From positions 1,537,029 to 1,601,028 of the forward strand of contig OX638350.1 of the NCBI GenBank assembly GCA_951813325.1: DNA of 64,000 bases, written 5' to 3'. The translations under genes and the position numbers were made by a program. This DNA is from an uncultured Acidimicrobiales bacterium (GTDB lineage Bacteria; Actinomycetota; Acidimicrobiia; Acidimicrobiales; Bin134). The notes beneath the pieces are model-generated. The model saw nothing but the letters and a program-made list of their open reading frames with translations, was not told the origin of the DNA and made no database searches. The first letter of the stretch is position 1, and each line of letters starts with the position of its first letter. This document shows positions 1 through 64,000 of the stretch, piece after piece.

Positions 1-4832
<4,832 letters not shown>

Positions 4833-4919
4833 GCCACCAGTCTACCGACGCAAGTGACAGTTTGTTTTCACGACCTCGGGGGAGTGCAGGTGCTGGCTTA
4901 TTGTCGCGTCGGGCCCTGG

Positions 4920-5909
4920 TCAGGAGAAAGCAGTGGGATCAGCCATTCGGAGGAAGTCGTTTTCGTCGATGATCTCAATGGCCGCTCCTGAATCGTTGAG
5001 TTCGACTGCATTCCTCAGCTTGTTGGACATGCCATCAGTGCCGACTTTGCTGTAATCGGTCATACCTAACACCAGAAAGTGTATGCGCTTGGAAACCGAG
5101 TTGGATGGCTTGCCACCTGAGTTGACGGTGGCTTGATTTGCCGCATTACGTGTCATCGAATCCAAAGTGCCGGTGAAGGCAACACGCTTGCCGAATAGCG
5201 GGCCTTCAGGATCGATTTCATCAACGGTGGGTTCGATCTCTGATATCCGCACATCTGATCTAGACGAACTCGAAGGTCGACTTGCAGAATTGGAGAAGGG
5301 TGCATAGTTGTGAATTGACAACTGACCAATTCTGTAGCCCATAGCCTCGCACATTTCGAAGACACCACAGCTGTCGAGCTCGCACATGGTCAACAGCACT
5401 TTGGCGGCTGCACGAGCGTCTGACAGAGCATCATGATGATTGAGGTCAGCAATGCCCAGGGCATCACATACGTCTGGCAGTCGCCATGATCCAAGGTCGG
5501 GCCAACGACTACGCGCTAATCGGCATGTACACAGGAATGATGCATCCAGAGGTGTGTAATCGCAAAAGATCGCAGAGTGACGAATGACTGACATATCAAA
5601 TGGGGCATTGTGAGCCACAAGGACACGATCCCCGATCAAGTTGGCAGCTTGTGCCCAAACATCTCCAAAGGATGGCGCGTCCTCGGTATCGGCGGCGCTG
5701 ATCCCATGTAGAGAAGTGTTGAATCCGTCGTATTCGTTATATGGAGGCTGAATCAGCCAACTCCGCTCATCGACGATGTGTCCTGCATCAACCACTGCTA
5801 CCCCCAAAGCACAGGCGGAGGAACGTTGGGCAGTGGCAGTCTCGAAGTCGATGGCAGCGAAGGTGCAGTCTTGCTCCAGTCGACGCGCTTGGCTTGATCC
5901 GCTAGTCAC
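4920..5909 (-). CDS. DEDDh 3'-5' exonuclease (DNA polymerase III epsilon-like) with C-terminal BRCT domain
   Basis: The N-terminal exonuclease domain begins IDFET, giving the first acidic pair. AHNAPFD supplies the third acidic residue, and HHDALSDARA supplies the catalytic His and last Asp. From about residue 240 a BRCT domain starts with PLFGKRVAFTGTL and continues to the end. Free-standing epsilon-BRCT proteins are common in Actinobacteria and are thought to act in DNA repair or proofreading; the partner polymerase is not in the window. I chose the GTG at 5909 over the GTG at 5918 because a -10 box TAGAGT (5917-5922, complement) stands 7 nt upstream, the leaderless spacing used elsewhere here. 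It follows the HNH-ligase operon on the same strand and shares a BRCT with the ligase. Confidence 0.85.
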   Translation of the reverse strand: MTSGSSQARRLEQDCTFAAIDFETATAQRSSACALGVAVVDAGHIVDERSWLIQPPYNEYDGFNTSLHGISAADTEDAPSFGDVWAQAANLIGDRVLVAHNAPFDMSVIRHSAIFCDYTPLDASFLCTCRLARSRWPDLGSWRLPDVCDALGIADLNHHDALSDARAAAKVLLTMCELDSCGVFEMCEAMGYRIGQLSIHNYAPFSNSASRPSSSSRSDVRISEIEPTVDEIDPEGPLFGKRVAFTGTLDSMTRNAANQATVNSGGKPSNSVSKRIHFLVLGMTDYSKVGTDGMSNKLRNAVELNDSGAAIEIIDENDFLRMADPTAFS

Positions 5910-5963
5910 CTGTTGCACTCTAATGATGCACCGTCGGTGTCAAGCACAAACTTGCGGCCTCAG

Positions 5964-6884
5964 ATGAGTTTTCCAGTCGTCAAAAGTGCTGTAGTGGGGT
6001 GGGTGAGAGGTCTCTGGGGAGATCGGGCCTGGGTGTGGGTCGTGCGAGTGTGGTGGGCGGCGTTGCCGTTCACTGCGGGGCCGGTGTTGGCTGATGGGCT
6101 GCACGAGACGTCGGCGGCTTGGCGGTCAACGGCGTCGGTGGGGCTCTGGGTGCTGTGGGCCGGAGTGCTCGTGGGTTCCTTGCTGATTCACCCGGTGACG
6201 CTGGTTCTAGTCCGGCTGGCTTTGCCGGCCGCGGTGGCGGCTCTGTTGTGGGCCGGCAGGGGTGATGCTGACTGGGGTGAGGTTGCGCTGGTAGCGGCCA
6301 TCACTTCCGGGGTGGCCGCGGTTTCGCTGAGCGCGTCGGTGGGCCAGGTGTTTGTGAACGGTATTTCCTATGGTGACGAGATCCGCCTCCTGCTGCGACC
6401 GTCGGCGCTGCTGCTGGCCGGGCCGCTGCCTGCAACGGCCGCGATTGCGGTCGGCGGCACAGTCAGCGGACCCTTGCTGCTGGCGGCCGAGCAATGGGTA
6501 CTGGGAGCAGTCATCACGGCGGCAGGCGGGGCCCTGGCGGTGTTCGGGACCCGCTCGCTTTATTCTCTCACGAGGCGGTGGCTGGTATTTGTACCAGCCG
6601 GCGTCGTGCTCCACGACCACCTCGCGGTCCAAGATCCCGTATTGCTGCGTCGCCGTGCGGTGGCCGGCTTCGGGCCCGCTCGACAGGGATCCGAGGCCAT
6701 GGATCTCACCCAAGGAGCTGCTGGTCTGATAATGGAGCTGACAACAAACCAACCGGTAACCCTGTCCCCGCCGATCCGACGCCAGGGTTCGCCCGAAGAA
6801 GTCCAGGCCAGCGGCATCCTCATCGCCCCTACCCGACCCGGCTTTGCAGTGACCCTTGCCCGCCAGCGCCAGCTCATTTCTTGA
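5964..6884 (+). CDS. Hypothetical membrane protein
   Basis: About 306 residues that I do not recognise. Hydrophobic stretches at roughly residues 22-40, 55-85, 90-115, 140-165 and 170-190 suggest four to six membrane spans. A cytoplasmic-looking tail of about 110 residues follows, rich in Arg and Pro, beginning after SLTRRWLVFVPAGVVLHDHL. The tail contains LHDHLAVQDPVLLRRR and ends in a basic segment. The ATG at 5964 gives a short N-terminus (MSFPVVKS). It lies between divergent genes with no obvious operon partner. Opposite-strand frames overlap it, but its codon use and membrane pattern favour this frame. Confidence 0.7.
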   Translation: MSFPVVKSAVVGWVRGLWGDRAWVWVVRVWWAALPFTAGPVLADGLHETSAAWRSTASVGLWVLWAGVLVGSLLIHPVTLVLVRLALPAAVAALLWAGRGDADWGEVALVAAITSGVAAVSLSASVGQVFVNGISYGDEIRLLLRPSALLLAGPLPATAAIAVGGTVSGPLLLAAEQWVLGAVITAAGGALAVFGTRSLYSLTRRWLVFVPAGVVLHDHLAVQDPVLLRRRAVAGFGPARQGSEAMDLTQGAAGLIMELTTNQPVTLSPPIRRQGSPEEVQASGILIAPTRPGFAVTLARQRQLIS

Positions 6885-6908
6885 GCCCCTGAGCGGCGAC
6901 AAAACTTT

Positions 6909-6934
6909 GGAACTAAGATTCCGAGCGCTTAAGC
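6909..6934 (+). promoter_or_regulatory. Possible operator upstream of the catabolic operon
   Basis: Two small palindromes lie in the 70-nt leader of the operon: GGAA-N6-TTCC (6909-6922) and GCTTAAGC (6927-6934). The operon ends with a MarR-type regulator gene, and such regulators bind palindromes near their own promoters. A link is inference; no promoter boxes were convincing. Confidence 0.3.
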
Positions 6935-6955
6935 AAATGAGGGGGAGGGATGAGC

Positions 6956-7435
6956 ATGGCGAGTCAGTTCACTGATGCCGAGTTCTCCGAACACGTCCAG
7001 AGGTACGGAAGCAAGGAACTGGACTGGGAGCCTTTTGCCGCTCAGGGAGATCTGAAGGAAGAGTACCGGCGGGCCCATGTCCGAATGGTGGGGGCGAGCA
7101 TCACTGGCAAGCACTACGAGCCCGGAACCGTGACGGCCAACAATTTCACATTGTCGGTGATGATGATGCCCCCTGGTGCAGAGGCCCCGTCGCATGCCCA
7201 CGAGGTAGAAGAGGTCTTCTTCGTGGTCAAGGGAGAACTCACTGCTTGGTGGGAGGATGACGACGGGAGGATCGTCGATACGGTCCTGAAAGAACGGGAG
7301 ATGATCTGCAGTCCAGCCGGGATCATGCACGGTCTGCGCAACCACACCGATGAGGAAGCTTTGGTGCAGGTGGTCATAGGAGCCGGTCGCCCGCAGAAGC
7401 CCACTTATCTCGACTCCACTCTTACCAACCTTTGA
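6956..7435 (+). CDS. Cupin-domain protein
   Basis: A 159-residue single-domain cupin. The metal-binding motif 1 is visible as PSHAHEVEEVFFVVKGE, with the two His and Glu ligands, and motif 2 as PAGIMHGLRNH. Cupins of this type are small metal-dependent enzymes or sugar/acid-binding proteins; the substrate is unknown. I start at the second ATG (6956) because the strong Shine-Dalgarno GGGGAGGG (6942-6949) abuts the first ATG at 6950 but is 6 nt from this one. It is the first gene of the 6.9-21.6 kb operon. Confidence 0.82.
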   Translation: MASQFTDAEFSEHVQRYGSKELDWEPFAAQGDLKEEYRRAHVRMVGASITGKHYEPGTVTANNFTLSVMMMPPGAEAPSHAHEVEEVFFVVKGELTAWWEDDDGRIVDTVLKEREMICSPAGIMHGLRNHTDEEALVQVVIGAGRPQKPTYLDSTLTNL

Positions 7436-7442
7436 GGCGCCC

Positions 7443-8210
7443 GTGAATCTGGGAGAGATGAGCTGGACGGCACTGCGTGAGCGGCTCAAGCAGGGCCCGT
7501 TAGATGTGGTGATCCCTCTGGGCGCTCTCGAGCAGCACGGTCCTCATCTTCCCCTGGACACCGACGCCCTCATCGCCGAGGCAGTGGCCGACCGAGCGGC
7601 CCATAGGGCGGGGGAGTGCGTGGTAGCCCCTTGCGCCCCCGTGGGCGCCTCCAGCCACCATCTGGCATTTCCCGGCACAGCCAGCCTGAGCGACAAGACC
7701 CTCATGAGCGTGATTGTCGAGGTGGTCCAAACGCTGCTCGGCCACGGTTTCCGGGGCGCCTATCTGGTGACCGGCCATGCTGGGAACGTTGGGGCGATGG
7801 CCGCGGTCATGGCTGAGTTGGATTCCGCCGTACGGAGCCGGGTGGTGTCGTTCGACGACTGGCCCGCCCAAAGGGATGCCGTTCATAGGGTGGCCGAGGA
7901 TCAGCTTGGATTGGACCGTGAACTGGTGGGAACCCACGGCGGGCACTTCGAGACCAGCATCATGCTGGCCATCGCCCCCGGCCGGGTGGACATGTCGTCG
8001 GCGGTCATCGGCCATGTGGGGCCGGCACCCTCGGCCAGCGCCAAGCTGCGCTCTGAGGGCATGACCGCCCTTTCCCCTGTCGGCGTCATCGGCGATCCCC
8101 GCGGGGCGACGGCGGACGCCGGAGAGCTCTATCTCGACGCATTGGTCGATTTGGTAGTCGAGGGCATCGAAGCCCACCGCAGGCGGACGCAGCCGCGGGT
8201 GGCCCGATGA
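7443..8210 (+). CDS. Creatininase-family amidohydrolase
   Basis: A 255-residue member of the creatininase/creatinine amidohydrolase family, the same fold as MftE and FAPy deformylase. The metal site is seen as GALEQHGPHLPLDTD, GHAGN replaces the more usual G-G-N loop, and the late acidic ligand region is HGGHFETS. These enzymes hydrolyse cyclic amides or N-terminal amide bonds with two metals. Start is GTG at 7443, 7 nt after the cupin stop; its stop overlaps the permease start as ATGA. Mycofactocin maturation was considered because of the MftE relationship, but no mftA/B/C is nearby. In this operon it more likely opens a ring amide or lactam in the imported substrate. Confidence 0.88.
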   Translation: MNLGEMSWTALRERLKQGPLDVVIPLGALEQHGPHLPLDTDALIAEAVADRAAHRAGECVVAPCAPVGASSHHLAFPGTASLSDKTLMSVIVEVVQTLLGHGFRGAYLVTGHAGNVGAMAAVMAELDSAVRSRVVSFDDWPAQRDAVHRVAEDQLGLDRELVGTHGGHFETSIMLAIAPGRVDMSSAVIGHVGPAPSASAKLRSEGMTALSPVGVIGDPRGATADAGELYLDALVDLVVEGIEAHRRRTQPRVAR

Positions 8211-9352
8211 CCCAGCCCACGGCCACCATCGGCTGGGACAGGATCCGGGTCGCCATTCCCCGGGTGGTGGAGGCCGGGTTCGCGATGTTCGCGGTTCTCG
8301 TTCTGGGCGCGGTGATGACCGTCAAATCCGACGTGTTCTTGACCACCGGGAATCTCCAGAACATCCTGCTGCAAACCTCGTTCTTGGCCTGCGCGGCGTT
8401 CGGGATGACCTTGGTGATCATCGCCGCCGAACTTGACTTGTCCCAAGGGTCGGTGTTGGCCCTGATCGGAGTGGTGGCAGCCGAGACCATGGTGCGGAAC
8501 AACAGCATCGCGCTGGGACTGCTGGCCGGCGCGGGCGTGGGCATTGCCGCCGGGCTGTTCAACGGGCTCATCACCGCGGTGCTGAAAGTCCCTTCGTTCA
8601 TCACCACCTTGGGACTTTTGATCATGGCAAGGGGCCTGGCGCGGGAGATCACTGCGGGCAACACTGTGGGCAACCTCCCCGGGGGCTGGAAAGCGTGGTG
8701 GAGTGGGGAGTTCATCGGCCTGCGGATGCCCATTTGGGTGGCGCTGGGCCTCGGTGTGGTCTACCACGTGCTCTTGCGCTATTCCCGGTTCGGACTGCGG
8801 ATCTACGCAGTCGGGGGCAACGCCGAAGCAGCCCGCCGAGCTGGCATCAACGTCACGCGAGTGCGGGTCACCGTCTTTGTGCTGGGGGGCTTGGCCGTCG
8901 CCATCGGCGGGTTCACGTTGCTGGGCCGGGTCAATGTCGGCCAGCCCAATGCTGCGGTGCTCACCGAGCTGTACGCGGTGGCCGCCGTCGTGCTGGGCGG
9001 CACCAACCTGTTCGGTGGACGAGGTTCGATTCCCCGCACTCTGGCCGGCGTTCTGCTGATCGGAGTGATCCGCAACAGCCTCAACCTGCTCAATGTGTCG
9101 TCCAACATGCAAGACGTGTGGCTGGGAGTCGTGTTCGTATTGGCCATGACGTCACAGTTCTTGCGCCGATACCTGGAGCGGTGGGCTAATCGAAGCGAGG
9201 ACACCGCCATAGAAATCGAAGTCGACCACGAGCTCGACGAAGAACTCCGCGCCATCGAGCGGGCCGAGCAATCGGCCCGACCGGGCGAACAAGAACTCCA
9301 AGACGCCGAGCGGGCCGAGCAATCGGCCGGAGCGACGTCGGAGCAAACATGA
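8207..9352 (+). CDS. ABC transporter permease, ribose/xylose type
   Basis: Inner-membrane permease of the RbsC family, with eight or more hydrophobic helices between residues 20 and 325. It carries the family pattern AELDLSQGSVLALIG near residue 80 and GRGSIPRTLAGVLLIGVI near residue 270. The C-terminal 50 residues are an unusual charged tail in which ERAEQSA occurs twice, encoded by a 21-bp near-identical direct repeat at about 9255 and 9307. ATG overlaps the creatininase stop. The partner binding protein is next, while the single-domain ATPase is 8 kb downstream in the same operon. Confidence 0.92.
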   Translation: MTQPTATIGWDRIRVAIPRVVEAGFAMFAVLVLGAVMTVKSDVFLTTGNLQNILLQTSFLACAAFGMTLVIIAAELDLSQGSVLALIGVVAAETMVRNNSIALGLLAGAGVGIAAGLFNGLITAVLKVPSFITTLGLLIMARGLAREITAGNTVGNLPGGWKAWWSGEFIGLRMPIWVALGLGVVYHVLLRYSRFGLRIYAVGGNAEAARRAGINVTRVRVTVFVLGGLAVAIGGFTLLGRVNVGQPNAAVLTELYAVAAVVLGGTNLFGGRGSIPRTLAGVLLIGVIRNSLNLLNVSSNMQDVWLGVVFVLAMTSQFLRRYLERWANRSEDTAIEIEVDHELDEELRAIERAEQSARPGEQELQDAERAEQSAGATSEQT

Positions 9353-9371
9353 ATACCCGGAGGGGAACACA

Positions 9372-10439
9372 ATGAAAACCAAGAACCTGCTATTCAAACT
9401 GCTGGCACTTCTGCTGGCCTTCGGGCTGGCAGCAGGGGGGTGCGGCAACGACGATGACGACGCAGAGTCGGCGCCGCCGGCTACCGAGGCGCCTACTGCG
9501 GCGCCGACTGAGATGCCCGCTGAGGTACCCGAACCCGATGACGGCATGGATGGGGAGTGTATGGAAACCTACGAGGTGCGGTACGCCAATCTGGCCACCT
9601 TCATCTTGTATTTCCGCGACCTAGAAGCCGGTCTCTCGGACTTCGGCGCCGAGAACTGCTGGAATTTCTCCGCCGCTGATGCGGCCTACGTGATCGAAGA
9701 TCAGGTCGCCCAGATCGAAGACTTCGTGACCCAGGGGGTGGATCTCATCATCGCATCGCCAGGCGACCGCCAAGCGCTGATTCCGGCCTATGAGGTTGCC
9801 GGGGCCGCGGGCATCCCCATGCTGTCCACTGGCGACAGCGTGCAGCAGGCCGCCCCAGAGATCGGGTTCATCGGCACTGATTGGGGCGTTGAAGGCACCA
9901 AGCAGAGCGAGTGGATGGTCGATCAGCTTGATGGATCTGGCAAGATCGCCCGCATCGGCGGTCCGGGCGCCAGCGAGTATGTGGAAAAGCGCCGCGATGG
10001 GTTTGAGGAGGTCATGGCGGCCAATGCCGGCATCGAAGTGGTGTTCAACCAGAGTGCCAACAGCTTCACTACTGAAGAGGGTCTCCGCTTGGCCCAAGAC
10101 GCGTTGACTGCCAATCCCGACCTAGACGGAATATGGGCCGACAGCGATGCACTGGCATTGGGCGCGGCGATAGCGGTGGAAGAGGCGGGCATCGACCATG
10201 CCGACATCCTCATCAGCGGCACCGACGGCGAGCCGGCGGTGTTTGATCAGATCCGGTCTGGAACCGGTGTCGACATGACCATCGCCTTGCGGGGCTATCA
10301 GTGGGGTTGGCAGACTGCTGAGGTTGCCCACCAGTACCTGACCGCCGGCAGCACCGGCCAGGGCTACTTCATCCAGGCGCCCACGTTCGTGGTGGATGCC
10401 GACACCATCGAAGGCATGACCAACGCCGATCTCCGATAG
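9372..10439 (+). CDS. Sugar-type periplasmic binding lipoprotein
   Basis: A 355-residue type I periplasmic binding protein (RbsB-like). The signal peptide MKTKNLLFKLLALLLAFGLA ends in AAGGC, so the cysteine at about residue 24 is the likely lipid anchor. An Asp/Pro/Thr-rich linker follows to about residue 55, then the two-lobe ligand-binding fold, including DLIIASPGDRQALIPAYE, IGFIGTDWG and ADSDALALGAAIAVEEAG. A good Shine-Dalgarno (GGAGGGG) precedes the ATG. It captures the substrate for the permease just upstream. The ligand cannot be read from the sequence; sugars, polyols and rhizopine-like inositols are all carried by this family. Confidence 0.9.
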   Translation: MKTKNLLFKLLALLLAFGLAAGGCGNDDDDAESAPPATEAPTAAPTEMPAEVPEPDDGMDGECMETYEVRYANLATFILYFRDLEAGLSDFGAENCWNFSAADAAYVIEDQVAQIEDFVTQGVDLIIASPGDRQALIPAYEVAGAAGIPMLSTGDSVQQAAPEIGFIGTDWGVEGTKQSEWMVDQLDGSGKIARIGGPGASEYVEKRRDGFEEVMAANAGIEVVFNQSANSFTTEEGLRLAQDALTANPDLDGIWADSDALALGAAIAVEEAGIDHADILISGTDGEPAVFDQIRSGTGVDMTIALRGYQWGWQTAEVAHQYLTAGSTGQGYFIQAPTFVVDADTIEGMTNADLR

Positions 10440-10472
10440 GAGTTGTCTCCCTTCGGACTTTCGAGAGCGAAC

Positions 10473-12083
10473 ATGACCTTTCGGGCCGACGTCTTGATCA
10501 TCGGCGCCGGTGCCTCCGGCGGGGTGGCGGCGCGCCACCTGGCCGAGCACGGCTTCGACGTGGTCTGCCTCGAGCAGGGCGATTGGCCCGATAGGTCTTC
10601 GTTCCCCGGCACCCGGCCTGACTGGGAGCTAGCCATCCGCAGAGACTGGGCCATGAGCCCAAATGTGCGGAATCGACCGGAGGACTATCCCGTGGTCCAT
10701 GACAACTCGGATATCGAGCCCCTCATGTACAACGCGGTGGGGGGCAGCATGATCATCTACGCGGGGACGTGGCCGCGGATGCTCCCATCGGATCTGCGGG
10801 TGCGAACCCTGGACGGCGTGGCCGATGACTGGCCTATCGCCTACCGGGATCTGGTTCCATACTACGACGCCATCGACCGCCAGATCGGTGTGTCCGGCCT
10901 GGCCGGCGACCCGGCCTACCCGCCCCATGACGACTATCCGCTGCCGCCGCTGCCCCTGGGCGTGGCCGGAGGGCGGGTGGCCGAGGGGCACAACCGGCTG
11001 GGGTGGCACTGGTGGCCCGAGCCCAATGCCATCTTGTCGGCCCCCTATGACGGAAGGCGGCCATGCGTTCAGCGGGGAGTGTGCACCTCGGGATGTGCCG
11101 AGGGGGCCAAGGCCTCCACCGATCTGACTCACTGGCCCAAAGCAACCGCCGCCGGGGCTCGACTCATCACCGGGGCCCGGGTCAGCCGAATCACCATCGG
11201 GCCTCAGGGCTTGGCCACTGGGGCCGTGTGGCTGGACAGCGCCAGCGTCGAGCACCATCAGGAAGCCGACGTGGTGATCCTGGCGGCCAATGCAGTGGGC
11301 ACAGCCCGCTTGCTGCTGCTGTCAGCCGACGAGCGCTACTGTCCCGATGGGTTGGCCAACTCCAGCGGACTCGTCGGCCGGCGCTTGATGATGCACCCGT
11401 TCTCCGTGGTCACCGGGTGGTGGGACGACCAGGTGGAGGGCTGGCAAGGCCATTTCGGGGCCAGCATCACCAGCTACGAGTTCTACGAGACCGATCCCAG
11501 CCGGGAGTTCGTACGAGGGGCCAAGTGGGCGCTCTCGCCGGTCGGCGGCCCCCTCAACCATATCCTGCCTATGCGGGCGGGCAATGAGGTGTGGGGCCCC
11601 GATCACCATGCCCTCATGGGCCGGACTTTCGGTCGGGGAGCGAGCTGGGCCATATTCGGCGAGGATCTCCCCGAGGAGTCCAACCGCGTGGACCTAGACC
11701 CGGATCGCACCGACAGCCACGGCATTCCCGCACCCCGGGTGGGCTATCGGATCTCCGACCACTCGCGGCGGCTCATGGCTTACCAGGAGGACCGGGCCAC
11801 CGAATCCCTGGAGGCATCGGGGTGCCAGGAGACCGCGGTGGCCAGCATGATCCCCTATTCGGGATGGCACCTCATGGGGACCGCCCGGATGGGAGACGAT
11901 CCGGCTTCCTCGGTGGTCAACTCCCGCCAGCAGGCCCATGACGTGGCCAACCTGTACATCGCCGACGCCAGCGTGTTCGTGACCAGCTCCGGGGTCAACC
12001 CCACTTGCACCATCACCGCTCTGGCGCTGCGAACCGCTGATCTGCTGGTTCAGCGCCGACGCGAGCAGAAGGTCCCGGCATGA
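10473..12083 (+). CDS. GMC-family FAD oxidoreductase (large subunit)
   Basis: A flavoprotein of 536 residues with the FAD-binding dinucleotide fold at the start (VLIIGAGASGGVAARHLAEHG). The ATH-type substrate segment is replaced by NAVGGSMIIYAGTWPRM, there is a cysteine-rich turn VQRGVCTSGCAEGAKAS, and the C-terminal catalytic region contains SGWHLMGTARMG and SSGVNPTCTITALALRTAD. The pattern matches the large subunits of bacterial sugar/polyol dehydrogenases such as gluconate 2-dehydrogenase, which pass electrons to a quinone or cytochrome. The next gene encodes a matching small subunit with ATGA overlap. I chose ATG 10473 over TTG 10443 because the protein then begins at the FAD fold. Confidence 0.88.
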   Translation: MTFRADVLIIGAGASGGVAARHLAEHGFDVVCLEQGDWPDRSSFPGTRPDWELAIRRDWAMSPNVRNRPEDYPVVHDNSDIEPLMYNAVGGSMIIYAGTWPRMLPSDLRVRTLDGVADDWPIAYRDLVPYYDAIDRQIGVSGLAGDPAYPPHDDYPLPPLPLGVAGGRVAEGHNRLGWHWWPEPNAILSAPYDGRRPCVQRGVCTSGCAEGAKASTDLTHWPKATAAGARLITGARVSRITIGPQGLATGAVWLDSASVEHHQEADVVILAANAVGTARLLLLSADERYCPDGLANSSGLVGRRLMMHPFSVVTGWWDDQVEGWQGHFGASITSYEFYETDPSREFVRGAKWALSPVGGPLNHILPMRAGNEVWGPDHHALMGRTFGRGASWAIFGEDLPEESNRVDLDPDRTDSHGIPAPRVGYRISDHSRRLMAYQEDRATESLEASGCQETAVASMIPYSGWHLMGTARMGDDPASSVVNSRQQAHDVANLYIADASVFVTSSGVNPTCTITALALRTADLLVQRRREQKVPA

Positions 12084-12517
12084 CCGCCGCCGACCGCAGC
12101 AGCGCGGTTGTCGACATTGCCCGTTTGGAAGAGCTGGCTGACATCATGTTGCCCGCAGCCCACGGGATGCCCTCGGCCTCAGAAGCGGGGGCGGTGAGCC
12201 TCTATATCGACGAAGTGCTGGGCTGGCGCTCCGATCTGCGCCAACCCTTGGCCGAGGCGCTGGCCGCGCTCGATCCGACAACGTTCACCGTAGAGGCGCT
12301 GTCGGCCTTCCTCTCAGAGGATGAAGCCGCCTACGCCGCCCTCACCACCGTAGTGGCGGCCTGCTACTACCTCAGCCCAGTGGTGCGCGACCGGATCGGC
12401 TACCCGGGCCAGGTGGCCAAGACATACGATCCTTTCGCCTATACCGAGTGGGTGGCTGATGGATTGCTCGACCCAGTGGTCGAACGGGGTCCGATCTGGC
12501 GAGAGGCCCCGGGATGA
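12080..12517 (+). CDS. Gluconate 2-dehydrogenase subunit 3-like protein
   Basis: A 145-residue small subunit of the Gluconate_2-dh3 family. The recognisable region is the C-terminal part, YYLSPVVRDRIGYPGQ followed by KTYDP, after an N-terminal LADIMLPA segment. In known complexes this subunit is needed for assembly or export of the flavin subunit and often carries a Tat signal; no Tat signal is seen here, so the pair may work in the cytoplasm. It is coupled to the GMC gene by ATGA. Together they would oxidise a hydroxyl group of the imported compound. Confidence 0.82.
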   Translation: MTAADRSSAVVDIARLEELADIMLPAAHGMPSASEAGAVSLYIDEVLGWRSDLRQPLAEALAALDPTTFTVEALSAFLSEDEAAYAALTTVVAACYYLSPVVRDRIGYPGQVAKTYDPFAYTEWVADGLLDPVVERGPIWREAPG

Positions 12518-12569
12518 TTTGGGCAGCGCCGGTGAATCGGGAGGGCAGAGCGGCAGTGGGGCAGTCAAG

Positions 12570-13658
12570 ATGAGCCGGGCAGTCGTCTTGTCCGACTACG
12601 CCCGGGGACCTGCGGTCGAACGCCTGGAGCTGGGACCGGTCTTGCCGGGGGGTGCCCTGGTAAGAATTGACGCTGCCACGGTGTGCGGAACCGATGTCCA
12701 CATCTCCGACGGCGTGTTCGAGCACCTGGCCCGTCTGCCGCTGGTGATGGGTCACGAGGGCACCGGCACGGTGCTGGAACTGGGTGCGGGCACAGACCGG
12801 GACGCGCGGGGCCAGCCGCTGCAATCGGGCGACCGCATCGTGTGGGCCCACAATTGGTGCGGACGATGCTATTTCTGCGCGGTGGCCAAGCAGCCAACCC
12901 TTTGCGAGAACACCATGGGCTATGGGTGGGGCCCTTACCAAAAGGGGGCCGTCAACGGAACATTCTCCGAGCATCTTCACGTGGCGCCCGACTCTCGGGT
13001 GCTGCGGGTGCCCGACCGGGTGTCCAGTCCGCTGGCATCAGCAGCCACCTGCGCCCTCCGCACGGTCATGCACGCCCTTGATCGCCTGTCCCGCATCCGC
13101 TTCAGTGACACCGTGGCCGTGCTCGGCGCCGGCCCCGTGGGCGTCTTGTGCGCAGCGGCGGCCCTGCATAGCGGTGCCCATCAGGTGATCCTCATCGGCG
13201 CGCCCGCCTCCCGTCTGGCGGCCACGGAGAGATGGGATCTCTCCGCTCGGATCGATATCGACGACACCGAGCCTGACCAGCGGATAGAGGCGGTTCGCAG
13301 CCTCACCGACGGGCGAGGCGCCGACGTGGTATTCGAGTGTGCCGGGCCCCCCGATGCCTTCACCGAGGGAATGGAGATGGTGCGGGCCGGTGGGGCGTTC
13401 ATGGTTATTGGCCAGGCCCACGGCCAGACGGTGCCGGTGCCGACCACGGCCATGAAGGTGCGCCAGCTCACGGTGCGCACCTCGCTGTCGGCCGACATTT
13501 CCCACTTCCACGACGCCCTTCAGTTCCTCGACCGACATGGCGATGCGCTCGGCCTGGAGTCAGTGGTGTGTTCGAACACCTATACGCTGGAACAGGTACA
13601 CGATGCCCTGGCCTCGATGCGGGCTGGATCCGAGATGAAGCCGGTGATCGTCCCATGA
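12570..13658 (+). CDS. Zinc-dependent alcohol/polyol dehydrogenase (MDR family)
   Basis: A 362-residue medium-chain dehydrogenase. The catalytic zinc ligands are in TVCGTD and GHEGTG. The structural zinc loop is CGRCYFC followed by a Cys eight residues on, with the C-x2-C-x2-C-x7-C spacing. The nucleotide fold is VAVLGAGPVGVLCAAAAL. It oxidises a secondary alcohol or polyol with NAD(P)+. I start at ATG 12570 (MSRAVVLSDYARGP), as the in-frame upstream extension overlaps the previous gene and looks non-coding. The stop overlaps the aldehyde dehydrogenase start as ATGA. Sorbitol- and threonine-dehydrogenase-like members are its nearest functional analogues. Confidence 0.88.
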   Translation: MSRAVVLSDYARGPAVERLELGPVLPGGALVRIDAATVCGTDVHISDGVFEHLARLPLVMGHEGTGTVLELGAGTDRDARGQPLQSGDRIVWAHNWCGRCYFCAVAKQPTLCENTMGYGWGPYQKGAVNGTFSEHLHVAPDSRVLRVPDRVSSPLASAATCALRTVMHALDRLSRIRFSDTVAVLGAGPVGVLCAAAALHSGAHQVILIGAPASRLAATERWDLSARIDIDDTEPDQRIEAVRSLTDGRGADVVFECAGPPDAFTEGMEMVRAGGAFMVIGQAHGQTVPVPTTAMKVRQLTVRTSLSADISHFHDALQFLDRHGDALGLESVVCSNTYTLEQVHDALASMRAGSEMKPVIVP

Positions 13659-15127
13659 CCACAGAAGTTGCTGTGCGCGACCGCTACCCGCTGGTGGTGG
13701 GGGGCCGCGAGGTCTCCACCAGCGCCAACATGGCGGCCCAGGCCCCCGGCACCGGAGAGACGGTGGCCGAAGTGCCGCTGGCCGACGCCGAGGCAGTCGA
13801 TCGAGCCGTAGAGGCGGCTTCCGATGCCCAGCCGCCATGGGCCGCGCTGTCGGCGGCTGAGCGGGGGCGGTATCTGCGCGACCTGGCCGATGCAGTACGG
13901 GAACAAGCCGAGCGGCTGGCCCGGATCGACGCCATGGACAGCGGCAATCCCCTGGCCGCCATGCGCAACGACGCGGCCTACGGCGCCGACGCCCTGGACT
14001 ACTTCGCAGGCATCGCCCGGGAGTTGCACGGCAAAACCCTTCCGGCCTCGGCCAACGGCCTCCACTTCACCTTGCGAGAGCCCTATGGCGTTGTGGCCCG
14101 CATCCTGCCCTTCAACCACCCGCTCATGTTCACCCTCTTCCACGCGGCCGCCCCCCTGGCCGCCGGCAACACCGTGATTGTGAAGGCTCCCGATCAAACC
14201 CCGATCTCCCCGCTGGAAGTGGCCTATCTGGCCGCGGAGATCCTTCCCCCCGGTGTGCTCACCGTGCTCACCGGCGACGGGGCCACCACCGGCGAGTGCC
14301 TGGTAGCCCATCCGGGCATCAGCCGCATCGGGTTCACCGGGCGAGGAGCCACTGGGTTGCGAGTCATGGAGGCGGCCGCGGCGTCGGGTCATGTCAAGCA
14401 CGTGACCGTGGAGCTCGGAGGCAAGAATCCACTGTTGGTGGCGCCCGATGCCGACCCTGCCTATGTGGCCGAGCAGGCGGTGGGGGGCATGAACTTCGAG
14501 TCTTCCCAAGGGCAGTCTTGTGGATCGACGTCGCGGCTGTATGTGCCGGCGGGTATGCACGACGATGTGGTGGACGCGGTGGCCGCCCGGCTCGACCAGA
14601 TCAGGGTGGGCGACCCCCTCGATCCGGAGACCACCATGGGGCCGTTGGTCTCCGAGCCCCAGCTCAGCCGGGTGCAAGGCTACGTAGAAGCCGGGAAGTC
14701 GGAAGGTGCCCGGATGGTGGCCGGCGGAGGCCCCCCCGACGGCGTGCCCGAGGGCGGCTACTACCTGGCGCCCACGCTGTTCGACCGGGTGGATCCCGGC
14801 CATGTCATCGCCACCGAGGAGATCTTCGGGCCGGTGCTGTCGGTGCTGGAGTGGAGGGACCGAGACGACCTCATAGCCCAGGCCAACGCCACCCGCTACG
14901 GGTTGGCCGCCAACATCATCACCAACGATCTGGACTGGGCAGTGGATGCGGCCCGCCGAGTGCGGGCGGGGTGCGTATGGATCAACGGGCGAGGGCAGCA
15001 CTTCCTGGAGACTCCGTTCGGCGGATACAAGGATTCCGGGCTGGGAGCAGAGGGTTCGATGGAGTCGCTGCTCAGCTACACCCGGACCAAAGTCGTCCAC
15101 GTTCTCGACATCGGAGCACCAACATGA
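13655..15127 (+). CDS. NAD(P)+-dependent aldehyde dehydrogenase
   Basis: A complete ALDH of 490 residues. The catalytic base is E253 in VELGGKNP and the nucleophile is C289 in SQGQSCGS; the cofactor-binding IGFTGRGATG segment precedes them. It converts an aldehyde to the acid in the cytoplasm, presumably the product of the neighbouring dehydrogenases. An in-frame upstream extension to 13337 is a shadow inside the alcohol dehydrogenase. ATGA overlaps join it to the gene before, and its stop overlaps the aldolase ATG. Confidence 0.92.
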   Translation: MTTEVAVRDRYPLVVGGREVSTSANMAAQAPGTGETVAEVPLADAEAVDRAVEAASDAQPPWAALSAAERGRYLRDLADAVREQAERLARIDAMDSGNPLAAMRNDAAYGADALDYFAGIARELHGKTLPASANGLHFTLREPYGVVARILPFNHPLMFTLFHAAAPLAAGNTVIVKAPDQTPISPLEVAYLAAEILPPGVLTVLTGDGATTGECLVAHPGISRIGFTGRGATGLRVMEAAAASGHVKHVTVELGGKNPLLVAPDADPAYVAEQAVGGMNFESSQGQSCGSTSRLYVPAGMHDDVVDAVAARLDQIRVGDPLDPETTMGPLVSEPQLSRVQGYVEAGKSEGARMVAGGGPPDGVPEGGYYLAPTLFDRVDPGHVIATEEIFGPVLSVLEWRDRDDLIAQANATRYGLAANIITNDLDWAVDAARRVRAGCVWINGRGQHFLETPFGGYKDSGLGAEGSMESLLSYTRTKVVHVLDIGAPT

Positions 15128-15837
15128 GCAGCCACCACGCTGAGGCCATTGCCGGCATCAAGGAGAAGATTGCCATTTCTACCCGAATCCTGGTCCGTGA
15201 GCGGCTGATCGGACCCTTCGGCCATCCCTCGACCAAGATCCCCGGCACCGGCCTAGTAGCGGTGCTGGGCCACACCCACGACGATGTGAAAGACCTGGCC
15301 GAAACAGATTCGAACGATGTAGTTGTGATGGATCTGGACGGCGAGGTGGTCGAGGGAACGATGGAGGCCCCGGGCGAGCGGTTCATGCACACCGAGATCT
15401 ACAAAGCCCGGCCCGATGTGGAAGCGGTGATTCACGCCCACCCCATGCACTGCATCGCATTCTCAATCACCGATGTGCCCCTGGCCCCGGTCTGGCACCT
15501 TTGCACCTTGTTCGCCGATGGCGTGCCGATTTATGAGTCCGCCGTGCAGATAGACAACCCCGAGCGCGGCCGGTCGGTGGCGGCAGCTTTGGGAGGCCGC
15601 AAAGGTGTGCTGCTCAAGGGCCACGGCCTGACTGTGGTGGGCACGTCCATTGAGGAGGCCACCGTCAGCGCGGTCAACCTCGAGCGCTCGGCCCGACTTC
15701 AGATCATGGCCGGAGGCCTAGGTGCGGTGGAGGTCATCGACCGGGCCGAGCTGACCGGCGAGATGCTCACCGACGGTCTGACGTTGGAGGAGTACACCCA
15801 CACCCAGTGGGACTACTGGGCGATGGAGATTGCCTGA
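15124..15837 (+). CDS. Class II aldolase/adducin-family protein
   Basis: A 237-residue member of the zinc-dependent class II aldolase family (fuculose-phosphate aldolase, ribulose-phosphate epimerase and decarboxylases). The zinc ligands are the HAHPMH motif near residue 105 and a later GHG in LLKGHGLTVVG; the active-site Glu region is HTEIYKARPDVEAVIH. The family cleaves or decarboxylates hydroxy-acids and sugar phosphates. ATGA overlap with ALDH and TGATG overlap with the molybdoenzyme gene show tight coupling. No sugar kinase is present in the operon, so an unphosphorylated substrate is possible. Confidence 0.85.
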   Translation: MSSHHAEAIAGIKEKIAISTRILVRERLIGPFGHPSTKIPGTGLVAVLGHTHDDVKDLAETDSNDVVVMDLDGEVVEGTMEAPGERFMHTEIYKARPDVEAVIHAHPMHCIAFSITDVPLAPVWHLCTLFADGVPIYESAVQIDNPERGRSVAAALGGRKGVLLKGHGLTVVGTSIEEATVSAVNLERSARLQIMAGGLGAVEVIDRAELTGEMLTDGLTLEEYTHTQWDYWAMEIA

Positions 15838-18164
15838 TGGCCGCCTCGGCCTCCTCCCCTCGTCGCGAAGACCCCCGGCTTCTGCGGGGCGATGGGCGCT
15901 ATGTGGCCGATATCGAGCTTCCCTCCATGCGTTATGCCGCGTTTGTGCGCAGCCCGGTGGCTCACGCCGACGTGGTCGAGGTGGAGATGCCCACAGATGT
16001 CGTGGGCTGGACTGGTGAGGACCTGATCGGCCGGATTGAGACCATGGCCCCCAACGAAGCCGATGGCGGTGTTTACCAGGACAAGCTGTTGGAGTCCCTG
16101 GGTGACGACCGGCTTTTCGTCCGCCATGAGGGCCGGCCGCTGTTGGCGGTGGACCGGGTGCGCCATGTGGGCGACCCCATCGCGGTAGTCATCGCTGACA
16201 CCCCCTATGGCGCGGCTGATGCCGCAGACCGGGTGCGCCTCGATCTGGCCCCCCGACCGCCGGTGGTCGATCCCTTCGCCGCTTTGAGCGCCGACGCTCC
16301 CCGGCTGTACGACCACTGGCCCGACAACCGCTCGTTGTTCGTGGCGGCCGGTTTCGGCGACATCGACGCCGCCTTCGCCGAAGCCGCCCATGTGAGCTGC
16401 CGCCGGCTGCATTCCGGGAGGCTGGCTTGCCACCCCATGGAGCCTCGGGGCGTGGTGGCCGAACACGACCCCCGCACCGACCTGCTCACAGTGTGGAGCA
16501 GCACGCAGATCCCCCATCCGCTCCGCACCGCCTTGGCCAAGGCCCTGGGGCGACCAGCGCACCGAATTCGGGTGGTAGCCCCCGATGTGGGTGGCGGTTT
16601 CGGGGTCAAGGCCGTGCCCTACGCCGAAGAGCTGATCTTGGCCTTTCTCGCTTTGGAGATGGGAGTCGCCCTCAAATGGGTAGAGCAGCGGAGCGAACAC
16701 GGCCTTGCCGCCATTCAGTCCCGCGATCAGATCCACGACATCGAGCTGGCCCTCGACAAAGACGCCCGCATCCTGGGAGTACGCGACCGCTTCGTGGTGG
16801 ACAGCGGGGCGGCCAACCCTTTGGGCGTGGTCCAGCCCTACAACACGCTGGCCCACCTGTGCGGTTGCTACCGGGTGCCGGCGCTGGATGTGGAGGCCAC
16901 CGCGGTGGTGACCAATAAGGCCCCGAACTCGCCCTACCGGGGCGCGGGTCGACCCGAGGCCGTTTTCGCCATGGATCGCATTATCGACGTGGCCGCCCGA
17001 GAGATCGGAATCGATCCGGTGGAACTGCGCCGCCGCAACCTGATCTCCCCTGAGGAGATGCCCTACACCGTCGGACTCAATTATCGAGACGGCACCCCCA
17101 TTACCTACGACAGCGGCGACTTCTCTGGCTGCTTCGAGAAGGCCATGGCCATGAGCGGCATAGACGACGGCCTCCGGGGCGGATACCGAGATGAGGCCGG
17201 GCGGCATGTGGGTGCCGGGGTGTCCTCCTACGTGGAGGGCACCGGGGTCGGGCCGTTCGAAAGTGCCCGAGTGCGGGTGGACGAGACCGGCTGGGTCGAG
17301 GTGGCCACCGGTGCCTGCTCTCAGGGCCAAGGCCATGAGACGGTATTCGCCGAGGTGTGCGCCCAGGCGTTGGGCGCACACCCTGAACAGGTGACGGTGA
17401 TCGGGGGCGACACCGCGGCCGTGGAATACGGGTGGGGCACGCTGGCCAGCCGCAGCGCGGTGGTGGCGGGCAGCGCCGTTCACCTGGCCGCCACGGTGCT
17501 GCGGAACCGGATCGTGGACGCGGTAGCCGAGAGGTGGGAGCTGGCCCCCGCCGACCTCTGCGTGCAACACGGCGCAGTCGAGGTGGTCGGAACCCCGGCT
17601 CGCCGCATGGAGCTGTCCGAGGTTGCCGCTGGTTTCGCCCCTGGAGGCGTTTTCGCCAACGGCACCAGCGCCGGCTTGGAGGAAATGGTCTGCTTCGAGC
17701 CACCGACTGTCACCTTCGCCGCCGGTGTGCATGTGGCCCGGGTCGCTGTCGATCCGTCCACGGGTGCAGTTGAAATTCTCCGTTACACCGTCGCCCATGA
17801 CTGCGGGCCGCTGCTGTCGCCGACCATCGTGGACGGTCAGATTGCCGGGGGCGTGGCGCAAGGGATTGGGGCCGCGCTGTTCGAGCTAGCGGCCTACGAC
17901 GACGACGGACAGCCCCAGAACCCGAGCCTGGCCGACTATCTGGTGCCCGACGCCCCCGGGGTGCCCGATCTGGCCGTCGCCCATCTGGAGACCCCTTCCC
18001 CGCTCAATCCGCTGGGCATCAAGGGTGTGGGGGAAGCCGGAGCCATCCCGCCGCCGGCCGCGGTGGCCAACGCCATCGAGGACGCCCTGGCCGGGCTGGG
18101 TGTCGAGGTGACCCGCGTGCCAGTGTCGCCCGACTATCTATTCAGCCAATTGCACGGGGAGTGA
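15837..18164 (+). CDS. Xanthine dehydrogenase-family molybdopterin-binding subunit
   Basis: A 775-residue large subunit of the molybdenum hydroxylase family. It shows the N-terminal DPRLLRGDGRYVADI, the Mo-pterin motifs DVGGGFGVK and PYRGAGRPEA, QGQGHET, and the C-terminal KGVGEAGAIPPPAA with the expected active-site Glu. These enzymes hydroxylate aldehydes, purines or aromatic rings using water. They normally work with a [2Fe-2S] subunit and an FAD subunit, and neither is encoded in this operon, which is odd. The partners may be elsewhere, or electrons may go another way. The start ATG overlaps the aldolase stop (TGATG). Confidence 0.9.
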   Translation: MAASASSPRREDPRLLRGDGRYVADIELPSMRYAAFVRSPVAHADVVEVEMPTDVVGWTGEDLIGRIETMAPNEADGGVYQDKLLESLGDDRLFVRHEGRPLLAVDRVRHVGDPIAVVIADTPYGAADAADRVRLDLAPRPPVVDPFAALSADAPRLYDHWPDNRSLFVAAGFGDIDAAFAEAAHVSCRRLHSGRLACHPMEPRGVVAEHDPRTDLLTVWSSTQIPHPLRTALAKALGRPAHRIRVVAPDVGGGFGVKAVPYAEELILAFLALEMGVALKWVEQRSEHGLAAIQSRDQIHDIELALDKDARILGVRDRFVVDSGAANPLGVVQPYNTLAHLCGCYRVPALDVEATAVVTNKAPNSPYRGAGRPEAVFAMDRIIDVAAREIGIDPVELRRRNLISPEEMPYTVGLNYRDGTPITYDSGDFSGCFEKAMAMSGIDDGLRGGYRDEAGRHVGAGVSSYVEGTGVGPFESARVRVDETGWVEVATGACSQGQGHETVFAEVCAQALGAHPEQVTVIGGDTAAVEYGWGTLASRSAVVAGSAVHLAATVLRNRIVDAVAERWELAPADLCVQHGAVEVVGTPARRMELSEVAAGFAPGGVFANGTSAGLEEMVCFEPPTVTFAAGVHVARVAVDPSTGAVEILRYTVAHDCGPLLSPTIVDGQIAGGVAQGIGAALFELAAYDDDGQPQNPSLADYLVPDAPGVPDLAVAHLETPSPLNPLGIKGVGEAGAIPPPAAVANAIEDALAGLGVEVTRVPVSPDYLFSQLHGE

Positions 18165-18166
18165 TC

Positions 18167-18982
18167 ATGACTGCGAGCCAATCTCGCCCTGTCGTCGATG
18201 CCCCCCGCTCCCAGGAGCCGGATCTATCGGGCATCGCTTTGAGCGTGTCGGGAATTCACAAGCGCTACGGAGGGGTGGTCGCCCTCCGAGACGTGTCGCT
18301 GGTTTTTCCCACCGGCACCCTCACCGCCATCGTGGGCGATAACGGCGCCGGCAAGAGCACCCTGCTTAAGGTCATGTCCGGAGCAGAGCAGCCTGATGCG
18401 GGCAGAGTGGTGCTACACGGAGAGGCCCGACGGTTCCGGTCCCCCGAAGATGCCCGGGTGGCTGGGATCGAGACCGTGTACCAAGACCTGGCTTTGGCCG
18501 ACAACCTTGATGCCGCTCAGAACCTGTTCATGGGGCGGGAACTGAAGGTGGGATGGGGTCCGCTCACCTTCCTGCGCCAACGGGCCATGCGCCGCGACAC
18601 CGAGCAGATCATCCGGCGTCTCAACATAAAGATCCCATCTGTTCGCATCCCGGTCCAGCATTTCTCAGGAGGCCAGCGCCAGGGCGTGGCCATCGCCCGG
18701 GCCATGAACTGGGGCAATGAAGTGATCATCATGGACGAGCCCACCGCCGCGCTGGGGATTGCCGAGACGGCCCGGGTGGAAGACCTGATCGCCACTCTGC
18801 GAGAACGCGAGTTGACGATCATCGTGGTCAGCCACAACCTCGACCAGGTCTTCCGGCTTGCCGACCGGATCGCTGTGATGCGCCGGGGCCAGCTCATCGA
18901 AGTGCTGGATGCCCATAGCACAGATGCCCAGAAGCTGGTGTCGCTCATCACTGGTCTGTCCGCATCCCATGAAGGGGCTTGA
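18167..18982 (+). CDS. ABC transporter ATP-binding protein, sugar type, single domain
   Basis: A 271-residue ATPase with Walker A GDNGAGKST, signature FSGGQRQGVAIARA, Walker B VIIMDEPTAAL and the switch His in VVSHNLDQ. RbsA-type ATPases usually have two such domains (about 500 residues); this has one, as in fructose- and some polyol-type importers, so it probably works as a homodimer. It serves the permease and binding protein at 8.2-10.4 kb. ATG 18167 has GGGGAG just upstream; GTG 18161, which overlaps the previous stop, is an alternative. Confidence 0.92.
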   Translation: MTASQSRPVVDAPRSQEPDLSGIALSVSGIHKRYGGVVALRDVSLVFPTGTLTAIVGDNGAGKSTLLKVMSGAEQPDAGRVVLHGEARRFRSPEDARVAGIETVYQDLALADNLDAAQNLFMGRELKVGWGPLTFLRQRAMRRDTEQIIRRLNIKIPSVRIPVQHFSGGQRQGVAIARAMNWGNEVIIMDEPTAALGIAETARVEDLIATLRERELTIIVVSHNLDQVFRLADRIAVMRRGQLIEVLDAHSTDAQKLVSLITGLSASHEGA

Positions 18983-18983
18983 G

Positions 18984-19760
18984 ATGACGCCGAGGGTGGG
19001 TGTCCAGATACGACCCAACCATGTGAGTTGGGACGACATGGCGGCCGCTTGGCAGCACGCCGATGAGGCCGGGGCCGACAGCATCTGGACGTTTGACCAC
19101 TTCTTTCCCATCGACGGCGATCCCGAGGGCACCGCCTTCGAATGCTGGACCACGCTGGCCGCCATGGCGTCGATCACTCGCAACGCCCAGATCGGCCCGC
19201 TGGTCACCTGCACCGGGTTCCGCAACCCGGATCTGCTGGCCGATATGGCTCGAACAGCAGACCACGCTTCTGGCGGCCGGGTGGTGCTCGGCCTGGGTTC
19301 GGGCTGGTTGGAGCGCGACTACCACTCCTACGGGTACCCCATGTCCGGCGACGCCGACCGGATACGCGAGATGGAGGTGGCCATACACCGCATCCGCCGC
19401 CGGCTGCGACGGCTCCGCCCTGGTCCAGCGGGCCCGCTCCCCATCTTGGTCGGCGGATTGGGAGAGCGGATGACCCTGGACGTGTGCGCCCGGTTGGCCG
19501 ACGCTTGGAATGGCTGGGGCACTCCAGCCCAGATCGCCCATCTGAACCAAGTGCTGGACAATCGGTGCGAGCGGGCCGGGCGCGATCCGTCTCAAGTCGA
19601 GCGGACAGTGGCGTTGTTCGAGACGGCCAGCGATGATGCCTATGACGACTACGTGGCTGCCGGCGCCGAGCACCTGATCCTGGTTCGGTCAGGCCCCGAC
19701 TATCACATCGACGAGTTGGAATCCCTTCTGAGGTGGCGGGATTCTCGGAGCGGACAGTGA
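18984..19760 (+). CDS. LLM-class (luciferase-like) oxidoreductase, likely F420-dependent
   Basis: A 258-residue luciferase-like monooxygenase fold. Typical features are GVQIRPNHVSWDDM, the WTFDHFFPI segment, LGPLVTC-type strand IGPLVTCTGFRNP, and LGLGSGWLERDYHSYGYP. In Actinobacteria most such proteins use F420 rather than FMN. It is shorter than usual (about 300) because the region between residues 130 and 155 is compressed (IRRRLRRLRPGPAGP). The role in the pathway is unknown; it starts 2 nt after the ATPase stop. Confidence 0.85.
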   Translation: MTPRVGVQIRPNHVSWDDMAAAWQHADEAGADSIWTFDHFFPIDGDPEGTAFECWTTLAAMASITRNAQIGPLVTCTGFRNPDLLADMARTADHASGGRVVLGLGSGWLERDYHSYGYPMSGDADRIREMEVAIHRIRRRLRRLRPGPAGPLPILVGGLGERMTLDVCARLADAWNGWGTPAQIAHLNQVLDNRCERAGRDPSQVERTVALFETASDDAYDDYVAAGAEHLILVRSGPDYHIDELESLLRWRDSRSGQ

Positions 19761-19788
19761 GCCGGGCAGGCCTGAATGGGGGGCGGCA

Positions 19789-21045
19789 GTGGTCTCCGGT
19801 CAAGTGAGCGTCACAACCGGCGCCCTGTGGATGCCCTTCACCTCGGCGGGCGGCAGCAACCCACCAGTGGTGGTGGCCGGTGACGGCAGCCATGTGGTGG
19901 CCGACGACGGCACCCGGCTGCTGGACGCCACCGCCGGAGGGGTGGCCTGTGTGATCCTGGGTCACGGTCGAGCCGAGATCGCCGACGCGGTGGCTGCACA
20001 GCTCCGGACGCTCGAATATCACTGCCTCTTCGGATACAGCCACCCTCGGGCTCTGGAGTTGGCCGAGGCGGTGGCAGCCCGCACGCCGGGCGATCTGAAC
20101 CACGTCTTTTTCACCAACTCCGGCTCAGAGGCGGTGGAGACCGCCCTGAAGATGGCCCGCGGTTACTGGTCCCAGGTGGGCCGAGGATCCAAGACGGGAT
20201 TCGTGTCGCTGCACCGGGGGTACCATGGCATGAACTTCGGCGGGATCTCGGTGGGCGGCCTCCCAGAGAACCGGGCGGGGTTCGGTCCGCTGCTGGAAGG
20301 ATGCTCCCAAGTTCCGGCCCACGACATCGACGCCCTGGAGCGGGAACTGGCCTCCCGCGATCCCAGCACCATTGCCGCGGTGATCATGGAGCCCGTGCAG
20401 GCTGCCGGGGGCGTCTACCCTCCGCCCGAGGACTACCTTGGCCAGGTCAGAGCGATGTGCGACGACCACGATGTGCTCCTGGTGTTAGATGAGGTGGTGT
20501 GCGGGTTCGGACGATTGGGCCACTGGTTCGGCGGTCATCGCTTCGGTGTGTCTCCCGACATCATGACCGTGGCCAAGGGACTGACTTCGGCCTATATCCC
20601 TATGGGAGCAGCAATCGCCGGTAGCAGGGTCCATGACGCGTTCGTGGATCCCGAAGGCTCGATAGAGCTGATGCACGGCTACACCTATAGCGGGCATCCC
20701 GCAGCCTGCGTCGCGGGGCTGAAGGTGATTGAGATCATCGAACGGGAGGGATTGGTGGACCACAGCCGCCAGACTGGCCTATACCTTCAAAAGCAGATCG
20801 ACCCCTTGGCCTCTTTGCCGGTGGTGGCCGAGGTTCGGGGCGAGGGCATGTTGGCCGCGCTGGAGTTGGAGGGAGACTGTCCGGAGCCCCTGGTGGCCGA
20901 GGCCCAGCGGCGCATCCAGTCGGCTGGCGTACTGGTGCGGGCACAAGCCGACCACCTCGGCATCTACCCGCCGTTAACATTCACAGCCGCCGAGGTGGAC
21001 CGAGTGGTCGACGTCGTCGGGACGGTGCTGGAGGAGTTGTCATGA
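19789..21045 (+). CDS. Class III PLP-dependent aminotransferase
   Basis: A 418-residue fold-type I aminotransferase of the omega-amino acid/GABA class. It has NSGSEAVETALK for phosphate binding, HRGYHG, the cofactor Asp in LLVLDEVVCGFGR, and the Schiff-base lysine in TVAKGLTSAYIPMG. It transfers an amino group between an amine or omega-amino acid and a keto acid. Its presence with a creatininase-type hydrolase suggests the operon substrate contains nitrogen. Start GTG 19789 is probable; GTG 19807 is the alternative. The stop overlaps the marR ATG. Confidence 0.9.
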   Translation: MVSGQVSVTTGALWMPFTSAGGSNPPVVVAGDGSHVVADDGTRLLDATAGGVACVILGHGRAEIADAVAAQLRTLEYHCLFGYSHPRALELAEAVAARTPGDLNHVFFTNSGSEAVETALKMARGYWSQVGRGSKTGFVSLHRGYHGMNFGGISVGGLPENRAGFGPLLEGCSQVPAHDIDALERELASRDPSTIAAVIMEPVQAAGGVYPPPEDYLGQVRAMCDDHDVLLVLDEVVCGFGRLGHWFGGHRFGVSPDIMTVAKGLTSAYIPMGAAIAGSRVHDAFVDPEGSIELMHGYTYSGHPAACVAGLKVIEIIEREGLVDHSRQTGLYLQKQIDPLASLPVVAEVRGEGMLAALELEGDCPEPLVAEAQRRIQSAGVLVRAQADHLGIYPPLTFTAAEVDRVVDVVGTVLEELS

Positions 21046-21584
21046 CGTACGACCGTGTGGACTCGATCTTGGATCAGTGGGCTGGCGAGCGGCCCGACTT
21101 GGATGCCTCGCCCATTGGGATCTTCGGGAGGATCTCTCGCATCGACCGCTTGTTCGAGCAGTCCATGGCTGAGTTCCTCCGCCCGTTCGGCCTCACGTTG
21201 GGCTTGTTCGACGTGCTGGCCGCGCTGAGGCGAAACGGCGAGCCCTTCCAGGTGAAGCCGAGCGATTTGGCGGCCATGACCATGCTCACCTCAGGGGGCA
21301 TGACCGGACGGCTGGACCAGCTCGTGAAGCTAAACCTGGTGCTCCGGGTGCCTGATCCCGCCGACCGCCGCGTCATGATGGCCCAGCTCAGCCCGGAGGG
21401 CAGAGACCTGATCGACTGGCTCATGGGCGACCACCTCAAACGCGAGCAAGCCCGGTTGGAGTGGTTGCAGCCGGGGGAGCCGGAGGAATTCGCCGGCTTT
21501 CTGCGCAAACTGGAGGCATCGCTTCGCTCCCTGGACGGGAAAGGGCGAGCCGACGGCCTAGATGACGAGGAGACGGCCGGCTAA
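21042..21584 (+). CDS. MarR-family transcriptional regulator
   Basis: A 180-residue winged-helix regulator. The N-terminal dimerisation helices (IGIFGRISRIDRLFEQSM) are followed by the recognition region PSDLAAMTMLTSGGMTGRLDQLVK and the wing VLRVPDPADRRVMMAQLSPEGR. MarR proteins repress catabolic or efflux operons until a ligand binds. As the last gene of the 6.9-21.6 kb operon (ATGA overlap with the aminotransferase) it is the obvious local regulator, perhaps acting at the palindromes at 6909-6934. Confidence 0.9.
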   Translation: MTYDRVDSILDQWAGERPDLDASPIGIFGRISRIDRLFEQSMAEFLRPFGLTLGLFDVLAALRRNGEPFQVKPSDLAAMTMLTSGGMTGRLDQLVKLNLVLRVPDPADRRVMMAQLSPEGRDLIDWLMGDHLKREQARLEWLQPGEPEEFAGFLRKLEASLRSLDGKGRADGLDDEETAG

Positions 21585-22060
21585 GTGGCCGTGAAGCACC
21601 ACGAGACGGTATCGGCTTCGGCGGGGCCGATCTCTTGGCGCCAATAGATGACCAGGGCGCAGTTCTGCTCTGCCTGGAGGCTCTCGATCACATTTCCCTG
21701 ATCGGGCCGGAAGGTAAAGCGGTTGAGGTTGGGCTGATGGCGAATCTGTCCGGGGGGAATCTCCACCCCGTTGAGCATCAGGCGGGCGTCGTAGCCGTTG
21801 GCCAGGTCGATGCCGACGGTTTCTTGGGATAGGACCTCAGCGTTGCGAGGGGGAATGAGCTCGTCCACCGCGGCGTTGCCGGTGACGGTCACGTCGTCGT
21901 CGTCGGTGTCGGCCAGTACCAAGGCCAACAAGATGGCCGCCGCGCCCATCAGGGCCGCGGCGCCCAACAGCACCCTGCGCAGCACGATGGACTCCAGCAC
22001 ATCCACAGTGTGCCCGCTGGCTGAGGGTTCAGTCACCCTGGATGGCGCAGAATCGCTCAC
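21581..22060 (-). CDS. Hypothetical single-pass membrane protein
   Basis: About 159 residues, not recognised. After roughly 20 polar residues there is one hydrophobic helix (VLLGAAALMGAAAILLALVLA), then an Asp-rich stretch and an outside domain of about 100 residues with two cysteines (QNCALVIYW and SWCFTAT) that could form a disulfide. I prefer GTG 22060 to ATG 22153, because the longer form would overlap the divergent kinase gene. Twenty-one nucleotides separate the two starts, and the 3' end overlaps the marR stop on the other strand by 4 nt. Pairing with a PASTA kinase suggests an envelope role, which is only inference. Confidence 0.62.
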   Translation of the reverse strand: MSDSAPSRVTEPSASGHTVDVLESIVLRRVLLGAAALMGAAAILLALVLADTDDDDVTVTGNAAVDELIPPRNAEVLSQETVGIDLANGYDARLMLNGVEIPPGQIRHQPNLNRFTFRPDQGNVIESLQAEQNCALVIYWRQEIGPAEADTVSWCFTAT

Positions 22061-22081
22061 AACAGCCGGTACCCTCAAGGC

Positions 22082-23992
22082 GTGTCCCAAGGCAGCGGCG
22101 AGGCCGGATTCATCGGCCGAGTTCTGGGCGGGCGCTACCGGCTCGTGGCCCATCTCGGCGCGGGCCGGTTCACCAACGTCTACCTGGCCTACGATTTGTC
22201 ACAGACCCGCCGCGTTGCGGTGAAGCTGCTCTCCCAGGACATCTTGCCGGAGGGGTGGGCCCGAGACGGTTCCCTGTCCAGCCGCTTCTTTGCGGCAGCC
22301 CAAGAGGCCGCCGCGGTCAACCACCGCCTTCTGGTGGCTGTTCACGACTGGGGAGACTCCGAATGCGGCCCCTTTGTGGTGAACGACTACTTGGAGGGCG
22401 GCAGCCTTTTGGGGGTGCTGGACAGCGGGCATCTGCTGTCACCGTCGCAGGCTCTCATGATCGGGCTCGAGGTGACCCGCGGGCTCGAGCACATACATCG
22501 CCAAGGACTCATCCATCGAGATGTTCGGCCCTCCAACATAGTGTTTGACAGCCGCGGCCGGACGCGCTTGGCCGATCTGGGCACATCAGGTGTTCTGACC
22601 TCATCGGCGGTGGGGGGAGTGCTCATGGCCAAGTCGGTCTTCGCGGCAATCGACGCCGTGCGCTATGCCTCTCCGGAGCAGGCCCAGGGTTTGACCCCCG
22701 ACCACAAAAGCGATGTGTACTCCCTGGCCCTCGTGCTCACCGAGGCGCTGTCGGGTCGGGTGCCATTCGAGTCCGACGACCCCGAGTACACCCAGATGGC
22801 CAAAATGAGCCGGAAGCTGGATTTCGCCGGCCAGTTCGCCCGCTTGGGCCGGGTGTTGGAGCAGGCCGGCCAGCCGGAGAGGGATAACCGTCCCAGTGCC
22901 CATGAGCTGGCTCTCGGACTGCTTTCCGCGGCGGAATCGCTGCCCCGGCCAACACCGCTTCCTCTGTCAAGGGTGGGCCCGGAGATTCCCGACACCGATG
23001 AGACCGCCGCGGCGGCTGCGCCCGAGAAGCGATCAGAAGTGAGCGCTCCCTCGGGCATAGGCCGTTCGGCGTTGCGAAGGATGTTGGTTGCGCTGATGGC
23101 CCTGGTGTTGTTGGGGGCCGCGGGGGTTGGGGCCTATGCGTTGTGGACTAGCCAGTACGGCACCGACATCCGACCGGTGCCGGATTTGTCCGAGGCCAAC
23201 GAAGCCGACTTGCGCAGCATTGTGACCGAAACCGGCTGGGAGATCGAATTCCATGAGCGGCGCCAAGACGGCACAGTGGCGGGTCAAGTCATCGATCAGC
23301 AGCCCCTGCCGGGAATCGGGCTGGAAGAGGGGGAGGCCATCAAGGTGTGGGTGTCATTGGGTCCGGAGCTTGTGGTCATTCCCAAAGGCCTTGCTGGAAT
23401 CGCAGTGGAGGACGCCGAGATCTTGTTGGCTGCCGAGGGCCTGTCGGTGGGAGAAGTCGCCGAACGCCACCACGAGGCGGTGCTCGAAGGGGTGGTTGTC
23501 GAGGTAGACGAGCTGTTCCCCGAGGTCGAACCGGGGGAAAGCGTGGATTTGGTGGTCTCGCTCGGGCCGGAACCCCGGGTGGTTCCCGACATTTCTGTCG
23601 GCGCGTCGCTCGCGGTGGCCCGAGAGGAATTGGAAGAGGCTCGCCTGGGGATACTGGAGTGGCGAGAGTCGCACAATGCAGTGGAAGTAGACCACGTGAT
23701 CAGGGTTGAACCCCTGCCAGGAACGGAGGTGCCGGCCGATTTAGTTGTCACCGTGGTGATCTCCGACGGGCCCGCAGAGGTCCTCGTTCCCACTCTGGCC
23801 ACCCTCGGGTTGGAAGAGGCTCGTGCGGTCCTCGAAAGCGCCGACCTCTGCCTCGGCCCGGTCGAAGGACCCCTGGATGCCGAAATTCTGGCATCCAACC
23901 CTCCCGCCCAAACCATCGTCGAGAGCGGAGCGTGCGTGGCTCTGATCACCCGTCCGGCGGAAGATCCAGAGGCCGAGGCAGAAGAGGGCTAA
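22082..23992 (+). CDS. PASTA-domain Ser/Thr protein kinase with divergent catalytic loop
   Basis: A 636-residue membrane kinase of the PknB architecture: N-terminal kinase (about 15-285), Pro/Glu linker, one transmembrane helix (about 334-354) and four PASTA-like repeats to about 625, which usually sense peptidoglycan fragments outside the cell. The ATP lysine (VAVK, K48) and the catalytic Asp and Asn are kept. However, the HRDLKPEN loop reads HRDVRPSN (K to R at 149) and DFG reads DLG (165-167), so activity may be reduced or altered. GTG start, with -10 TACCCT (22070-22075) 6 nt upstream, indicating a leaderless mRNA. No phosphatase, FtsW or PBP gene accompanies it, unlike the canonical pknB locus. 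Confidence 0.9.
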   Translation: MSQGSGEAGFIGRVLGGRYRLVAHLGAGRFTNVYLAYDLSQTRRVAVKLLSQDILPEGWARDGSLSSRFFAAAQEAAAVNHRLLVAVHDWGDSECGPFVVNDYLEGGSLLGVLDSGHLLSPSQALMIGLEVTRGLEHIHRQGLIHRDVRPSNIVFDSRGRTRLADLGTSGVLTSSAVGGVLMAKSVFAAIDAVRYASPEQAQGLTPDHKSDVYSLALVLTEALSGRVPFESDDPEYTQMAKMSRKLDFAGQFARLGRVLEQAGQPERDNRPSAHELALGLLSAAESLPRPTPLPLSRVGPEIPDTDETAAAAAPEKRSEVSAPSGIGRSALRRMLVALMALVLLGAAGVGAYALWTSQYGTDIRPVPDLSEANEADLRSIVTETGWEIEFHERRQDGTVAGQVIDQQPLPGIGLEEGEAIKVWVSLGPELVVIPKGLAGIAVEDAEILLAAEGLSVGEVAERHHEAVLEGVVVEVDELFPEVEPGESVDLVVSLGPEPRVVPDISVGASLAVAREELEEARLGILEWRESHNAVEVDHVIRVEPLPGTEVPADLVVTVVISDGPAEVLVPTLATLGLEEARAVLESADLCLGPVEGPLDAEILASNPPAQTIVESGACVALITRPAEDPEAEAEEG

Positions 23993-23995
23993 CCC

Positions 23996-24445
23996 TCAGC
24001 CGTCTCCGAGCGTGGTGATAGCCTGGACCCGAGTCTGGGCGTGGCGGGCGAAGGCGGCCTGCTCATCGGTCATCCCCTCGCCGAACAGGATGAGAACGAG
24101 GGCCAAGTCGCCGTCCACCCGGAGGGTGCCGGTGAGAAAGCTGTGGGCGACCATGTCGGGGTCGTCGGTGACGAATGCGGCCAAGGCCGCGCCATAGTCG
24201 AGGATCACGGTGGCGTCGGGATCGTCCAGTTCGCCGGGCACAGGGAGCGGGCCCCCGGCCTGGGTATCAATGGAGGCCCGAAACTCGCCGCTTCCGAAGG
24301 GAGTGCCGGTAACCACCAGATTGACTCTGGCCATATGAACAGGATCAGGCGCCGCTGATGCCAGTTCATCGCGCAGCGCCATGGCTGCTTGCACCCACCC
24401 CGGACTCAAAAACCGATGCACCCCCATCCCGGCAACGTAGGCCAC
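23996..24445 (-). CDS. SCP2 sterol-binding-like domain protein
   Basis: A 149-residue protein resembling the SCP-2 lipid-binding fold. The telling region is DDPDATVILDYGAALAAFVTD followed by FLTGTLRVDGDLALVL, the usual strand-helix pattern ending in a hydrophobic helix. Such proteins bind fatty or sterol-like ligands in Actinobacteria. I start at GTG 24445, because GGAG stands 7 nt upstream; ATG 24427 is an alternative. It is transcribed away from gatC and converges with the kinase gene. Confidence 0.72.
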   Translation of the reverse strand: MAYVAGMGVHRFLSPGWVQAAMALRDELASAAPDPVHMARVNLVVTGTPFGSGEFRASIDTQAGGPLPVPGELDDPDATVILDYGAALAAFVTDDPDMVAHSFLTGTLRVDGDLALVLILFGEGMTDEQAAFARHAQTRVQAITTLGDG

Positions 24446-24500
24446 GGAATGACTCCAGCGCGGGAATCCGACGGATTGAGCGGTACGATTGTGCTTCGGT

Positions 24501-24806
24501 ATGGGGCAGCAACGCATCACTCGGGCAGAGTGCGCCCATGTGGCTGCCTTGGCCCGCTTGGAGCTGACCGACGAGGAGTTGGACCGGTTCACTGGCCAGC
24601 TTGACGAGCTGTTGGACCATGTGGCCGAGGTGGAGGCCTTGGACGTGGAAGGGCTCCACCCGACGATGCACGCCCTTCCCATCGCCAACCAGCTCCGACC
24701 GGACGTTCCGGGCGAAGTGCTGGACCGCGACGAGGTTCTGGCCCAAGCGCCGCTTGCCGAGGACGGCCAGTTCCGGGTCCCCCCAGTGTTGGGAGAGGCG
24801 CCGTGA
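24501..24806 (+). CDS. gatC: Asp-tRNA(Asn)/Glu-tRNA(Gln) amidotransferase subunit C
   Basis: A 101-residue Gat[18 protein letters not shown] at the start, [14 protein letters not shown], then the conserved proline-rich [20 protein letters not shown]. GatC clamps GatA to GatB in the enzyme that converts mischarged Glu-tRNA(Gln), and in some bacteria Asp-tRNA(Asn), to the amide form. The ATG at 24501 fits the family start; a possible -10 TACGAT lies 11 nt upstream. The stop overlaps the gatA GTG. Confidence 0.95.
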
Positions 24807-26218
24807 CCGTCCTCGGGATCGCCGGCGCTGTGCGGTCGGGGCAGCGGTCGGCCCGCTCGGTGGTAGACGAGTATCTAGGGGCAATCGCTGAAGGCGATGA
24901 TGAAATCCACGCTTTCAACCTGGTGGCCGCGGAACAAGCCCGCGCTCGGGCCGACGAGATCGACTCCACAGTGGCCGAGGGCCGCGATCCCGGCCCGCTG
25001 GCCGGTGTGCCTGTGGCCCTCAAGGACAACTTGTGCACGCGGGGAGTTCCCACTACCTGCTCCTCCCGAATCCTGGAGGGCTGGGTACCGCCGTATGACG
25101 CCACCGTGGTAGGGCGACTTCATGGCGCCGGCGCGGTGATGGTGGGAAAGACCAACATGGACGAGTTCGCCATGGGCAGCTCCACCGAGAACTCGGCGTT
25201 CGGCCCCACCCGCAACCCGTGCGATACCAGCCGGGTTCCGGGGGGCTCGTCGGGGGGCAGCGCGGCCGCGGTGGCCGCCGGATTCGCGCCGGTGGCGCTG
25301 GGCAGCGACACCGGCGGATCCATCCGCCAGCCCGCCGCACTGTGCGGAGTGGTCGGCGTCAAGCCCACCTATGGTCTGGTTTCCCGCTATGGCCTGGTGG
25401 CTTTCGCCTCGTCTTTGGACCAGATCGGCCCGTTCACCACCACGGTGGCCGACGCGGCGGCTGTTCTGGACGTGATCAGCGGCCCCGACCCTCGGGACTC
25501 CACCAGCATCGGCGATTCCCAGCCGCCGGTATCAGCCACGCTGGACAACGGGGTAGACGGACTCCGTGTGGGGGTGCTGGCCGAGCTGAGCGGCGACGGG
25601 ATCTCCCCCGATGTGGCCGCCCGGGTGCGGGCCGCGGTGAGCGCGCTGCAATCGGCTGGCGCCCGAGTGGCCGAGGCCAGTGCTCCGGCGGCGGTCTACG
25701 GCCTGTCGGCCTACTACTTGATCGCCCCGGCCGAGGCTTCCAGCAACCTGGCCCGCTACGACGGTGTCCGCTACGGGCTGCGGGTGGACGGGGCCAGCAC
25801 TCCCGATATGAACACCGCCTCCCGGTCAGCCGGTTTCGGCGACGAGGTCAAGCGCCGCATCATGATCGGCACCTACGCCCTGTCGGCCGGGTACTACGAC
25901 GCCTACTACGGCAAGGCCCAGAGGGTGCGAACGCTCATCATCGACGACTTCGCCTCGGTTTGGGACCAGTTCGACCTGGTGGTGAGCCCCACGTCGCCCA
26001 CCACCGCGTTCTCGCTGGGAGAGCGCACCGCTGATCCCATGGCCATGTACATGAGCGACGTGTGCACCGTGCCGGTGAACCTCACCGGCCAGGCGGCCAT
26101 GTCGGTGCCCTACGGTGTCGGCGATGACGGGCTGCCGGTAGGCGTGCAGATCTTGGCCCCTGCGTTGGGCGAGCCGATCATGTTCCGGGCCGCCGCGGTG
26201 CTGGAAGCGAGCCGGTGA
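24803..26218 (+). CDS. gatA: Asp-tRNA(Asn)/Glu-tRNA(Gln) amidotransferase subunit A
   Basis: A 471-residue amidase-signature protein that releases ammonia from glutamine for GatB. The Ser-cisSer-Lys triad is present as K74 (VALKDN), S149 (PGGSSGGS) and S173 ([11 protein letters not shown]). Length is typical. The GTG start overlaps the gatC stop as GTGA, and the stop overlaps the gatB ATG as TGATG, so subunits are made in step. Confidence 0.97.
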
Positions 26219-27669
26219 TGGGTGCCGAAGCCCAGAGTATTCCCGGCCTCGGCGCTCCCGCCGACACTGAGTGGGAGACGGTGGTGGGGCTGGAGGTCCA
26301 CGCCGAGTTGGCCACCGAGACCAAACTGTTCAGCGCCAGCCCCAACCGGTTCGGCGGCGATCCCAATACCCATATCGACCCGGTGTCGCTCGGCCTGCCT
26401 GGCTCGCTGCCTGTGCTCAACCAAAAGGCGGTGGAACTGGCCATCCGGGTGGGCCTGGCCCTCAACTGCCGGATCCAGCCGTCGGTGTTCGCCCGAAAGA
26501 ACTACTTCTACCCCGACATGCCCAAGGACTTCCAGATCAGCCAGTACGACCAACCGATCAACGTGGACGGCTGGCTGGAGCTGCCCACGGGCAGGCGCAT
26601 CGGCATCGAGCGGGCCCACATAGAGGAGGACACCGGCAAGACCGTCCACATCGGTGGGGGAGGGCGCATCCACGAGGCCGGCTACTCGCTGGTGGACTAC
26701 AACCGGGCCGGCGTGCCGCTCGTCGAGATCGTGGGCCATCCCGAGCTGCGCTCGGCCACCGAGGCCCGCCAATATGTGGCCGAGCTGCGGTCGATCCTGG
26801 TGGCGGTGGGGGCGTCGGACGGCAAGATGGAGGAAGGGTCGCTGCGGGTGGACTGCAACGTGTCGGTGCGGCCGGCGGGCAGCGACCGGCTGGGAACCCG
26901 GTGCGAGATCAAGAACGTGAACTCGCTGCGCTCGCTGGGCCGGGCCATCGACTACGAGTCCCGCCGCCAGATCGACCTGTTGACCAGCGGGCAGCCCATC
27001 GAGCAGCAGACCCGGCACTGGAACGAGGATGACGGGCGCACCCATGCCCTGCGCTCCAAGGAGGAGGACCACGACTACCGCTACTTCCCTGAGCCCGACC
27101 TGCTGCCCCTCGACCCCAGTCCGCAGTGGGTGGAGCAGATCCGCCAGGAGTTGCCCCCGCTGCCGAGAGACCGCCGGCTGCGTCTGGCTGAGGCAGCCCC
27201 GTCGGCCGATGCGGCCCACATCGCTTTGGCCGTCGAGCGGTCGCTGGACGAGTTGGCTGTGGCTGCTATCGGACAGGGAGGCGTTCCCGAGCGGGTGATG
27301 ACCCACATCGTCCACAACCTGGCCGATGGCCCCGGCGAGCTGACCCCTCAGGCGCTGGCCAGCCTCGTGGGCATGGAAGACAAAGGCCAGCTGACCGCCA
27401 CTCAGGCCAAAAGGGTGCTGGCCGTGCTGGTCGACCGCGGGGGCTCGCCCCAAGAGGCGGCCCAGAAGCTGGGATTCGAGGCCATGGAATCCGTCGAGCT
27501 GGAGTCTTTGGTCGACGGCCTCGTTGCCGACCACCCTGACGAGTGGTCTCGCTTCTGCGATGGCGACGCCAAGCTCACCGGTTTCTTCGTCGGCCAGGCA
27601 ATGAAGGCCACCCAGGGCCGAGCCGACGGCAAGGCCGTCACCCAACTCCTCAACTCCCGACGCGGCTAG
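26218..27669 (+). CDS. gatB: Asp-tRNA(Asn)/Glu-tRNA(Gln) amidotransferase subunit B
   Basis: A 483-residue GatB, the subunit that activates the misacylated tRNA with ATP and transfers ammonia. It has VVGLEVHAELATETKLF, the ARKNYFYPDMPKDFQISQYD block, HIEEDTGK and SLVDYNRAGVPLVEIV, with the C-terminal helical/YqeY-like tail. ATG 26218 is preferred over GTG 26215. The TAG stop lies inside the left terminal repeat of the small element described at 27665, so that insertion, if recent, may have set the exact end of the protein. Confidence 0.97.
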   Translation: MGAEAQSIPGLGAPADTEWETVVGLEVHAELATETKLFSASPNRFGGDPNTHIDPVSLGLPGSLPVLNQKAVELAIRVGLALNCRIQPSVFARKNYFYPDMPKDFQISQYDQPINVDGWLELPTGRRIGIERAHIEEDTGKTVHIGGGGRIHEAGYSLVDYNRAGVPLVEIVGHPELRSATEARQYVAELRSILVAVGASDGKMEEGSLRVDCNVSVRPAGSDRLGTRCEIKNVNSLRSLGRAIDYESRRQIDLLTSGQPIEQQTRHWNEDDGRTHALRSKEEDHDYRYFPEPDLLPLDPSPQWVEQIRQELPPLPRDRRLRLAEAAPSADAAHIALAVERSLDELAVAAIGQGGVPERVMTHIVHNLADGPGELTPQALASLVGMEDKGQLTATQAKRVLAVLVDRGGSPQEAAQKLGFEAMESVELESLVDGLVADHPDEWSRFCDGDAKLTGFFVGQAMKATQGRADGKAVTQLLNSRRG

Positions 27670-27834
27670 TGGTGTGTCGTGGGTTTATTCGCGCGTGTCC
27701 TGCTAGGCATCAACGCCCCTCGCGGCGTTGCCCCTCCTTGCCGTACGCTGGAAGTATGGCTGCGTCGGTGCGCCTTGCGAGGAACGCCGATGCCGTCGCA
27801 ATCCACGGCGCTAAACCCACGACACACCACTAGC
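27665..27834. mobile_element. MITE-like element with 23-bp perfect terminal inverted repeats
   Basis: A 170-bp non-coding segment bounded by perfect 23-bp inverted repeats (27665-27687 and 27812-27834), whose ends read GCTAGTGGTG. It has an internal 7-bp hairpin, CAACGCC/GGCGTTG (27711-27730), and no transposase frame. No target-site duplication is visible. The first 46 bp after the outer G recur exactly at 63003-63048. It fits a miniature inverted-repeat element mobilised in trans; a conserved bidirectional terminator or an RNA hairpin is another reading. Confidence 0.65.
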
Positions 27835-27895
27835 TATCGGCACCCCAGGGTTCCCCAGTGGGTTCCAGGGATGAAGGGATAGGGTGCAAGGCGGT

Positions 27896-29137
27896 ATGAC
27901 GCTGTTGGATCGGTCGGCCCAATACATCGATGAGGGTTCTCACGAGGGACAGCAGTCCGTGCAGCCCATGGACGGATCGTTCCATGAGATTGCCGACCGG
28001 ATTGGCATGGTGTGCGCCTTTTCACATATCTGGTCGGTGGCCACCGACGAGGGGCTAGTGGTGATCGACACGTCGTTGCCGGTGTTCGCCCCCGGTGCAC
28101 GGGATCATCTCCGCCGGTGGAACAGTCATCCGGTCCATACCATCGTCTATACCCACGGTCACGTGGATCATGTGGGCGGTGCCGGCGTCTTTGTGGATGA
28201 TGCCCGAGAGCAGGGACGACCCACTCCCCGGGTATTGGCCCATAAGGCCGTACAGCAGCGATTCGACCGCTACAACCTCACGTCGGGGTACAACCAGGTG
28301 ATCAACCGCCGCCAGTTCGGCGGGGGCGGCTTCGCTGATCTCTTCGGGGGCAAATGGGTGTGGCCCAACGCCACCTACGCCACCACTCTCGATCTTGAGG
28401 TGGGCGGGGCATCGATGCAGTTGATCCATGTCCAAGGAGAGACCGATGATCACACCATGGTGTGGATGCCCCAGGAGCGGGCACTCTTCTCGGGCGACAT
28501 GTTTGCCTGGGTCTTCCCCAATGCGGGCAACCCCCAGAAGGCGCAGCGCTACCCCGCCGAATGGGCCGCTGCACTGCGGCAAATGATCGAGTTGCGGCCC
28601 GCTCTGCTGCTGCCAGCCCACGGTTTGCCCATCGAGGGTGAGCAGCGCATCGCCGGGGTGCTGGGCGCTTCTGCCACCGCACTGGAGGGCTTGGTGGCCG
28701 ACACCCTGGAGATGATGAATGCCGGGGCCCGACTGGACGACATCATCCACCAGGTTCAGGTTCCCGACGACCTTTTGGCCAAGCCCTACCTGCGGCCCGT
28801 CTACGACGAGCCCGAGTTCGTGGTTCGCAACATCTGGCGTCTGTACGGGGGCTGGTACGACGGCAATCCAGCTCGCCTCAAGCCCGCCCCTGATCACTTG
28901 GTGGCCGCCGAGGTAGCCCGGTTGGCGGGAGGAGCGGCCGCTTTGGCCGCCCGGGCCACCGATCTCAGCGAGGCTGGAGATATGCGGCTGGCCTGCCACC
29001 TGGCCGAATGGGCTGGCCAAGCCGCACCTGAAGACCCAGCTGTGCTGGAATTGCGAGCTGAGGTGTACCAGAAGCGTCGAGACCAAGAGCAGTCGCTCAT
29101 GGCCCGCGGCATCTACAACGAGGCCAACAAAACATGA
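27896..29137 (+). CDS. Metallo-beta-lactamase-fold hydrolase, alkylsulfatase-like
   Basis: A 413-residue MBL-fold enzyme. The metal motif is THGHVDHVGG near residue 87, with further ligands in VQGETDDHTMVW, FSGDMF and LLLPAHGLPI. After about residue 260 the sequence follows the alkyl-sulfatase dimerisation domain (LRPVYDEPEFVVRNIWRLYGGWYDGNPARLKP), where the family Tyr-Gly-Trp-Tyr-Asp pattern is clear. The C-terminal SCP2-like domain of full-length SdsA1-type enzymes (about 650 residues) is missing, so this is a short-form hydrolase whose substrate is uncertain. The ATG at 27896 is preceded by AAGG. Its stop overlaps the next gene as ATGA. Confidence 0.87.
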   Translation: MTLLDRSAQYIDEGSHEGQQSVQPMDGSFHEIADRIGMVCAFSHIWSVATDEGLVVIDTSLPVFAPGARDHLRRWNSHPVHTIVYTHGHVDHVGGAGVFVDDAREQGRPTPRVLAHKAVQQRFDRYNLTSGYNQVINRRQFGGGGFADLFGGKWVWPNATYATTLDLEVGGASMQLIHVQGETDDHTMVWMPQERALFSGDMFAWVFPNAGNPQKAQRYPAEWAAALRQMIELRPALLLPAHGLPIEGEQRIAGVLGASATALEGLVADTLEMMNAGARLDDIIHQVQVPDDLLAKPYLRPVYDEPEFVVRNIWRLYGGWYDGNPARLKPAPDHLVAAEVARLAGGAAALAARATDLSEAGDMRLACHLAEWAGQAAPEDPAVLELRAEVYQKRRDQEQSLMARGIYNEANKT

Positions 29138-30288
29138 ATATTGACACTGAAGCGGTGGATTTGGCGTTGACCACGACCAGGGCGGTGCGGCGGCGGCTGG
29201 ATTTGGAGCGGCCGGTGGACGACCAGATCATCCTCGACTGCATCGATATCGCCGAGCAGGCCCCCACTGGTGGAAACCAGAGCAGCCGCCGGTGGATTGT
29301 GGTGCGCGACCCCGAGATCAAACAGGAGCTGGCCGAGCTCTACCGCGAAGTGGTGGGCGGTTTCATGATCGAGGCCCGCGACCGCCTAGCGGGTACCGAT
29401 CACCCCCGCGCTCCGGTGGTGCGCTCGGCCGCCCATTTGGCCGAGCACTTGGCCGAGGTGCCGGTGATCGTCATTCCCGCCATCGTCGGCCGCCACGACG
29501 GCAGCGGCGCTCCCGGCCTCTTCGACTCGGTCATCCAGAGCGCGTGGAGCTTCTGTGTGGCCCTGCGGGCCCGGGGCCTGGGCAGCGCCTGGACCACGGC
29601 GGTGCTGGCCAAGGCTCCCGAGCTGAAAGAGCTGCTGGGCATTCCCGATGAGATCACCGAGATTGCCATGTTGCCCGTAGCCTGGACCAAGGGCACCGAT
29701 TTCCGGCCGGCTCCCCGTACACCGGCCCGGGAGATCACCTTCTTCGACGGCTACGGCCGCACCTACGAATCGGGGCCGAAGACCCCGGTGCGCATGGCCG
29801 ACGGCCCCGGCACGATGGTGGAGGTTGACATTGCCGCCGAGGTGGACGACGTGTGGGCCGCGGTCACCGACATCGCCCTGCCGGCCCAGTTCTCCGACGA
29901 ATTCACCGGCGCGACCTGGGACGACGGATTCGACGGCCCCGCGCTAGGAGCCACTTTCACCGGACACAACTACTTGGAGGTCCTGGGCGACTGGGAGGTG
30001 CCGTGTTTCGTGGACGTGTGCGAAGAGCCGGCGGCATTCGGCTGGTGCACATCTGACCTTGACAACCCCGGTGCCCGATGGCGCTTCGAGCTCCAGCCCC
30101 TCATGGGCGGCGGCATCCGGCTGATCTACCGCCTCCTGCTCGGCCCCGGCCCCTCCGGCCTCAACGCGTTCATCGACCAGAACCCCGGCAAAGAGCACCG
30201 CGTAATCGCCAACCGCCTCCGAGTCCACCGGGCCAACATGCAGCGAGTAGCGGACGGCATCAAAGCCCACGTTGAGGCGGTGGTCTGA
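29134..30288 (+). CDS. Nitroreductase-SRPBCC fusion protein
   Basis: A 384-residue two-domain protein. Residues 1-about 215 are a nitroreductase-family FMN domain (TTRAVRRRLDLERPV, EQAPTGGNQSSRRWIVV, then the GLGSAWTT segment). Residues about 228-384 look like an SRPBCC/START-like ligand-binding domain (GTMVEVDIAAEVDDVWAAVTDIALPAQFSDEF, then a WRFELQPLMGGGIRLIYRL strand set). Nitroreductases reduce nitro groups, quinones or flavins with NAD(P)H or, in some relatives, F420H2; SRPBCC domains hold hydrophobic ligands. A fused pair suggests the second domain presents or stores the substrate. It is coupled by ATGA to the MBL hydrolase. The reading frame is continuous, with no sign of frameshift. 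Confidence 0.83.
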   Translation: MNIDTEAVDLALTTTRAVRRRLDLERPVDDQIILDCIDIAEQAPTGGNQSSRRWIVVRDPEIKQELAELYREVVGGFMIEARDRLAGTDHPRAPVVRSAAHLAEHLAEVPVIVIPAIVGRHDGSGAPGLFDSVIQSAWSFCVALRARGLGSAWTTAVLAKAPELKELLGIPDEITEIAMLPVAWTKGTDFRPAPRTPAREITFFDGYGRTYESGPKTPVRMADGPGTMVEVDIAAEVDDVWAAVTDIALPAQFSDEFTGATWDDGFDGPALGATFTGHNYLEVLGDWEVPCFVDVCEEPAAFGWCTSDLDNPGARWRFELQPLMGGGIRLIYRLLLGPGPSGLNAFIDQNPGKEHRVIANRLRVHRANMQRVADGIKAHVEAVV

Positions 30289-30521
30289 CTCGGCTAGTGC
30301 AGTTGGCGGACTTCTTGGTTGTTACCACCTTTCGGGGGCGGAGACAGCACCGCCGAGGATTGACCGTCCCACTGCTCGATGAATTCATAAAGCGCGCTGT
30401 CTATTGAAGAATGTGGGCTATTTTGTTTATATTCACTTTATATTCAACAATGACAAGATAAATCAGCTAATACTCATTTATTCGGGTGGTTGTTGTCACT
30501 GGGGTTGGTATACTTGCATGT
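30289..30521. other. AT-rich intergenic stretch
   Basis: This gap is strikingly AT-rich around 30405-30480 compared with everything near it. The -10 box TATACT (30509-30514) lies 7 nt before the ATG of the second DUF222/HNH gene. I see no gene in it. Such a local AT island beside a repeated family gene is compatible with an insertion junction. Confidence 0.5.
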
Positions 30522-31817
30522 ATGGAGTTTGAGCCCCTTGATGAGGGGAAACGGGCTGGTTGTAAGCCTTCTGGGCCGGTGTGGCCGGAGTCGGTCGACG
30601 TCGCTGGGCTGTCGTTGTGCGAGTTGCGGGCGCGGTTGGGGTTGATCAAAAGGGCCGAGGCTCGGCTGGCCGCGATGAAAACGGCCGCGCTGGCTGCGTA
30701 TTCGAGCCGGGGAGGCGAGGGCTTGGCCCGGCGGGTGGTGCTGGAAGAGCTCCAGTCCTCCAAGCAACAAGCCCGCCGGGAGGTGGAGACCGCCTCTCAG
30801 CTCTCACGGGTTCCCGAGACCCTCGACGCGCTGGGCGCCGGGGAGATTCCCGCGGCCCACGCCGCCCAAATCGCCAAGGCCGCATCTGAGGGGCCAGTCG
30901 ACGAGACCGTGCTGGTGGAGGCGGCCCGGCGCGAAGACTTCGGCACCTTCTCCCGCACGTTGCGCGACCACCAACATGAGCAGTCGGGCGACGACGGGAA
31001 GTCGTTGATGGCCAAGCAGCGGGAGCGGCGCTCGATGAGCTTTTTCAAGTCTTCTGACGACGGCATGTTCGTTTTGAACGGGCGGTTCGACCCGGTCGCG
31101 GGGAACCGCATGGAGGCCGCGCTGGCCGCTGAGGTGCGCCGCCAGCGCAACGAAGACAAACCCGGCGACCAGACCGCGTTCGACCAGCAGATGGCCGACG
31201 CCTTGGAGAATCTGGTCTGCGCCGACACCAAAGACCGCAAACCCCAGGGCACCACCCTGATCTTGACCGCCGACTGGGACGCGCTGAACCACAAGCTGGC
31301 CGACGCCCGCCTGCTCGACGGCACGCCCCTGCCAGTGTCTGAGGCTCTGCGGCTGGCCTGCAACGCCGACATCGTGCCCACGGTGTTCGACTCCGAGAAC
31401 CAAGACCTCTGGGTGGGGCGCAAACACCGCTTGGCCACCGAAGCCCAGCGGGCCGCGCTCATCATCCGCGACAAGCACTGCATCGGCTGCGGACGATCGG
31501 CGGTATGGTGCGAAGCCCACCACATCGACGAGTGGCTGAGCGGCGGCCGCACCGACATCGACAATCTGGTACTGGTCTGCAAAAGCTGCCACCACAACAT
31601 CCACGACGACGGCTGGACAGTACACCGAAACCGAAACGGCGCCCACGAACTGAGACCACCACCGGCACCCTACGCCGAATTCCCGCCCGGGCGGACTCGC
31701 TCGGGGCATTGCCTCGCCAAATCGCAATCCAGCCTTGATGACTTTCCCGACGCCTTCCCCGAAAAGGGAATCACCAACTGGCAGCCCGAAAGCTCCAAAC
31801 AGCTGCTATTGAACTGA
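30522..31817 (+). CDS. DUF222 / 13E12-repeat protein with C-terminal HNH endonuclease domain (second copy)
   Basis: A 431-residue relative of the protein at 3495-4832. It has the same plan: LSLCELRARLGLIKRAEARLA at the start, a long helical DUF222 region, and a C-terminal HNH domain (CIGCGRSAVWCEAHHIDEW, GGRTDIDNL, CKSCHHNIHDDGW) with both CxxC pairs and the catalytic His. I start at ATG 30522 (MEFEPLDEG), which a leaderless -10 TATACT supports; an upstream in-frame start at 30486 lies before that promoter. Unlike the first copy it stands alone. Function unknown; the family is often repeated and may be mobile. Confidence 0.87.
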   Translation: MEFEPLDEGKRAGCKPSGPVWPESVDVAGLSLCELRARLGLIKRAEARLAAMKTAALAAYSSRGGEGLARRVVLEELQSSKQQARREVETASQLSRVPETLDALGAGEIPAAHAAQIAKAASEGPVDETVLVEAARREDFGTFSRTLRDHQHEQSGDDGKSLMAKQRERRSMSFFKSSDDGMFVLNGRFDPVAGNRMEAALAAEVRRQRNEDKPGDQTAFDQQMADALENLVCADTKDRKPQGTTLILTADWDALNHKLADARLLDGTPLPVSEALRLACNADIVPTVFDSENQDLWVGRKHRLATEAQRAALIIRDKHCIGCGRSAVWCEAHHIDEWLSGGRTDIDNLVLVCKSCHHNIHDDGWTVHRNRNGAHELRPPPAPYAEFPPGRTRSGHCLAKSQSSLDDFPDAFPEKGITNWQPESSKQLLLN

Positions 31818-32249
31818 CACCGCGTTGGTCTGCCGCCTCGGGGCTCTTGCCCCCGACGTCGATGCCAAACCCCTGCTAAAGAGCTGACAACCTCTATGGG
31901 GCCTACTGCTAGGCGACCACCTCGCAATGCTTCAGGGAGGTTGCCTGCGTTGGCGCGAATTTCGATGTACTGGTCGCAGACCCGCAACCGGTTTACCAGT
32001 TGTGGAGCATCAGCGCCGAAGTCCTCTGTCGCGATCGTTTGGAACAGAGCATCGAGTTCATCGCTCTCCAGAATTTCCAGCAAGATCTTGCGATCGTTCT
32101 GGGCGATTCTTGGAGATCTCTGTTGGTGCTTGGTGGGGTGAGGTGTAGTTGCGACATCTGTCACACGGCAAGTGCTTCCAGCACGAGACAGCATGCCAAC
32201 GGGCGGCAAGATCGGCTGTGTCCCTTTTGCGAGTAGCTCGCGATAGGGA
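31818..32249. other. Region without a convincing gene; possible gene remnant on the minus strand
   Basis: This stretch has lower GC and no clear complete gene. On the minus strand, from about 32120 down to 31900, one frame reads like protein (KILLEILESDELDALFQTIA, then GADAPQLVNRLRVCDQYIEI), but it has no good start. Downstream it runs into the antisense of the HNH gene with random-looking composition. It could be a decayed small gene or chance. No hairpin terminator or RNA gene was recognised. Confidence 0.35.
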
Positions 32250-33587
32250 TCATCGCACGGCGCCGGGGACGAGCCAGCGGGGACCGGCGAAGCGACAGAG
32301 GAGAGCGGCCAGCCGGGCGCCCATCAGGGCCCACATGGCGCCCCACAGCCAGCCGATCCCCGCGTCGGCAGCCATTACCCACACGGCCAGGGGAATGAAT
32401 ATCGCCGCGGCGCCGGTCATGGCCACGGCTAGAAAGCGCATGTCGCCGGCACCGATCAGCACGCCGTCGAGGGCGAACACCACCCCGTTCACCGGCTGCA
32501 AGAAGGCCAAGTGCAGCATCAAGAATCCAACCAACGACAGCACCGCCTCGTCGTTGGAGAACACCAATGGCAGCCACGGCCTGGTCGCCAGCAGCACCAC
32601 GGTGGCTGCCAGGCCCGAGGCCAGTCCCCACTCGATCATGCGGCGGCCCGCGGCCCGAGCCTGATCCAGCTCATTGGCGCCCAGAAGACGCCCGATCATG
32701 GCCTGACCGGCGATGGCTATCGCGTCTAGGGCCAGAGCCAGGAAGAACATGAGTTGGTAGATCACCTCGTGGGCGGCCAGCTCGACGGCTCCAAGCCGGG
32801 CGGCTACCGCCACCGAAACGGTGAACGATGCCCGCAACGCCGCAGTCCGCAAGAACAGGTCCAGTCCCACCACTGCGAGTTGGGCGATCATCGAGCGGTC
32901 AGGGGCCATGGTCACCCCCTGTACCTTCACGGCCTCCCGGATCCACCACACATAGGCCCCAGCCGCGAGCCATTGGGCGATGACCGTGGACAGCGCCGAG
33001 GCACCGATGCCGAAACCGAGCCCGTAGATCAACACCAGCTCCAACAAGAGGTTCAGTACGGCGGTGAACACCGCCACCTTGAGCGGTCGCAGCGTGTCTT
33101 GCAGCCCACGCAGGTAGCCCACCCCGGCCAAGGTGATGAGCATTCCCGGCAATCCGAAGATGCTGATGCGAAGGTAGATGCGCCCTTGAGCCAACACCTC
33201 GCCGTCTGCCCCCAGAATCTTCAGCAGGGGATCGGCAAACACAAAGGCCCCAGCCGCCAATAGCGCGCCGACCGCCGCGGCCAGCCACAGACCCTGCACC
33301 GCCTGCTGGGCGGCTTGGCGGTGGTCGCCGGCGCCGATGAGTCGCCCCACCGCGGCGGTAGTCCCGTAGGCCAAAAAGATGAACAGCGACAGCGCCCCCA
33401 GCAGCACCTGCGAGGCCACCGCCAGACCGCCGAGGTGGGTAGTGCCCAGGTGTCCTACCACCGCAGTGTCGGCCAGGGTGTAGAGCGGCTCGGCGATGAG
33501 CGCGCCGAGAGCGGGAACAGCCAGCCGGGCAATTTCCCGGTCGTAGGGCGATTTGCGCAATCCCAATAGCCCTCTAATCCGCGTCAT
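32250..33587 (-). CDS. MATE-family multidrug/sodium antiporter
   Basis: A 445-residue inner-membrane exporter of the DinF/NorM family with about twelve hydrophobic helices in two similar halves. The first half has PALGALIAEPLYTLADTAVVG and YGTTAAVGRLIGAGD; the second repeats the pattern with ALDAIAIAGQAMIGRLLGANE. MATE proteins export drugs or metabolites using Na+ or H+ gradients. ATG 33587 matches the family start; the 96-codon upstream extension lies antisense to ilvD. Only 21 nt separate it from the divergent ilvD start, so the two promoters must overlap and may be co-regulated. Confidence 0.92.
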   Translation of the reverse strand: MTRIRGLLGLRKSPYDREIARLAVPALGALIAEPLYTLADTAVVGHLGTTHLGGLAVASQVLLGALSLFIFLAYGTTAAVGRLIGAGDHRQAAQQAVQGLWLAAAVGALLAAGAFVFADPLLKILGADGEVLAQGRIYLRISIFGLPGMLITLAGVGYLRGLQDTLRPLKVAVFTAVLNLLLELVLIYGLGFGIGASALSTVIAQWLAAGAYVWWIREAVKVQGVTMAPDRSMIAQLAVVGLDLFLRTAALRASFTVSVAVAARLGAVELAAHEVIYQLMFFLALALDAIAIAGQAMIGRLLGANELDQARAAGRRMIEWGLASGLAATVVLLATRPWLPLVFSNDEAVLSLVGFLMLHLAFLQPVNGVVFALDGVLIGAGDMRFLAVAMTGAAAIFIPLAVWVMAADAGIGWLWGAMWALMGARLAALLCRFAGPRWLVPGAVR

Positions 33588-33608
33588 CTCAGTCAGTAGC
33601 CTGTCGCT

Positions 33609-35285
33609 ATGAGCGATATGAAGCCACGTTCTCACGAGGTCACTTCCGGGGCAGGGCGGGCGCCGGCGAGGGCCATGCTCCGGGCCGTGGGCATGACCGA
33701 CGACGACTGGGACAAGCCCCAAGTGGGGGTGGCGTCGTCGTGGAACGAGGTAACCCCCTGCAATCTGCCGCTGGACCGGTTGGCCAAGCGGGCCAAGCAG
33801 GGAGTGCGGGACGCCGGCGGCTTTCCCATCGAGTTCAACACCATTGCGGTGTCCGACGGGATCTCCATGGGCCACGAGGGGATGCGGGCCTCCCTGGTCA
33901 GCCGGGAGATCATCGCCGACTCAGTAGAAGCGGTAATGCACGCGGAGCGGCTGGACGCCTTCGTCAGCTTCGCGGGCTGCGACAAGTCGCTGCCCGGCAT
34001 GTTGATGGCCGCGGCCCGACTCAACCTGCCGTCGGTGTTCGTGTATGGCGGCTCCATCCTCCCCGGCCGCCACAACGGCAAGGTGCTCGACATCGTGAGT
34101 GTGTTCGAGGCGGTGGGCGCCCACGCGGTGGGCGACATCGACGACGAGGAGCTCGACGCCATCGAGCGCAACGCCTGCCCCACCGAGGGGTCGTGTGCCG
34201 GCATGTTCACCGCCAACACCATGGCCTCGATCGGGGAGGCGCTGGGCATGTCGCTGCCGGGGAGCGCCTCGGCCGCCGCGGTGGACCGCCGCCGCGACGA
34301 CTACAGCTACGCCAGCGGCACCGCGGTGATCGGGCTGCTGCGAGAGAACATCCGGCCCCGCGCCATCATGACCAAGGCGGCGTTCGAGAACGCCATCGCG
34401 GTGACCATGGCCCTGGGCGGCTCGACCAACGCGGTGCTGCACCTGCTGGCCATCGCCTGGGAGGCCGGGGTGGAGTTGGAGCTGGACGACTTCAACAAGG
34501 TGGCGGCCCGGGTTCCCCACCTGGCCGACACCAAGCCCCACGGGCAGTACCACATGGCCGACATCGACCGTATCGGTGGGGTCCCGGTGGTTCTGAGGAT
34601 GCTGCTCGACGAGGGACTGCTGCACGGCGATGAGGTCACCGTGACCGGCAAGACCATGGCCGAGAATCTGGCGCTGCTCGACCCGCCCGAACCCGACGGG
34701 GAGGTAATCCACCACTTCGGCGATCCGCTCCACGAGATCGGCGGCATCGCTGTGCTCACCGGGTCGCTGGCCCCCAACGGAGCCGTGTTGAAGGTGGCCG
34801 GCATCGACTTCGACAACTTCGAGGGCCGGGCCCGGGTGTTCGACGGCGAGGACGCGGCCATGGACGCGGTGCTGAACAGCCGCATCGAAGCCGGCGACAT
34901 CGTGGTGATCCGCCACGAGGGCCCCAAGGGCGGCCCCGGCATGAAGGAGATGCTGGCCATCACCGGGGCGATGAAGGGCGCGGGCCGCGGCGGCGACGCC
35001 GCCCTGGTTACCGACGGCCGGTTCTCCGGGGGCACCCACGGTTTCTGCGTGGGCCATGTGGCCCCCGAGGCCGCCGAGGGCGGGCCGATAGCGCTGGTGG
35101 CTGAAGGCGACGCCATCCGCATCGACGTGCGGGACCACTCCATCGATCTGCTGGTGGACGAGGCCACCCTGGCCGAGCGCCAGGCGAATTGGAAGCCCCC
35201 CGAACCTCGCTACACCAAAGGCGTGCTGGCCAAATACGCCCGCCTGGCCCAAGGGGCCGAAAAGGGCGCCATCACCGAGGCTTGA
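33609..35285 (+). CDS. ilvD: Dihydroxy-acid dehydratase
   Basis: A 558-residue IlvD/Edd-family enzyme that dehydrates 2,3-dihydroxy-isovalerate and -methylvalerate, the third common step of valine and isoleucine synthesis. Conserved parts are [43 protein letters not shown] (iron-sulfur cysteines) and the C-terminal [22 protein letters not shown] leaderless promoter box TAGCCT (33597-33602) lies 6 nt before the ATG. The last seven codons are the first unit of a tandem repeat that continues past the stop. Confidence 0.97.
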
Positions 35286-35558
35286 GCCACGAGCCCGAAC
35301 CCAAGAGCGCCATCACCGAGGCCTGAGCCCGAACCCAAGAGCGCCATCACCGAGGCCTGAGCCCGAACCCAAAAGCGCCATCACCGAGGCCTGAGCCCCG
35401 AGCCCGAATCCAAGCGCGCCCTCACCAAGGCCTGAGCCCCGAGCCCGAATCCAAGAGCGCCCTCACCAAGGCCTGAGCCCCGAGCCCGAATCCAAGAGCG
35501 CCCTCACCAAGGCCTGAGCCCCGAGCCCGAATCCAAGCGCGCCCTCACCAAGGCCTAG
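35266..35558. repeat. Tandem repeat of 34/41-bp units seeded by the ilvD stop region
   Basis: Eight units start at 35266, 35307, 35341, 35375, 35416, 35457, 35498 and 35539; the last is partial (20 bp). Units 2 and 3 are 34 bp and the others 41 bp. Each begins GCGCC(A/C)TCACC and holds a GAGGCCTGAGCC or AAGGCCTGAGCC core. The first unit is the end of ilvD itself, so the repeat arose by copying the terminal codons and stop. Units 1-4 share CATCACCGAGG and units 4-7 share the CGAGCCCGAATCC tail, so two expansion phases are likely. No spacers, so not CRISPR. Confidence 0.95.
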
Positions 35559-35566
35559 AGCCGGTC

Positions 35567-36118
35567 CTAGAGATCGGGTTCGGACCATGCGCCGGTGGCA
35601 TCGTCGAAGGCCCGGGCTGCGGCGGTCATCCACTCTTGCCGCCCCTGGCGGGCGCCGCTGGAAGACATCGGGCCCAACTCGGCGGCGACGAGCAGCTCGG
35701 CGCCTTCGGGCACATCCAACGGAGGCCGGGGAGCAATGGCCAGCTCCAATTGGCAGAGGGCCTCCACCGCCTGATCGCGGGCTTGCGCTGAGTGGCCGTA
35801 GAATGCCGGATCCAGTACTTGGGCCCACTTATCGGCGCCCATGACCACCACGTGGTATCCCCGGGCGATATCCACGAGGAGCTGGTGGTCGGTCACCGCT
35901 ACCTCCAAGCCGTCGATGTCGGCGACCGACGCCTCAAGCACCGCTATGCGATCTTCGAATGCTGGACGGCCCACGACTTCTTTTCCCAGCGCCACCCGCG
36001 ACACCACGAGGTCCACCCGGTCGAGCCGCCGCTGATCCCTTGCCGCTTGGGCAATGGCCAGATGACCGACGGTCGGCGGGTTGAACGAACCCGGATACAC
36101 CCCTAACCGTCTTGTCAC
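35567..36118 (-). CDS. Cytidylyltransferase-fold nucleotidyltransferase, NadD-like
   Basis: A 183-residue nucleotidyltransferase with VYPGSFNPPTVGHLAIA, the nucleotide-binding (T/H)xGH motif, and near the C-terminus MSSSGARQG, matching the ISSTxxR phosphate-binding motif. The family includes nicotinate-nucleotide adenylyltransferase and CoaD. The middle resembles NadD only loosely, so it could act on another mononucleotide. The GTG start at 36118 abuts the divergent ilvB promoter (its -35 overlaps the start), so expression of the two may interfere. The stop lies 9 nt from the ilvD repeat array. Confidence 0.82.
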   Translation of the reverse strand: MTRRLGVYPGSFNPPTVGHLAIAQAARDQRRLDRVDLVVSRVALGKEVVGRPAFEDRIAVLEASVADIDGLEVAVTDHQLLVDIARGYHVVVMGADKWAQVLDPAFYGHSAQARDQAVEALCQLELAIAPRPPLDVPEGAELLVAAELGPMSSSGARQGRQEWMTAAARAFDDATGAWSEPDL

Positions 36119-36141
36119 AGGGAGTCCTCAGGGTTCATACT
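36112..36141 (+). promoter_or_regulatory. Promoter of the ilvBN leader
   Basis: TTGTCA (36112-36117), an 18-nt spacer and CATACT (36136-36141) form a sigma-70-like promoter. Transcription would begin only a few nucleotides before the leader-peptide ATG at 36153. Confidence 0.6.
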
Positions 36142-36152
36142 GGTGTGATCCT

Positions 36153-36200
36153 ATGAAGCGCCACCCTCACTCTGGAGCGATTCTCGTAGTACGCCTATAG
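36153..36200 (+). CDS. ilvB operon leader peptide (attenuator)
   Basis: A 15-codon open frame, MKRHPHSGAILVVRL then TAG, lies 136 nt upstream of ilvB. Its end is a run of isoleucine, leucine, valine, valine and leucine codons (one Arg between), the products of the pathway. This is the classic design of a ribosome-mediated attenuator: starvation stalls the ribosome on these codons and prevents formation of the terminator at 36238. It is preceded by a promoter and followed by an alternative hairpin (about 36206-36229, CGGT/CCGG pairing with CCGG/ACCG). Confidence 0.88.
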   Translation: MKRHPHSGAILVVRL

Positions 36201-36237
36201 CGCACGGTCCCGGCCGATCCGGAAACCGAGCGCTTCC

Positions 36238-36267
36238 GACCTCCCACACTGGGAGGTCTTTCCTTTT
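36238..36267 (+). terminator. Intrinsic terminator of the ilvBN attenuator
   Basis: GACCTCCC-ACACT-GGGAGGTC is a perfect 8-bp stem with a 5-nt loop (36238-36258), followed by TTTCCTTTT. It sits between the leader peptide and ilvB, where a conditional terminator is expected. Confidence 0.85.
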
Positions 36268-36336
36268 AGGAGAAGCCCGAAAGGTTGATCCAAACAAGAA
36301 GATCGTGGTGGAAATCTAAGTGAACGGTTACCAAAC

Positions 36337-38076
36337 ATGAACATGAACGGCGGACAAGCCCTGATGAAAGCCCTCGAGAACGAGGGCGTTGACCTCTTGT
36401 TCGGGCTGCCCGGCGGGGCCATCCTGCCGGTGTACGACCCGCTGATCGACTCCTCGATACGCCACGTGCTGGTTCGCCACGAACAGGGCGCCGGCCACAT
36501 GGCCGAGGGGTACGCCCATGCCACTGGCCGCCCCGGCGTGGCCATGGTCACATCGGGACCGGCGGCCACCAACATCGTCACCCCGTTATGCGATGCCTAC
36601 ATGGACTCGATCCCCATGGTGGTGGTCACTGGCCAGGTTCCCTATGCGGCCATCGGAACCGACGCCTTCCAGGAGTGCGACACCACCGGCATCACCATGT
36701 CGGTGACCAAGCACAACTACCTGGTTACCGAGGCGGCCGACATCCCGCAGGTGATCCACGATGCCTTCCACATCGCCACCACTGGCCGCCCCGGCCCGGT
36801 GCTGGTGGACATCCCCAAAGACATCGTCGATCCCAACAACCCCCGCTCGGCGATGGAGTGGTACACGCCTGACAGCCACGACCTGCCCGGCTACCACCCC
36901 AACCGCGCCGGCGACTCCGAGCTGATCCGCCAGGCGGCCAAGCTTGTCTGCGAAGCCGAGCGACCGGTCATCTACAGCGGGGGCGGAATCTTGAAGGCCC
37001 GGGCCGCCGAGGCCCTGTTGGAGCTGGCCGAGCTCACCGGCATCCCCGTGGTCACCACGCTGATGAACCGAGGCGGGTTCCCCGACGACCACCCGCTGTG
37101 TCTGGGCATGCCCGGAATGCACGGCAACTACACCGCGGTCACCGCCATGCAGGAGGCCGACCTGCTCATCGCGCTGGGCGCCCGCTTCGACGACCGGGTC
37201 ACCGGCAAGGTGGCCGGGTTCGCCCCCCTGGCCAAGATCATCCATGTGGACATCGACAGCGCCGAGCTGGGCAAGGTGCGCCGCCCTGACGTTGCCATCC
37301 AGGGCGACTGCCGGCTGGTGATCGAAGATCTGGTCAAGGCGCTGGGGGAGCTGGGCGGGAACGAGTCCCAGCCCGACCGGAACCGGTGGAGGTCGCGCAT
37401 CAGCGGATGGCAGGAGCGCTTCCCGCTGACCTACGAGCAGTCGAAAGACGATGAGCTGCTCAAGCCTCAGTATGTGCTGGAGCAGCTGCGCGACGCCACC
37501 CCCGACGACACCATCGTGGCCTCGGGGGTAGGCCAGCACCAGATGTGGACCAGCCAGTACTGGAAGTTCAACCACCCCTATACGTGGGTGAACTCGGGCG
37601 GGCTGGGCACCATGGGGTTTGCCATACCCGCGGCCATCGGGGCCAAGGCGGGCCGGCCCGACCGCATGGTTTGGGCGGTGGACGGCGACGGCTGCTTCCA
37701 GATGACCGCCCAAGAGCTGGTCACCGCGGCCACCGAGGGTTTCCCCATCAAGGTGGCCCTCATCAACAACGCCTATTTGGGGATGGTCCGCCAGTGGCAG
37801 GAGATGTTCTACCAGGAGCGGTATTCCGAGGTGTACCTGACCCGGGATGTGCCCGACTACAAGCTGTGGGCCGAGGCCTTGGGCTGCGTCGGGCTGCGGG
37901 TGGAGTCGCCCGAGGAGGTCGGCCCGGCCATAGATCAGGCCAACGAGATCGACGACCGCCCGGTGGTGGTCGAGTTCCGCTGCGAAGCCGGCGAGAACGT
38001 GTACCCGATGGTTCCAGCCGGCATGTCCAACAGCGACGTTGTGGTCGACCCCTCCCAGCAGGACCGACCCCGATGA
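36337..38076 (+). CDS. ilvB: Acetolactate synthase large (catalytic) subunit
   Basis: A 579-residue thiamine-diphosphate enzyme that makes acetolactate and acetohydroxybutyrate, the first shared step of branched-chain amino acid synthesis. The cofactor-activating Glu is E49 in VRHEQGAGHMAEGYA. The FAD/ThDP regions follow, and the ThDP motif is DGDGCFQMTAQ to ALINN. Length is typical. Expression is probably controlled by the leader peptide and terminator upstream. Its last codons (VVDPSQQDRPR) and stop form the first copy of a 59-bp tandem repeat that separates it from ilvN. Confidence 0.97.
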   Translation: MNMNGGQALMKALENEGVDLLFGLPGGAILPVYDPLIDSSIRHVLVRHEQGAGHMAEGYAHATGRPGVAMVTSGPAATNIVTPLCDAYMDSIPMVVVTGQVPYAAIGTDAFQECDTTGITMSVTKHNYLVTEAADIPQVIHDAFHIATTGRPGPVLVDIPKDIVDPNNPRSAMEWYTPDSHDLPGYHPNRAGDSELIRQAAKLVCEAERPVIYSGGGILKARAAEALLELAELTGIPVVTTLMNRGGFPDDHPLCLGMPGMHGNYTAVTAMQEADLLIALGARFDDRVTGKVAGFAPLAKIIHVDIDSAELGKVRRPDVAIQGDCRLVIEDLVKALGELGGNESQPDRNRWRSRISGWQERFPLTYEQSKDDELLKPQYVLEQLRDATPDDTIVASGVGQHQMWTSQYWKFNHPYTWVNSGGLGTMGFAIPAAIGAKAGRPDRMVWAVDGDGCFQMTAQELVTAATEGFPIKVALINNAYLGMVRQWQEMFYQERYSEVYLTRDVPDYKLWAEALGCVGLRVESPEEVGPAIDQANEIDDRPVVVEFRCEAGENVYPMVPAGMSNSDVVVDPSQQDRPR

Positions 38077-38316
38077 GCGCGTATTTCCAACCGAACATGG
38101 TGGTCGACCCCTCCCAGCAGGACCGACCCCGATGAGCGCGTATTTCCAACCGAACATGGTGGTCGACCCCTCCCAGCAGGACCGACCCCGATGAGCGCGT
38201 ATTTCCAACCGAACATGGTGGTCGACCCCTCCCAGCAGGACCGACCCCGATGAGCGCGTATTTCCAACCGAACATGGTGGTCGACCCCTCCCAGCAGGAC
38301 CGACCCCGATGAGCGC
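38041..38316. repeat. 59-bp tandem repeat spanning the ilvB/ilvN junction
   Basis: Four full units (38041, 38100, 38159, 38218) and a fifth of 40 bp (38277-38316) appear identical by eye. Each unit holds the end of ilvB, the ATGA overlap and the first codons of an ilvN-like frame. Perfect identity points to recent expansion or active homogenisation. The array does not break either gene: ilvB ends in unit 1 and ilvN begins in unit 5. Confidence 0.96.
38073..38312 (+). other. Chain of four translationally coupled 20-codon mini-ORFs between ilvB and ilvN
   Basis: Because the 59-bp unit carries both an ATG and a TGA offset by a 4-nt overlap, four identical frames of 20 sense codons result at 38073-38135, 38132-38194, 38191-38253 and 38250-38312. 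Each begins MSAYFQPN and ends DRPR. Each starts on the ATGA that stops the one before, and the last stop overlaps the ilvN ATG at 38309. A ribosome leaving ilvB would have to restart five times to reach ilvN, or ilvN must recruit ribosomes itself. The frames are seen directly; that they are translated is inference. Confidence 0.75.
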
Positions 38317-38842
38317 CTCTTCAGGCCCCAATGGCGGGGGGACCACCACGCTGGTGGTCCGGGTGGAGAACAAGGCCGGCGTGCTGGCCCGGGTGGCCGG
38401 ACTGTTCGCCCGCCGGGGATTCAACATCGAGTCGCTGGCGGTGGCCCCCACTGAAGACGAGCGGTTCAGCCGGCTCACCATCGTGGTGGGGGTTGACGCG
38501 GCGCCCATGGAGCAGGTGGTAAAACAGCTCGACAAGCTGGTCAACGTGGTGGAGATCCGGGAGCTGAACCCCTCGGCCAGCGTGGAGCGAGAGCTTGTGA
38601 TGGTCACCGTCCAGGCCGACCCGGCTATCCGGGGCCAGATCTTGGATCTGGTGCGGGTGTTCCAGGCCACCGTGCTGAACGTGGGCTACGACGAGATCAT
38701 GGTGTCGCTCACCGGATCGCCCAGCCGAGTGGATGACTTCGAGGACCTTCTGCGACCCTATGGGATCGTGGACGTTCAGCGCACCGGCAAGGTGGCGCTG
38801 CCGAAACTGGTGAAGAGCGCCCCCGACCCCCTGGCCCCCTGA
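38309..38842 (+). CDS. ilvN: Acetolactate synthase small (regulatory) subunit
   Basis: A 177-residue regulatory subunit. The N-terminal ACT domain (LVVRVENKAGVLARVAGLFARRGFNIESL) binds valine for feedback inhibition; the second half (ERELVMVTVQ, YGIVDVQRTGKVAL) matches the family. It begins in the last, partial repeat unit, and its first residues MSA are the same as the mini-ORFs before it diverges (MSASSGPNG). It is unclear whether the repeat changes the IlvB:IlvN ratio. Confidence 0.97.
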   Translation: MSASSGPNGGGTTTLVVRVENKAGVLARVAGLFARRGFNIESLAVAPTEDERFSRLTIVVGVDAAPMEQVVKQLDKLVNVVEIRELNPSASVERELVMVTVQADPAIRGQILDLVRVFQATVLNVGYDEIMVSLTGSPSRVDDFEDLLRPYGIVDVQRTGKVALPKLVKSAPDPLAP

Positions 38843-38892
38843 CAGGCGACAACCGGTCGACTGTCAGCATCCGACAACTGCGAGGACTACCA

Positions 38893-38919
38893 ATGCTCTC
38901 GTCAGAAACCACAACGTAA
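38893..38919 (+). CDS. Mini-ORF in the ilvC leader
   Basis: Eight codons (MLSSETTT) and TAA, 9 nt before ilvC. The 12 nt ending in this ATG (GGACTACCAATG) are almost the same as those ending in the ilvC ATG (GGATTACCAATG), so the ribosome entry site appears duplicated. It lacks branched-chain codons except one Leu, so classical attenuation is unlikely. Low confidence that it is translated. Confidence 0.35.
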   Translation: MLSSETTT

Positions 38920-39966
<1,047 letters not shown>

Positions 39967-39976
39967 TTCCCCAATA

Positions 39977-40008
39977 GCTGCCATTCGGCAGCGTTTCATT
40001 AGTATTTA
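39977..40008 (+). terminator. Possible terminator after ilvC
   Basis: GCTGCC-ATTC-GGCAGC (39977-39992) is a 6-bp stem followed by GTTTCATTAGTATTT. The T-run is broken, so this is a weak intrinsic terminator candidate between ilvC and metY. Confidence 0.45.
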
Positions 40009-40040
40009 CCCGGCAACTCCGATAGGAAGAGAGAAGAGCC

Positions 40041-41354
40041 GTGAGCGACAACTGGGGTTTCGAAACCAAGCAAATTCATGCCGGGCAAGAGCCCGATCCG
40101 GCCACCGGATCCCGGGCCGTGCCCATCTACCAGACCACCTCCTATGTGTTCCGCGACACCGAGCACGCCGCCGCCCTGTTCGGGCTGGCCGAGGTGGGCA
40201 ACATCTACACCCGCATCATGAATCCCACCCAGATGGTGCTGGAAGCTCGCCTGTCTGCCCTGGAGGGCGGCACCGAGACCGCCATCGGTATTCCCGGTGC
40301 GCTGGCCATGGCTTCAGGACAGGCGGCGGAGACGCTGGCCATCTTGAACCTGGCTGAGTCGGGCGACCACGTGGTGTCGTCGGCTTCGCTGTACGGCGGC
40401 ACCTACAACCTGCTGCACTACACCTTGCCCAAGATGGGCATCGAGGTGTCGTTCATCGAGGACCCCGACGACCTGGGCGCCTGGAAGAACGCCATTCGGG
40501 AGAACACCAAGGTTCTCTACGCCGAGACTATCGGCAATCCCAAAAACGACTGCCTCGACATCGAGGGCGTGGCCGCGGTGGGCCACGCCGAGGGCATCCC
40601 GCTGATGGTCGACAACACGGTGCCTTCTCCCTATCTGATCCAGCCGCTGGCCCACGGCGCCGACATCGTGGTTCACTCCATGACCAAGTTCATCGGCGGG
40701 CACGGCAACTCCATCGGCGGGGTCATCATCGATGGGGGCACCTTCGACTACGGGGCCAGCGGCCGGTTCCCCAACTTCACCGAGCCCGATCCCAGCTACC
40801 ACGGCCTCGCTTTCTGGCCGGCGCTGGGCCACGGCTCTTTCATCATCAAGGCCCGGGTGCAACTGCTCCGCGACATTGGAGCGGCCATCTCCCCGCAGAA
40901 CGCCTTCTACTTCCTCCAGGGCCTGGAAACGCTGAGCCTCCGCATGGAGCGCCACTGCTCCAACGCCCAGGCAGTGGTCGAATACCTGGGCGGCCACAAT
41001 CAGGTGGAGTCGGTGCAGTTCGGCGGCCTGTCGTCCAGCCCGTGGCACGAGCGGATGAACCACTACACCGACGGAAAGGGCTACGGCTCCGTGCCCGCCT
41101 TCCACATCAAGGGGGGACGCGAGGCCGGCGAGAAGTTCGTCAACGCGCTAACCCTGCACAGCCATGTGGCCAACATCGGCGACGTGCGCAGCCTGGTTAT
41201 CCACCCGGCCTCCACCACCCACTCGCAGCTCACCGAATCCGAGCAGATCAGCACTGGCGTGTATCCCGGACTGGTGAGATTGTCGGTTGGCCTGGAGTCG
41301 GTAGACGACATCATCGCAGACCTGGAACACGGCTTCGCGGCCGCCCGGGCCTGA
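40041..41354 (+). CDS. metY: O-acetylhomoserine aminocarboxypropyltransferase (sulfhydrylase)
   Basis: A 437-residue Cys/Met-metabolism PLP enzyme. GFETKQIHAGQEPDPATGSRA and YQTTSYVF mark the MetY branch, and the Schiff-base Lys is in VVHSMTKFIGGHGNSIGG. The length (about 430, longer than MetB/MetC) supports O-acetylhomoserine sulfhydrylase, which makes homocysteine from sulfide. The GTG start has GGAAGAGAGAAG upstream. No metX lies nearby. Confidence 0.93.
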   Translation: MSDNWGFETKQIHAGQEPDPATGSRAVPIYQTTSYVFRDTEHAAALFGLAEVGNIYTRIMNPTQMVLEARLSALEGGTETAIGIPGALAMASGQAAETLAILNLAESGDHVVSSASLYGGTYNLLHYTLPKMGIEVSFIEDPDDLGAWKNAIRENTKVLYAETIGNPKNDCLDIEGVAAVGHAEGIPLMVDNTVPSPYLIQPLAHGADIVVHSMTKFIGGHGNSIGGVIIDGGTFDYGASGRFPNFTEPDPSYHGLAFWPALGHGSFIIKARVQLLRDIGAAISPQNAFYFLQGLETLSLRMERHCSNAQAVVEYLGGHNQVESVQFGGLSSSPWHERMNHYTDGKGYGSVPAFHIKGGREAGEKFVNALTLHSHVANIGDVRSLVIHPASTTHSQLTESEQISTGVYPGLVRLSVGLESVDDIIADLEHGFAAARA

Positions 41355-41397
41355 CCCCGGTGCCCGCGCGACACTGAACACGCGCGACCATTGAGCC

Positions 41398-42957
41398 GTG
41401 CGGCTCGCCCGCTTCCTCTCACATGCCCCCGGGCCGCTGGCGCTGGTGGTGGCCTTGGCTTTGGCGCTCGCGGCCTGCAAGACGCCCAATCTTCAGGGAC
41501 CGGTGGTGTCGTCGCCCGACGTGTCGACGCCCACCCCTACCCGAGAGCCCGTCGACACCGTGGTCCCCGGGCCGACCGCTGAGCCGGAGCCCACCGGAGT
41601 CAGCGACCAGGTGATCAGAATCGGGGTGATCGCCGACGTAAGCACCGCCAACGCGGTGACCGGTGGCAGCGAGGCGGCGTGGCTGGCCATGAGAGCCTGG
41701 GCCCAGGCGGTGAACAGCAGCGGTGGCCTCGGCGGCCGTGATGTGGAGGTTGTGCTCATCAACGCCAACGTCTTCGACCACCGGGCAGCCATCAAAGAGG
41801 CCTGTGAGAGCGACATCTTCGCCTTGGTGGGCTCCTATGCGCTGTACGATGGCGACGGGGTAGACATCTTGAACGACGAGTCCTGCCGCCTGCCCGACTT
41901 CCCAGCGGCCGCGCTGAGCCCGGCCCGCAAGGAGTCACCGGTCACGTTCGTGTCCAACCCCACCTCCAATGACATCGGGCAAGCCGGTCCCGCTCAATTC
42001 CTAAGCGACCGCTTCCCCGAGTCCTCGGCCTCGGTGGGCACGGTGGTGCTGGATTTGCCGGTGGCTTTCTATCGCGCCCAGCGTGAAATCGAAGCGGCCA
42101 CCAAGGGAGGGTTCAACTTCACGTTCCAGTCCACCGCCGATGTGGTTGGCGAAGACTACGGTGCGCTGGCCTCGGCCCTGGCGGATGGCGGGATCCGGGC
42201 AATGTCTTGGTCGGCAGACAGACAGCGGCTGTTGGAACTGCTCGAAGCTTGGGAGGGCTTGACAGGGCAGACGCCGATGTTTGATTTCGGGGGATCTGAG
42301 GATGAGCCCATTGCTGATTCCGGCGAAGAGCCCTCCTTGTCGCCGGATGACAATCCCTCCTCAGATTCAGCTGAAGAGCCCGCAGAGGGGGAGGTTGCCG
42401 AGGAGGAAGCAACTCGCGGGGAGTTCTTCGTCCTCTGCTCGTCAGACTGCTATTCCCAGAGATGGGGAGAAGAAGTCGGGGATTTGGGATTGAATCTATG
42501 GGTGAGCATCGGAGTGCTTCCCTTCGAGGAGCCGGGAGACAACGTCGAATTGTTGAGATACGTGCTCTTCTTGAGAGAAGAAGTGGACGAGGAGGCCGAA
42601 CTGGAGTTGATCGGCCTGTCGAGCTGGGCGTCAGCCCTGCTGTTCGAAGAGGCGGTGAATCGGGCGATGTTCACCAGCGGGGGAGGGCTCACCCGAGAGC
42701 TGGTACTCCAAGCCGCGGGCACCATAACAGATTGGGACGGCCGGGGTTTGCACGGGCCGACCAACCCGGCGGAGGGGATCCCGTCGTCGTGCTTCATGCT
42801 GGTGACTCCCACCCCCAGTGGATGGATCCGCCGCCACCCCCTCACCCAGGGCACCATGGACTGCGATGCCGACAATCTGGTGGAGCTTGTTGAGTCCGCC
42901 TCCTTGGGCGTCAATCCCAGCCGCCCCAATCCAGCCGATTCGTCAGGTGCTCGCTAG
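41398..42957 (+). CDS. Substrate-binding lipoprotein, Leu/Ile/Val-binding-protein-like
   Basis: A 519-residue exported protein. The signal peptide (PLALVVALALALAAC) ends in LAAC, so it is a lipoprotein, followed by a Pro/Thr linker to about residue 65. The rest resembles the type I periplasmic binding fold of branched-chain amino acid importers (IRIGVIADVSTANAVTGG, SGGLGGRDVEVVLINANV). An acidic low-complexity insert (about residues 300-340, rich in Glu, Asp, Ser and Pro) interrupts the second lobe, which is unusual. No permease or ATPase genes are near, so it is an orphan receptor or works with a distant transporter. Confidence 0.78.
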   Translation: MRLARFLSHAPGPLALVVALALALAACKTPNLQGPVVSSPDVSTPTPTREPVDTVVPGPTAEPEPTGVSDQVIRIGVIADVSTANAVTGGSEAAWLAMRAWAQAVNSSGGLGGRDVEVVLINANVFDHRAAIKEACESDIFALVGSYALYDGDGVDILNDESCRLPDFPAAALSPARKESPVTFVSNPTSNDIGQAGPAQFLSDRFPESSASVGTVVLDLPVAFYRAQREIEAATKGGFNFTFQSTADVVGEDYGALASALADGGIRAMSWSADRQRLLELLEAWEGLTGQTPMFDFGGSEDEPIADSGEEPSLSPDDNPSSDSAEEPAEGEVAEEEATRGEFFVLCSSDCYSQRWGEEVGDLGLNLWVSIGVLPFEEPGDNVELLRYVLFLREEVDEEAELELIGLSSWASALLFEEAVNRAMFTSGGGLTRELVLQAAGTITDWDGRGLHGPTNPAEGIPSSCFMLVTPTPSGWIRRHPLTQGTMDCDADNLVELVESASLGVNPSRPNPADSSGAR

Positions 42958-42964
42958 CGATCGG

Positions 42965-45316
42965 TTAGAGCCCGGAGGGGCGGGTGCCGATGACGCCCGC
43001 TTCCTCCAGGGTGTCCAGATGCTCGTCAGACAGGCCGAGCTGGCCGCCCAGCACCTCTCGGTTGTGCTGGCCGAGGGTGGGTGCTGGGGTTCGGGTCCAG
43101 GGGCCGGGTGAGGATTCGAACCGGAACGGAAGGCTGGCGGCGGGGACCTCGCCGCACACAGGGTGGTGGATCGGCTCGATGAACGAGCGGGTCAGAAGCT
43201 GAGGGTGGTTGCCTAGCTCTGCGGGGAGAACCACCACGCTGGCCGGAACCCCGGCGGCGACGAGTGCATCCACAACGTCGGCGTCTTTCTGGGGGGCGAT
43301 CCACTCGGCCAGCCCGGCGTCGATGGCGTCGGTAGCTGTCCGCCGCTTGTCGGCGGTGTCGTATTCGGCCCAGTCAGGTCGGCGGAGCAGGGCGCAGAGG
43401 GCCTCCCACTGGCGATCCTCGGCCACCGCAACCGCCACCCAGCGCTCGGTTCCGGCTGCGGGGTACACCCCCTGGGGGGCGGCCCGCGGACCCCGATTGC
43501 CCTCTCGGGGGAGCTGGCGGCCAAGGGCCGTATACTCCACCAACTGCTCGGCGGCGGCGTTGAGGGCGGCGGCCACCATGGTCACCTCCACCAGCTGTCC
43601 CCGTCCGGTGCGATCCCGCTGTTCCAGTGCAGTGAGAGTGGCGAACACCGCGTGCATGCCGGCCAGCGGGTCGCACGGCCCCCGGGGAATCTGAGGATCC
43701 TCGTCGGGATAGCCGGTGATGTTCGCCATCCCAGTGAGCTGTTCCATGGTCTGGGCGAACCCGGTGTTGTTTCTCCAGGCGCCGCTGAGGCCGAATGCGG
43801 GCATCCGGGTCATGATCAGCCTCGGGTTGAGGGCGGAGAGCCGCTCCCAGGTCAGGCCGAATCCGTCCATCACCCGGGGGGTGAAGTTCTCGATCACCAC
43901 GTCGGCGTCGGCGATCAGCCGCTCGGCTGCCGCCACCCCTTCCGATGAGCGCATATCGAGGGTGATGCCCCGCTTGTTGGTGTTGGCCCCGTGGAAGACC
44001 ATGCCCCATTCCCACCACTGGTCAACGGTGGGCGGTCGGGCGGAGGCGAATCGCATACCGTCGGGCCGCTGAACCGACTCGATCTTGACCACATCGGCCC
44101 CCAGGAGGGCTAGCGAGTGGCTGGCGATGGGACCAGCCCACCAAGCGGTGAAGTCGATGACCCTTACGCCGGCCAGGGGCAGTGCGGCCGGCTCGCCCCG
44201 GTTGGAACGCGGGGTCCGGGCTTCGATGCGATCGGTGTGTTCGCCGGATTCGGGGACCGGCTCGAATGGCCGGTTGGTCGCACCGTGCAGTCGGTAGGGA
44301 ACGGCCGGCTGGTTGAATCCGCCCGAGGGGTTGGTTGTGAATGCCATTCGCCCCGAGAACGCCTCGAGGGTCGGCACGGTGGCCCCGTTGCCTATTGGCG
44401 CCACCGGGATGCGACGGGCCGACGCTTCGGCGATGACCTCGGCGGTGGTCCGCTGGGTGGTCCAGGCGTGCATGGCGGCCCGGAACTCGTCCCGGCGGCG
44501 CCATCGGCCGCCGGCACCGCACATCTCCTCGTCTTCGAGCCAGTCGGGGCGGCCGATCATGGCCAGGAAGTCCAGGAACTGCTGGCGGGCCACCGTGCAG
44601 AAGCCCACATGACCGTCGGCGGTGGGCTCGATGGAGGGCAGTTCCACATTGCGGCCGGGCCGCGTTGGGGTGGTGTCGCCAGTGAACAGCGCGGAAATCC
44701 ACGAGTAGGTGTTCATCGTCATGACCATGGTTTCGAACATGGAGACGTCCACATGGTCGCCTTGGCCACTGCGCCCGGCAGCCCGGGCGGCGGCCAACGC
44801 GCCCACCCCGGCATAGATCCCCGCAGTCCACTCGCCGATGGCGCCCCCGGCCTGTACCGGCGGCCGCTCCGGGTTGCCCCGCTTGCCGATGCCGCCGCAC
44901 TCGGCCTGGAGGGTGAACTCGGTGGCCGGCCGATGAGAATAGGGCCCAGTGCGCCCCCACGGGGAGATTGACACCAGAACAAGCGCGGGGTTGGCTCGGC
45001 GTGCAGCTTCGACGATCGCCGGGGACAGCCCCTGGTCGGTGGAGTCGATGATGATGTCAGCGCTGGCCAGCAGATCGGCCATAGCCGGGTCGCTTGGGTT
45101 GCCGGTCACCGAGCGTTTGGAGGTGTTCAGGAACTGGAACAGCGGCCCGTCTTTGTCGCCGAGTTCGGCGTACGATGCCGACCACCGGCGCAGAGGCTCG
45201 CCGCCAGGGGGCTCGATCTTGATCACGTCGGCCCCGGCATCGGCCAACAGCTTTCCGGCGTAGGAGGCCGCGATGCCTCCACCCACCTCGATCGCTCGGA
45301 GGTGCTTGAGGATCAT
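42965..45316 (-). CDS. Family III CoA-transferase, two fused CaiB/BaiF domains
   Basis: A 783-residue protein made of two tandem family III CoA-transferase domains (about 1-370 and 375-783). Each has the N-terminal pattern (AGKLLADAGADVIKIEPPGGEP and LALLGADVVKIESVQRPDG) and the glycine-rich GQGDHVDVSMFE / GRGQLVEVTMVA segment. The acyl-carrying Asp of well-studied members seems to be Glu in the first domain and absent in the second, so perhaps only one site works. These enzymes move CoA between acids. It converges on the binding-protein gene and has no operon partner. Confidence 0.88.
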   Translation of the reverse strand: MILKHLRAIEVGGGIAASYAGKLLADAGADVIKIEPPGGEPLRRWSASYAELGDKDGPLFQFLNTSKRSVTGNPSDPAMADLLASADIIIDSTDQGLSPAIVEAARRANPALVLVSISPWGRTGPYSHRPATEFTLQAECGGIGKRGNPERPPVQAGGAIGEWTAGIYAGVGALAAARAAGRSGQGDHVDVSMFETMVMTMNTYSWISALFTGDTTPTRPGRNVELPSIEPTADGHVGFCTVARQQFLDFLAMIGRPDWLEDEEMCGAGGRWRRRDEFRAAMHAWTTQRTTAEVIAEASARRIPVAPIGNGATVPTLEAFSGRMAFTTNPSGGFNQPAVPYRLHGATNRPFEPVPESGEHTDRIEARTPRSNRGEPAALPLAGVRVIDFTAWWAGPIASHSLALLGADVVKIESVQRPDGMRFASARPPTVDQWWEWGMVFHGANTNKRGITLDMRSSEGVAAAERLIADADVVIENFTPRVMDGFGLTWERLSALNPRLIMTRMPAFGLSGAWRNNTGFAQTMEQLTGMANITGYPDEDPQIPRGPCDPLAGMHAVFATLTALEQRDRTGRGQLVEVTMVAAALNAAAEQLVEYTALGRQLPREGNRGPRAAPQGVYPAAGTERWVAVAVAEDRQWEALCALLRRPDWAEYDTADKRRTATDAIDAGLAEWIAPQKDADVVDALVAAGVPASVVVLPAELGNHPQLLTRSFIEPIHHPVCGEVPAASLPFRFESSPGPWTRTPAPTLGQHNREVLGGQLGLSDEHLDTLEEAGVIGTRPSGL

Positions 45317-45485
45317 TGCCTGCTCAGGCTCTTGCCGAGAGTCATCGCCCGGCAGGTTACTCAGCAGGGGCTTGGGGCACCCATGTTGGGAGTTGGGCGC
45401 TTGGAACCCTGACCCCGCACGGGGACATGCCTAGTATTCGTGCTCGTTGACTCGACCCAGGTTTTGGACAGGAAGGGGAGCAGGT

Positions 45486-46415
45486 ATGGCGACAGTGCCG
45501 CTGCACGAGGAGATCGAGCCGCTCAAGGACATGGTGCCCCTCGGTGAGATCAATGCCGACGTCTTGCCCGAGCTGCGTGAGGCACGGCTGGGGGAGCTTC
45601 CCGAGCTCAGCGACGCAGTCGAGCGCACCGACCATGTGGTGGATGAGGCCAATGGTGTGGCGGTGCGGGTGCACCGAGCGGTGGGGCAGGAGGGTGCGGT
45701 TCCCTGCGTGTACTCGATCCACGGTGGGGGCTACATTCTCGGCAGCTACGACATGGACGACGCCAAATTCGACCGGTGGTGCCCCGAGTACGGCATCGTC
45801 GGCGTGTCGGTGGAGTACCGCCTTTCGCCGGAAACGCCGTATCCCGGTCCGCTGGAGGACTGCTACGCCGGTTTGAAGTGGACGTACGACAACGCGGCAG
45901 AGCTCGACATCAATCCCGCCAAGATCGGCATTGCCGGGGTCAGCGCCGGAGGCGGCCTGTGCGCCGCGTTGGCGTTGCTGGCCCGTGACCGGGGCGAGGT
46001 GCCGTTGCAGTTCCAGCTTTTGGACTGCCCGATGATCGACGACCGCCAGATCACCCCTTCGAGCCAGCTTGAAGACCTCCTGATTTGGAGGAGGGAGTCG
46101 AACACGTTCGGCTGGCAGTGCTACCTCGGCGATCTCTACGGCGCTGACGATGTGCCGTATACCGCAGCGGCCGCCCGGGCTGACGACCTATCTGGCCTGC
46201 CCGAGGCCTACGTGTGCGTCGGCGGGGCTGATGGCTTTCGCGACGAGGACATCGACTATGCCATGCGCCTTTATGGCGCCGGCGTCCCCACCGAGCTCCA
46301 CGTCTACCCCGGCGCCCCCCACGGCGTCGCCCTCTTCGCCCATCTCGAAGTGGCCCAGCGCTACTCCGCCGACCAACAGGATTGGCTCCGCCGCCAACTG
46401 GAGCGAATGGGATAG
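45486..46415 (+). CDS. Alpha/beta hydrolase, hormone-sensitive-lipase-like esterase
   Basis: A 309-residue esterase. The oxyanion motif HGGGYILGSYDMDD, the nucleophile motif GVSAGGGL, the acid in GGADGFRDEDIDY and the His in YPGAPHGVALF give a full HSL-family site. It hydrolyses short acyl esters in the cytoplasm. ATG 45486 has a strong GGAAGGGGAG Shine-Dalgarno. It stands alone between the CoA-transferase and the restriction-modification cassette. Confidence 0.93.
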   Translation: MATVPLHEEIEPLKDMVPLGEINADVLPELREARLGELPELSDAVERTDHVVDEANGVAVRVHRAVGQEGAVPCVYSIHGGGYILGSYDMDDAKFDRWCPEYGIVGVSVEYRLSPETPYPGPLEDCYAGLKWTYDNAAELDINPAKIGIAGVSAGGGLCAALALLARDRGEVPLQFQLLDCPMIDDRQITPSSQLEDLLIWRRESNTFGWQCYLGDLYGADDVPYTAAAARADDLSGLPEAYVCVGGADGFRDEDIDYAMRLYGAGVPTELHVYPGAPHGVALFAHLEVAQRYSADQQDWLRRQLERMG

Positions 46416-46507
46416 TTGATGGTCTAGTCGAATCCAGGTAGGGGATTCTTCTCTAGTCAGCAGCGGGCGAGCCGTTAGTTGTCATCGCGCGTCGCTAATG
46501 TACCGAT

Positions 46508-46555
46508 ATGAGATTCCACCGGTGTAGTTCGCACCTCGCAGGGGGTGCGGGGTGA
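46508..46555 (+). CDS. Leader mini-ORF coupled to the methyltransferase gene
   Basis: Fifteen codons (MRFHRCSSHLAGGAG) and TGA. The stop overlaps the GTG start of the methyltransferase as GTGA. A -10 box TAATGT (46496-46501) is 6 nt before its ATG, the leaderless arrangement found at other genes here. It may therefore be the first frame translated and deliver ribosomes to the methyltransferase. Two Cys/His pairs are probably chance. Confidence 0.5.
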   Translation: MRFHRCSSHLAGGAG

Positions 46556-48273
46556 GTGGTGCCCGGCAGTTGCCGCTCGTGGAATCTCAAATGCCGAAGA
46601 TCAGAGCCGACGTTCAAGGCGAGCACGGCGAAGTGTTCACTCGGCGGTGGGTCGTTGACCTGATGCTTGACCTTGTCGGCTATGCGCCCGAGACCGACTT
46701 GGGAGCAAAGGTGATCGTAGAGCCATCGTGCGGTTGTGGGGCGTTTCTTCTTCCAATTGTCGAGAGGCTTGCAGAGTCATGCGCTTCTCATGGTCGTCGG
46801 CTGTCCGAGCTAGAAGGCGCCATCGCTGGATTCGATCTGCTTGACCACAATGCCGAGATCGCACGCAAGGCAGTGGTGGCCAAACTGGTCGATTTGGGTG
46901 AGATCCTTGAGAATGCCGAGCGCCTTGCTCAGCGGTGGGTCGTAACGAGTGATTTCCTGCTGAACGAAGAACCGATGCAACCTGCTGATTTCGTAGTTGG
47001 AAATCCGCCGTATGTTCGTCTTGAAGATGTCCCCAAGGCAGTCAGCGATGCCTATCGGTCGATGTGGCCAACCATGCGAGGCCGAGCGGACATCTACATC
47101 GGATTCTTTGAGAAGGGTTTGTCCTTGCTTGCTCCTGAGGGGCGTCTGGCCTACATCTGCGCGGATCGGTGGATGCGGAATCAATACGGGGCGCACCTCC
47201 GCAGATTGGTTTCGAGCCGGTACGCCGTTGACTCGGTCTTGGTCATGCATGATGTCGACGCGTTCGAAGAAGAAGTGTCGGCGTACCCGGCGATAACCAT
47301 CCTTCGAAATGGCGTTCAGGGTCCTGTGCGCGTGGTGGATGCCAACGCTGCCTTCGATCAACGTGAGGCCTCTTTGGTGCTCGATTGGCTACGTAACCCG
47401 CAGCATGCCTTGTCTAGCTCCCGAGGCTTTGAAGCGGGGGAGTTGACAAGGTGGTTCGAAGGTCCAGCTCTGTGGCCGGCAGGGTCTCCGAAGACACTTG
47501 AATTGTTGGCTGATCTCGAATCCCAATTCGCCCCACTTGAAGATTCTCGGACGGGGACCCGCGTTGGTATCGGCGTTGCTACTGGATGCGACGAGGTCTA
47601 TATCCGGGCTGAGGCCGAGGGGGTGGAGACCGATCGCTTGCTCCCGCTCCTGACCGCAGGCGATATCGCGACAGGTCGTCCTGATTGGTCGGGCAAGTAC
47701 CTGATCAACCCGTGGGGAGAGAATGGGCTTGTAGATCTCTCTGGCTATCCGGGACTAGCAGGGTACTTCGCGCAAAACAGCAAACAGCTTCGATCTCGTC
47801 ACGTTGCCCAGAAGCAACCTAGAGCCTGGTACCGGACCATTGACCGGGTCGACCCTGAGCTCATCGACCGGCCCAAGCTGCTGGTGCCTGATATCAAGGC
47901 TCTCTCTCATCCCGTCTTGGACCCTGGTGGGTTCTACCCGCATCACAACCTGTACTACGTGGTCTCCGACAAATGGGACCTGGAAGTGCTGGGCGGGCTT
48001 CTTCTATCTGATGTCGCAAACCTCTTCGTTGGCGCCTATTGCGTGAAAATGCGAGGCGGCACCTACCGGTTCCAGGCGCAGTACCTACGCAAGATCCGAG
48101 TTCCCGAACCTGATGCCATCAGTTTGGAGCTGAAGCAACGCCTGCGGAGGGCATTCAGACAGCGTGATCGAAGTGCGGCCACCGAGGCCGCAGTGGAGGC
48201 TTATGGCCTGAGCAGAGGCGCAGGCCATCTTGGGTTCCCCTCAGCTCGTTGTTTGCAGTCATCCCGGAATTGA
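46552..48273 (+). CDS. Type II adenine-specific DNA methyltransferase (Eco57I/TaqI-like)
   Basis: A 573-residue N6-adenine methyltransferase. Motif I is VEPSCGCGAFLLPIVERL (E57-G63 core), motif IV is VVGNPPYV (NPPY at 151-154), followed by RADIYIGFFEKGLSLL and LAYICADRWMRNQYG. The C-terminal half (LLTAGDIATGRPDW, then PHHNLYYVV and KMRGGTYRFQAQYLRKIRVP) resembles TaqI/Eco57I target-recognition regions. It modifies host DNA against the partner nuclease. The cassette has clearly lower GC and more A/T-ending codons than its flanks, consistent with transfer. Confidence 0.92.
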   Translation: MSGARQLPLVESQMPKIRADVQGEHGEVFTRRWVVDLMLDLVGYAPETDLGAKVIVEPSCGCGAFLLPIVERLAESCASHGRRLSELEGAIAGFDLLDHNAEIARKAVVAKLVDLGEILENAERLAQRWVVTSDFLLNEEPMQPADFVVGNPPYVRLEDVPKAVSDAYRSMWPTMRGRADIYIGFFEKGLSLLAPEGRLAYICADRWMRNQYGAHLRRLVSSRYAVDSVLVMHDVDAFEEEVSAYPAITILRNGVQGPVRVVDANAAFDQREASLVLDWLRNPQHALSSSRGFEAGELTRWFEGPALWPAGSPKTLELLADLESQFAPLEDSRTGTRVGIGVATGCDEVYIRAEAEGVETDRLLPLLTAGDIATGRPDWSGKYLINPWGENGLVDLSGYPGLAGYFAQNSKQLRSRHVAQKQPRAWYRTIDRVDPELIDRPKLLVPDIKALSHPVLDPGGFYPHHNLYYVVSDKWDLEVLGGLLLSDVANLFVGAYCVKMRGGTYRFQAQYLRKIRVPEPDAISLELKQRLRRAFRQRDRSAATEAAVEAYGLSRGAGHLGFPSARCLQSSRN

Positions 48274-48289
48274 CAGGCAGAATCGATAG

Positions 48290-49132
48290 ATGCCCGCTCC
48301 CACGAATGCCCGATGGGCCACGAGCCTGCGTTGCGCTCCGTTTCTCAGCGTATATGGCGAAGCCGAAACAGAGAGGTATACAAGCTGGAATCAGGTTGAG
48401 GAATCGTTTCTGGCCGCAATGTCTGAATTCGACGCGTCCATAGCCGCTTCTGTCGGTGCAGACATGACGGACGACGAGAAGTCTGATCTAGGTGCTGATC
48501 TCCAAAACGGAAAGGGCGACTTCTTCAACGATCTACTGGTTCTGCTTCTCAAGCAGTGCTCTGGCGTTCAGCTCTTGACATCTCGACGACCCGTACCTGG
48601 GCTGATCGTGCCCAAACACAATCTCGACTGCGTGTATCCCGCAGAAGGGGATCTCCAGTTCATGCTCGAAGCGAAGATGATGGGCACACCCAAGCACATC
48701 AACTCACCGAGGCAGAAGGAGAGCGGACGCCCCGGCTCAGCCGACCTCGACAAGCGGGTCAAAGAACTTGCTTTCAAATGCATAGACCTGAAGGGCGAAT
48801 TCAGCAGGCGCCAAGCCATGAGAGGCACAGCGCCGAGTTCTGGCGGACCGGGTGGAGGAGACCTCACCACCTGGCTCCGCACAGTCGAGCCGAAGATCTA
48901 TTTCTTCATCGCAGTACGGGTCACCAGTGACAGCGATTTCGAGCGAACCCTCAAATGGGCCTCAACTGCACAGCAAGTCCTCGATGCCGTCGGCCTCTAC
49001 TGTTTCGAACCCGAGGGCGACTCGTTCACCGACTACAGACGAAGAGAAGGAGTTCCACCAGACCTCCAGCTCGAACGGGTCCTGTACAAGGCGTGTGTAG
49101 ATTTACAAGCCATGGGAACCAACGAGAATTAG
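48290..49132 (+). CDS. Putative type II restriction endonuclease, PD-(D/E)xK fold
   Basis: A 280-residue protein with no family I can name, 16 nt after the methyltransferase. A PD-(D/E)xK-like site is visible: D113 in NLDCVYP and E127-x-K129 in FMLEAKMMG, with the right spacing for a restriction nuclease. Before it come helices with KGDFFNDLLVLLLKQCSGV, typical of an N-terminal part in such enzymes, and after it a Gly/Pro-rich insert (SGGPGGGD) and strand KIYFFIAVRV. Position, composition and motif make it the cognate restriction enzyme. Recognition sequence unknown. Confidence 0.78.
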   Translation: MPAPTNARWATSLRCAPFLSVYGEAETERYTSWNQVEESFLAAMSEFDASIAASVGADMTDDEKSDLGADLQNGKGDFFNDLLVLLLKQCSGVQLLTSRRPVPGLIVPKHNLDCVYPAEGDLQFMLEAKMMGTPKHINSPRQKESGRPGSADLDKRVKELAFKCIDLKGEFSRRQAMRGTAPSSGGPGGGDLTTWLRTVEPKIYFFIAVRVTSDSDFERTLKWASTAQQVLDAVGLYCFEPEGDSFTDYRRREGVPPDLQLERVLYKACVDLQAMGTNEN

Positions 49133-49249
49133 GGCCAACTATGACTAGGGCTTGGATATCTTTGACTGGTCGAATTCTTCAGTTCGGTGGGAGTCGGTCA
49201 GTTATCTCGTTGGCTGCGGCAGTGTCTGCGCTTTCCACGACAATCTATT

Positions 49250-49717
49250 TCAGTCTTCTTCGACAAGGCGGGCGGGGAAGCCGCCTTTGGAGATTGGGCT
49301 CCATTGTTCGATGGTTAGGCGGATAAGGCATTTGCCCTGGTGGGCCATGGCTTGGCGGTATTCGTCCCAGTCGGGGTGCTCGCCGGAGATGACTCGGAAG
49401 TACTCGACCAGGCCGTCTAGGGCCTCGGGCATGTCGAGGCACTCGGCCGTCCCATCTAGTTGTATCCACTCGCCGCCGAACTCGTCGGACATCACCACCA
49501 TCGATGCCGCCGGATTGCGCTTGGCGTTGATCGACTTGGCCCGTTCGGGGTAGCTGGAGACCACCACCCGGCCGCTGGTGTCGAGGCCCAGCGTGACCAG
49601 CGAGCTCTGGGGGCGGCCGTCGCGGCGGGTAGTGAGCAGCACGCCTCGGTGGCGGGGGCGGACGAAGTCCTCCATCTCGGCTCGGTCGACATAGCGGTCG
49701 GTTGCAATTGAAGCCAT
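49250..49717 (-). CDS. PPOX-class F420-dependent oxidoreductase
   Basis: A 155-residue split-barrel flavin/deazaflavin-binding protein (pyridoxamine-phosphate-oxidase fold): FVRPRHRGVLLTTRRDGRPQSSLVTLG at the start, VVSSYPERAKSINAKRNPAASMVV, ending with ARLVEED. Small actinobacterial members use F420. The substrate is unknown. A leaderless promoter box TAGGTT (49724-49729, complement) lies 6 nt before the ATG. Confidence 0.88.
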   Translation of the reverse strand: MASIATDRYVDRAEMEDFVRPRHRGVLLTTRRDGRPQSSLVTLGLDTSGRVVVSSYPERAKSINAKRNPAASMVVMSDEFGGEWIQLDGTAECLDMPEALDGLVEYFRVISGEHPDWDEYRQAMAHQGKCLIRLTIEQWSPISKGGFPARLVEED

Positions 49718-49754
49718 GGAGTGAACCTACTGTCCGGATACTTGTACTCCAGAA

Positions 49755-50627
49755 CTACAGCGTGCGGCGGATGGGGAGGAGGTTCTGGAAGACCGGGTCG
49801 CGGCCTTCTGTCCTGGCCGCGAACACCTCGGCCATATCGTCGGGGTGGAACATGCCGGCCTGCCAGGTGGCGACGTGATTGAGGCCGTCGGCCACGCTGT
49901 GGTCGCGGGTGTAGTTGAGCATCTCTTTTGATCCCCACACCGCCAATGGCGAGCGCTGGGCAATGTCCCGGGCGATTGCCAGTACCCCTTCGAGCATGCT
50001 CTCTTGATCGGCGTAGACCTGGTTGACCAGGCCGGCTGCCATTGCTTCGTCGGCAGTGAGCCGGCGTCCGGTGTAGGCCAGCTCCCGGGCCAGCCCATCG
50101 GGAATGATCCGGGGCAGCCGTTGCAAAGTACCCAAATCCGCAGTCAACCCAATGTTGATCTCCTGAATGCAAAAGAATGCATCAGCAGTGCAATACCGCA
50201 CGTCGGCAGCGCAGACCATGTCCACCCCTCCGCCGACGCAGCCCCCCTGAACCGCAGCCAGCACCGGCATGCGGGCCTTCTCCAGGCAGCCGAAGGACTC
50301 CTGAAGGGTCAGGGCCAAGTTGCGGGTTTCGGCCCGAACCCGGCCGAACTCCGGCGCCTCGCTGGGATCTGAGCCACCCGAGAACAGCGAATCCGGCTGG
50401 GTGAACACCGAGAGGTCCATGCCCGCGGTGAAGTGGCGGCCAGTGGAGGAGATTACCAGCGCCCGGGCTTCGCCGGAGTCCGACAGCTCGTTCACGGCAG
50501 CAGGCAGCTCAGACCAGAACTCCGGGATCATCGAGTTCCTGGCCTCAGGTCGGCTGAGCCGCAGGTGGGCGACTGCATTCTCAAGGGTGATCTCAAAGCA
50601 GGTGTACATCAGAAATGAACCAGCCAT
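49755..50627 (-). CDS. Enoyl-CoA hydratase/isomerase family protein
   Basis: A 290-residue crotonase. The CoA-binding and oxyanion motifs are HFTAGMDLSVF and QGGCVGGGVDMVCAADVRYC, and the LGTLQRLPRIIPDGLARELAYTGRRL helix region follows. The acidic pair usually found for hydratases is partly kept (EINIGLTADLG, Asp present), so an isomerase or dienoyl-CoA isomerase-like role is likely. I start at ATG 50627, with GAGGAGG upstream; the much longer open frame beyond it is antisense shadow of the next gene. Confidence 0.9.
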   Translation of the reverse strand: MAGSFLMYTCFEITLENAVAHLRLSRPEARNSMIPEFWSELPAAVNELSDSGEARALVISSTGRHFTAGMDLSVFTQPDSLFSGGSDPSEAPEFGRVRAETRNLALTLQESFGCLEKARMPVLAAVQGGCVGGGVDMVCAADVRYCTADAFFCIQEINIGLTADLGTLQRLPRIIPDGLARELAYTGRRLTADEAMAAGLVNQVYADQESMLEGVLAIARDIAQRSPLAVWGSKEMLNYTRDHSVADGLNHVATWQAGMFHPDDMAEVFAARTEGRDPVFQNLLPIRRTL

Positions 50628-50708
50628 CTCTCGGCCTCCTCTCGTGCCCTGCCGGTTGTGTCTACCGAATGATCGGCGTCGGGGGGCGCTGCGGGGCAGA
50701 CTACCCAA

Positions 50709-51479
50709 GTGCTCATAGTGGACACCCATACTCACGTGATCTCTGACAACCATGAGAAATACCCCCTTCAGGTGGCCGACTACCCGGGGGTGGAGTGGGT
50801 GTACCACGCCCCAGTGACGGCTGAGGAACTCAAGGCTGAGATGGCCGTCGCTGGGGTCGACCGGGCCGTACTCGTGCAGGCCCAGGGCGGCTACGGCACG
50901 GACAACTCCTATGTGGTGGACGCTCGGGCCGCCTATCCCAAGACCTTCAGCGCGGTGGTCATCGTGGACGACCCCGCCGAACTCGACTCGCTGGCCGCCG
51001 CCGGGGCGGGTGGGGTGCGGTTCTTCGCCATAGGCGGGGGAGGGCCGCTGCACGAAGAGGCAACTTGGGACACTGCGAGGCGGCTCGGCCTGCGGGTCAG
51101 CGCAGCCACGGTGCCCGAGTACCTGCCCGCGCTGGCCGAGGCAGTGGCCGCTCATCGTGATGTGATCCTGGCTCTTGACCATTGCGGGTTCGCTCCTGAA
51201 TCGATTGGCGATTACGCCCATCTGGCGAATCTCTATTTGAAAGTCACCCCCCATGTGCTTGACACAGGCGATGGCAATCCAGGTCCAGCGCTGGAACGAC
51301 TGGCCGAGCAGTTTGGGCTTGACCGACTGATGTGGGGTTCTGATTACTCCCAGACCCATGATCGGCCCTATGGAGAGCTGGCCGACGAGGCGCGAGCGGC
51401 CTGCGCTGGGCTGAGTCAGAGCGAGCAGGCTCAGTTTTTGGGTGGCACGGCGCTGGCCCTTTGGCCCGAATTGAACTAG
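50709..51479 (+). CDS. Amidohydrolase-2 family metal-dependent hydrolase
   Basis: A 256-residue TIM-barrel hydrolase of the ACMSD/TIM-barrel amidohydrolase 2 family. The first metal motif is IVDTHTHVISD; the later DHCGF and GSDYSQTH supply a His and the last Asp. It is shorter than most members (about 280-330). These enzymes hydrolyse lactones or decarboxylate acids. The stop overlaps the crotonase at 51476 on the other strand by 4 nt. Confidence 0.85.
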   Translation: MLIVDTHTHVISDNHEKYPLQVADYPGVEWVYHAPVTAEELKAEMAVAGVDRAVLVQAQGGYGTDNSYVVDARAAYPKTFSAVVIVDDPAELDSLAAAGAGGVRFFAIGGGGPLHEEATWDTARRLGLRVSAATVPEYLPALAEAVAAHRDVILALDHCGFAPESIGDYAHLANLYLKVTPHVLDTGDGNPGPALERLAEQFGLDRLMWGSDYSQTHDRPYGELADEARAACAGLSQSEQAQFLGGTALALWPELN

Positions 51480-52315
51480 TCGATTTCCAACATCTGATCG
51501 ACCACCGCGGCCAATGCATCAGGGTCGCGCTCAACTTCTCGAGTCTGGCCGCCGGCGTCGAGGAAGCGCTGCATCAGCGGCACGTGCTGGCCGGTAGCCG
51601 AACAGGCCATCATCGCCTGGGTCTCGGCCAACAGTCCTGGTTCCACCGGCCCCAAGGCAGCGTCAACCGCCTGTTTGGCCTGGGCTATTGACAATCTCGG
51701 CGAGGCGGCAATTCGGCGGGCCACTCGGGCGGTGTGGGACCGGAGCTGGTCGGAGGGCAGCACCCGGTTGACGTAGCCGATGGCCTCAGCCTCCTCGGCG
51801 GTCACGTCGTTGCCCGACAAGACGATCTCCAGCGCCCGGCTGCGGCCAACCAAGCGGGCCAGGCGTTGGGTGCCGCTGGCTCCGGGGATGATGCCCATGG
51901 CCACCTCGGGCTGGCCGAGCACGGTGCGGGGACCGGCGAAGCGCATGTCGAGCGACAGCAGGAACTCCGACCCGCCGCCCCGGGCCACGCCGTCGACCAT
52001 GCCGATGGTGGCCACCCCGATGGTGCGGCACCGGTCGAACGTGGCCGCGGCCATGTTGGGCTCTGTGGGCACATCAGCCGGGGCCTCCATAGCCAGGATC
52101 TGCTCCACATCGCCGTGCATCAAGAAGAAGTCAGGATCGGCGCTCTCAAATACCAGAACCCCTACTTCCTCATCAGCCTCGACCGCGTTCAGCAGGCCAA
52201 ATAGCCCGCCGATCAATTCGCCATCCACCAATTGCTTGGGCGGATGGTCGATCAATGCCCAGCCAATCCCTTTGTCGACGGCCATCTTGAAGGGTCCGAA
52301 ACTCTGCTCACTCAC
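51476..52315 (-). CDS. Enoyl-CoA hydratase/isomerase family protein (second)
   Basis: A 279-residue crotonase: PPKQLVDGELIGGL, the oxyanion segment DFFLMHGDVEQIL, GMVDGVARGGGSEFLLSLDMRFAG and VAMGIIPGASGTQRLARLVGR. It has a Gly-rich loop and RALEIVLSGNDVTAEEA, as in the family. GTG 52315 overlaps the end of the upstream nitroreductase gene by 8 nt, so the two are co-translated. It differs much from the crotonase at 49755. Confidence 0.9.
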   Translation of the reverse strand: MSEQSFGPFKMAVDKGIGWALIDHPPKQLVDGELIGGLFGLLNAVEADEEVGVLVFESADPDFFLMHGDVEQILAMEAPADVPTEPNMAAATFDRCRTIGVATIGMVDGVARGGGSEFLLSLDMRFAGPRTVLGQPEVAMGIIPGASGTQRLARLVGRSRALEIVLSGNDVTAEEAEAIGYVNRVLPSDQLRSHTARVARRIAASPRLSIAQAKQAVDAALGPVEPGLLAETQAMMACSATGQHVPLMQRFLDAGGQTREVERDPDALAAVVDQMLEID

Positions 52316-52922
52316 CGTGGTCCTCCCACTGGTTCCAATACGCAACTTCAGACAATGGCCGCCGGCGCACTGGGCCGAATGGCACCGCGGGCCAGCCCAT
52401 CGGGATGCCGCACACGATGTGGGCTTCATCGGGGATGCCGAGCACGGCCCGCACCTCGTCGGCCCGGAAAGTGTGCAGCGTGGTCAGCACCGTGCCCAGG
52501 CCCAGGCTGCGCGCGGCTACCAGGAGGTTTTGCACCGCAGGGTAAATCGAGTGGCTCACCCCCCGCTGGGTGGAGCACACAATGATGAACACCGGCACAT
52601 CGCCCACCTCCCGGGCGAACTTGGCAGCCTTCTCGACGATTTCGGCCTCCTGGTCTCTCAGCCACTCGCTGCCCGCGGCCGGGTTGTTGTACGACTGCTG
52701 TTGGGCGTCGAGGTACAGCTCCCCCAGTTGGCGGCGCTTGTCGGGATCGGTGACCACCACGAAGCGGGTGAATTGGCCGTTGATGGCGCTGGGGGCGCGG
52801 ATAGCCGCGTCCAGCACCTTGGTGATGAGCTCGTCGGGAACCGGGTCGGCCCGATAGCGCCGTACCGCCCGCTGGGTGTGCATGGCCTCGAACACGCCGA
52901 CCTCGGCGGTCGTTTGATTCAT
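52308..52922 (-). CDS. Nitroreductase-family FMN oxidoreductase
   Basis: A 204-residue nitroreductase: MHTQRAVRRYRADPVPDELI, AIRAPSAINGQFTRFVVV and the C-terminal ARSLGLGTVLTTLHTF, GIPDEAHIVCGIPMG, typical of FMN-binding NfnB/BluB-like proteins. Substrate unknown. I choose ATG 52922 because a -10 box TACTGT (52930-52935, complement) is 7 nt upstream; longer in-frame starts would run into the divergent Rdx gene. Confidence 0.87.
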   Translation of the reverse strand: MNQTTAEVGVFEAMHTQRAVRRYRADPVPDELITKVLDAAIRAPSAINGQFTRFVVVTDPDKRRQLGELYLDAQQQSYNNPAAGSEWLRDQEAEIVEKAAKFAREVGDVPVFIIVCSTQRGVSHSIYPAVQNLLVAARSLGLGTVLTTLHTFRADEVRAVLGIPDEAHIVCGIPMGWPAVPFGPVRRRPLSEVAYWNQWEDHGE

Positions 52923-52929
52923 GGGCTGG

Positions 52930-52935
52930 ACAGTA
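52930..52935 (-). promoter_or_regulatory. Leaderless -10 box of the nitroreductase gene
   Basis: TACTGT on the complement, 7 nt before the ATG at 52922. It faces away from the Rdx promoter at 52975, so the 64-nt gap is a divergent promoter region. Confidence 0.55.
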
Positions 52936-52974
52936 GTTGCAGCCGGGGTGGTAGTAGTCACCCCGCGCCGGCGA

Positions 52975-52980
52975 TAGTCT
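52975..52980 (+). promoter_or_regulatory. Leaderless -10 box of the Rdx/SelW-like gene
   Basis: TAGTCT, 6 nt before the ATG at 52987. The spacing equals that at eleven other starts in the window and supports a start upstream of both in-frame UGA codons. Confidence 0.6.
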
Positions 52981-52986
52981 GCACCC

Positions 52987-53259
52987 ATGGCGCACAAGCA
53001 CCGCATCACGATCACCTATTGAGTTCCTTGAGACTATTCCGAGCACGCCGTGAGCGCTGCCCAGGATCTGCTTCAGAACTACCAGCACATCATCGAGGAT
53101 CTGGCTCTGGTGACCGGTGCGTCGGGCATCTTCGACGTGGAAGTCGACGGTGAGATGCTGTACTCCAAGGACGACTGCTGCCGCCACGCCGAACCCGGCG
53201 AGGTGCTGAAGCTCTTCGCCGACCAGTACGCCAGCGAGGTGCTGCGCTACGGGACATAG
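52987..53259 (+). CDS. Rdx/SelW-family protein, candidate selenoprotein with two UGA-encoded Sec (UxxU)
   Basis: Read straight through two TGA codons (53020-53022 and 53029-53031), the frame gives 90 residues beginning MAHKHRITIT and continuing YUVPUDYSEHAVSAA. This matches the Rdx (SelW/SelT/SelH) thioredoxin-like fold: a first strand, a redox CxxC motif here written U12-V-P-U15, a helix, GIFDVEVDGEMLYSK and the C-terminal PGEVLKLF. Both stop codons fall on the two redox cysteines and nowhere else. An extra Cys pair (C64, C65) follows the SK motif. The start is backed by a leaderless -10 TAGTCT. A start at GTG 53050 would lose the first strand and active site. A bacterial SECIS hairpin should follow the UGA codons; I see only a weak candidate (CAC-GCC-GTG, 53044-53052, apical loop about 25 nt after the first UGA). 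Alternative: a pseudogene with two nonsense changes. Sec machinery is not in the window. Confidence 0.8.
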
Positions 53260-53273
53260 CGCCGGGAGCCGCG

Positions 53274-53279
53274 TAGGCT
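53274..53279 (+). promoter_or_regulatory. Leaderless -10 box of the P450 gene
   Basis: TAGGCT, 6 nt before the GTG at 53286, so the P450 can be transcribed separately from the Rdx gene just upstream. Confidence 0.55.
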
Positions 53280-53285
53280 GCGGGC

Positions 53286-54536
53286 GTGGACGGTGTCACA
53301 GTCGATTTCGATCATCAGATGCCGGAGTTCGTCGCCAACCGCCATAGCCGCTACCACGAGCTGCGGGAGCGCTGCCCAGTGGTGTTCAACGAGCACTACG
53401 GAGGGTTCTGGATGGTCACCGACTACGAGTCGGTGGCGGCGGTAGCCCGAGACAACGAGACATTTGCCCACAAGTACGAGCCCGACGCCCCCGACGGCCT
53501 CTCCTATATGGGCATCTGCGGCATTCCCCGCCCGGGCTATATACCCCGCCAGGGGGTGTCGGAAATCGACGGGCCGGAGCACGCCGATCTGCGGCGAGTA
53601 CTGAATCCGCTCATGACCATCAATGCGATGGAGAGAACCCGACCCCGGATGGAGGCGGTGTCGGCGTGGTTCCTCGATGAGATCGTCGAGGCCGGCGCGG
53701 CCGATCTGGTGTTGGACTACACCACGCCGGTTCCCGCCGTGCTGACGCTGGAGATGATGGGCATGGTCTCGTCGAACTGGCAGCACTACGCCGATTTTTT
53801 CCACGCCACCTCCTCGTATGAGCCCTCCGACGAGCGGTACCTCAGTGCGGTGGCCCGCCAACCAGACATGTGGGGCGAGCTGCGCGACTTCGCCCAATTC
53901 CGCCGGGAAAATCCGGCTGACGATGTCACGACGGCACTGGTTTCCTCGCCGCTCGACGGCCGGATGCTGAGCGACGACGAGATCACCGCCATCATGTGGA
54001 ATCTGGTGGCCGGGGGCCTCGATACCACCACCTCGCTGGTGTCGTGGGGCCTGCACCACCTGGGCACCCATCCGAAGGACCGCACTCGCCTCATCGAGGA
54101 CCCGAACCTGATCCCCGCGGCGGTGGAGGAGTTCCTCCGCCACTACAGCCCCAGTGAGACCCTCACTCGAACCGCCACCCGAGATGTGGAACTGGGCGGT
54201 CGCCAAATCCGGCGGGGCGACGTGGTGTTCATCAGTTGGGTGACGGCCAACCATGATCCGGCGGCGTTCGATGCCCCCGACGAGGTGCGCATCGACCGCG
54301 AGGTGAACAAGCACTTGGCGTTCGGGCTGGGCGGCCACCGCTGCATCGGCTCGTCGATCGCCCGCATCGAGTCGGAGCTCATGATGAGAGATGTCCTGGC
54401 CCGCATCGGCGACTATCAGATCGACGTCGACGGGTTCAAGCCCTATCCCGGCAACCTGCTGATGACCGGCGTGGTGTCGATGCCGGTTGCCTTCACCCCC
54501 GGGGTTCGCTCAGGCGCGGCCGACCCCTTCGTCTGA
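53286..54536 (+). CDS. Cytochrome P450
   Basis: A 416-residue soluble bacterial P450. The oxygen-activating I helix is AGGLDTTTS (242-250), the ExxR motif is in EEFLR (282-285) and the heme-thiolate Cys is C353 in FGLGGHRCIG. P450s of this class hydroxylate lipids, steroids or terpenes with electrons from a ferredoxin; no ferredoxin gene lies next to it. The GTG start is 26 nt after the Rdx stop. Confidence 0.95.
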   Translation: MDGVTVDFDHQMPEFVANRHSRYHELRERCPVVFNEHYGGFWMVTDYESVAAVARDNETFAHKYEPDAPDGLSYMGICGIPRPGYIPRQGVSEIDGPEHADLRRVLNPLMTINAMERTRPRMEAVSAWFLDEIVEAGAADLVLDYTTPVPAVLTLEMMGMVSSNWQHYADFFHATSSYEPSDERYLSAVARQPDMWGELRDFAQFRRENPADDVTTALVSSPLDGRMLSDDEITAIMWNLVAGGLDTTTSLVSWGLHHLGTHPKDRTRLIEDPNLIPAAVEEFLRHYSPSETLTRTATRDVELGGRQIRRGDVVFISWVTANHDPAAFDAPDEVRIDREVNKHLAFGLGGHRCIGSSIARIESELMMRDVLARIGDYQIDVDGFKPYPGNLLMTGVVSMPVAFTPGVRSGAADPFV

Positions 54537-54570
54537 GCGCTCAAGCAACCCCAGACTGATGGGGTCCGGG

Positions 54571-55773
54571 CTAGCTCAACCGCTCGACGATCATGGCCAT
54601 GCCCTGGCCGCCGCCCACGCACATGCTCTCCACGCCGATGGTCTTGTCGGCGTCTTCCAGCCCGTTCAAGAGCGTGCCCATGATGCGAGCCCCGGTCATG
54701 CCGAAGGGGTGACCCAAAGCGATGGCGCCCCCGTTCACGTTGAGCTTGTCGTAGTCGATGCCCAACCCGTCGGCCGAGGGGATCACCTGGGCGGCGAATG
54801 CCTCGTTGATCTCCACCAGGTCGATGTCGTCGATGGTCATGCCCGCCCGCTCCAACACCTGGGAAATGGCCGGAATCGGGCCGAGGCCCATGATCTCGGG
54901 GTTCACCGCGGCCACACCCGTGGCCACGATCCGAGCCAGCGGCTTGACGCCCAGCTCGGCGGCCTTGGTGTCGCTCATCACCACCACGGCGGCGGCGCCG
55001 TCGTTGAGGGGACAGGCGTTGCCCGCAGTGACAGTGCCGTCGGGGCGGAACACCGGCTTGAGCTGGGAAACCTTCTCGATGACCGTGCCCGCCCGGATGC
55101 CGTCGTCGTTGCTCACCAGCGTGCCGTCGGCCAGCGGAAACGGGGTGATCTCCCGCTCGAAGAACCCCCGAGCCTGGGCGGCCTCGGCCCGGTTCTGGGA
55201 CATGACGCCGAACTCGTCCTGGCGTTCACGGCTCACGTTCCAGGCCTGGGCCACGTTCTCGGCGGTTTGGCCCATGGCGATGTAGATGTCGGGCAGACCT
55301 TCGGGGGGCGACCATGTCGGCGTGCCCTCGCCCGTGCGCTCGGCCGATCGGGCCTCGGCCTCGGCGAACTTGTCGTTCTTTCCACCCCGGTCGGAAGCTC
55401 CGGCCGCGAAGCGGCTCACGCACTCCACTCCGCCGGACACGAACACATCACCCTCTCCAGCTCGAACCGCGTGGGCAGCCATGCGGATGGTCTGAAGCGA
55501 CGAGGAGCAGTAGCGGTTGACGGTTACGCCGGGCACATCCAGGCCAGCCAGAAGCCCCGACAGCCGGGCGATGTTGTAGCCGGCCTCGCCCGCGGGCTGG
55601 GCGCAGCCCCACATCACGTCCTCAACGTCGGATCCGTCGATCTGGGGGACCTTGCCTAGCACGTCGCTTACGATGAACGCCGACATGTCGTCGGGACGGA
55701 CGTCGACCAGCGATCCCTTCACGGCCCGTCCGATGGGCGTGCGGGAGGTGGCGACGATGACTGCTTCGGGCAT
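54571..55773 (-). CDS. Acetyl-CoA C-acyltransferase (thiolase)
   Basis: A 400-residue thiolase. The acyl-accepting Cys is C89 in VNRYCSSSLQT; the second catalytic group is His in NGGAIALGHPFGMTGAR and Cys in SMCVGGGQGMAM. Such enzymes cleave 3-ketoacyl-CoA in beta-oxidation or run the reverse. A Shine-Dalgarno AGGAG precedes the ATG. It is 48 nt from, and co-directional with, the amidohydrolase gene at 55822. Confidence 0.94.
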   Translation of the reverse strand: MPEAVIVATSRTPIGRAVKGSLVDVRPDDMSAFIVSDVLGKVPQIDGSDVEDVMWGCAQPAGEAGYNIARLSGLLAGLDVPGVTVNRYCSSSLQTIRMAAHAVRAGEGDVFVSGGVECVSRFAAGASDRGGKNDKFAEAEARSAERTGEGTPTWSPPEGLPDIYIAMGQTAENVAQAWNVSRERQDEFGVMSQNRAEAAQARGFFEREITPFPLADGTLVSNDDGIRAGTVIEKVSQLKPVFRPDGTVTAGNACPLNDGAAAVVVMSDTKAAELGVKPLARIVATGVAAVNPEIMGLGPIPAISQVLERAGMTIDDIDLVEINEAFAAQVIPSADGLGIDYDKLNVNGGAIALGHPFGMTGARIMGTLLNGLEDADKTIGVESMCVGGGQGMAMIVERLS

Positions 55774-55821
55774 GGTGGCTCCTGTTGGTTGTTGAGATGA
55801 ACTGGGAGATCGATGGGGGAC

Positions 55822-57540
55822 CTAGGACAAGTCGACTCTCTCAGTGTCGCTCCCGCTGCGGAGGTGCTGGCCAGGCCGGGCGTCGGTGAACTTTCCGTCC
55901 CGGACGATCTCCTCGCCGTTGCAGAACACATGGTCGATGCCGTCGGCCTCCCCATAGAGGCGGGGGGCACCGGCGGGCAGGTCAGCCACGACCGTGAGCG
56001 GCTTGGCTCCCACCCGGGTCTCGTCCAGCACCACCACGTCGCCGTGCCAGCCCTCTTGGAGCTGGCCCCGCTCCTTCAGTCCGTAGAGACGGGCCTGCAC
56101 GTCGGTCATCAGGTGGACGGCCTCCTCAGTGGAGATGAGCCCTCGTGCCCGCATGCACTGGCCGAGCATCGAAGTTGCATAGTTGGCCGTCATGAACAGG
56201 TCCAGGTGGGCGCCGGCGTCGGAGGCGCCGATCACGGCTCGGCCGTCCCGCCAGATCTCCATGCGGGCTTTCCAGTCGGCGCTGGAGGACACCGGCGGCG
56301 GGGTGCCGAAGGAGGTCTTCAACTCGTCGGCCACCACGATGTCGCACAGGGCGTCGAACGGCTTCTTGCCCTCGTCCTCGGCGATCTGGCCCACGGTGCG
56401 CCCCCGATACTGCTCGTTCTCGGGGGCAAAGGTGTCGAAGATGATCTTGGTGGACCAGTCGGCCAATCCCTTGAGGGGTCCTGGCTGCTGGGCCAGCTCA
56501 TTGAGCCGGTCGCGCTCGGCCTGGTCCGCCAGAAGCGCCATCTTTTCCGCGGGCGGGGCCAGCATGGCGCCCTCCCAGTCGGGCAGGGCGTCGAGCACGA
56601 AGCCGCCGGCCATGCTCAGGCGAACCGAAAACGCCATGGGCACGGTGAGGGCCACCACCTTGCCGCCGTTGGCCTTTGCGTGGTCGCTGGCCTCCAGCTT
56701 GGCGTAGCACTCGTCCAGATTGCCCTCGGCCACCGTCATGACGTTCCAGTTGAGCTGGGTCTGAGCCGCCACCGACATGTCGGTCATCAGGTTGATGGCG
56801 GCGTCGTCGAACGGGCCGACGCAGGGAATCAGCTCCAGCGAGGTGCCTTCGTAGTCCGAACACACCCGGGCCAGCTCCACCAGCTCGTGGCGGCTGGCGT
56901 AACGGCTGGGGACCATGTTGCCGAAGGGGTCGTTGTGGGTGCGGGCGTAGGAGGAGGAGAACCCCAGGGCGCCGGCCTCCAGTCCGGCCCGGAGCAGATC
57001 CTGCATTTGGGCCAGCTCCTCGGGGGTGGCCTCCCGCTTGACGCAGTCGGGGCCCATCACCACCCGGCGCAGCGCGGAGTGGCCCACCTTGAAGGCGGTG
57101 TTGATGGACAGCGTGCCATCGAAGGCATCGAAGTACTCGGCGGTGGAGCGCCAATTCCACGGCACCCCCGCTTGCAGCGACTCCAGGGGCATACCCTCCA
57201 CCCGGGCCAGCATGTGCATCAGGTATTCACCGTCGGCGGGGTCGTCGGTGAGCGGCGCGATGGTGAAACCGCAGTTGCCCCCGATCACGCTGGTCACCCC
57301 GTGCAAGGGAGACGGGCTCAAAGTGGTGTCCCAGAACACCTGGGCGTCGAGGTGGGTGTGCACGTCCACAAAACCGGGGCACACCGCTTTGCCGGTGGCA
57401 TCCACCGTTTTGGCCGCCTCCGCCGCGCTCAGATCCCCGATCGATGCGATCCGCCCGCCGGTCAAGCCCAGATCGGCCCGATAGCGGGGACTGCCGGTGC
57501 CGTCGATGATGTCGCCGCCCTTGATGATGGTGTCGAACAT
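55822..57540 (-). CDS. N-acyl-D-amino-acid deacylase-like amidohydrolase
   Basis: A 572-residue amidohydrolase of the D-aminoacylase branch. It has the small beta-sandwich at both ends (IIKGGDIIDGTGSPRYRADLGLTGGRI), metal motif CPGFVDVHTHLDAQ, GVTSVIGGNCGFTIAP with the bridging Cys typical of this subgroup, and the GASDAGAHLD Asp. The length (about 480-580) fits. It hydrolyses N-acyl amino acids or similar amides. The gene diverges from the amidohydrolase-2 gene across a 150-nt gap. Confidence 0.9.
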   Translation of the reverse strand: MFDTIIKGGDIIDGTGSPRYRADLGLTGGRIASIGDLSAAEAAKTVDATGKAVCPGFVDVHTHLDAQVFWDTTLSPSPLHGVTSVIGGNCGFTIAPLTDDPADGEYLMHMLARVEGMPLESLQAGVPWNWRSTAEYFDAFDGTLSINTAFKVGHSALRRVVMGPDCVKREATPEELAQMQDLLRAGLEAGALGFSSSYARTHNDPFGNMVPSRYASRHELVELARVCSDYEGTSLELIPCVGPFDDAAINLMTDMSVAAQTQLNWNVMTVAEGNLDECYAKLEASDHAKANGGKVVALTVPMAFSVRLSMAGGFVLDALPDWEGAMLAPPAEKMALLADQAERDRLNELAQQPGPLKGLADWSTKIIFDTFAPENEQYRGRTVGQIAEDEGKKPFDALCDIVVADELKTSFGTPPPVSSSADWKARMEIWRDGRAVIGASDAGAHLDLFMTANYATSMLGQCMRARGLISTEEAVHLMTDVQARLYGLKERGQLQEGWHGDVVVLDETRVGAKPLTVVADLPAGAPRLYGEADGIDHVFCNGEEIVRDGKFTDARPGQHLRSGSDTERVDLS

Positions 57541-57690
57541 GGAAGCTCCCTAGAGTGCGTTAGCGGACGCGGTTGCCGTTAATGTAGGCGATTCGTGCCC
57601 TCAGGGGTGTGGCCGGAGAGCGCAAGCAACAACAAGGCTTTCACCAGCTTTGGATCGGGGCTGGAAACAGATCGCCGGTATGCTCTGCCC

Positions 57691-58914
57691 ATGGTTGAGA
57701 TCCCCCGCATCATCTCCGTGGACGACCACGTGGTCGAGCCGCCCGACCTGTGGATCGAGCGTCTTCCCCGCAAGTACCACGACCGCTGCCCGCGGGTGGA
57801 GCGCGACAAGGCCACGTTCCACTTCGAGGGCGGGGTGTTCAGCTACGAGAAAGGGGCGCCCGACGGCACATGGGGCGACTGGTGGCTCTACGACGACCTG
57901 ATTTATCCGTTCCCCAAGCTGTCGGCCGCCATCGGGTTCGAACCGCTCACCAACACGCCGGTGACGTTCGACGAGATCCTGCCGGGCTGCTGGAAGCAGA
58001 AGGAACGCCTCGTGGACATGGACGCCAACCACGTTGATGCGTCGATCTGCTTCCCCAACGTGTTGCCCCGATTCTGCGGCCAGGCCTTCCACGAGCGGGA
58101 GGACAAAGAGCTGGCCCTGCTGTGCGTCAAGGCCTACAACGACTGGATGATCGACGACTGGTGTGCCGGCGACGGCAAGGGGCGGCTGATCCCGCTTACC
58201 ATCATCCCGCTGTGGGACTCCCAGCTGGCTGCCGAGGAGATCCACCGCTGCGCCGACAAGGGCAGCTTCGCAGTGGCCTTCTCCGAGAACCCCTACCACC
58301 TGGGGCTTCCGTCGATCCATCACCCCAGCAAGTTCTGGGAGCCGTTCTTCGCCGCCTGCGAGGAGACCGGCACGGTGGTGAACATGCACATCGGCTCATC
58401 CTCGAAGATGCCGAGCACGTCGCCCGACTCGCCATTCGCGGTCAGCTCCACCATCACCTTCAGCAACGCCATGGGCTCGATGTGCGACTACATCCTGTCG
58501 GGGGTGTTCGAGCGGTTCCCCGGTCTGCGGGTGGCCTACAGCGAGGGCCAGGTGGGATGGATGCCCTACGTGATCGAGCGCATGGACAAGCTGTGGGAGG
58601 AGCGGATCAACGACGACGGCGACGGCGACTTCGGGGTGAACCTGCCCAACCCGCCGTCCACCTACATCCCCGGCCACGTGTGGGGCTGCATGTTCGACGA
58701 CGCAGTGGGGCTGCGCAACCGCGACCTGATCGGCATGGACCAGATCACCTTCGAAGTGGACTACCCCCACGCCGACTCCACGTTCCCCCACACCAAGGAA
58801 GTGGCCACCAGGATCGTGACCGAGGCCGGACTCGACGACGAGGAGATCTACAAGCTGCTCCGAGGCAACGCCATCGAGTTGTACAACCTGGAAAAATACG
58901 GCATCGCTGCCTAG
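57691..58914 (+). CDS. Amidohydrolase-2 family hydrolase
   Basis: A 407-residue TIM-barrel amidohydrolase. The first motif is ISVDDHVVEPPDLW (a D-x-H type start), then VNMHIGSSSKMP and the final acidic residue in EVDYPHADSTFPHT. Relatives occur in many actinobacterial lipid/aromatic clusters, often beside ALDH and P450 genes as here. The exact reaction is unknown. ATG 57691 follows a leaderless -10 TATGCT (57679-57684) by 6 nt; the upstream extension is not used. Confidence 0.88.
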   Translation: MVEIPRIISVDDHVVEPPDLWIERLPRKYHDRCPRVERDKATFHFEGGVFSYEKGAPDGTWGDWWLYDDLIYPFPKLSAAIGFEPLTNTPVTFDEILPGCWKQKERLVDMDANHVDASICFPNVLPRFCGQAFHEREDKELALLCVKAYNDWMIDDWCAGDGKGRLIPLTIIPLWDSQLAAEEIHRCADKGSFAVAFSENPYHLGLPSIHHPSKFWEPFFAACEETGTVVNMHIGSSSKMPSTSPDSPFAVSSTITFSNAMGSMCDYILSGVFERFPGLRVAYSEGQVGWMPYVIERMDKLWEERINDDGDGDFGVNLPNPPSTYIPGHVWGCMFDDAVGLRNRDLIGMDQITFEVDYPHADSTFPHTKEVATRIVTEAGLDDEEIYKLLRGNAIELYNLEKYGIAA

Positions 58915-58952
58915 CCCGCTTGGCGGACGAGCAACGATAAGGGGGATTTGCC

Positions 58953-60434
58953 ATGGCGCTGGCCGAGATGGAGCCGCTGAACGCCGACGAGGAGTACCGC
59001 CTGCTCATCGGGGGCGAATGGGTGGCTCCCGGGGCGGGCACCTACGAGATTGTCGACCCCAACACCGCCCGAGTTATCGGGCTCGCCCCCGAAGCGTCGA
59101 TGTCACAGGTGGCCGACGCGGCCGCCGCGGCCAAGGCCGCGCTGGCGGGCTGGCGGGACACGCCCATGGCTGAGCGGTGCGCCCTTCTGGGCCGGGCCGC
59201 CAATCTGATCGACGAGCAGATCGGCGGCTTGACCGGGCTGGTGCAAGGCGAGACGGGGGCCACCATCAACATCACTGAGGCCGTGCAACTGCCGGCGTGC
59301 GGTGAGCGGTTCCGCCAGTACGAGATCCCCGTGAATCTGGACGAGTCGATGGCGCCCTACCCGGTGGAGGCCAACCCGCTGGGGCCGGCTGGTCTGGCCG
59401 GGGCCCATGTGATCCGCCAACCGGTGGGGGTGGTGGCCTGCATCACCTCCTACAACTTCCCGCTAGTCAACGTGTCGGGCAAGGTCGCGCCCGCGCTGGC
59501 CATGGGCAACACCGTGGTGATCAAGCCGGCGCCCCAGGATCCCCTGGCCATGATCAAAGTGGTAGAGATAATCGAGGAGGCCGGATTCCCGCCGGGGGTG
59601 GTCAACATCATCACCGGCTCGGGAGCCGCGGCCGGGGCCGGCCTGGTGGAGTCGCCCGACGTGAACATGGTGAGCTTCACCGGCTCTACCGCGGTGGGGG
59701 TGAAGATCATGGAAGCGGGATCAGCCACCATGAAGCGCCTGCTCATGGAGCTGGGCGGCAAGGGGGCCTGCGTCCTGACCGACGACTGCGACGTGGACGC
59801 CGCGATTGGGGCCATTGCCTCAGTGTGGGGGCTCCACAGCGGCCAGATCTGCACCGCGCCCACCCGGGTGATCGTCCACCGCTCCCGCTACGACGAACTG
59901 GTGGACAAGCTGACCGCGGTGGCCGGGATGCTCAAGGTGGGCGACGCCCTCGACCGGGAGACGATCGTCGGCCCGGTCATCACCGAGACCCACCGCGACC
60001 GGGTGGAGGACTTCATCGCCGGCGGCGTGGCCGACGGGGCCACCTTGCAGTGCGGTGGTGGGCGTCCCGACCTGCCCGGATACTTCGTGGAACCCACATT
60101 GTTGGTGGACTGCGAGCCAGACATGCGAGTGGTCCAGCACGAGATCTTCGGACCAGTGGTGGCCGTGTTAGCCCACGACGGCGACGACCACGCCGTGGAG
60201 CTGGCCAACGACAGCGACTACGGCCTGTTCAGCTATGTGTTCGCGGGCAGCACGGCCCGGGCCTTCGAAATCGGCCGGCGCATCGAATCGGGCAACGTCG
60301 GGCTCAACTCACTGGCCCCCCACATCCACGCCCCCTTCGGCGGCTTCAAGATGAGCGGTGTGGGCCGTGACCGGGGCGTTTTCGGCCTCCACGCCTACAG
60401 CGAAATCCAAGCCCTCAGCTGGCTCGCCAAGTAG
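58953..60434 (+). CDS. Aldehyde dehydrogenase
   Basis: A 493-residue ALDH with catalytic E266 (MELGGKGAC) and C300 (HSGQICTAPT), Rossmann segment VSFTGSTAVG and C-terminal FGGFKMSGVGRDRG. Co-directional with the amidohydrolase 38 nt upstream, and preceded by a good Shine-Dalgarno (AAGGGGG), so the two probably form an operon. Substrate unknown; not closely similar to the ALDH at 13655. Confidence 0.94.
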   Translation: MALAEMEPLNADEEYRLLIGGEWVAPGAGTYEIVDPNTARVIGLAPEASMSQVADAAAAAKAALAGWRDTPMAERCALLGRAANLIDEQIGGLTGLVQGETGATINITEAVQLPACGERFRQYEIPVNLDESMAPYPVEANPLGPAGLAGAHVIRQPVGVVACITSYNFPLVNVSGKVAPALAMGNTVVIKPAPQDPLAMIKVVEIIEEAGFPPGVVNIITGSGAAAGAGLVESPDVNMVSFTGSTAVGVKIMEAGSATMKRLLMELGGKGACVLTDDCDVDAAIGAIASVWGLHSGQICTAPTRVIVHRSRYDELVDKLTAVAGMLKVGDALDRETIVGPVITETHRDRVEDFIAGGVADGATLQCGGGRPDLPGYFVEPTLLVDCEPDMRVVQHEIFGPVVAVLAHDGDDHAVELANDSDYGLFSYVFAGSTARAFEIGRRIESGNVGLNSLAPHIHAPFGGFKMSGVGRDRGVFGLHAYSEIQALSWLAK

Positions 60435-60452
60435 CTGCCTGCGGGCCGGCTC

Positions 60453-60725
60453 CTATCCGGTGGGAGCGGGTCGTGGCTCCTGGTTCGGCAAGAAAGCGAG
60501 GAGTTCACTGCGCAGCTGCCCCTCGGTGAGCAGGGACTTCTCGACCAAGATGAAATCGATCTCAGCAATCAGTTCAGAGCTTTCGCCCCATGTCCGGCCG
60601 ATATGCCACTCTTCGAACTCGGCAATGGTCAAATATCCTTCTGCAACCAGTTTGAGCTGGTCTAGGATCTCGGCATCGATTGCTTCCACCGGAAGAATCC
60701 TACGCGACCGTGAGTCATAGACCAC
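60453..60725 (-). CDS. Small hypothetical protein
   Basis: About 90 residues, not recognised: VYDSRSRRILPVEAIDAEIL, a helical middle (AEGYLTIAEFEEWHIGRTW) and an acidic C-terminal half. The GTG at 60725 is tentative; the frame stays open to TTG 60809, which would overlap the divergent gene. A 31-bp piece (60672-60702, coding RRILPVEAIDA) recurs at 63043-63073, so a second copy once existed nearby. Confidence 0.5.
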   Translation of the reverse strand: MVYDSRSRRILPVEAIDAEILDQLKLVAEGYLTIAEFEEWHIGRTWGESSELIAEIDFILVEKSLLTEGQLRSELLAFLPNQEPRPAPTG

Positions 60726-60762
60726 TGGGAATTGGCCGACATTGGGTGGAAAGCAGCGGGAC

Positions 60763-61056
60763 GTGCCTGTTCGCCGTGTCGAATCTGATGAGATTCGGAG
60801 GTTGTTCAATAAGTCGGGCTTGTTCGAGCGGGCCGAGCAAGGTGAACTGAAATCGGTACTGATGGTCGACCGTCTAGTCCAGCCCGAGGCGAGGTTGCCC
60901 GAGGGAACGCGGAGCCAAATGATCTGGTATCTCGGCCATGGTGGGCAGAAACTTGCGCTCGTTCACCAGTATTTGCTGCCCGACGGCACAATTGGCGGCT
61001 CAGGGCGTCCCGATACCAAGCGCATGATTCTCGACGATGAGATCATCTATTGCTGA
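60763..61056 (+). CDS. Small hypothetical protein
   Basis: About 97 residues that I cannot assign: VPVRRVESDEIRRLFNKSG, then LMVDRLVQPEARLPEGTRSQ and a strand-rich end (HQYLLPDGTIGGSGRPDTKR). Length, divergence from an equally small gene and nearness to a toxin-antitoxin pair would fit an accessory two-gene module, but no family match is claimed. Start could be GTG 60763 or TTG 60742. Confidence 0.5.
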   Translation: MPVRRVESDEIRRLFNKSGLFERAEQGELKSVLMVDRLVQPEARLPEGTRSQMIWYLGHGGQKLALVHQYLLPDGTIGGSGRPDTKRMILDDEIIYC

Positions 61057-61108
61057 CCGCTGGTATCAATTCACGCGATATGCGACATAGACGGAATCAA
61101 ACCGGGCG

Positions 61109-61780
61109 GTGGCCGCCGGAATAGGGGCGGTGCGTCGAGGGTCGGTTCACGCTTTCCTTCGGGCAGTGAGGCGTGCCGGATTTGAGGGCGTTCCCGAACC
61201 GGCTGGCATTGATGACGACGGCTGCGAGCGACTCGTGTTCGTCGAAGGCGAGGTTCTGCTGGCGCCATATCCCGAGTGGAGCCAGTCCGATATCGCATTG
61301 GAGTCCATGGCCCAACTACTGCGCGGCTTGCACGTCGCCGCCAGTGGATTCGATCCTCGGGATTTCGATTGGAACGACATCCTCGCTGACCCTGAGGGCG
61401 GAACGGTCGTATGCCACAACGACGTATGCCCGGAGAACGTTGTCTGTCGTGATGGCGTCGCCGTTGCGTTGCTCGACTTCGAGTTCGCGGCTCCTGGACG
61501 ACCCGTATACGACTTGGCCCAACTGGCCCAACTTTGCGTCCCGATCGAGAACGACTTCGACCAAGCCCGTCTCGGGTGGCTGCCCGCTGACCGGCCGGCG
61601 CGGCTGCGGCTGGCAGCCGATGCCTACGGACTAGACCGGGAGGGCCGCAAGGAACTGCTGACCGCCATCGACGACGCCCTCACTCGCGGCGAGGAATTCG
61701 TTAGGCGAAGAGTGAAAGCCGGTGACCCCAACTACATCGACATGTGGGACCGGACCGATGGCGCTGCCGGTCTTGCGTAG
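61109..61780 (+). CDS. Aminoglycoside phosphotransferase-family protein, short form
   Basis: A 223-residue APH/choline-kinase-like protein. The catalytic loop VVCHNDVCPENVV (Brenner motif with Asp and Asn) and the metal site LLDFEFAAPG are intact. The N-terminal lobe is much reduced: only about 45 residues precede VLLAPYPEW, so part of the ATP-binding lobe is missing. An in-frame TAG at 61088 prevents a longer start. It may be truncated, or belong to the short APH-like group found in Actinobacteria. Confidence 0.75.
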   Translation: MAAGIGAVRRGSVHAFLRAVRRAGFEGVPEPAGIDDDGCERLVFVEGEVLLAPYPEWSQSDIALESMAQLLRGLHVAASGFDPRDFDWNDILADPEGGTVVCHNDVCPENVVCRDGVAVALLDFEFAAPGRPVYDLAQLAQLCVPIENDFDQARLGWLPADRPARLRLAADAYGLDREGRKELLTAIDDALTRGEEFVRRRVKAGDPNYIDMWDRTDGAAGLA

Positions 61781-61813
61781 CCGGCTTTCTCGGCCTATCC
61801 GGCCCCTCAAACA

Positions 61814-61829
61814 ACAACTTGTAAGTTGT
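61814..61829. promoter_or_regulatory. Probable operator of the toxin-antitoxin pair
   Basis: ACAACTT-GT-AAGTTGT is a 7-2-7 perfect inverted repeat 23 nt before the toxin start, where the antitoxin of such pairs usually binds to repress its own operon. Confidence 0.6.
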
Positions 61830-61851
61830 ATCAGCAGGAAGTAGGGTCCAG

Positions 61852-62199
61852 GTGTGGGAGGTCGAGTACACCGAACGTTTCGAGCAGTGGTGGGACACGC
61901 TCGCTCTCGACAAACAGAGTCGGATTTCAGCGGCCGTCGATCTGCTGGCTCTCGACGGCCCCAACCTCGGTCGCCCCTATGTGGACACAATCGCCCGCAG
62001 CCGTCACTCCAACATGAAGGAGCTGCGGGTGGGAGCGCTTCGGATTCTCTTCGCCTTCGACCCCCTGCGGAAGGCGATCCTTTTGCTGGGAGGGGACAAG
62101 TCCGGACAGTGGACCCGGTGGTACCCACGGGCAATCCGTCGAGCCGATGACCTCTATGACCAGCATCTGGCATCCCTGCGAGACGAAGGATTGATCTGA
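61852..62199 (+). CDS. HigB/RelE-type mRNA interferase toxin
   Basis: A 115-residue RelE-superfamily toxin of the Gp49/HigB-like group: VEYTERFEQWWDTL, a helix with LALDGPNLGRPYVDTI, SRHSNMKELRVGALRILFAFDP and ILLLGGDKSGQW. These ribosome-dependent nucleases stop growth when free. As in higBA, the toxin gene comes first. The GTG start is close to the operator palindrome; the stop overlaps the antitoxin ATG (TGATG). Confidence 0.88.
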   Translation: MWEVEYTERFEQWWDTLALDKQSRISAAVDLLALDGPNLGRPYVDTIARSRHSNMKELRVGALRILFAFDPLRKAILLLGGDKSGQWTRWYPRAIRRADDLYDQHLASLRDEGLI

Positions 62200-62522
62200 T
62201 GGCCAAGAAATTCAAGGACCTTGCTGCGCCCCTTTATGCCGACCCCGAGTCTCGGGCGCAGATCGAACGGGACAAACGGGAGATGGAGGCCGAGATCTTC
62301 GCATGCAAGCTGGTCGATCTACGCCAGGAGTTGGGGGTCAGCCAGACTGATCTGGCCGAGCGCCTGGGGATTTCCCAAGCTGGTGTCTCCAAGCTGGAGA
62401 GATCCACCAACCCCAAGCTCTCCACCATGCGCAAGCTCACCGAAGCCCTCGGAGGAACCCTCCACATCCAAGTGCGCGTCGGCGACCGCTCCATCGAGCT
62501 CGGCACAGACGTCAATGAGTAG
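62199..62522 (+). CDS. HigA-type XRE antitoxin
   Basis: A 107-residue antitoxin with a Cro/C1-type helix-turn-helix (LRQELGVSQTDLAERLGISQ, then VSKLERSTNPKLSTMRKLTEAL) in the second half. Residues 1-50 form a charged helical part that would bind the toxin. It neutralises the upstream toxin and probably represses the pair through the inverted repeat at 61814. Confidence 0.9.
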   Translation: MAKKFKDLAAPLYADPESRAQIERDKREMEAEIFACKLVDLRQELGVSQTDLAERLGISQAGVSKLERSTNPKLSTMRKLTEALGGTLHIQVRVGDRSIELGTDVNE

Positions 62523-62755
62523 AAATAATCTCTGAGCCGGGCTTCGAATACCATCCGGCTTCCTCACACGAATGAACCCGACTGTCAACGACCTCCGTTA
62601 GTCTGAGAATGGACTACAGCTCGGCCAACGCCTGCGGCGGCAAGATTCTAGCCGACGCCTTTGCCATGCTCGGCCGGGAATGCAAGATCATCCAGGTCAC
62701 CGAATATGGCTTCTGAGAGCGAAGGCTGCAAGCTCTCGGGCCACGCCACACCGGA

Positions 62756-62965
62756 TTACCCCGCCATTGTGGTGCAACCTGGGCAGCCGGCTTGGTTCCC
62801 GACGTGCTGAAGCCCGCAGTCAGGGCAGCGGATCCACTTCCTGCCTGTCGTCGCCATAGGGAAGCGAGGCGACTTTGGCGCAGGGGAAGGGACCGGCTCA
62901 TCTGGCCGCGGCGAGGCCTCCCGGGTCTGGCGCGGGACAGTAGCGACGGTCGGGGCTTCGCCCAT
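62756..62965 (-). CDS. Possible small zinc-ribbon protein
   Basis: A 69-residue frame: a Pro-rich basic first half, then WIRCPDCGLQHVGNQAGCPG, a CxxC...CxxC arrangement like a zinc ribbon. The composition of the first half may be chance in GC-rich DNA. No promoter or Shine-Dalgarno is evident. Treat as tentative; it may be the end of a decayed gene. Confidence 0.35.
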   Translation of the reverse strand: MGEAPTVATVPRQTREASPRPDEPVPSPAPKSPRFPMATTGRKWIRCPDCGLQHVGNQAGCPGCTTMAG

Positions 62966-63002
62966 CTCAGCCGACGCCTACGCTTGAGCCGCTTGTCCAA
63001 GA

Positions 63003-63073
63003 CTAGTGGTGTGTCGTGGGTTTATTCGCGCGTGTCCTGCTAGGCATCGATTGCTTCCACCGGAAGAATCCTA
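63003..63073. repeat. Chimeric repeat: MITE end joined to a fragment of the 60.7-kb gene
   Basis: Positions 63003-63048 equal 27666-27711 (46 bp, left end of the MITE-like element). Positions 63043-63073 equal 60672-60702 (31 bp, inside the small minus-strand gene). The two matches share the 6-bp GGCATC, so the join sits at microhomology. Confidence 0.9.
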
Positions 63074-63130
63074 TGCCGCGGTGGCTTTGGACCATCGGGA
63101 AATAGTCATAGGTGGGTGGTTTGAGCAGAT

Positions 63131-63967
63131 TCAGGCCGGCCAGTAGCCGCCGGGGTAGGGGGCGCTGGCGTCGAGGGTCATCACCGTGAGACCCAGTTCG
63201 TCGAGCAGGGGGAGGCTGGAGAGAATCTCACCGCAGCGGTCGATGGGGCAGTGGCACAGGGCTACGGCTGCTTCCACCATGGCCTCCATCGACTCGATCT
63301 GGTCGGGGCGCAGGATGTTGCCCACCAGCTCGTCGGCGCCCTCAGATAGCACGGCGGCTTGGGGCTCGATGGTGTTGATGCGGATGTTTCGGGGGTGCAG
63401 CTCCACGGCCAGTGCGCTGGTCATGCGGTTCAGGGCCGCCTTGGTGGTGCCGTAGAACCCGAAGATGCCCTTCACGCCGTCGGCCGGGAACGGCGGGCCG
63501 ACGGCCAGGTTGGCGGTGGCACTGGAGAGGTTGACGATCCAGCCCTCCCCGGCGGCCTCCATGTCGGGCAGCACCGCGTCGATAAGGTCGTGGGGGGCGA
63601 GAAGATTGATCTCCAGCATCAGGCGGCGCCGCTTGAGCGGGTAGCCCACCATCGGCTGGTAGATGGCGGCCGCCGCGTTGTTGACCAGGATGTCGATCGG
63701 TCCCAGCGCCTCCTTGGCCTGGGGGACGACGGCCGCCCGGCTTTCGGCGTCGGCCAAGTCGGCCTGGATGGCGATGTGGGTGCCAGGGTGGGCGTTGAGC
63801 TCGGCCAGGGTCTCGTTGAGCGAGCCGGGCAGGGTGGGGTGGGAATCCAGGGTTCGAGCGGTAATGGCCACGTTGGCCCCCTCGGCGGCCAGCCGCTGGG
63901 CAATGCCTTTGCCGATGCCTCGACTGGCCCCGGTGACGATGGCGTTCTTGCCCTCGAATCGCTTCAT
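63131..63967 (-). CDS. Short-chain dehydrogenase/reductase
   Basis: A 278-residue classical SDR. The nucleotide motif is AIVTGASRGIGKGIA; NNAAAAIY replaces the usual NNAG; the Ser is in IVNLSSATA, and Y-x3-K is YGTTK with an extended 17-residue loop before it. It reduces or oxidises an alcohol or ketone with NAD(P)(H). ATG 63967 follows a leaderless -10 TAGGAT (63975-63980, complement) by 7 nt; the longer frame to 63997 lies before that promoter. Confidence 0.92.
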   Translation of the reverse strand: MKRFEGKNAIVTGASRGIGKGIAQRLAAEGANVAITARTLDSHPTLPGSLNETLAELNAHPGTHIAIQADLADAESRAAVVPQAKEALGPIDILVNNAAAAIYQPMVGYPLKRRRLMLEINLLAPHDLIDAVLPDMEAAGEGWIVNLSSATANLAVGPPFPADGVKGIFGFYGTTKAALNRMTSALAVELHPRNIRINTIEPQAAVLSEGADELVGNILRPDQIESMEAMVEAAVALCHCPIDRCGEILSSLPLLDELGLTVMTLDASAPYPGGYWPA

Positions 63968-64000
63968 GGCGAGCATCCTAAGTTCACAGGCCTTCACACC

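Follow-up and report, generated by a model that had tools for sequence, protein, structure and literature searches.

The gene at 52987-53259 on the forward strand of the window, by which we mean the whole 64,000-nt stretch that was analysed, is very probably a real selenoprotein gene that encodes a bacterial Rdx (SelW-like) thioredoxin-fold oxidoreductase with selenocysteine (Sec), a rare amino acid, at both redox positions (UxxU), and that form goes back to a single origin from a CxxU ancestor. The frame runs from an ATG to a TAG at 53257-53259 and contains exactly two stops before that TAG, both TGA, at 53020-53022 (UGA 1, proposed Sec12) and at 53029-53031 (UGA 2, proposed Sec15). With TGA read as U, the translation of 52987-53259 gives a product of 90 residues, MAHKHRITITYUVPUDYSEHAVSAAQDLLQNYQHIIEDLALVTGASGIFDVEVDGEMLYSKDDCCRHAEPGEVLKLFADQYASEVLRYGT, in which the two U residues are the two active-site positions of the family CxxC/CxxU motif (Y-U-V-P-U). 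When Cys was placed at both TGAs, residues 6-76 of the product matched the Pfam family Rdx (PF10262; SelT/SelW/SelH) with 57.3 bits against a cut-off of 22.6, and TIGR02174 was matched with 42.6 bits against a cut-off of 34.2. The NCBIfam model NF041051 (SelTWH_Campy) gave 64.3 bits, below its cut-off of 88, which places the product outside that subfamily, and as Rdx was the only Pfam match the product is not a member of the Prx-like SelL family either. The confident AlphaFold2 model (pLDDT 85.5) has the thioredoxin-like Rdx fold with the motif (residues 12-15) lying between strand 1 (5-11) and helix 1 (18-35), and the nearest solved structures are the bacterial SelW-like proteins 3dex and 2fa8 with TM 0.80-0.82. 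This is the sole Rdx gene in the single-contig genome of 3.59 Mb, and the genome search returned the same two TGAs. The first-pass annotation, made from the letters of the DNA, had read the frame as an Rdx gene with its only two stops at the motif Cys positions and had predicted that standard annotation would begin it at 53050; the translation and the two profile matches bear out the first reading, and mechanical calling of open reading frames does indeed start the gene at GTG 53050, so that in standard annotation it would be missed or truncated there.

The genome carries the machinery that a selenoprotein requires. A tRNA-Sec with anticodon UCA was found at C1:3377792-3377883 (67.5 bits against a gathering score of 47), SelB (299 bits) and SelA (397 bits) are adjacent at about 3.360-3.363 Mb and both are above their cut-offs, and SelD is at C1:2952029-2952973 (357 bits). 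The selD gene has an in-frame TGA of its own within SHGAGUAGKLG (locus L087, position 1531), a segment which we take to be the known active-site region of SelD, and thus SelD of this genome is, as read from its gene, itself a selenoprotein. SelA was found in all six of the genus members tested. In one other species with the UxxU gene (G252), a draft of 40 contigs in which SelA is present, no tRNA-Sec was found above the Rfam cut-off; this is probably a gap in the draft and would otherwise be puzzling. Judged by its gene content the organism can decode Sec, as had been proposed, and the absence of the machinery from a complete genome, which had been named among the results that would speak against the proposal, was not what we saw in this single-contig assembly.

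Both TGAs and the frame around them are conserved. In a scan of one genome per species 22 relatives were found, of which 14 retain both TGAs and 8 are CxxU. These 14 further two-TGA loci come from other assemblies and amount to 13 distinct sequences, or 14 with that of the window, and in all of them the frame is unbroken on either side of the TGAs. Among 44 aligned sequences codon 15 is TGA in 44/44, and codon 12 is TGA in 14/14 distinct UxxU sequences and TGC or TGT in 30/30 CxxU relatives; thus, at the first position the homologues have U or C and at the second they have U. The third-position bias is present on both sides of the motif: 120 of 209 substitutions before UGA 1 and 807 of 1534 after UGA 2 fall at third codon positions, which is the pattern that translation of the whole frame would produce, and this agrees with the coding character that the first-pass annotation had seen before and after the TGAs.

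Among the Acidimicrobiia genes that were read, the UxxU form is confined to one genus. In the window's own family, for which 22 species were sampled, all of one genus, 16 species are UxxU, 4 are CxxU and 2 gave no match; all 20 matches were read, and those with two TGAs are UxxU and those with one are CxxU. A second single-contig genome with the UxxU gene is OX638344. In the sample of the class a match was found in 154 of 395 genomes, and the Rdx genes outside the UxxU set were all CxxU where they were read. Other genes of the class that had been flagged with two TGAs (G254, G204 and members of one family of 1-Mb genomes) also turned out to be CxxU where read, their second TGA being at or near the C-terminus and apparently the stop codon. 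A phylum-wide search with the pattern Y-U-x-x-U-x-[YF] gave, apart from the window, only chance-like matches, no relatives were found in the viral contigs searched, and the matches on plasmids were distant, all being less than 60% identical. The product is 62-70% identical to CxxU relatives of the same class. In the protein tree the UxxU members form one clade (support 95/92) beside a CxxU pair of the same genus (L032 and L033), and the support was 95/90 when the loop columns were omitted and three sequences were added. A single clade of UxxU members makes one origin from CxxU, inside one genus of Acidimicrobiia, the most likely course, and by the sequences compared this would have been a single base change from TGY to TGA.

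A SECIS-like hairpin (GCACGC-CGUGA-GCG-c-UGC) lies downstream of the two codons at 53043-53060 on the forward strand, with its loop at 53049-53053. The loop starts 17 nt past UGA 2 and 26 nt past UGA 1, and the published bacterial SECIS model, whose consensus we used for comparison, has a distance window of 16-37 nt (PMC13188914). Because both distances fall within this window, one SECIS could serve both UGA codons. The hairpin has six pairs with one bulge and a CGUGA loop, and its folding energy is -8.9 to -9.5 kcal/mol (-8.9 for 53032-53066); the segment 53032-53066 is no more stable than shuffles of equal composition (z -0.5). As the folding energy alone is no better than that of shuffles, we base the SECIS call on conservation and position. 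Three core pairs are kept in 44/44 of the aligned sequences and the CGUGA loop in 42/44. The codons of residues 21-23 do not vary synonymously, A21 being GCC in 44/44, V22 being GTG in 44/44 and S23 being AGC in 42/42, with GGC for Gly in the remaining two, and all the other well-conserved fourfold and sixfold codons of the gene vary. In the outer stem of the CxxU set there are compensatory swaps between G-C and A-U and between C-G and U-A, and 63 of 84 cells are paired compared to a shuffle mean of 54.7, with none of 2000 shuffles as high; since these pairing and codon counts include related sequences they are to be taken as support and not as a probability. Slid registers of the outer stem showed no comparable excess of pairing. 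In the UxxU set a one-base bulge lets A-U, C-G and G-C pair outside the core in 14/14. The search for a SECIS downstream of the UGAs, which the first-pass annotation had recommended, thus yielded a hairpin at the distance required by the published model with both synonymous constraint and compensatory pairs.

Upstream of the gene a -10-like box, TAGTCT, is present at 52975-52980 on the forward strand, 6 nt before the ATG, as had been noted earlier, and it is conserved as TAG[TC]CT with the same spacing in all 14 UxxU genes. The downstream neighbour, a conserved cytochrome P450-like gene at 53286-54536 on the forward strand, has the same box spacing (TAGGCT at 53274-53279, start GTG 53286). These TAGnCT boxes 6 nt before the Rdx and P450 starts suggest, from their placement in the DNA, leaderless or near-leaderless transcripts. 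On the other side lies a divergent nitroreductase-like gene at 52308-52922 on the reverse strand, which is found in the same place in 14/14 of the UxxU loci tested with 86-95% identity; no match to it was found beside CxxU genes, and as far as is known it stands outside the UxxU mechanism. The block from 50709 to 55773 holds amidohydrolase-, enoyl-CoA hydratase- and nitroreductase-like genes, the UxxU Rdx gene, and P450- and thiolase-like genes, the names of the neighbours having been assigned by reading their translations; it is conserved at 14 UxxU loci, and the CxxU relatives are without those neighbours. Separately, a crude scan of the window gave further in-frame TGAs with coding-like flanking composition at 35789 (+), 24477 (+) and 23998 (-), which are possibly due to chance or to overlapping frames.

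Several other explanations of the two TGAs were weighed. Had UGA been reassigned in this lineage, for example to Trp, the frame would likewise be open and the gene would be an ordinary one, but 4 of the 10 evident genes around it end in TGA as an ordinary stop and Trp is coded by TGG throughout, and therefore UGA has not simply been reassigned; together with the Cys at position 12 of the relatives and the complete Sec machinery this refutes the idea, to which we give practically no weight. The same negligible weight goes to a decaying pseudogene or a sequencing error in which TGC was read as TGA. Damaged genes can show two nearby stops, but here the same two TGAs with an otherwise intact frame are present in 16 species from separate assemblies, the synteny is conserved and the substitutions are of the purifying type, so that the relatives refute it; sequencing error and a frame broken elsewhere in relatives, both of which had been listed in advance as grounds for giving up the reading, were not seen. 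Translation from GTG 53050, which is the longest standard open reading frame of this frame and would give a Sec-free protein of 69 residues with the region upstream as an untranslated remnant, is highly improbable. Such a product would have neither strand 1 nor any of the redox motif. The 11 codons that precede UGA 1 keep their frame and show third-position bias, and both the start codon and the -10-like box are conserved. GTG 53050 itself lies inside the invariant hairpin, so that the SECIS explains its conservation.

What has somewhat more in its favour, though we still consider it unlikely, is that UGA 2 alone is decoded efficiently and UGA 1 mostly terminates translation, thereby acting as a selenium-dependent brake, in which case the UxxU arrangement would be partly regulatory and not catalytic. 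Two successive UGAs must reduce the yield, and UGA 1 is farther from the loop than UGA 2. However, both distances are inside the published range, and UGA 1 coincides precisely with the catalytic Cys. All UxxU members have retained it and also have the new loop Cys, which points to catalysis as the likely reason for its presence. From the gene and its relatives we infer that both UGAs are decoded as Sec.

Bacterial SelW-like proteins are listed as CxxU only in two recent reviews and in a survey of marine metagenomes (PMC13188914, PMC9312934, PMC2398784), and in our literature search no report of a bacterial UxxU Rdx/SelW protein was found. The first-pass annotation knew of no double-Sec form of a bacterial Rdx protein; this agrees with the bacterial tables, but in the family as a whole the motif has a precedent in the UxxU SELENOW proteins that were described for amphioxus and Ostreococcus lucimarinus (PMC7539508). 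Compared by description, these proteins share the family and the double-Sec motif with ours, but they are eukaryotic and were reported as isolated cases, whereas here 16 bacterial species make up a clade and the SECIS is of the bacterial type, inside the reading frame. In eukaryotes the SECIS sits in the 3' UTR. With the bacterial CxxU SelW-like proteins (PF10262; those of marine metagenomes and, in Acidimicrobiia, L032 and L033) the UxxU proteins have in common the family, the fold, the second Sec and the SECIS hairpin, and they differ from them in having Sec for the first Cys, a Cys at 64/65 or 66 that replaces the TGR loop sequence, and other neighbours. The closest solved structures, SAV_2001 of Streptomyces avermitilis (3dex) and Atu0228 (2fa8), with E 1.4e-13 and TM 0.80, are Cys forms (CxxC) at the motif. 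According to PMC2397514, which cites Shchedrina et al. 2007, SelL is a Prx-like protein with UxxU and a demonstrated diselenide; on that description it shares UxxU in a thioredoxin-like fold and offers a model for diselenide chemistry, but it is from another protein family. Further selenoproteins with UxxU in bacteria are a Prx-like thiol:disulfide oxidoreductase, a putative mercuric reductase/metal-binding protein and an FmdB-family protein (PMC13188914, PMC9312934), which also have two Sec three codons apart but are of unrelated families. As far as the literature search shows, what is new is that the form occurs in bacteria, that a clade has conserved it, that one SECIS would reach the two codons and that a loop Cys goes with it.

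This additional thiol is at Cys64-Cys65 in the product (53176-53181, forward strand). A Cys at 64-66, in the loop after strand 3, is restricted to the UxxU proteins, where it is found in 14/14 (at position 64, in some also at 65, or at position 66), and a Cys beyond the motif was found in 0/30 CxxU proteins, the Cys at position 1 printed for L038 falling upstream of its start codon. The loop that follows strand 3 is on the active-site side in the thioredoxin fold, and by its position the loop Cys could act as a resolving thiol. Because the UxxU proteins are one clade on the tree, the association of the loop Cys with UxxU is a correlation that reflects no more than one or two events.

A probable course of events is that in the CxxU ancestor the hairpin, 17 nt past the old Sec codon, would already have reached codon 12 at 26 nt; with an existing SECIS within reach of codon 12, one base change would have sufficed for UxxU. 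SelB with Sec-tRNA-Sec on the single hairpin would then read both UGA 1 and UGA 2, and the protein would shuttle between diselenol and diselenide, a scheme modelled on SelL although that is a different family. By analogy, the Sec pair may cycle in this way or form a selenosulfide with loop Cys64/66, and a thiol/peroxide redox role, as proposed for CxxU family members, may be expected. Going further, it is conceivable, and we offer this tentatively as somewhat short of an even chance, that a dedicated Rdx enzyme with two Sec has evolved in the clade, with one SECIS directing both insertions at a spacing of three codons and with the loop Cys acquired at 64 or 66 resolving a Sec12-Sec15 diselenide. 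If this were true, it would be a three-chalcogen redox centre of a kind undescribed for the SelW family.

The group that carries the UxxU Rdx gene is one of marine actinobacteria, and to judge from the genes it appears to have Sec at both active-site positions of this protein. With this gene, a family that has been tabulated in bacteria as CxxU alone acquires a bacterial UxxU form, and the gain of Sec from Cys is placed on one branch with CxxU sisters within the same genus. An existing SECIS in reach would be a simple reason why this gain was possible, and the protein of 90 residues may serve as a small system for studying double-Sec insertion in bacteria and diselenide redox chemistry.
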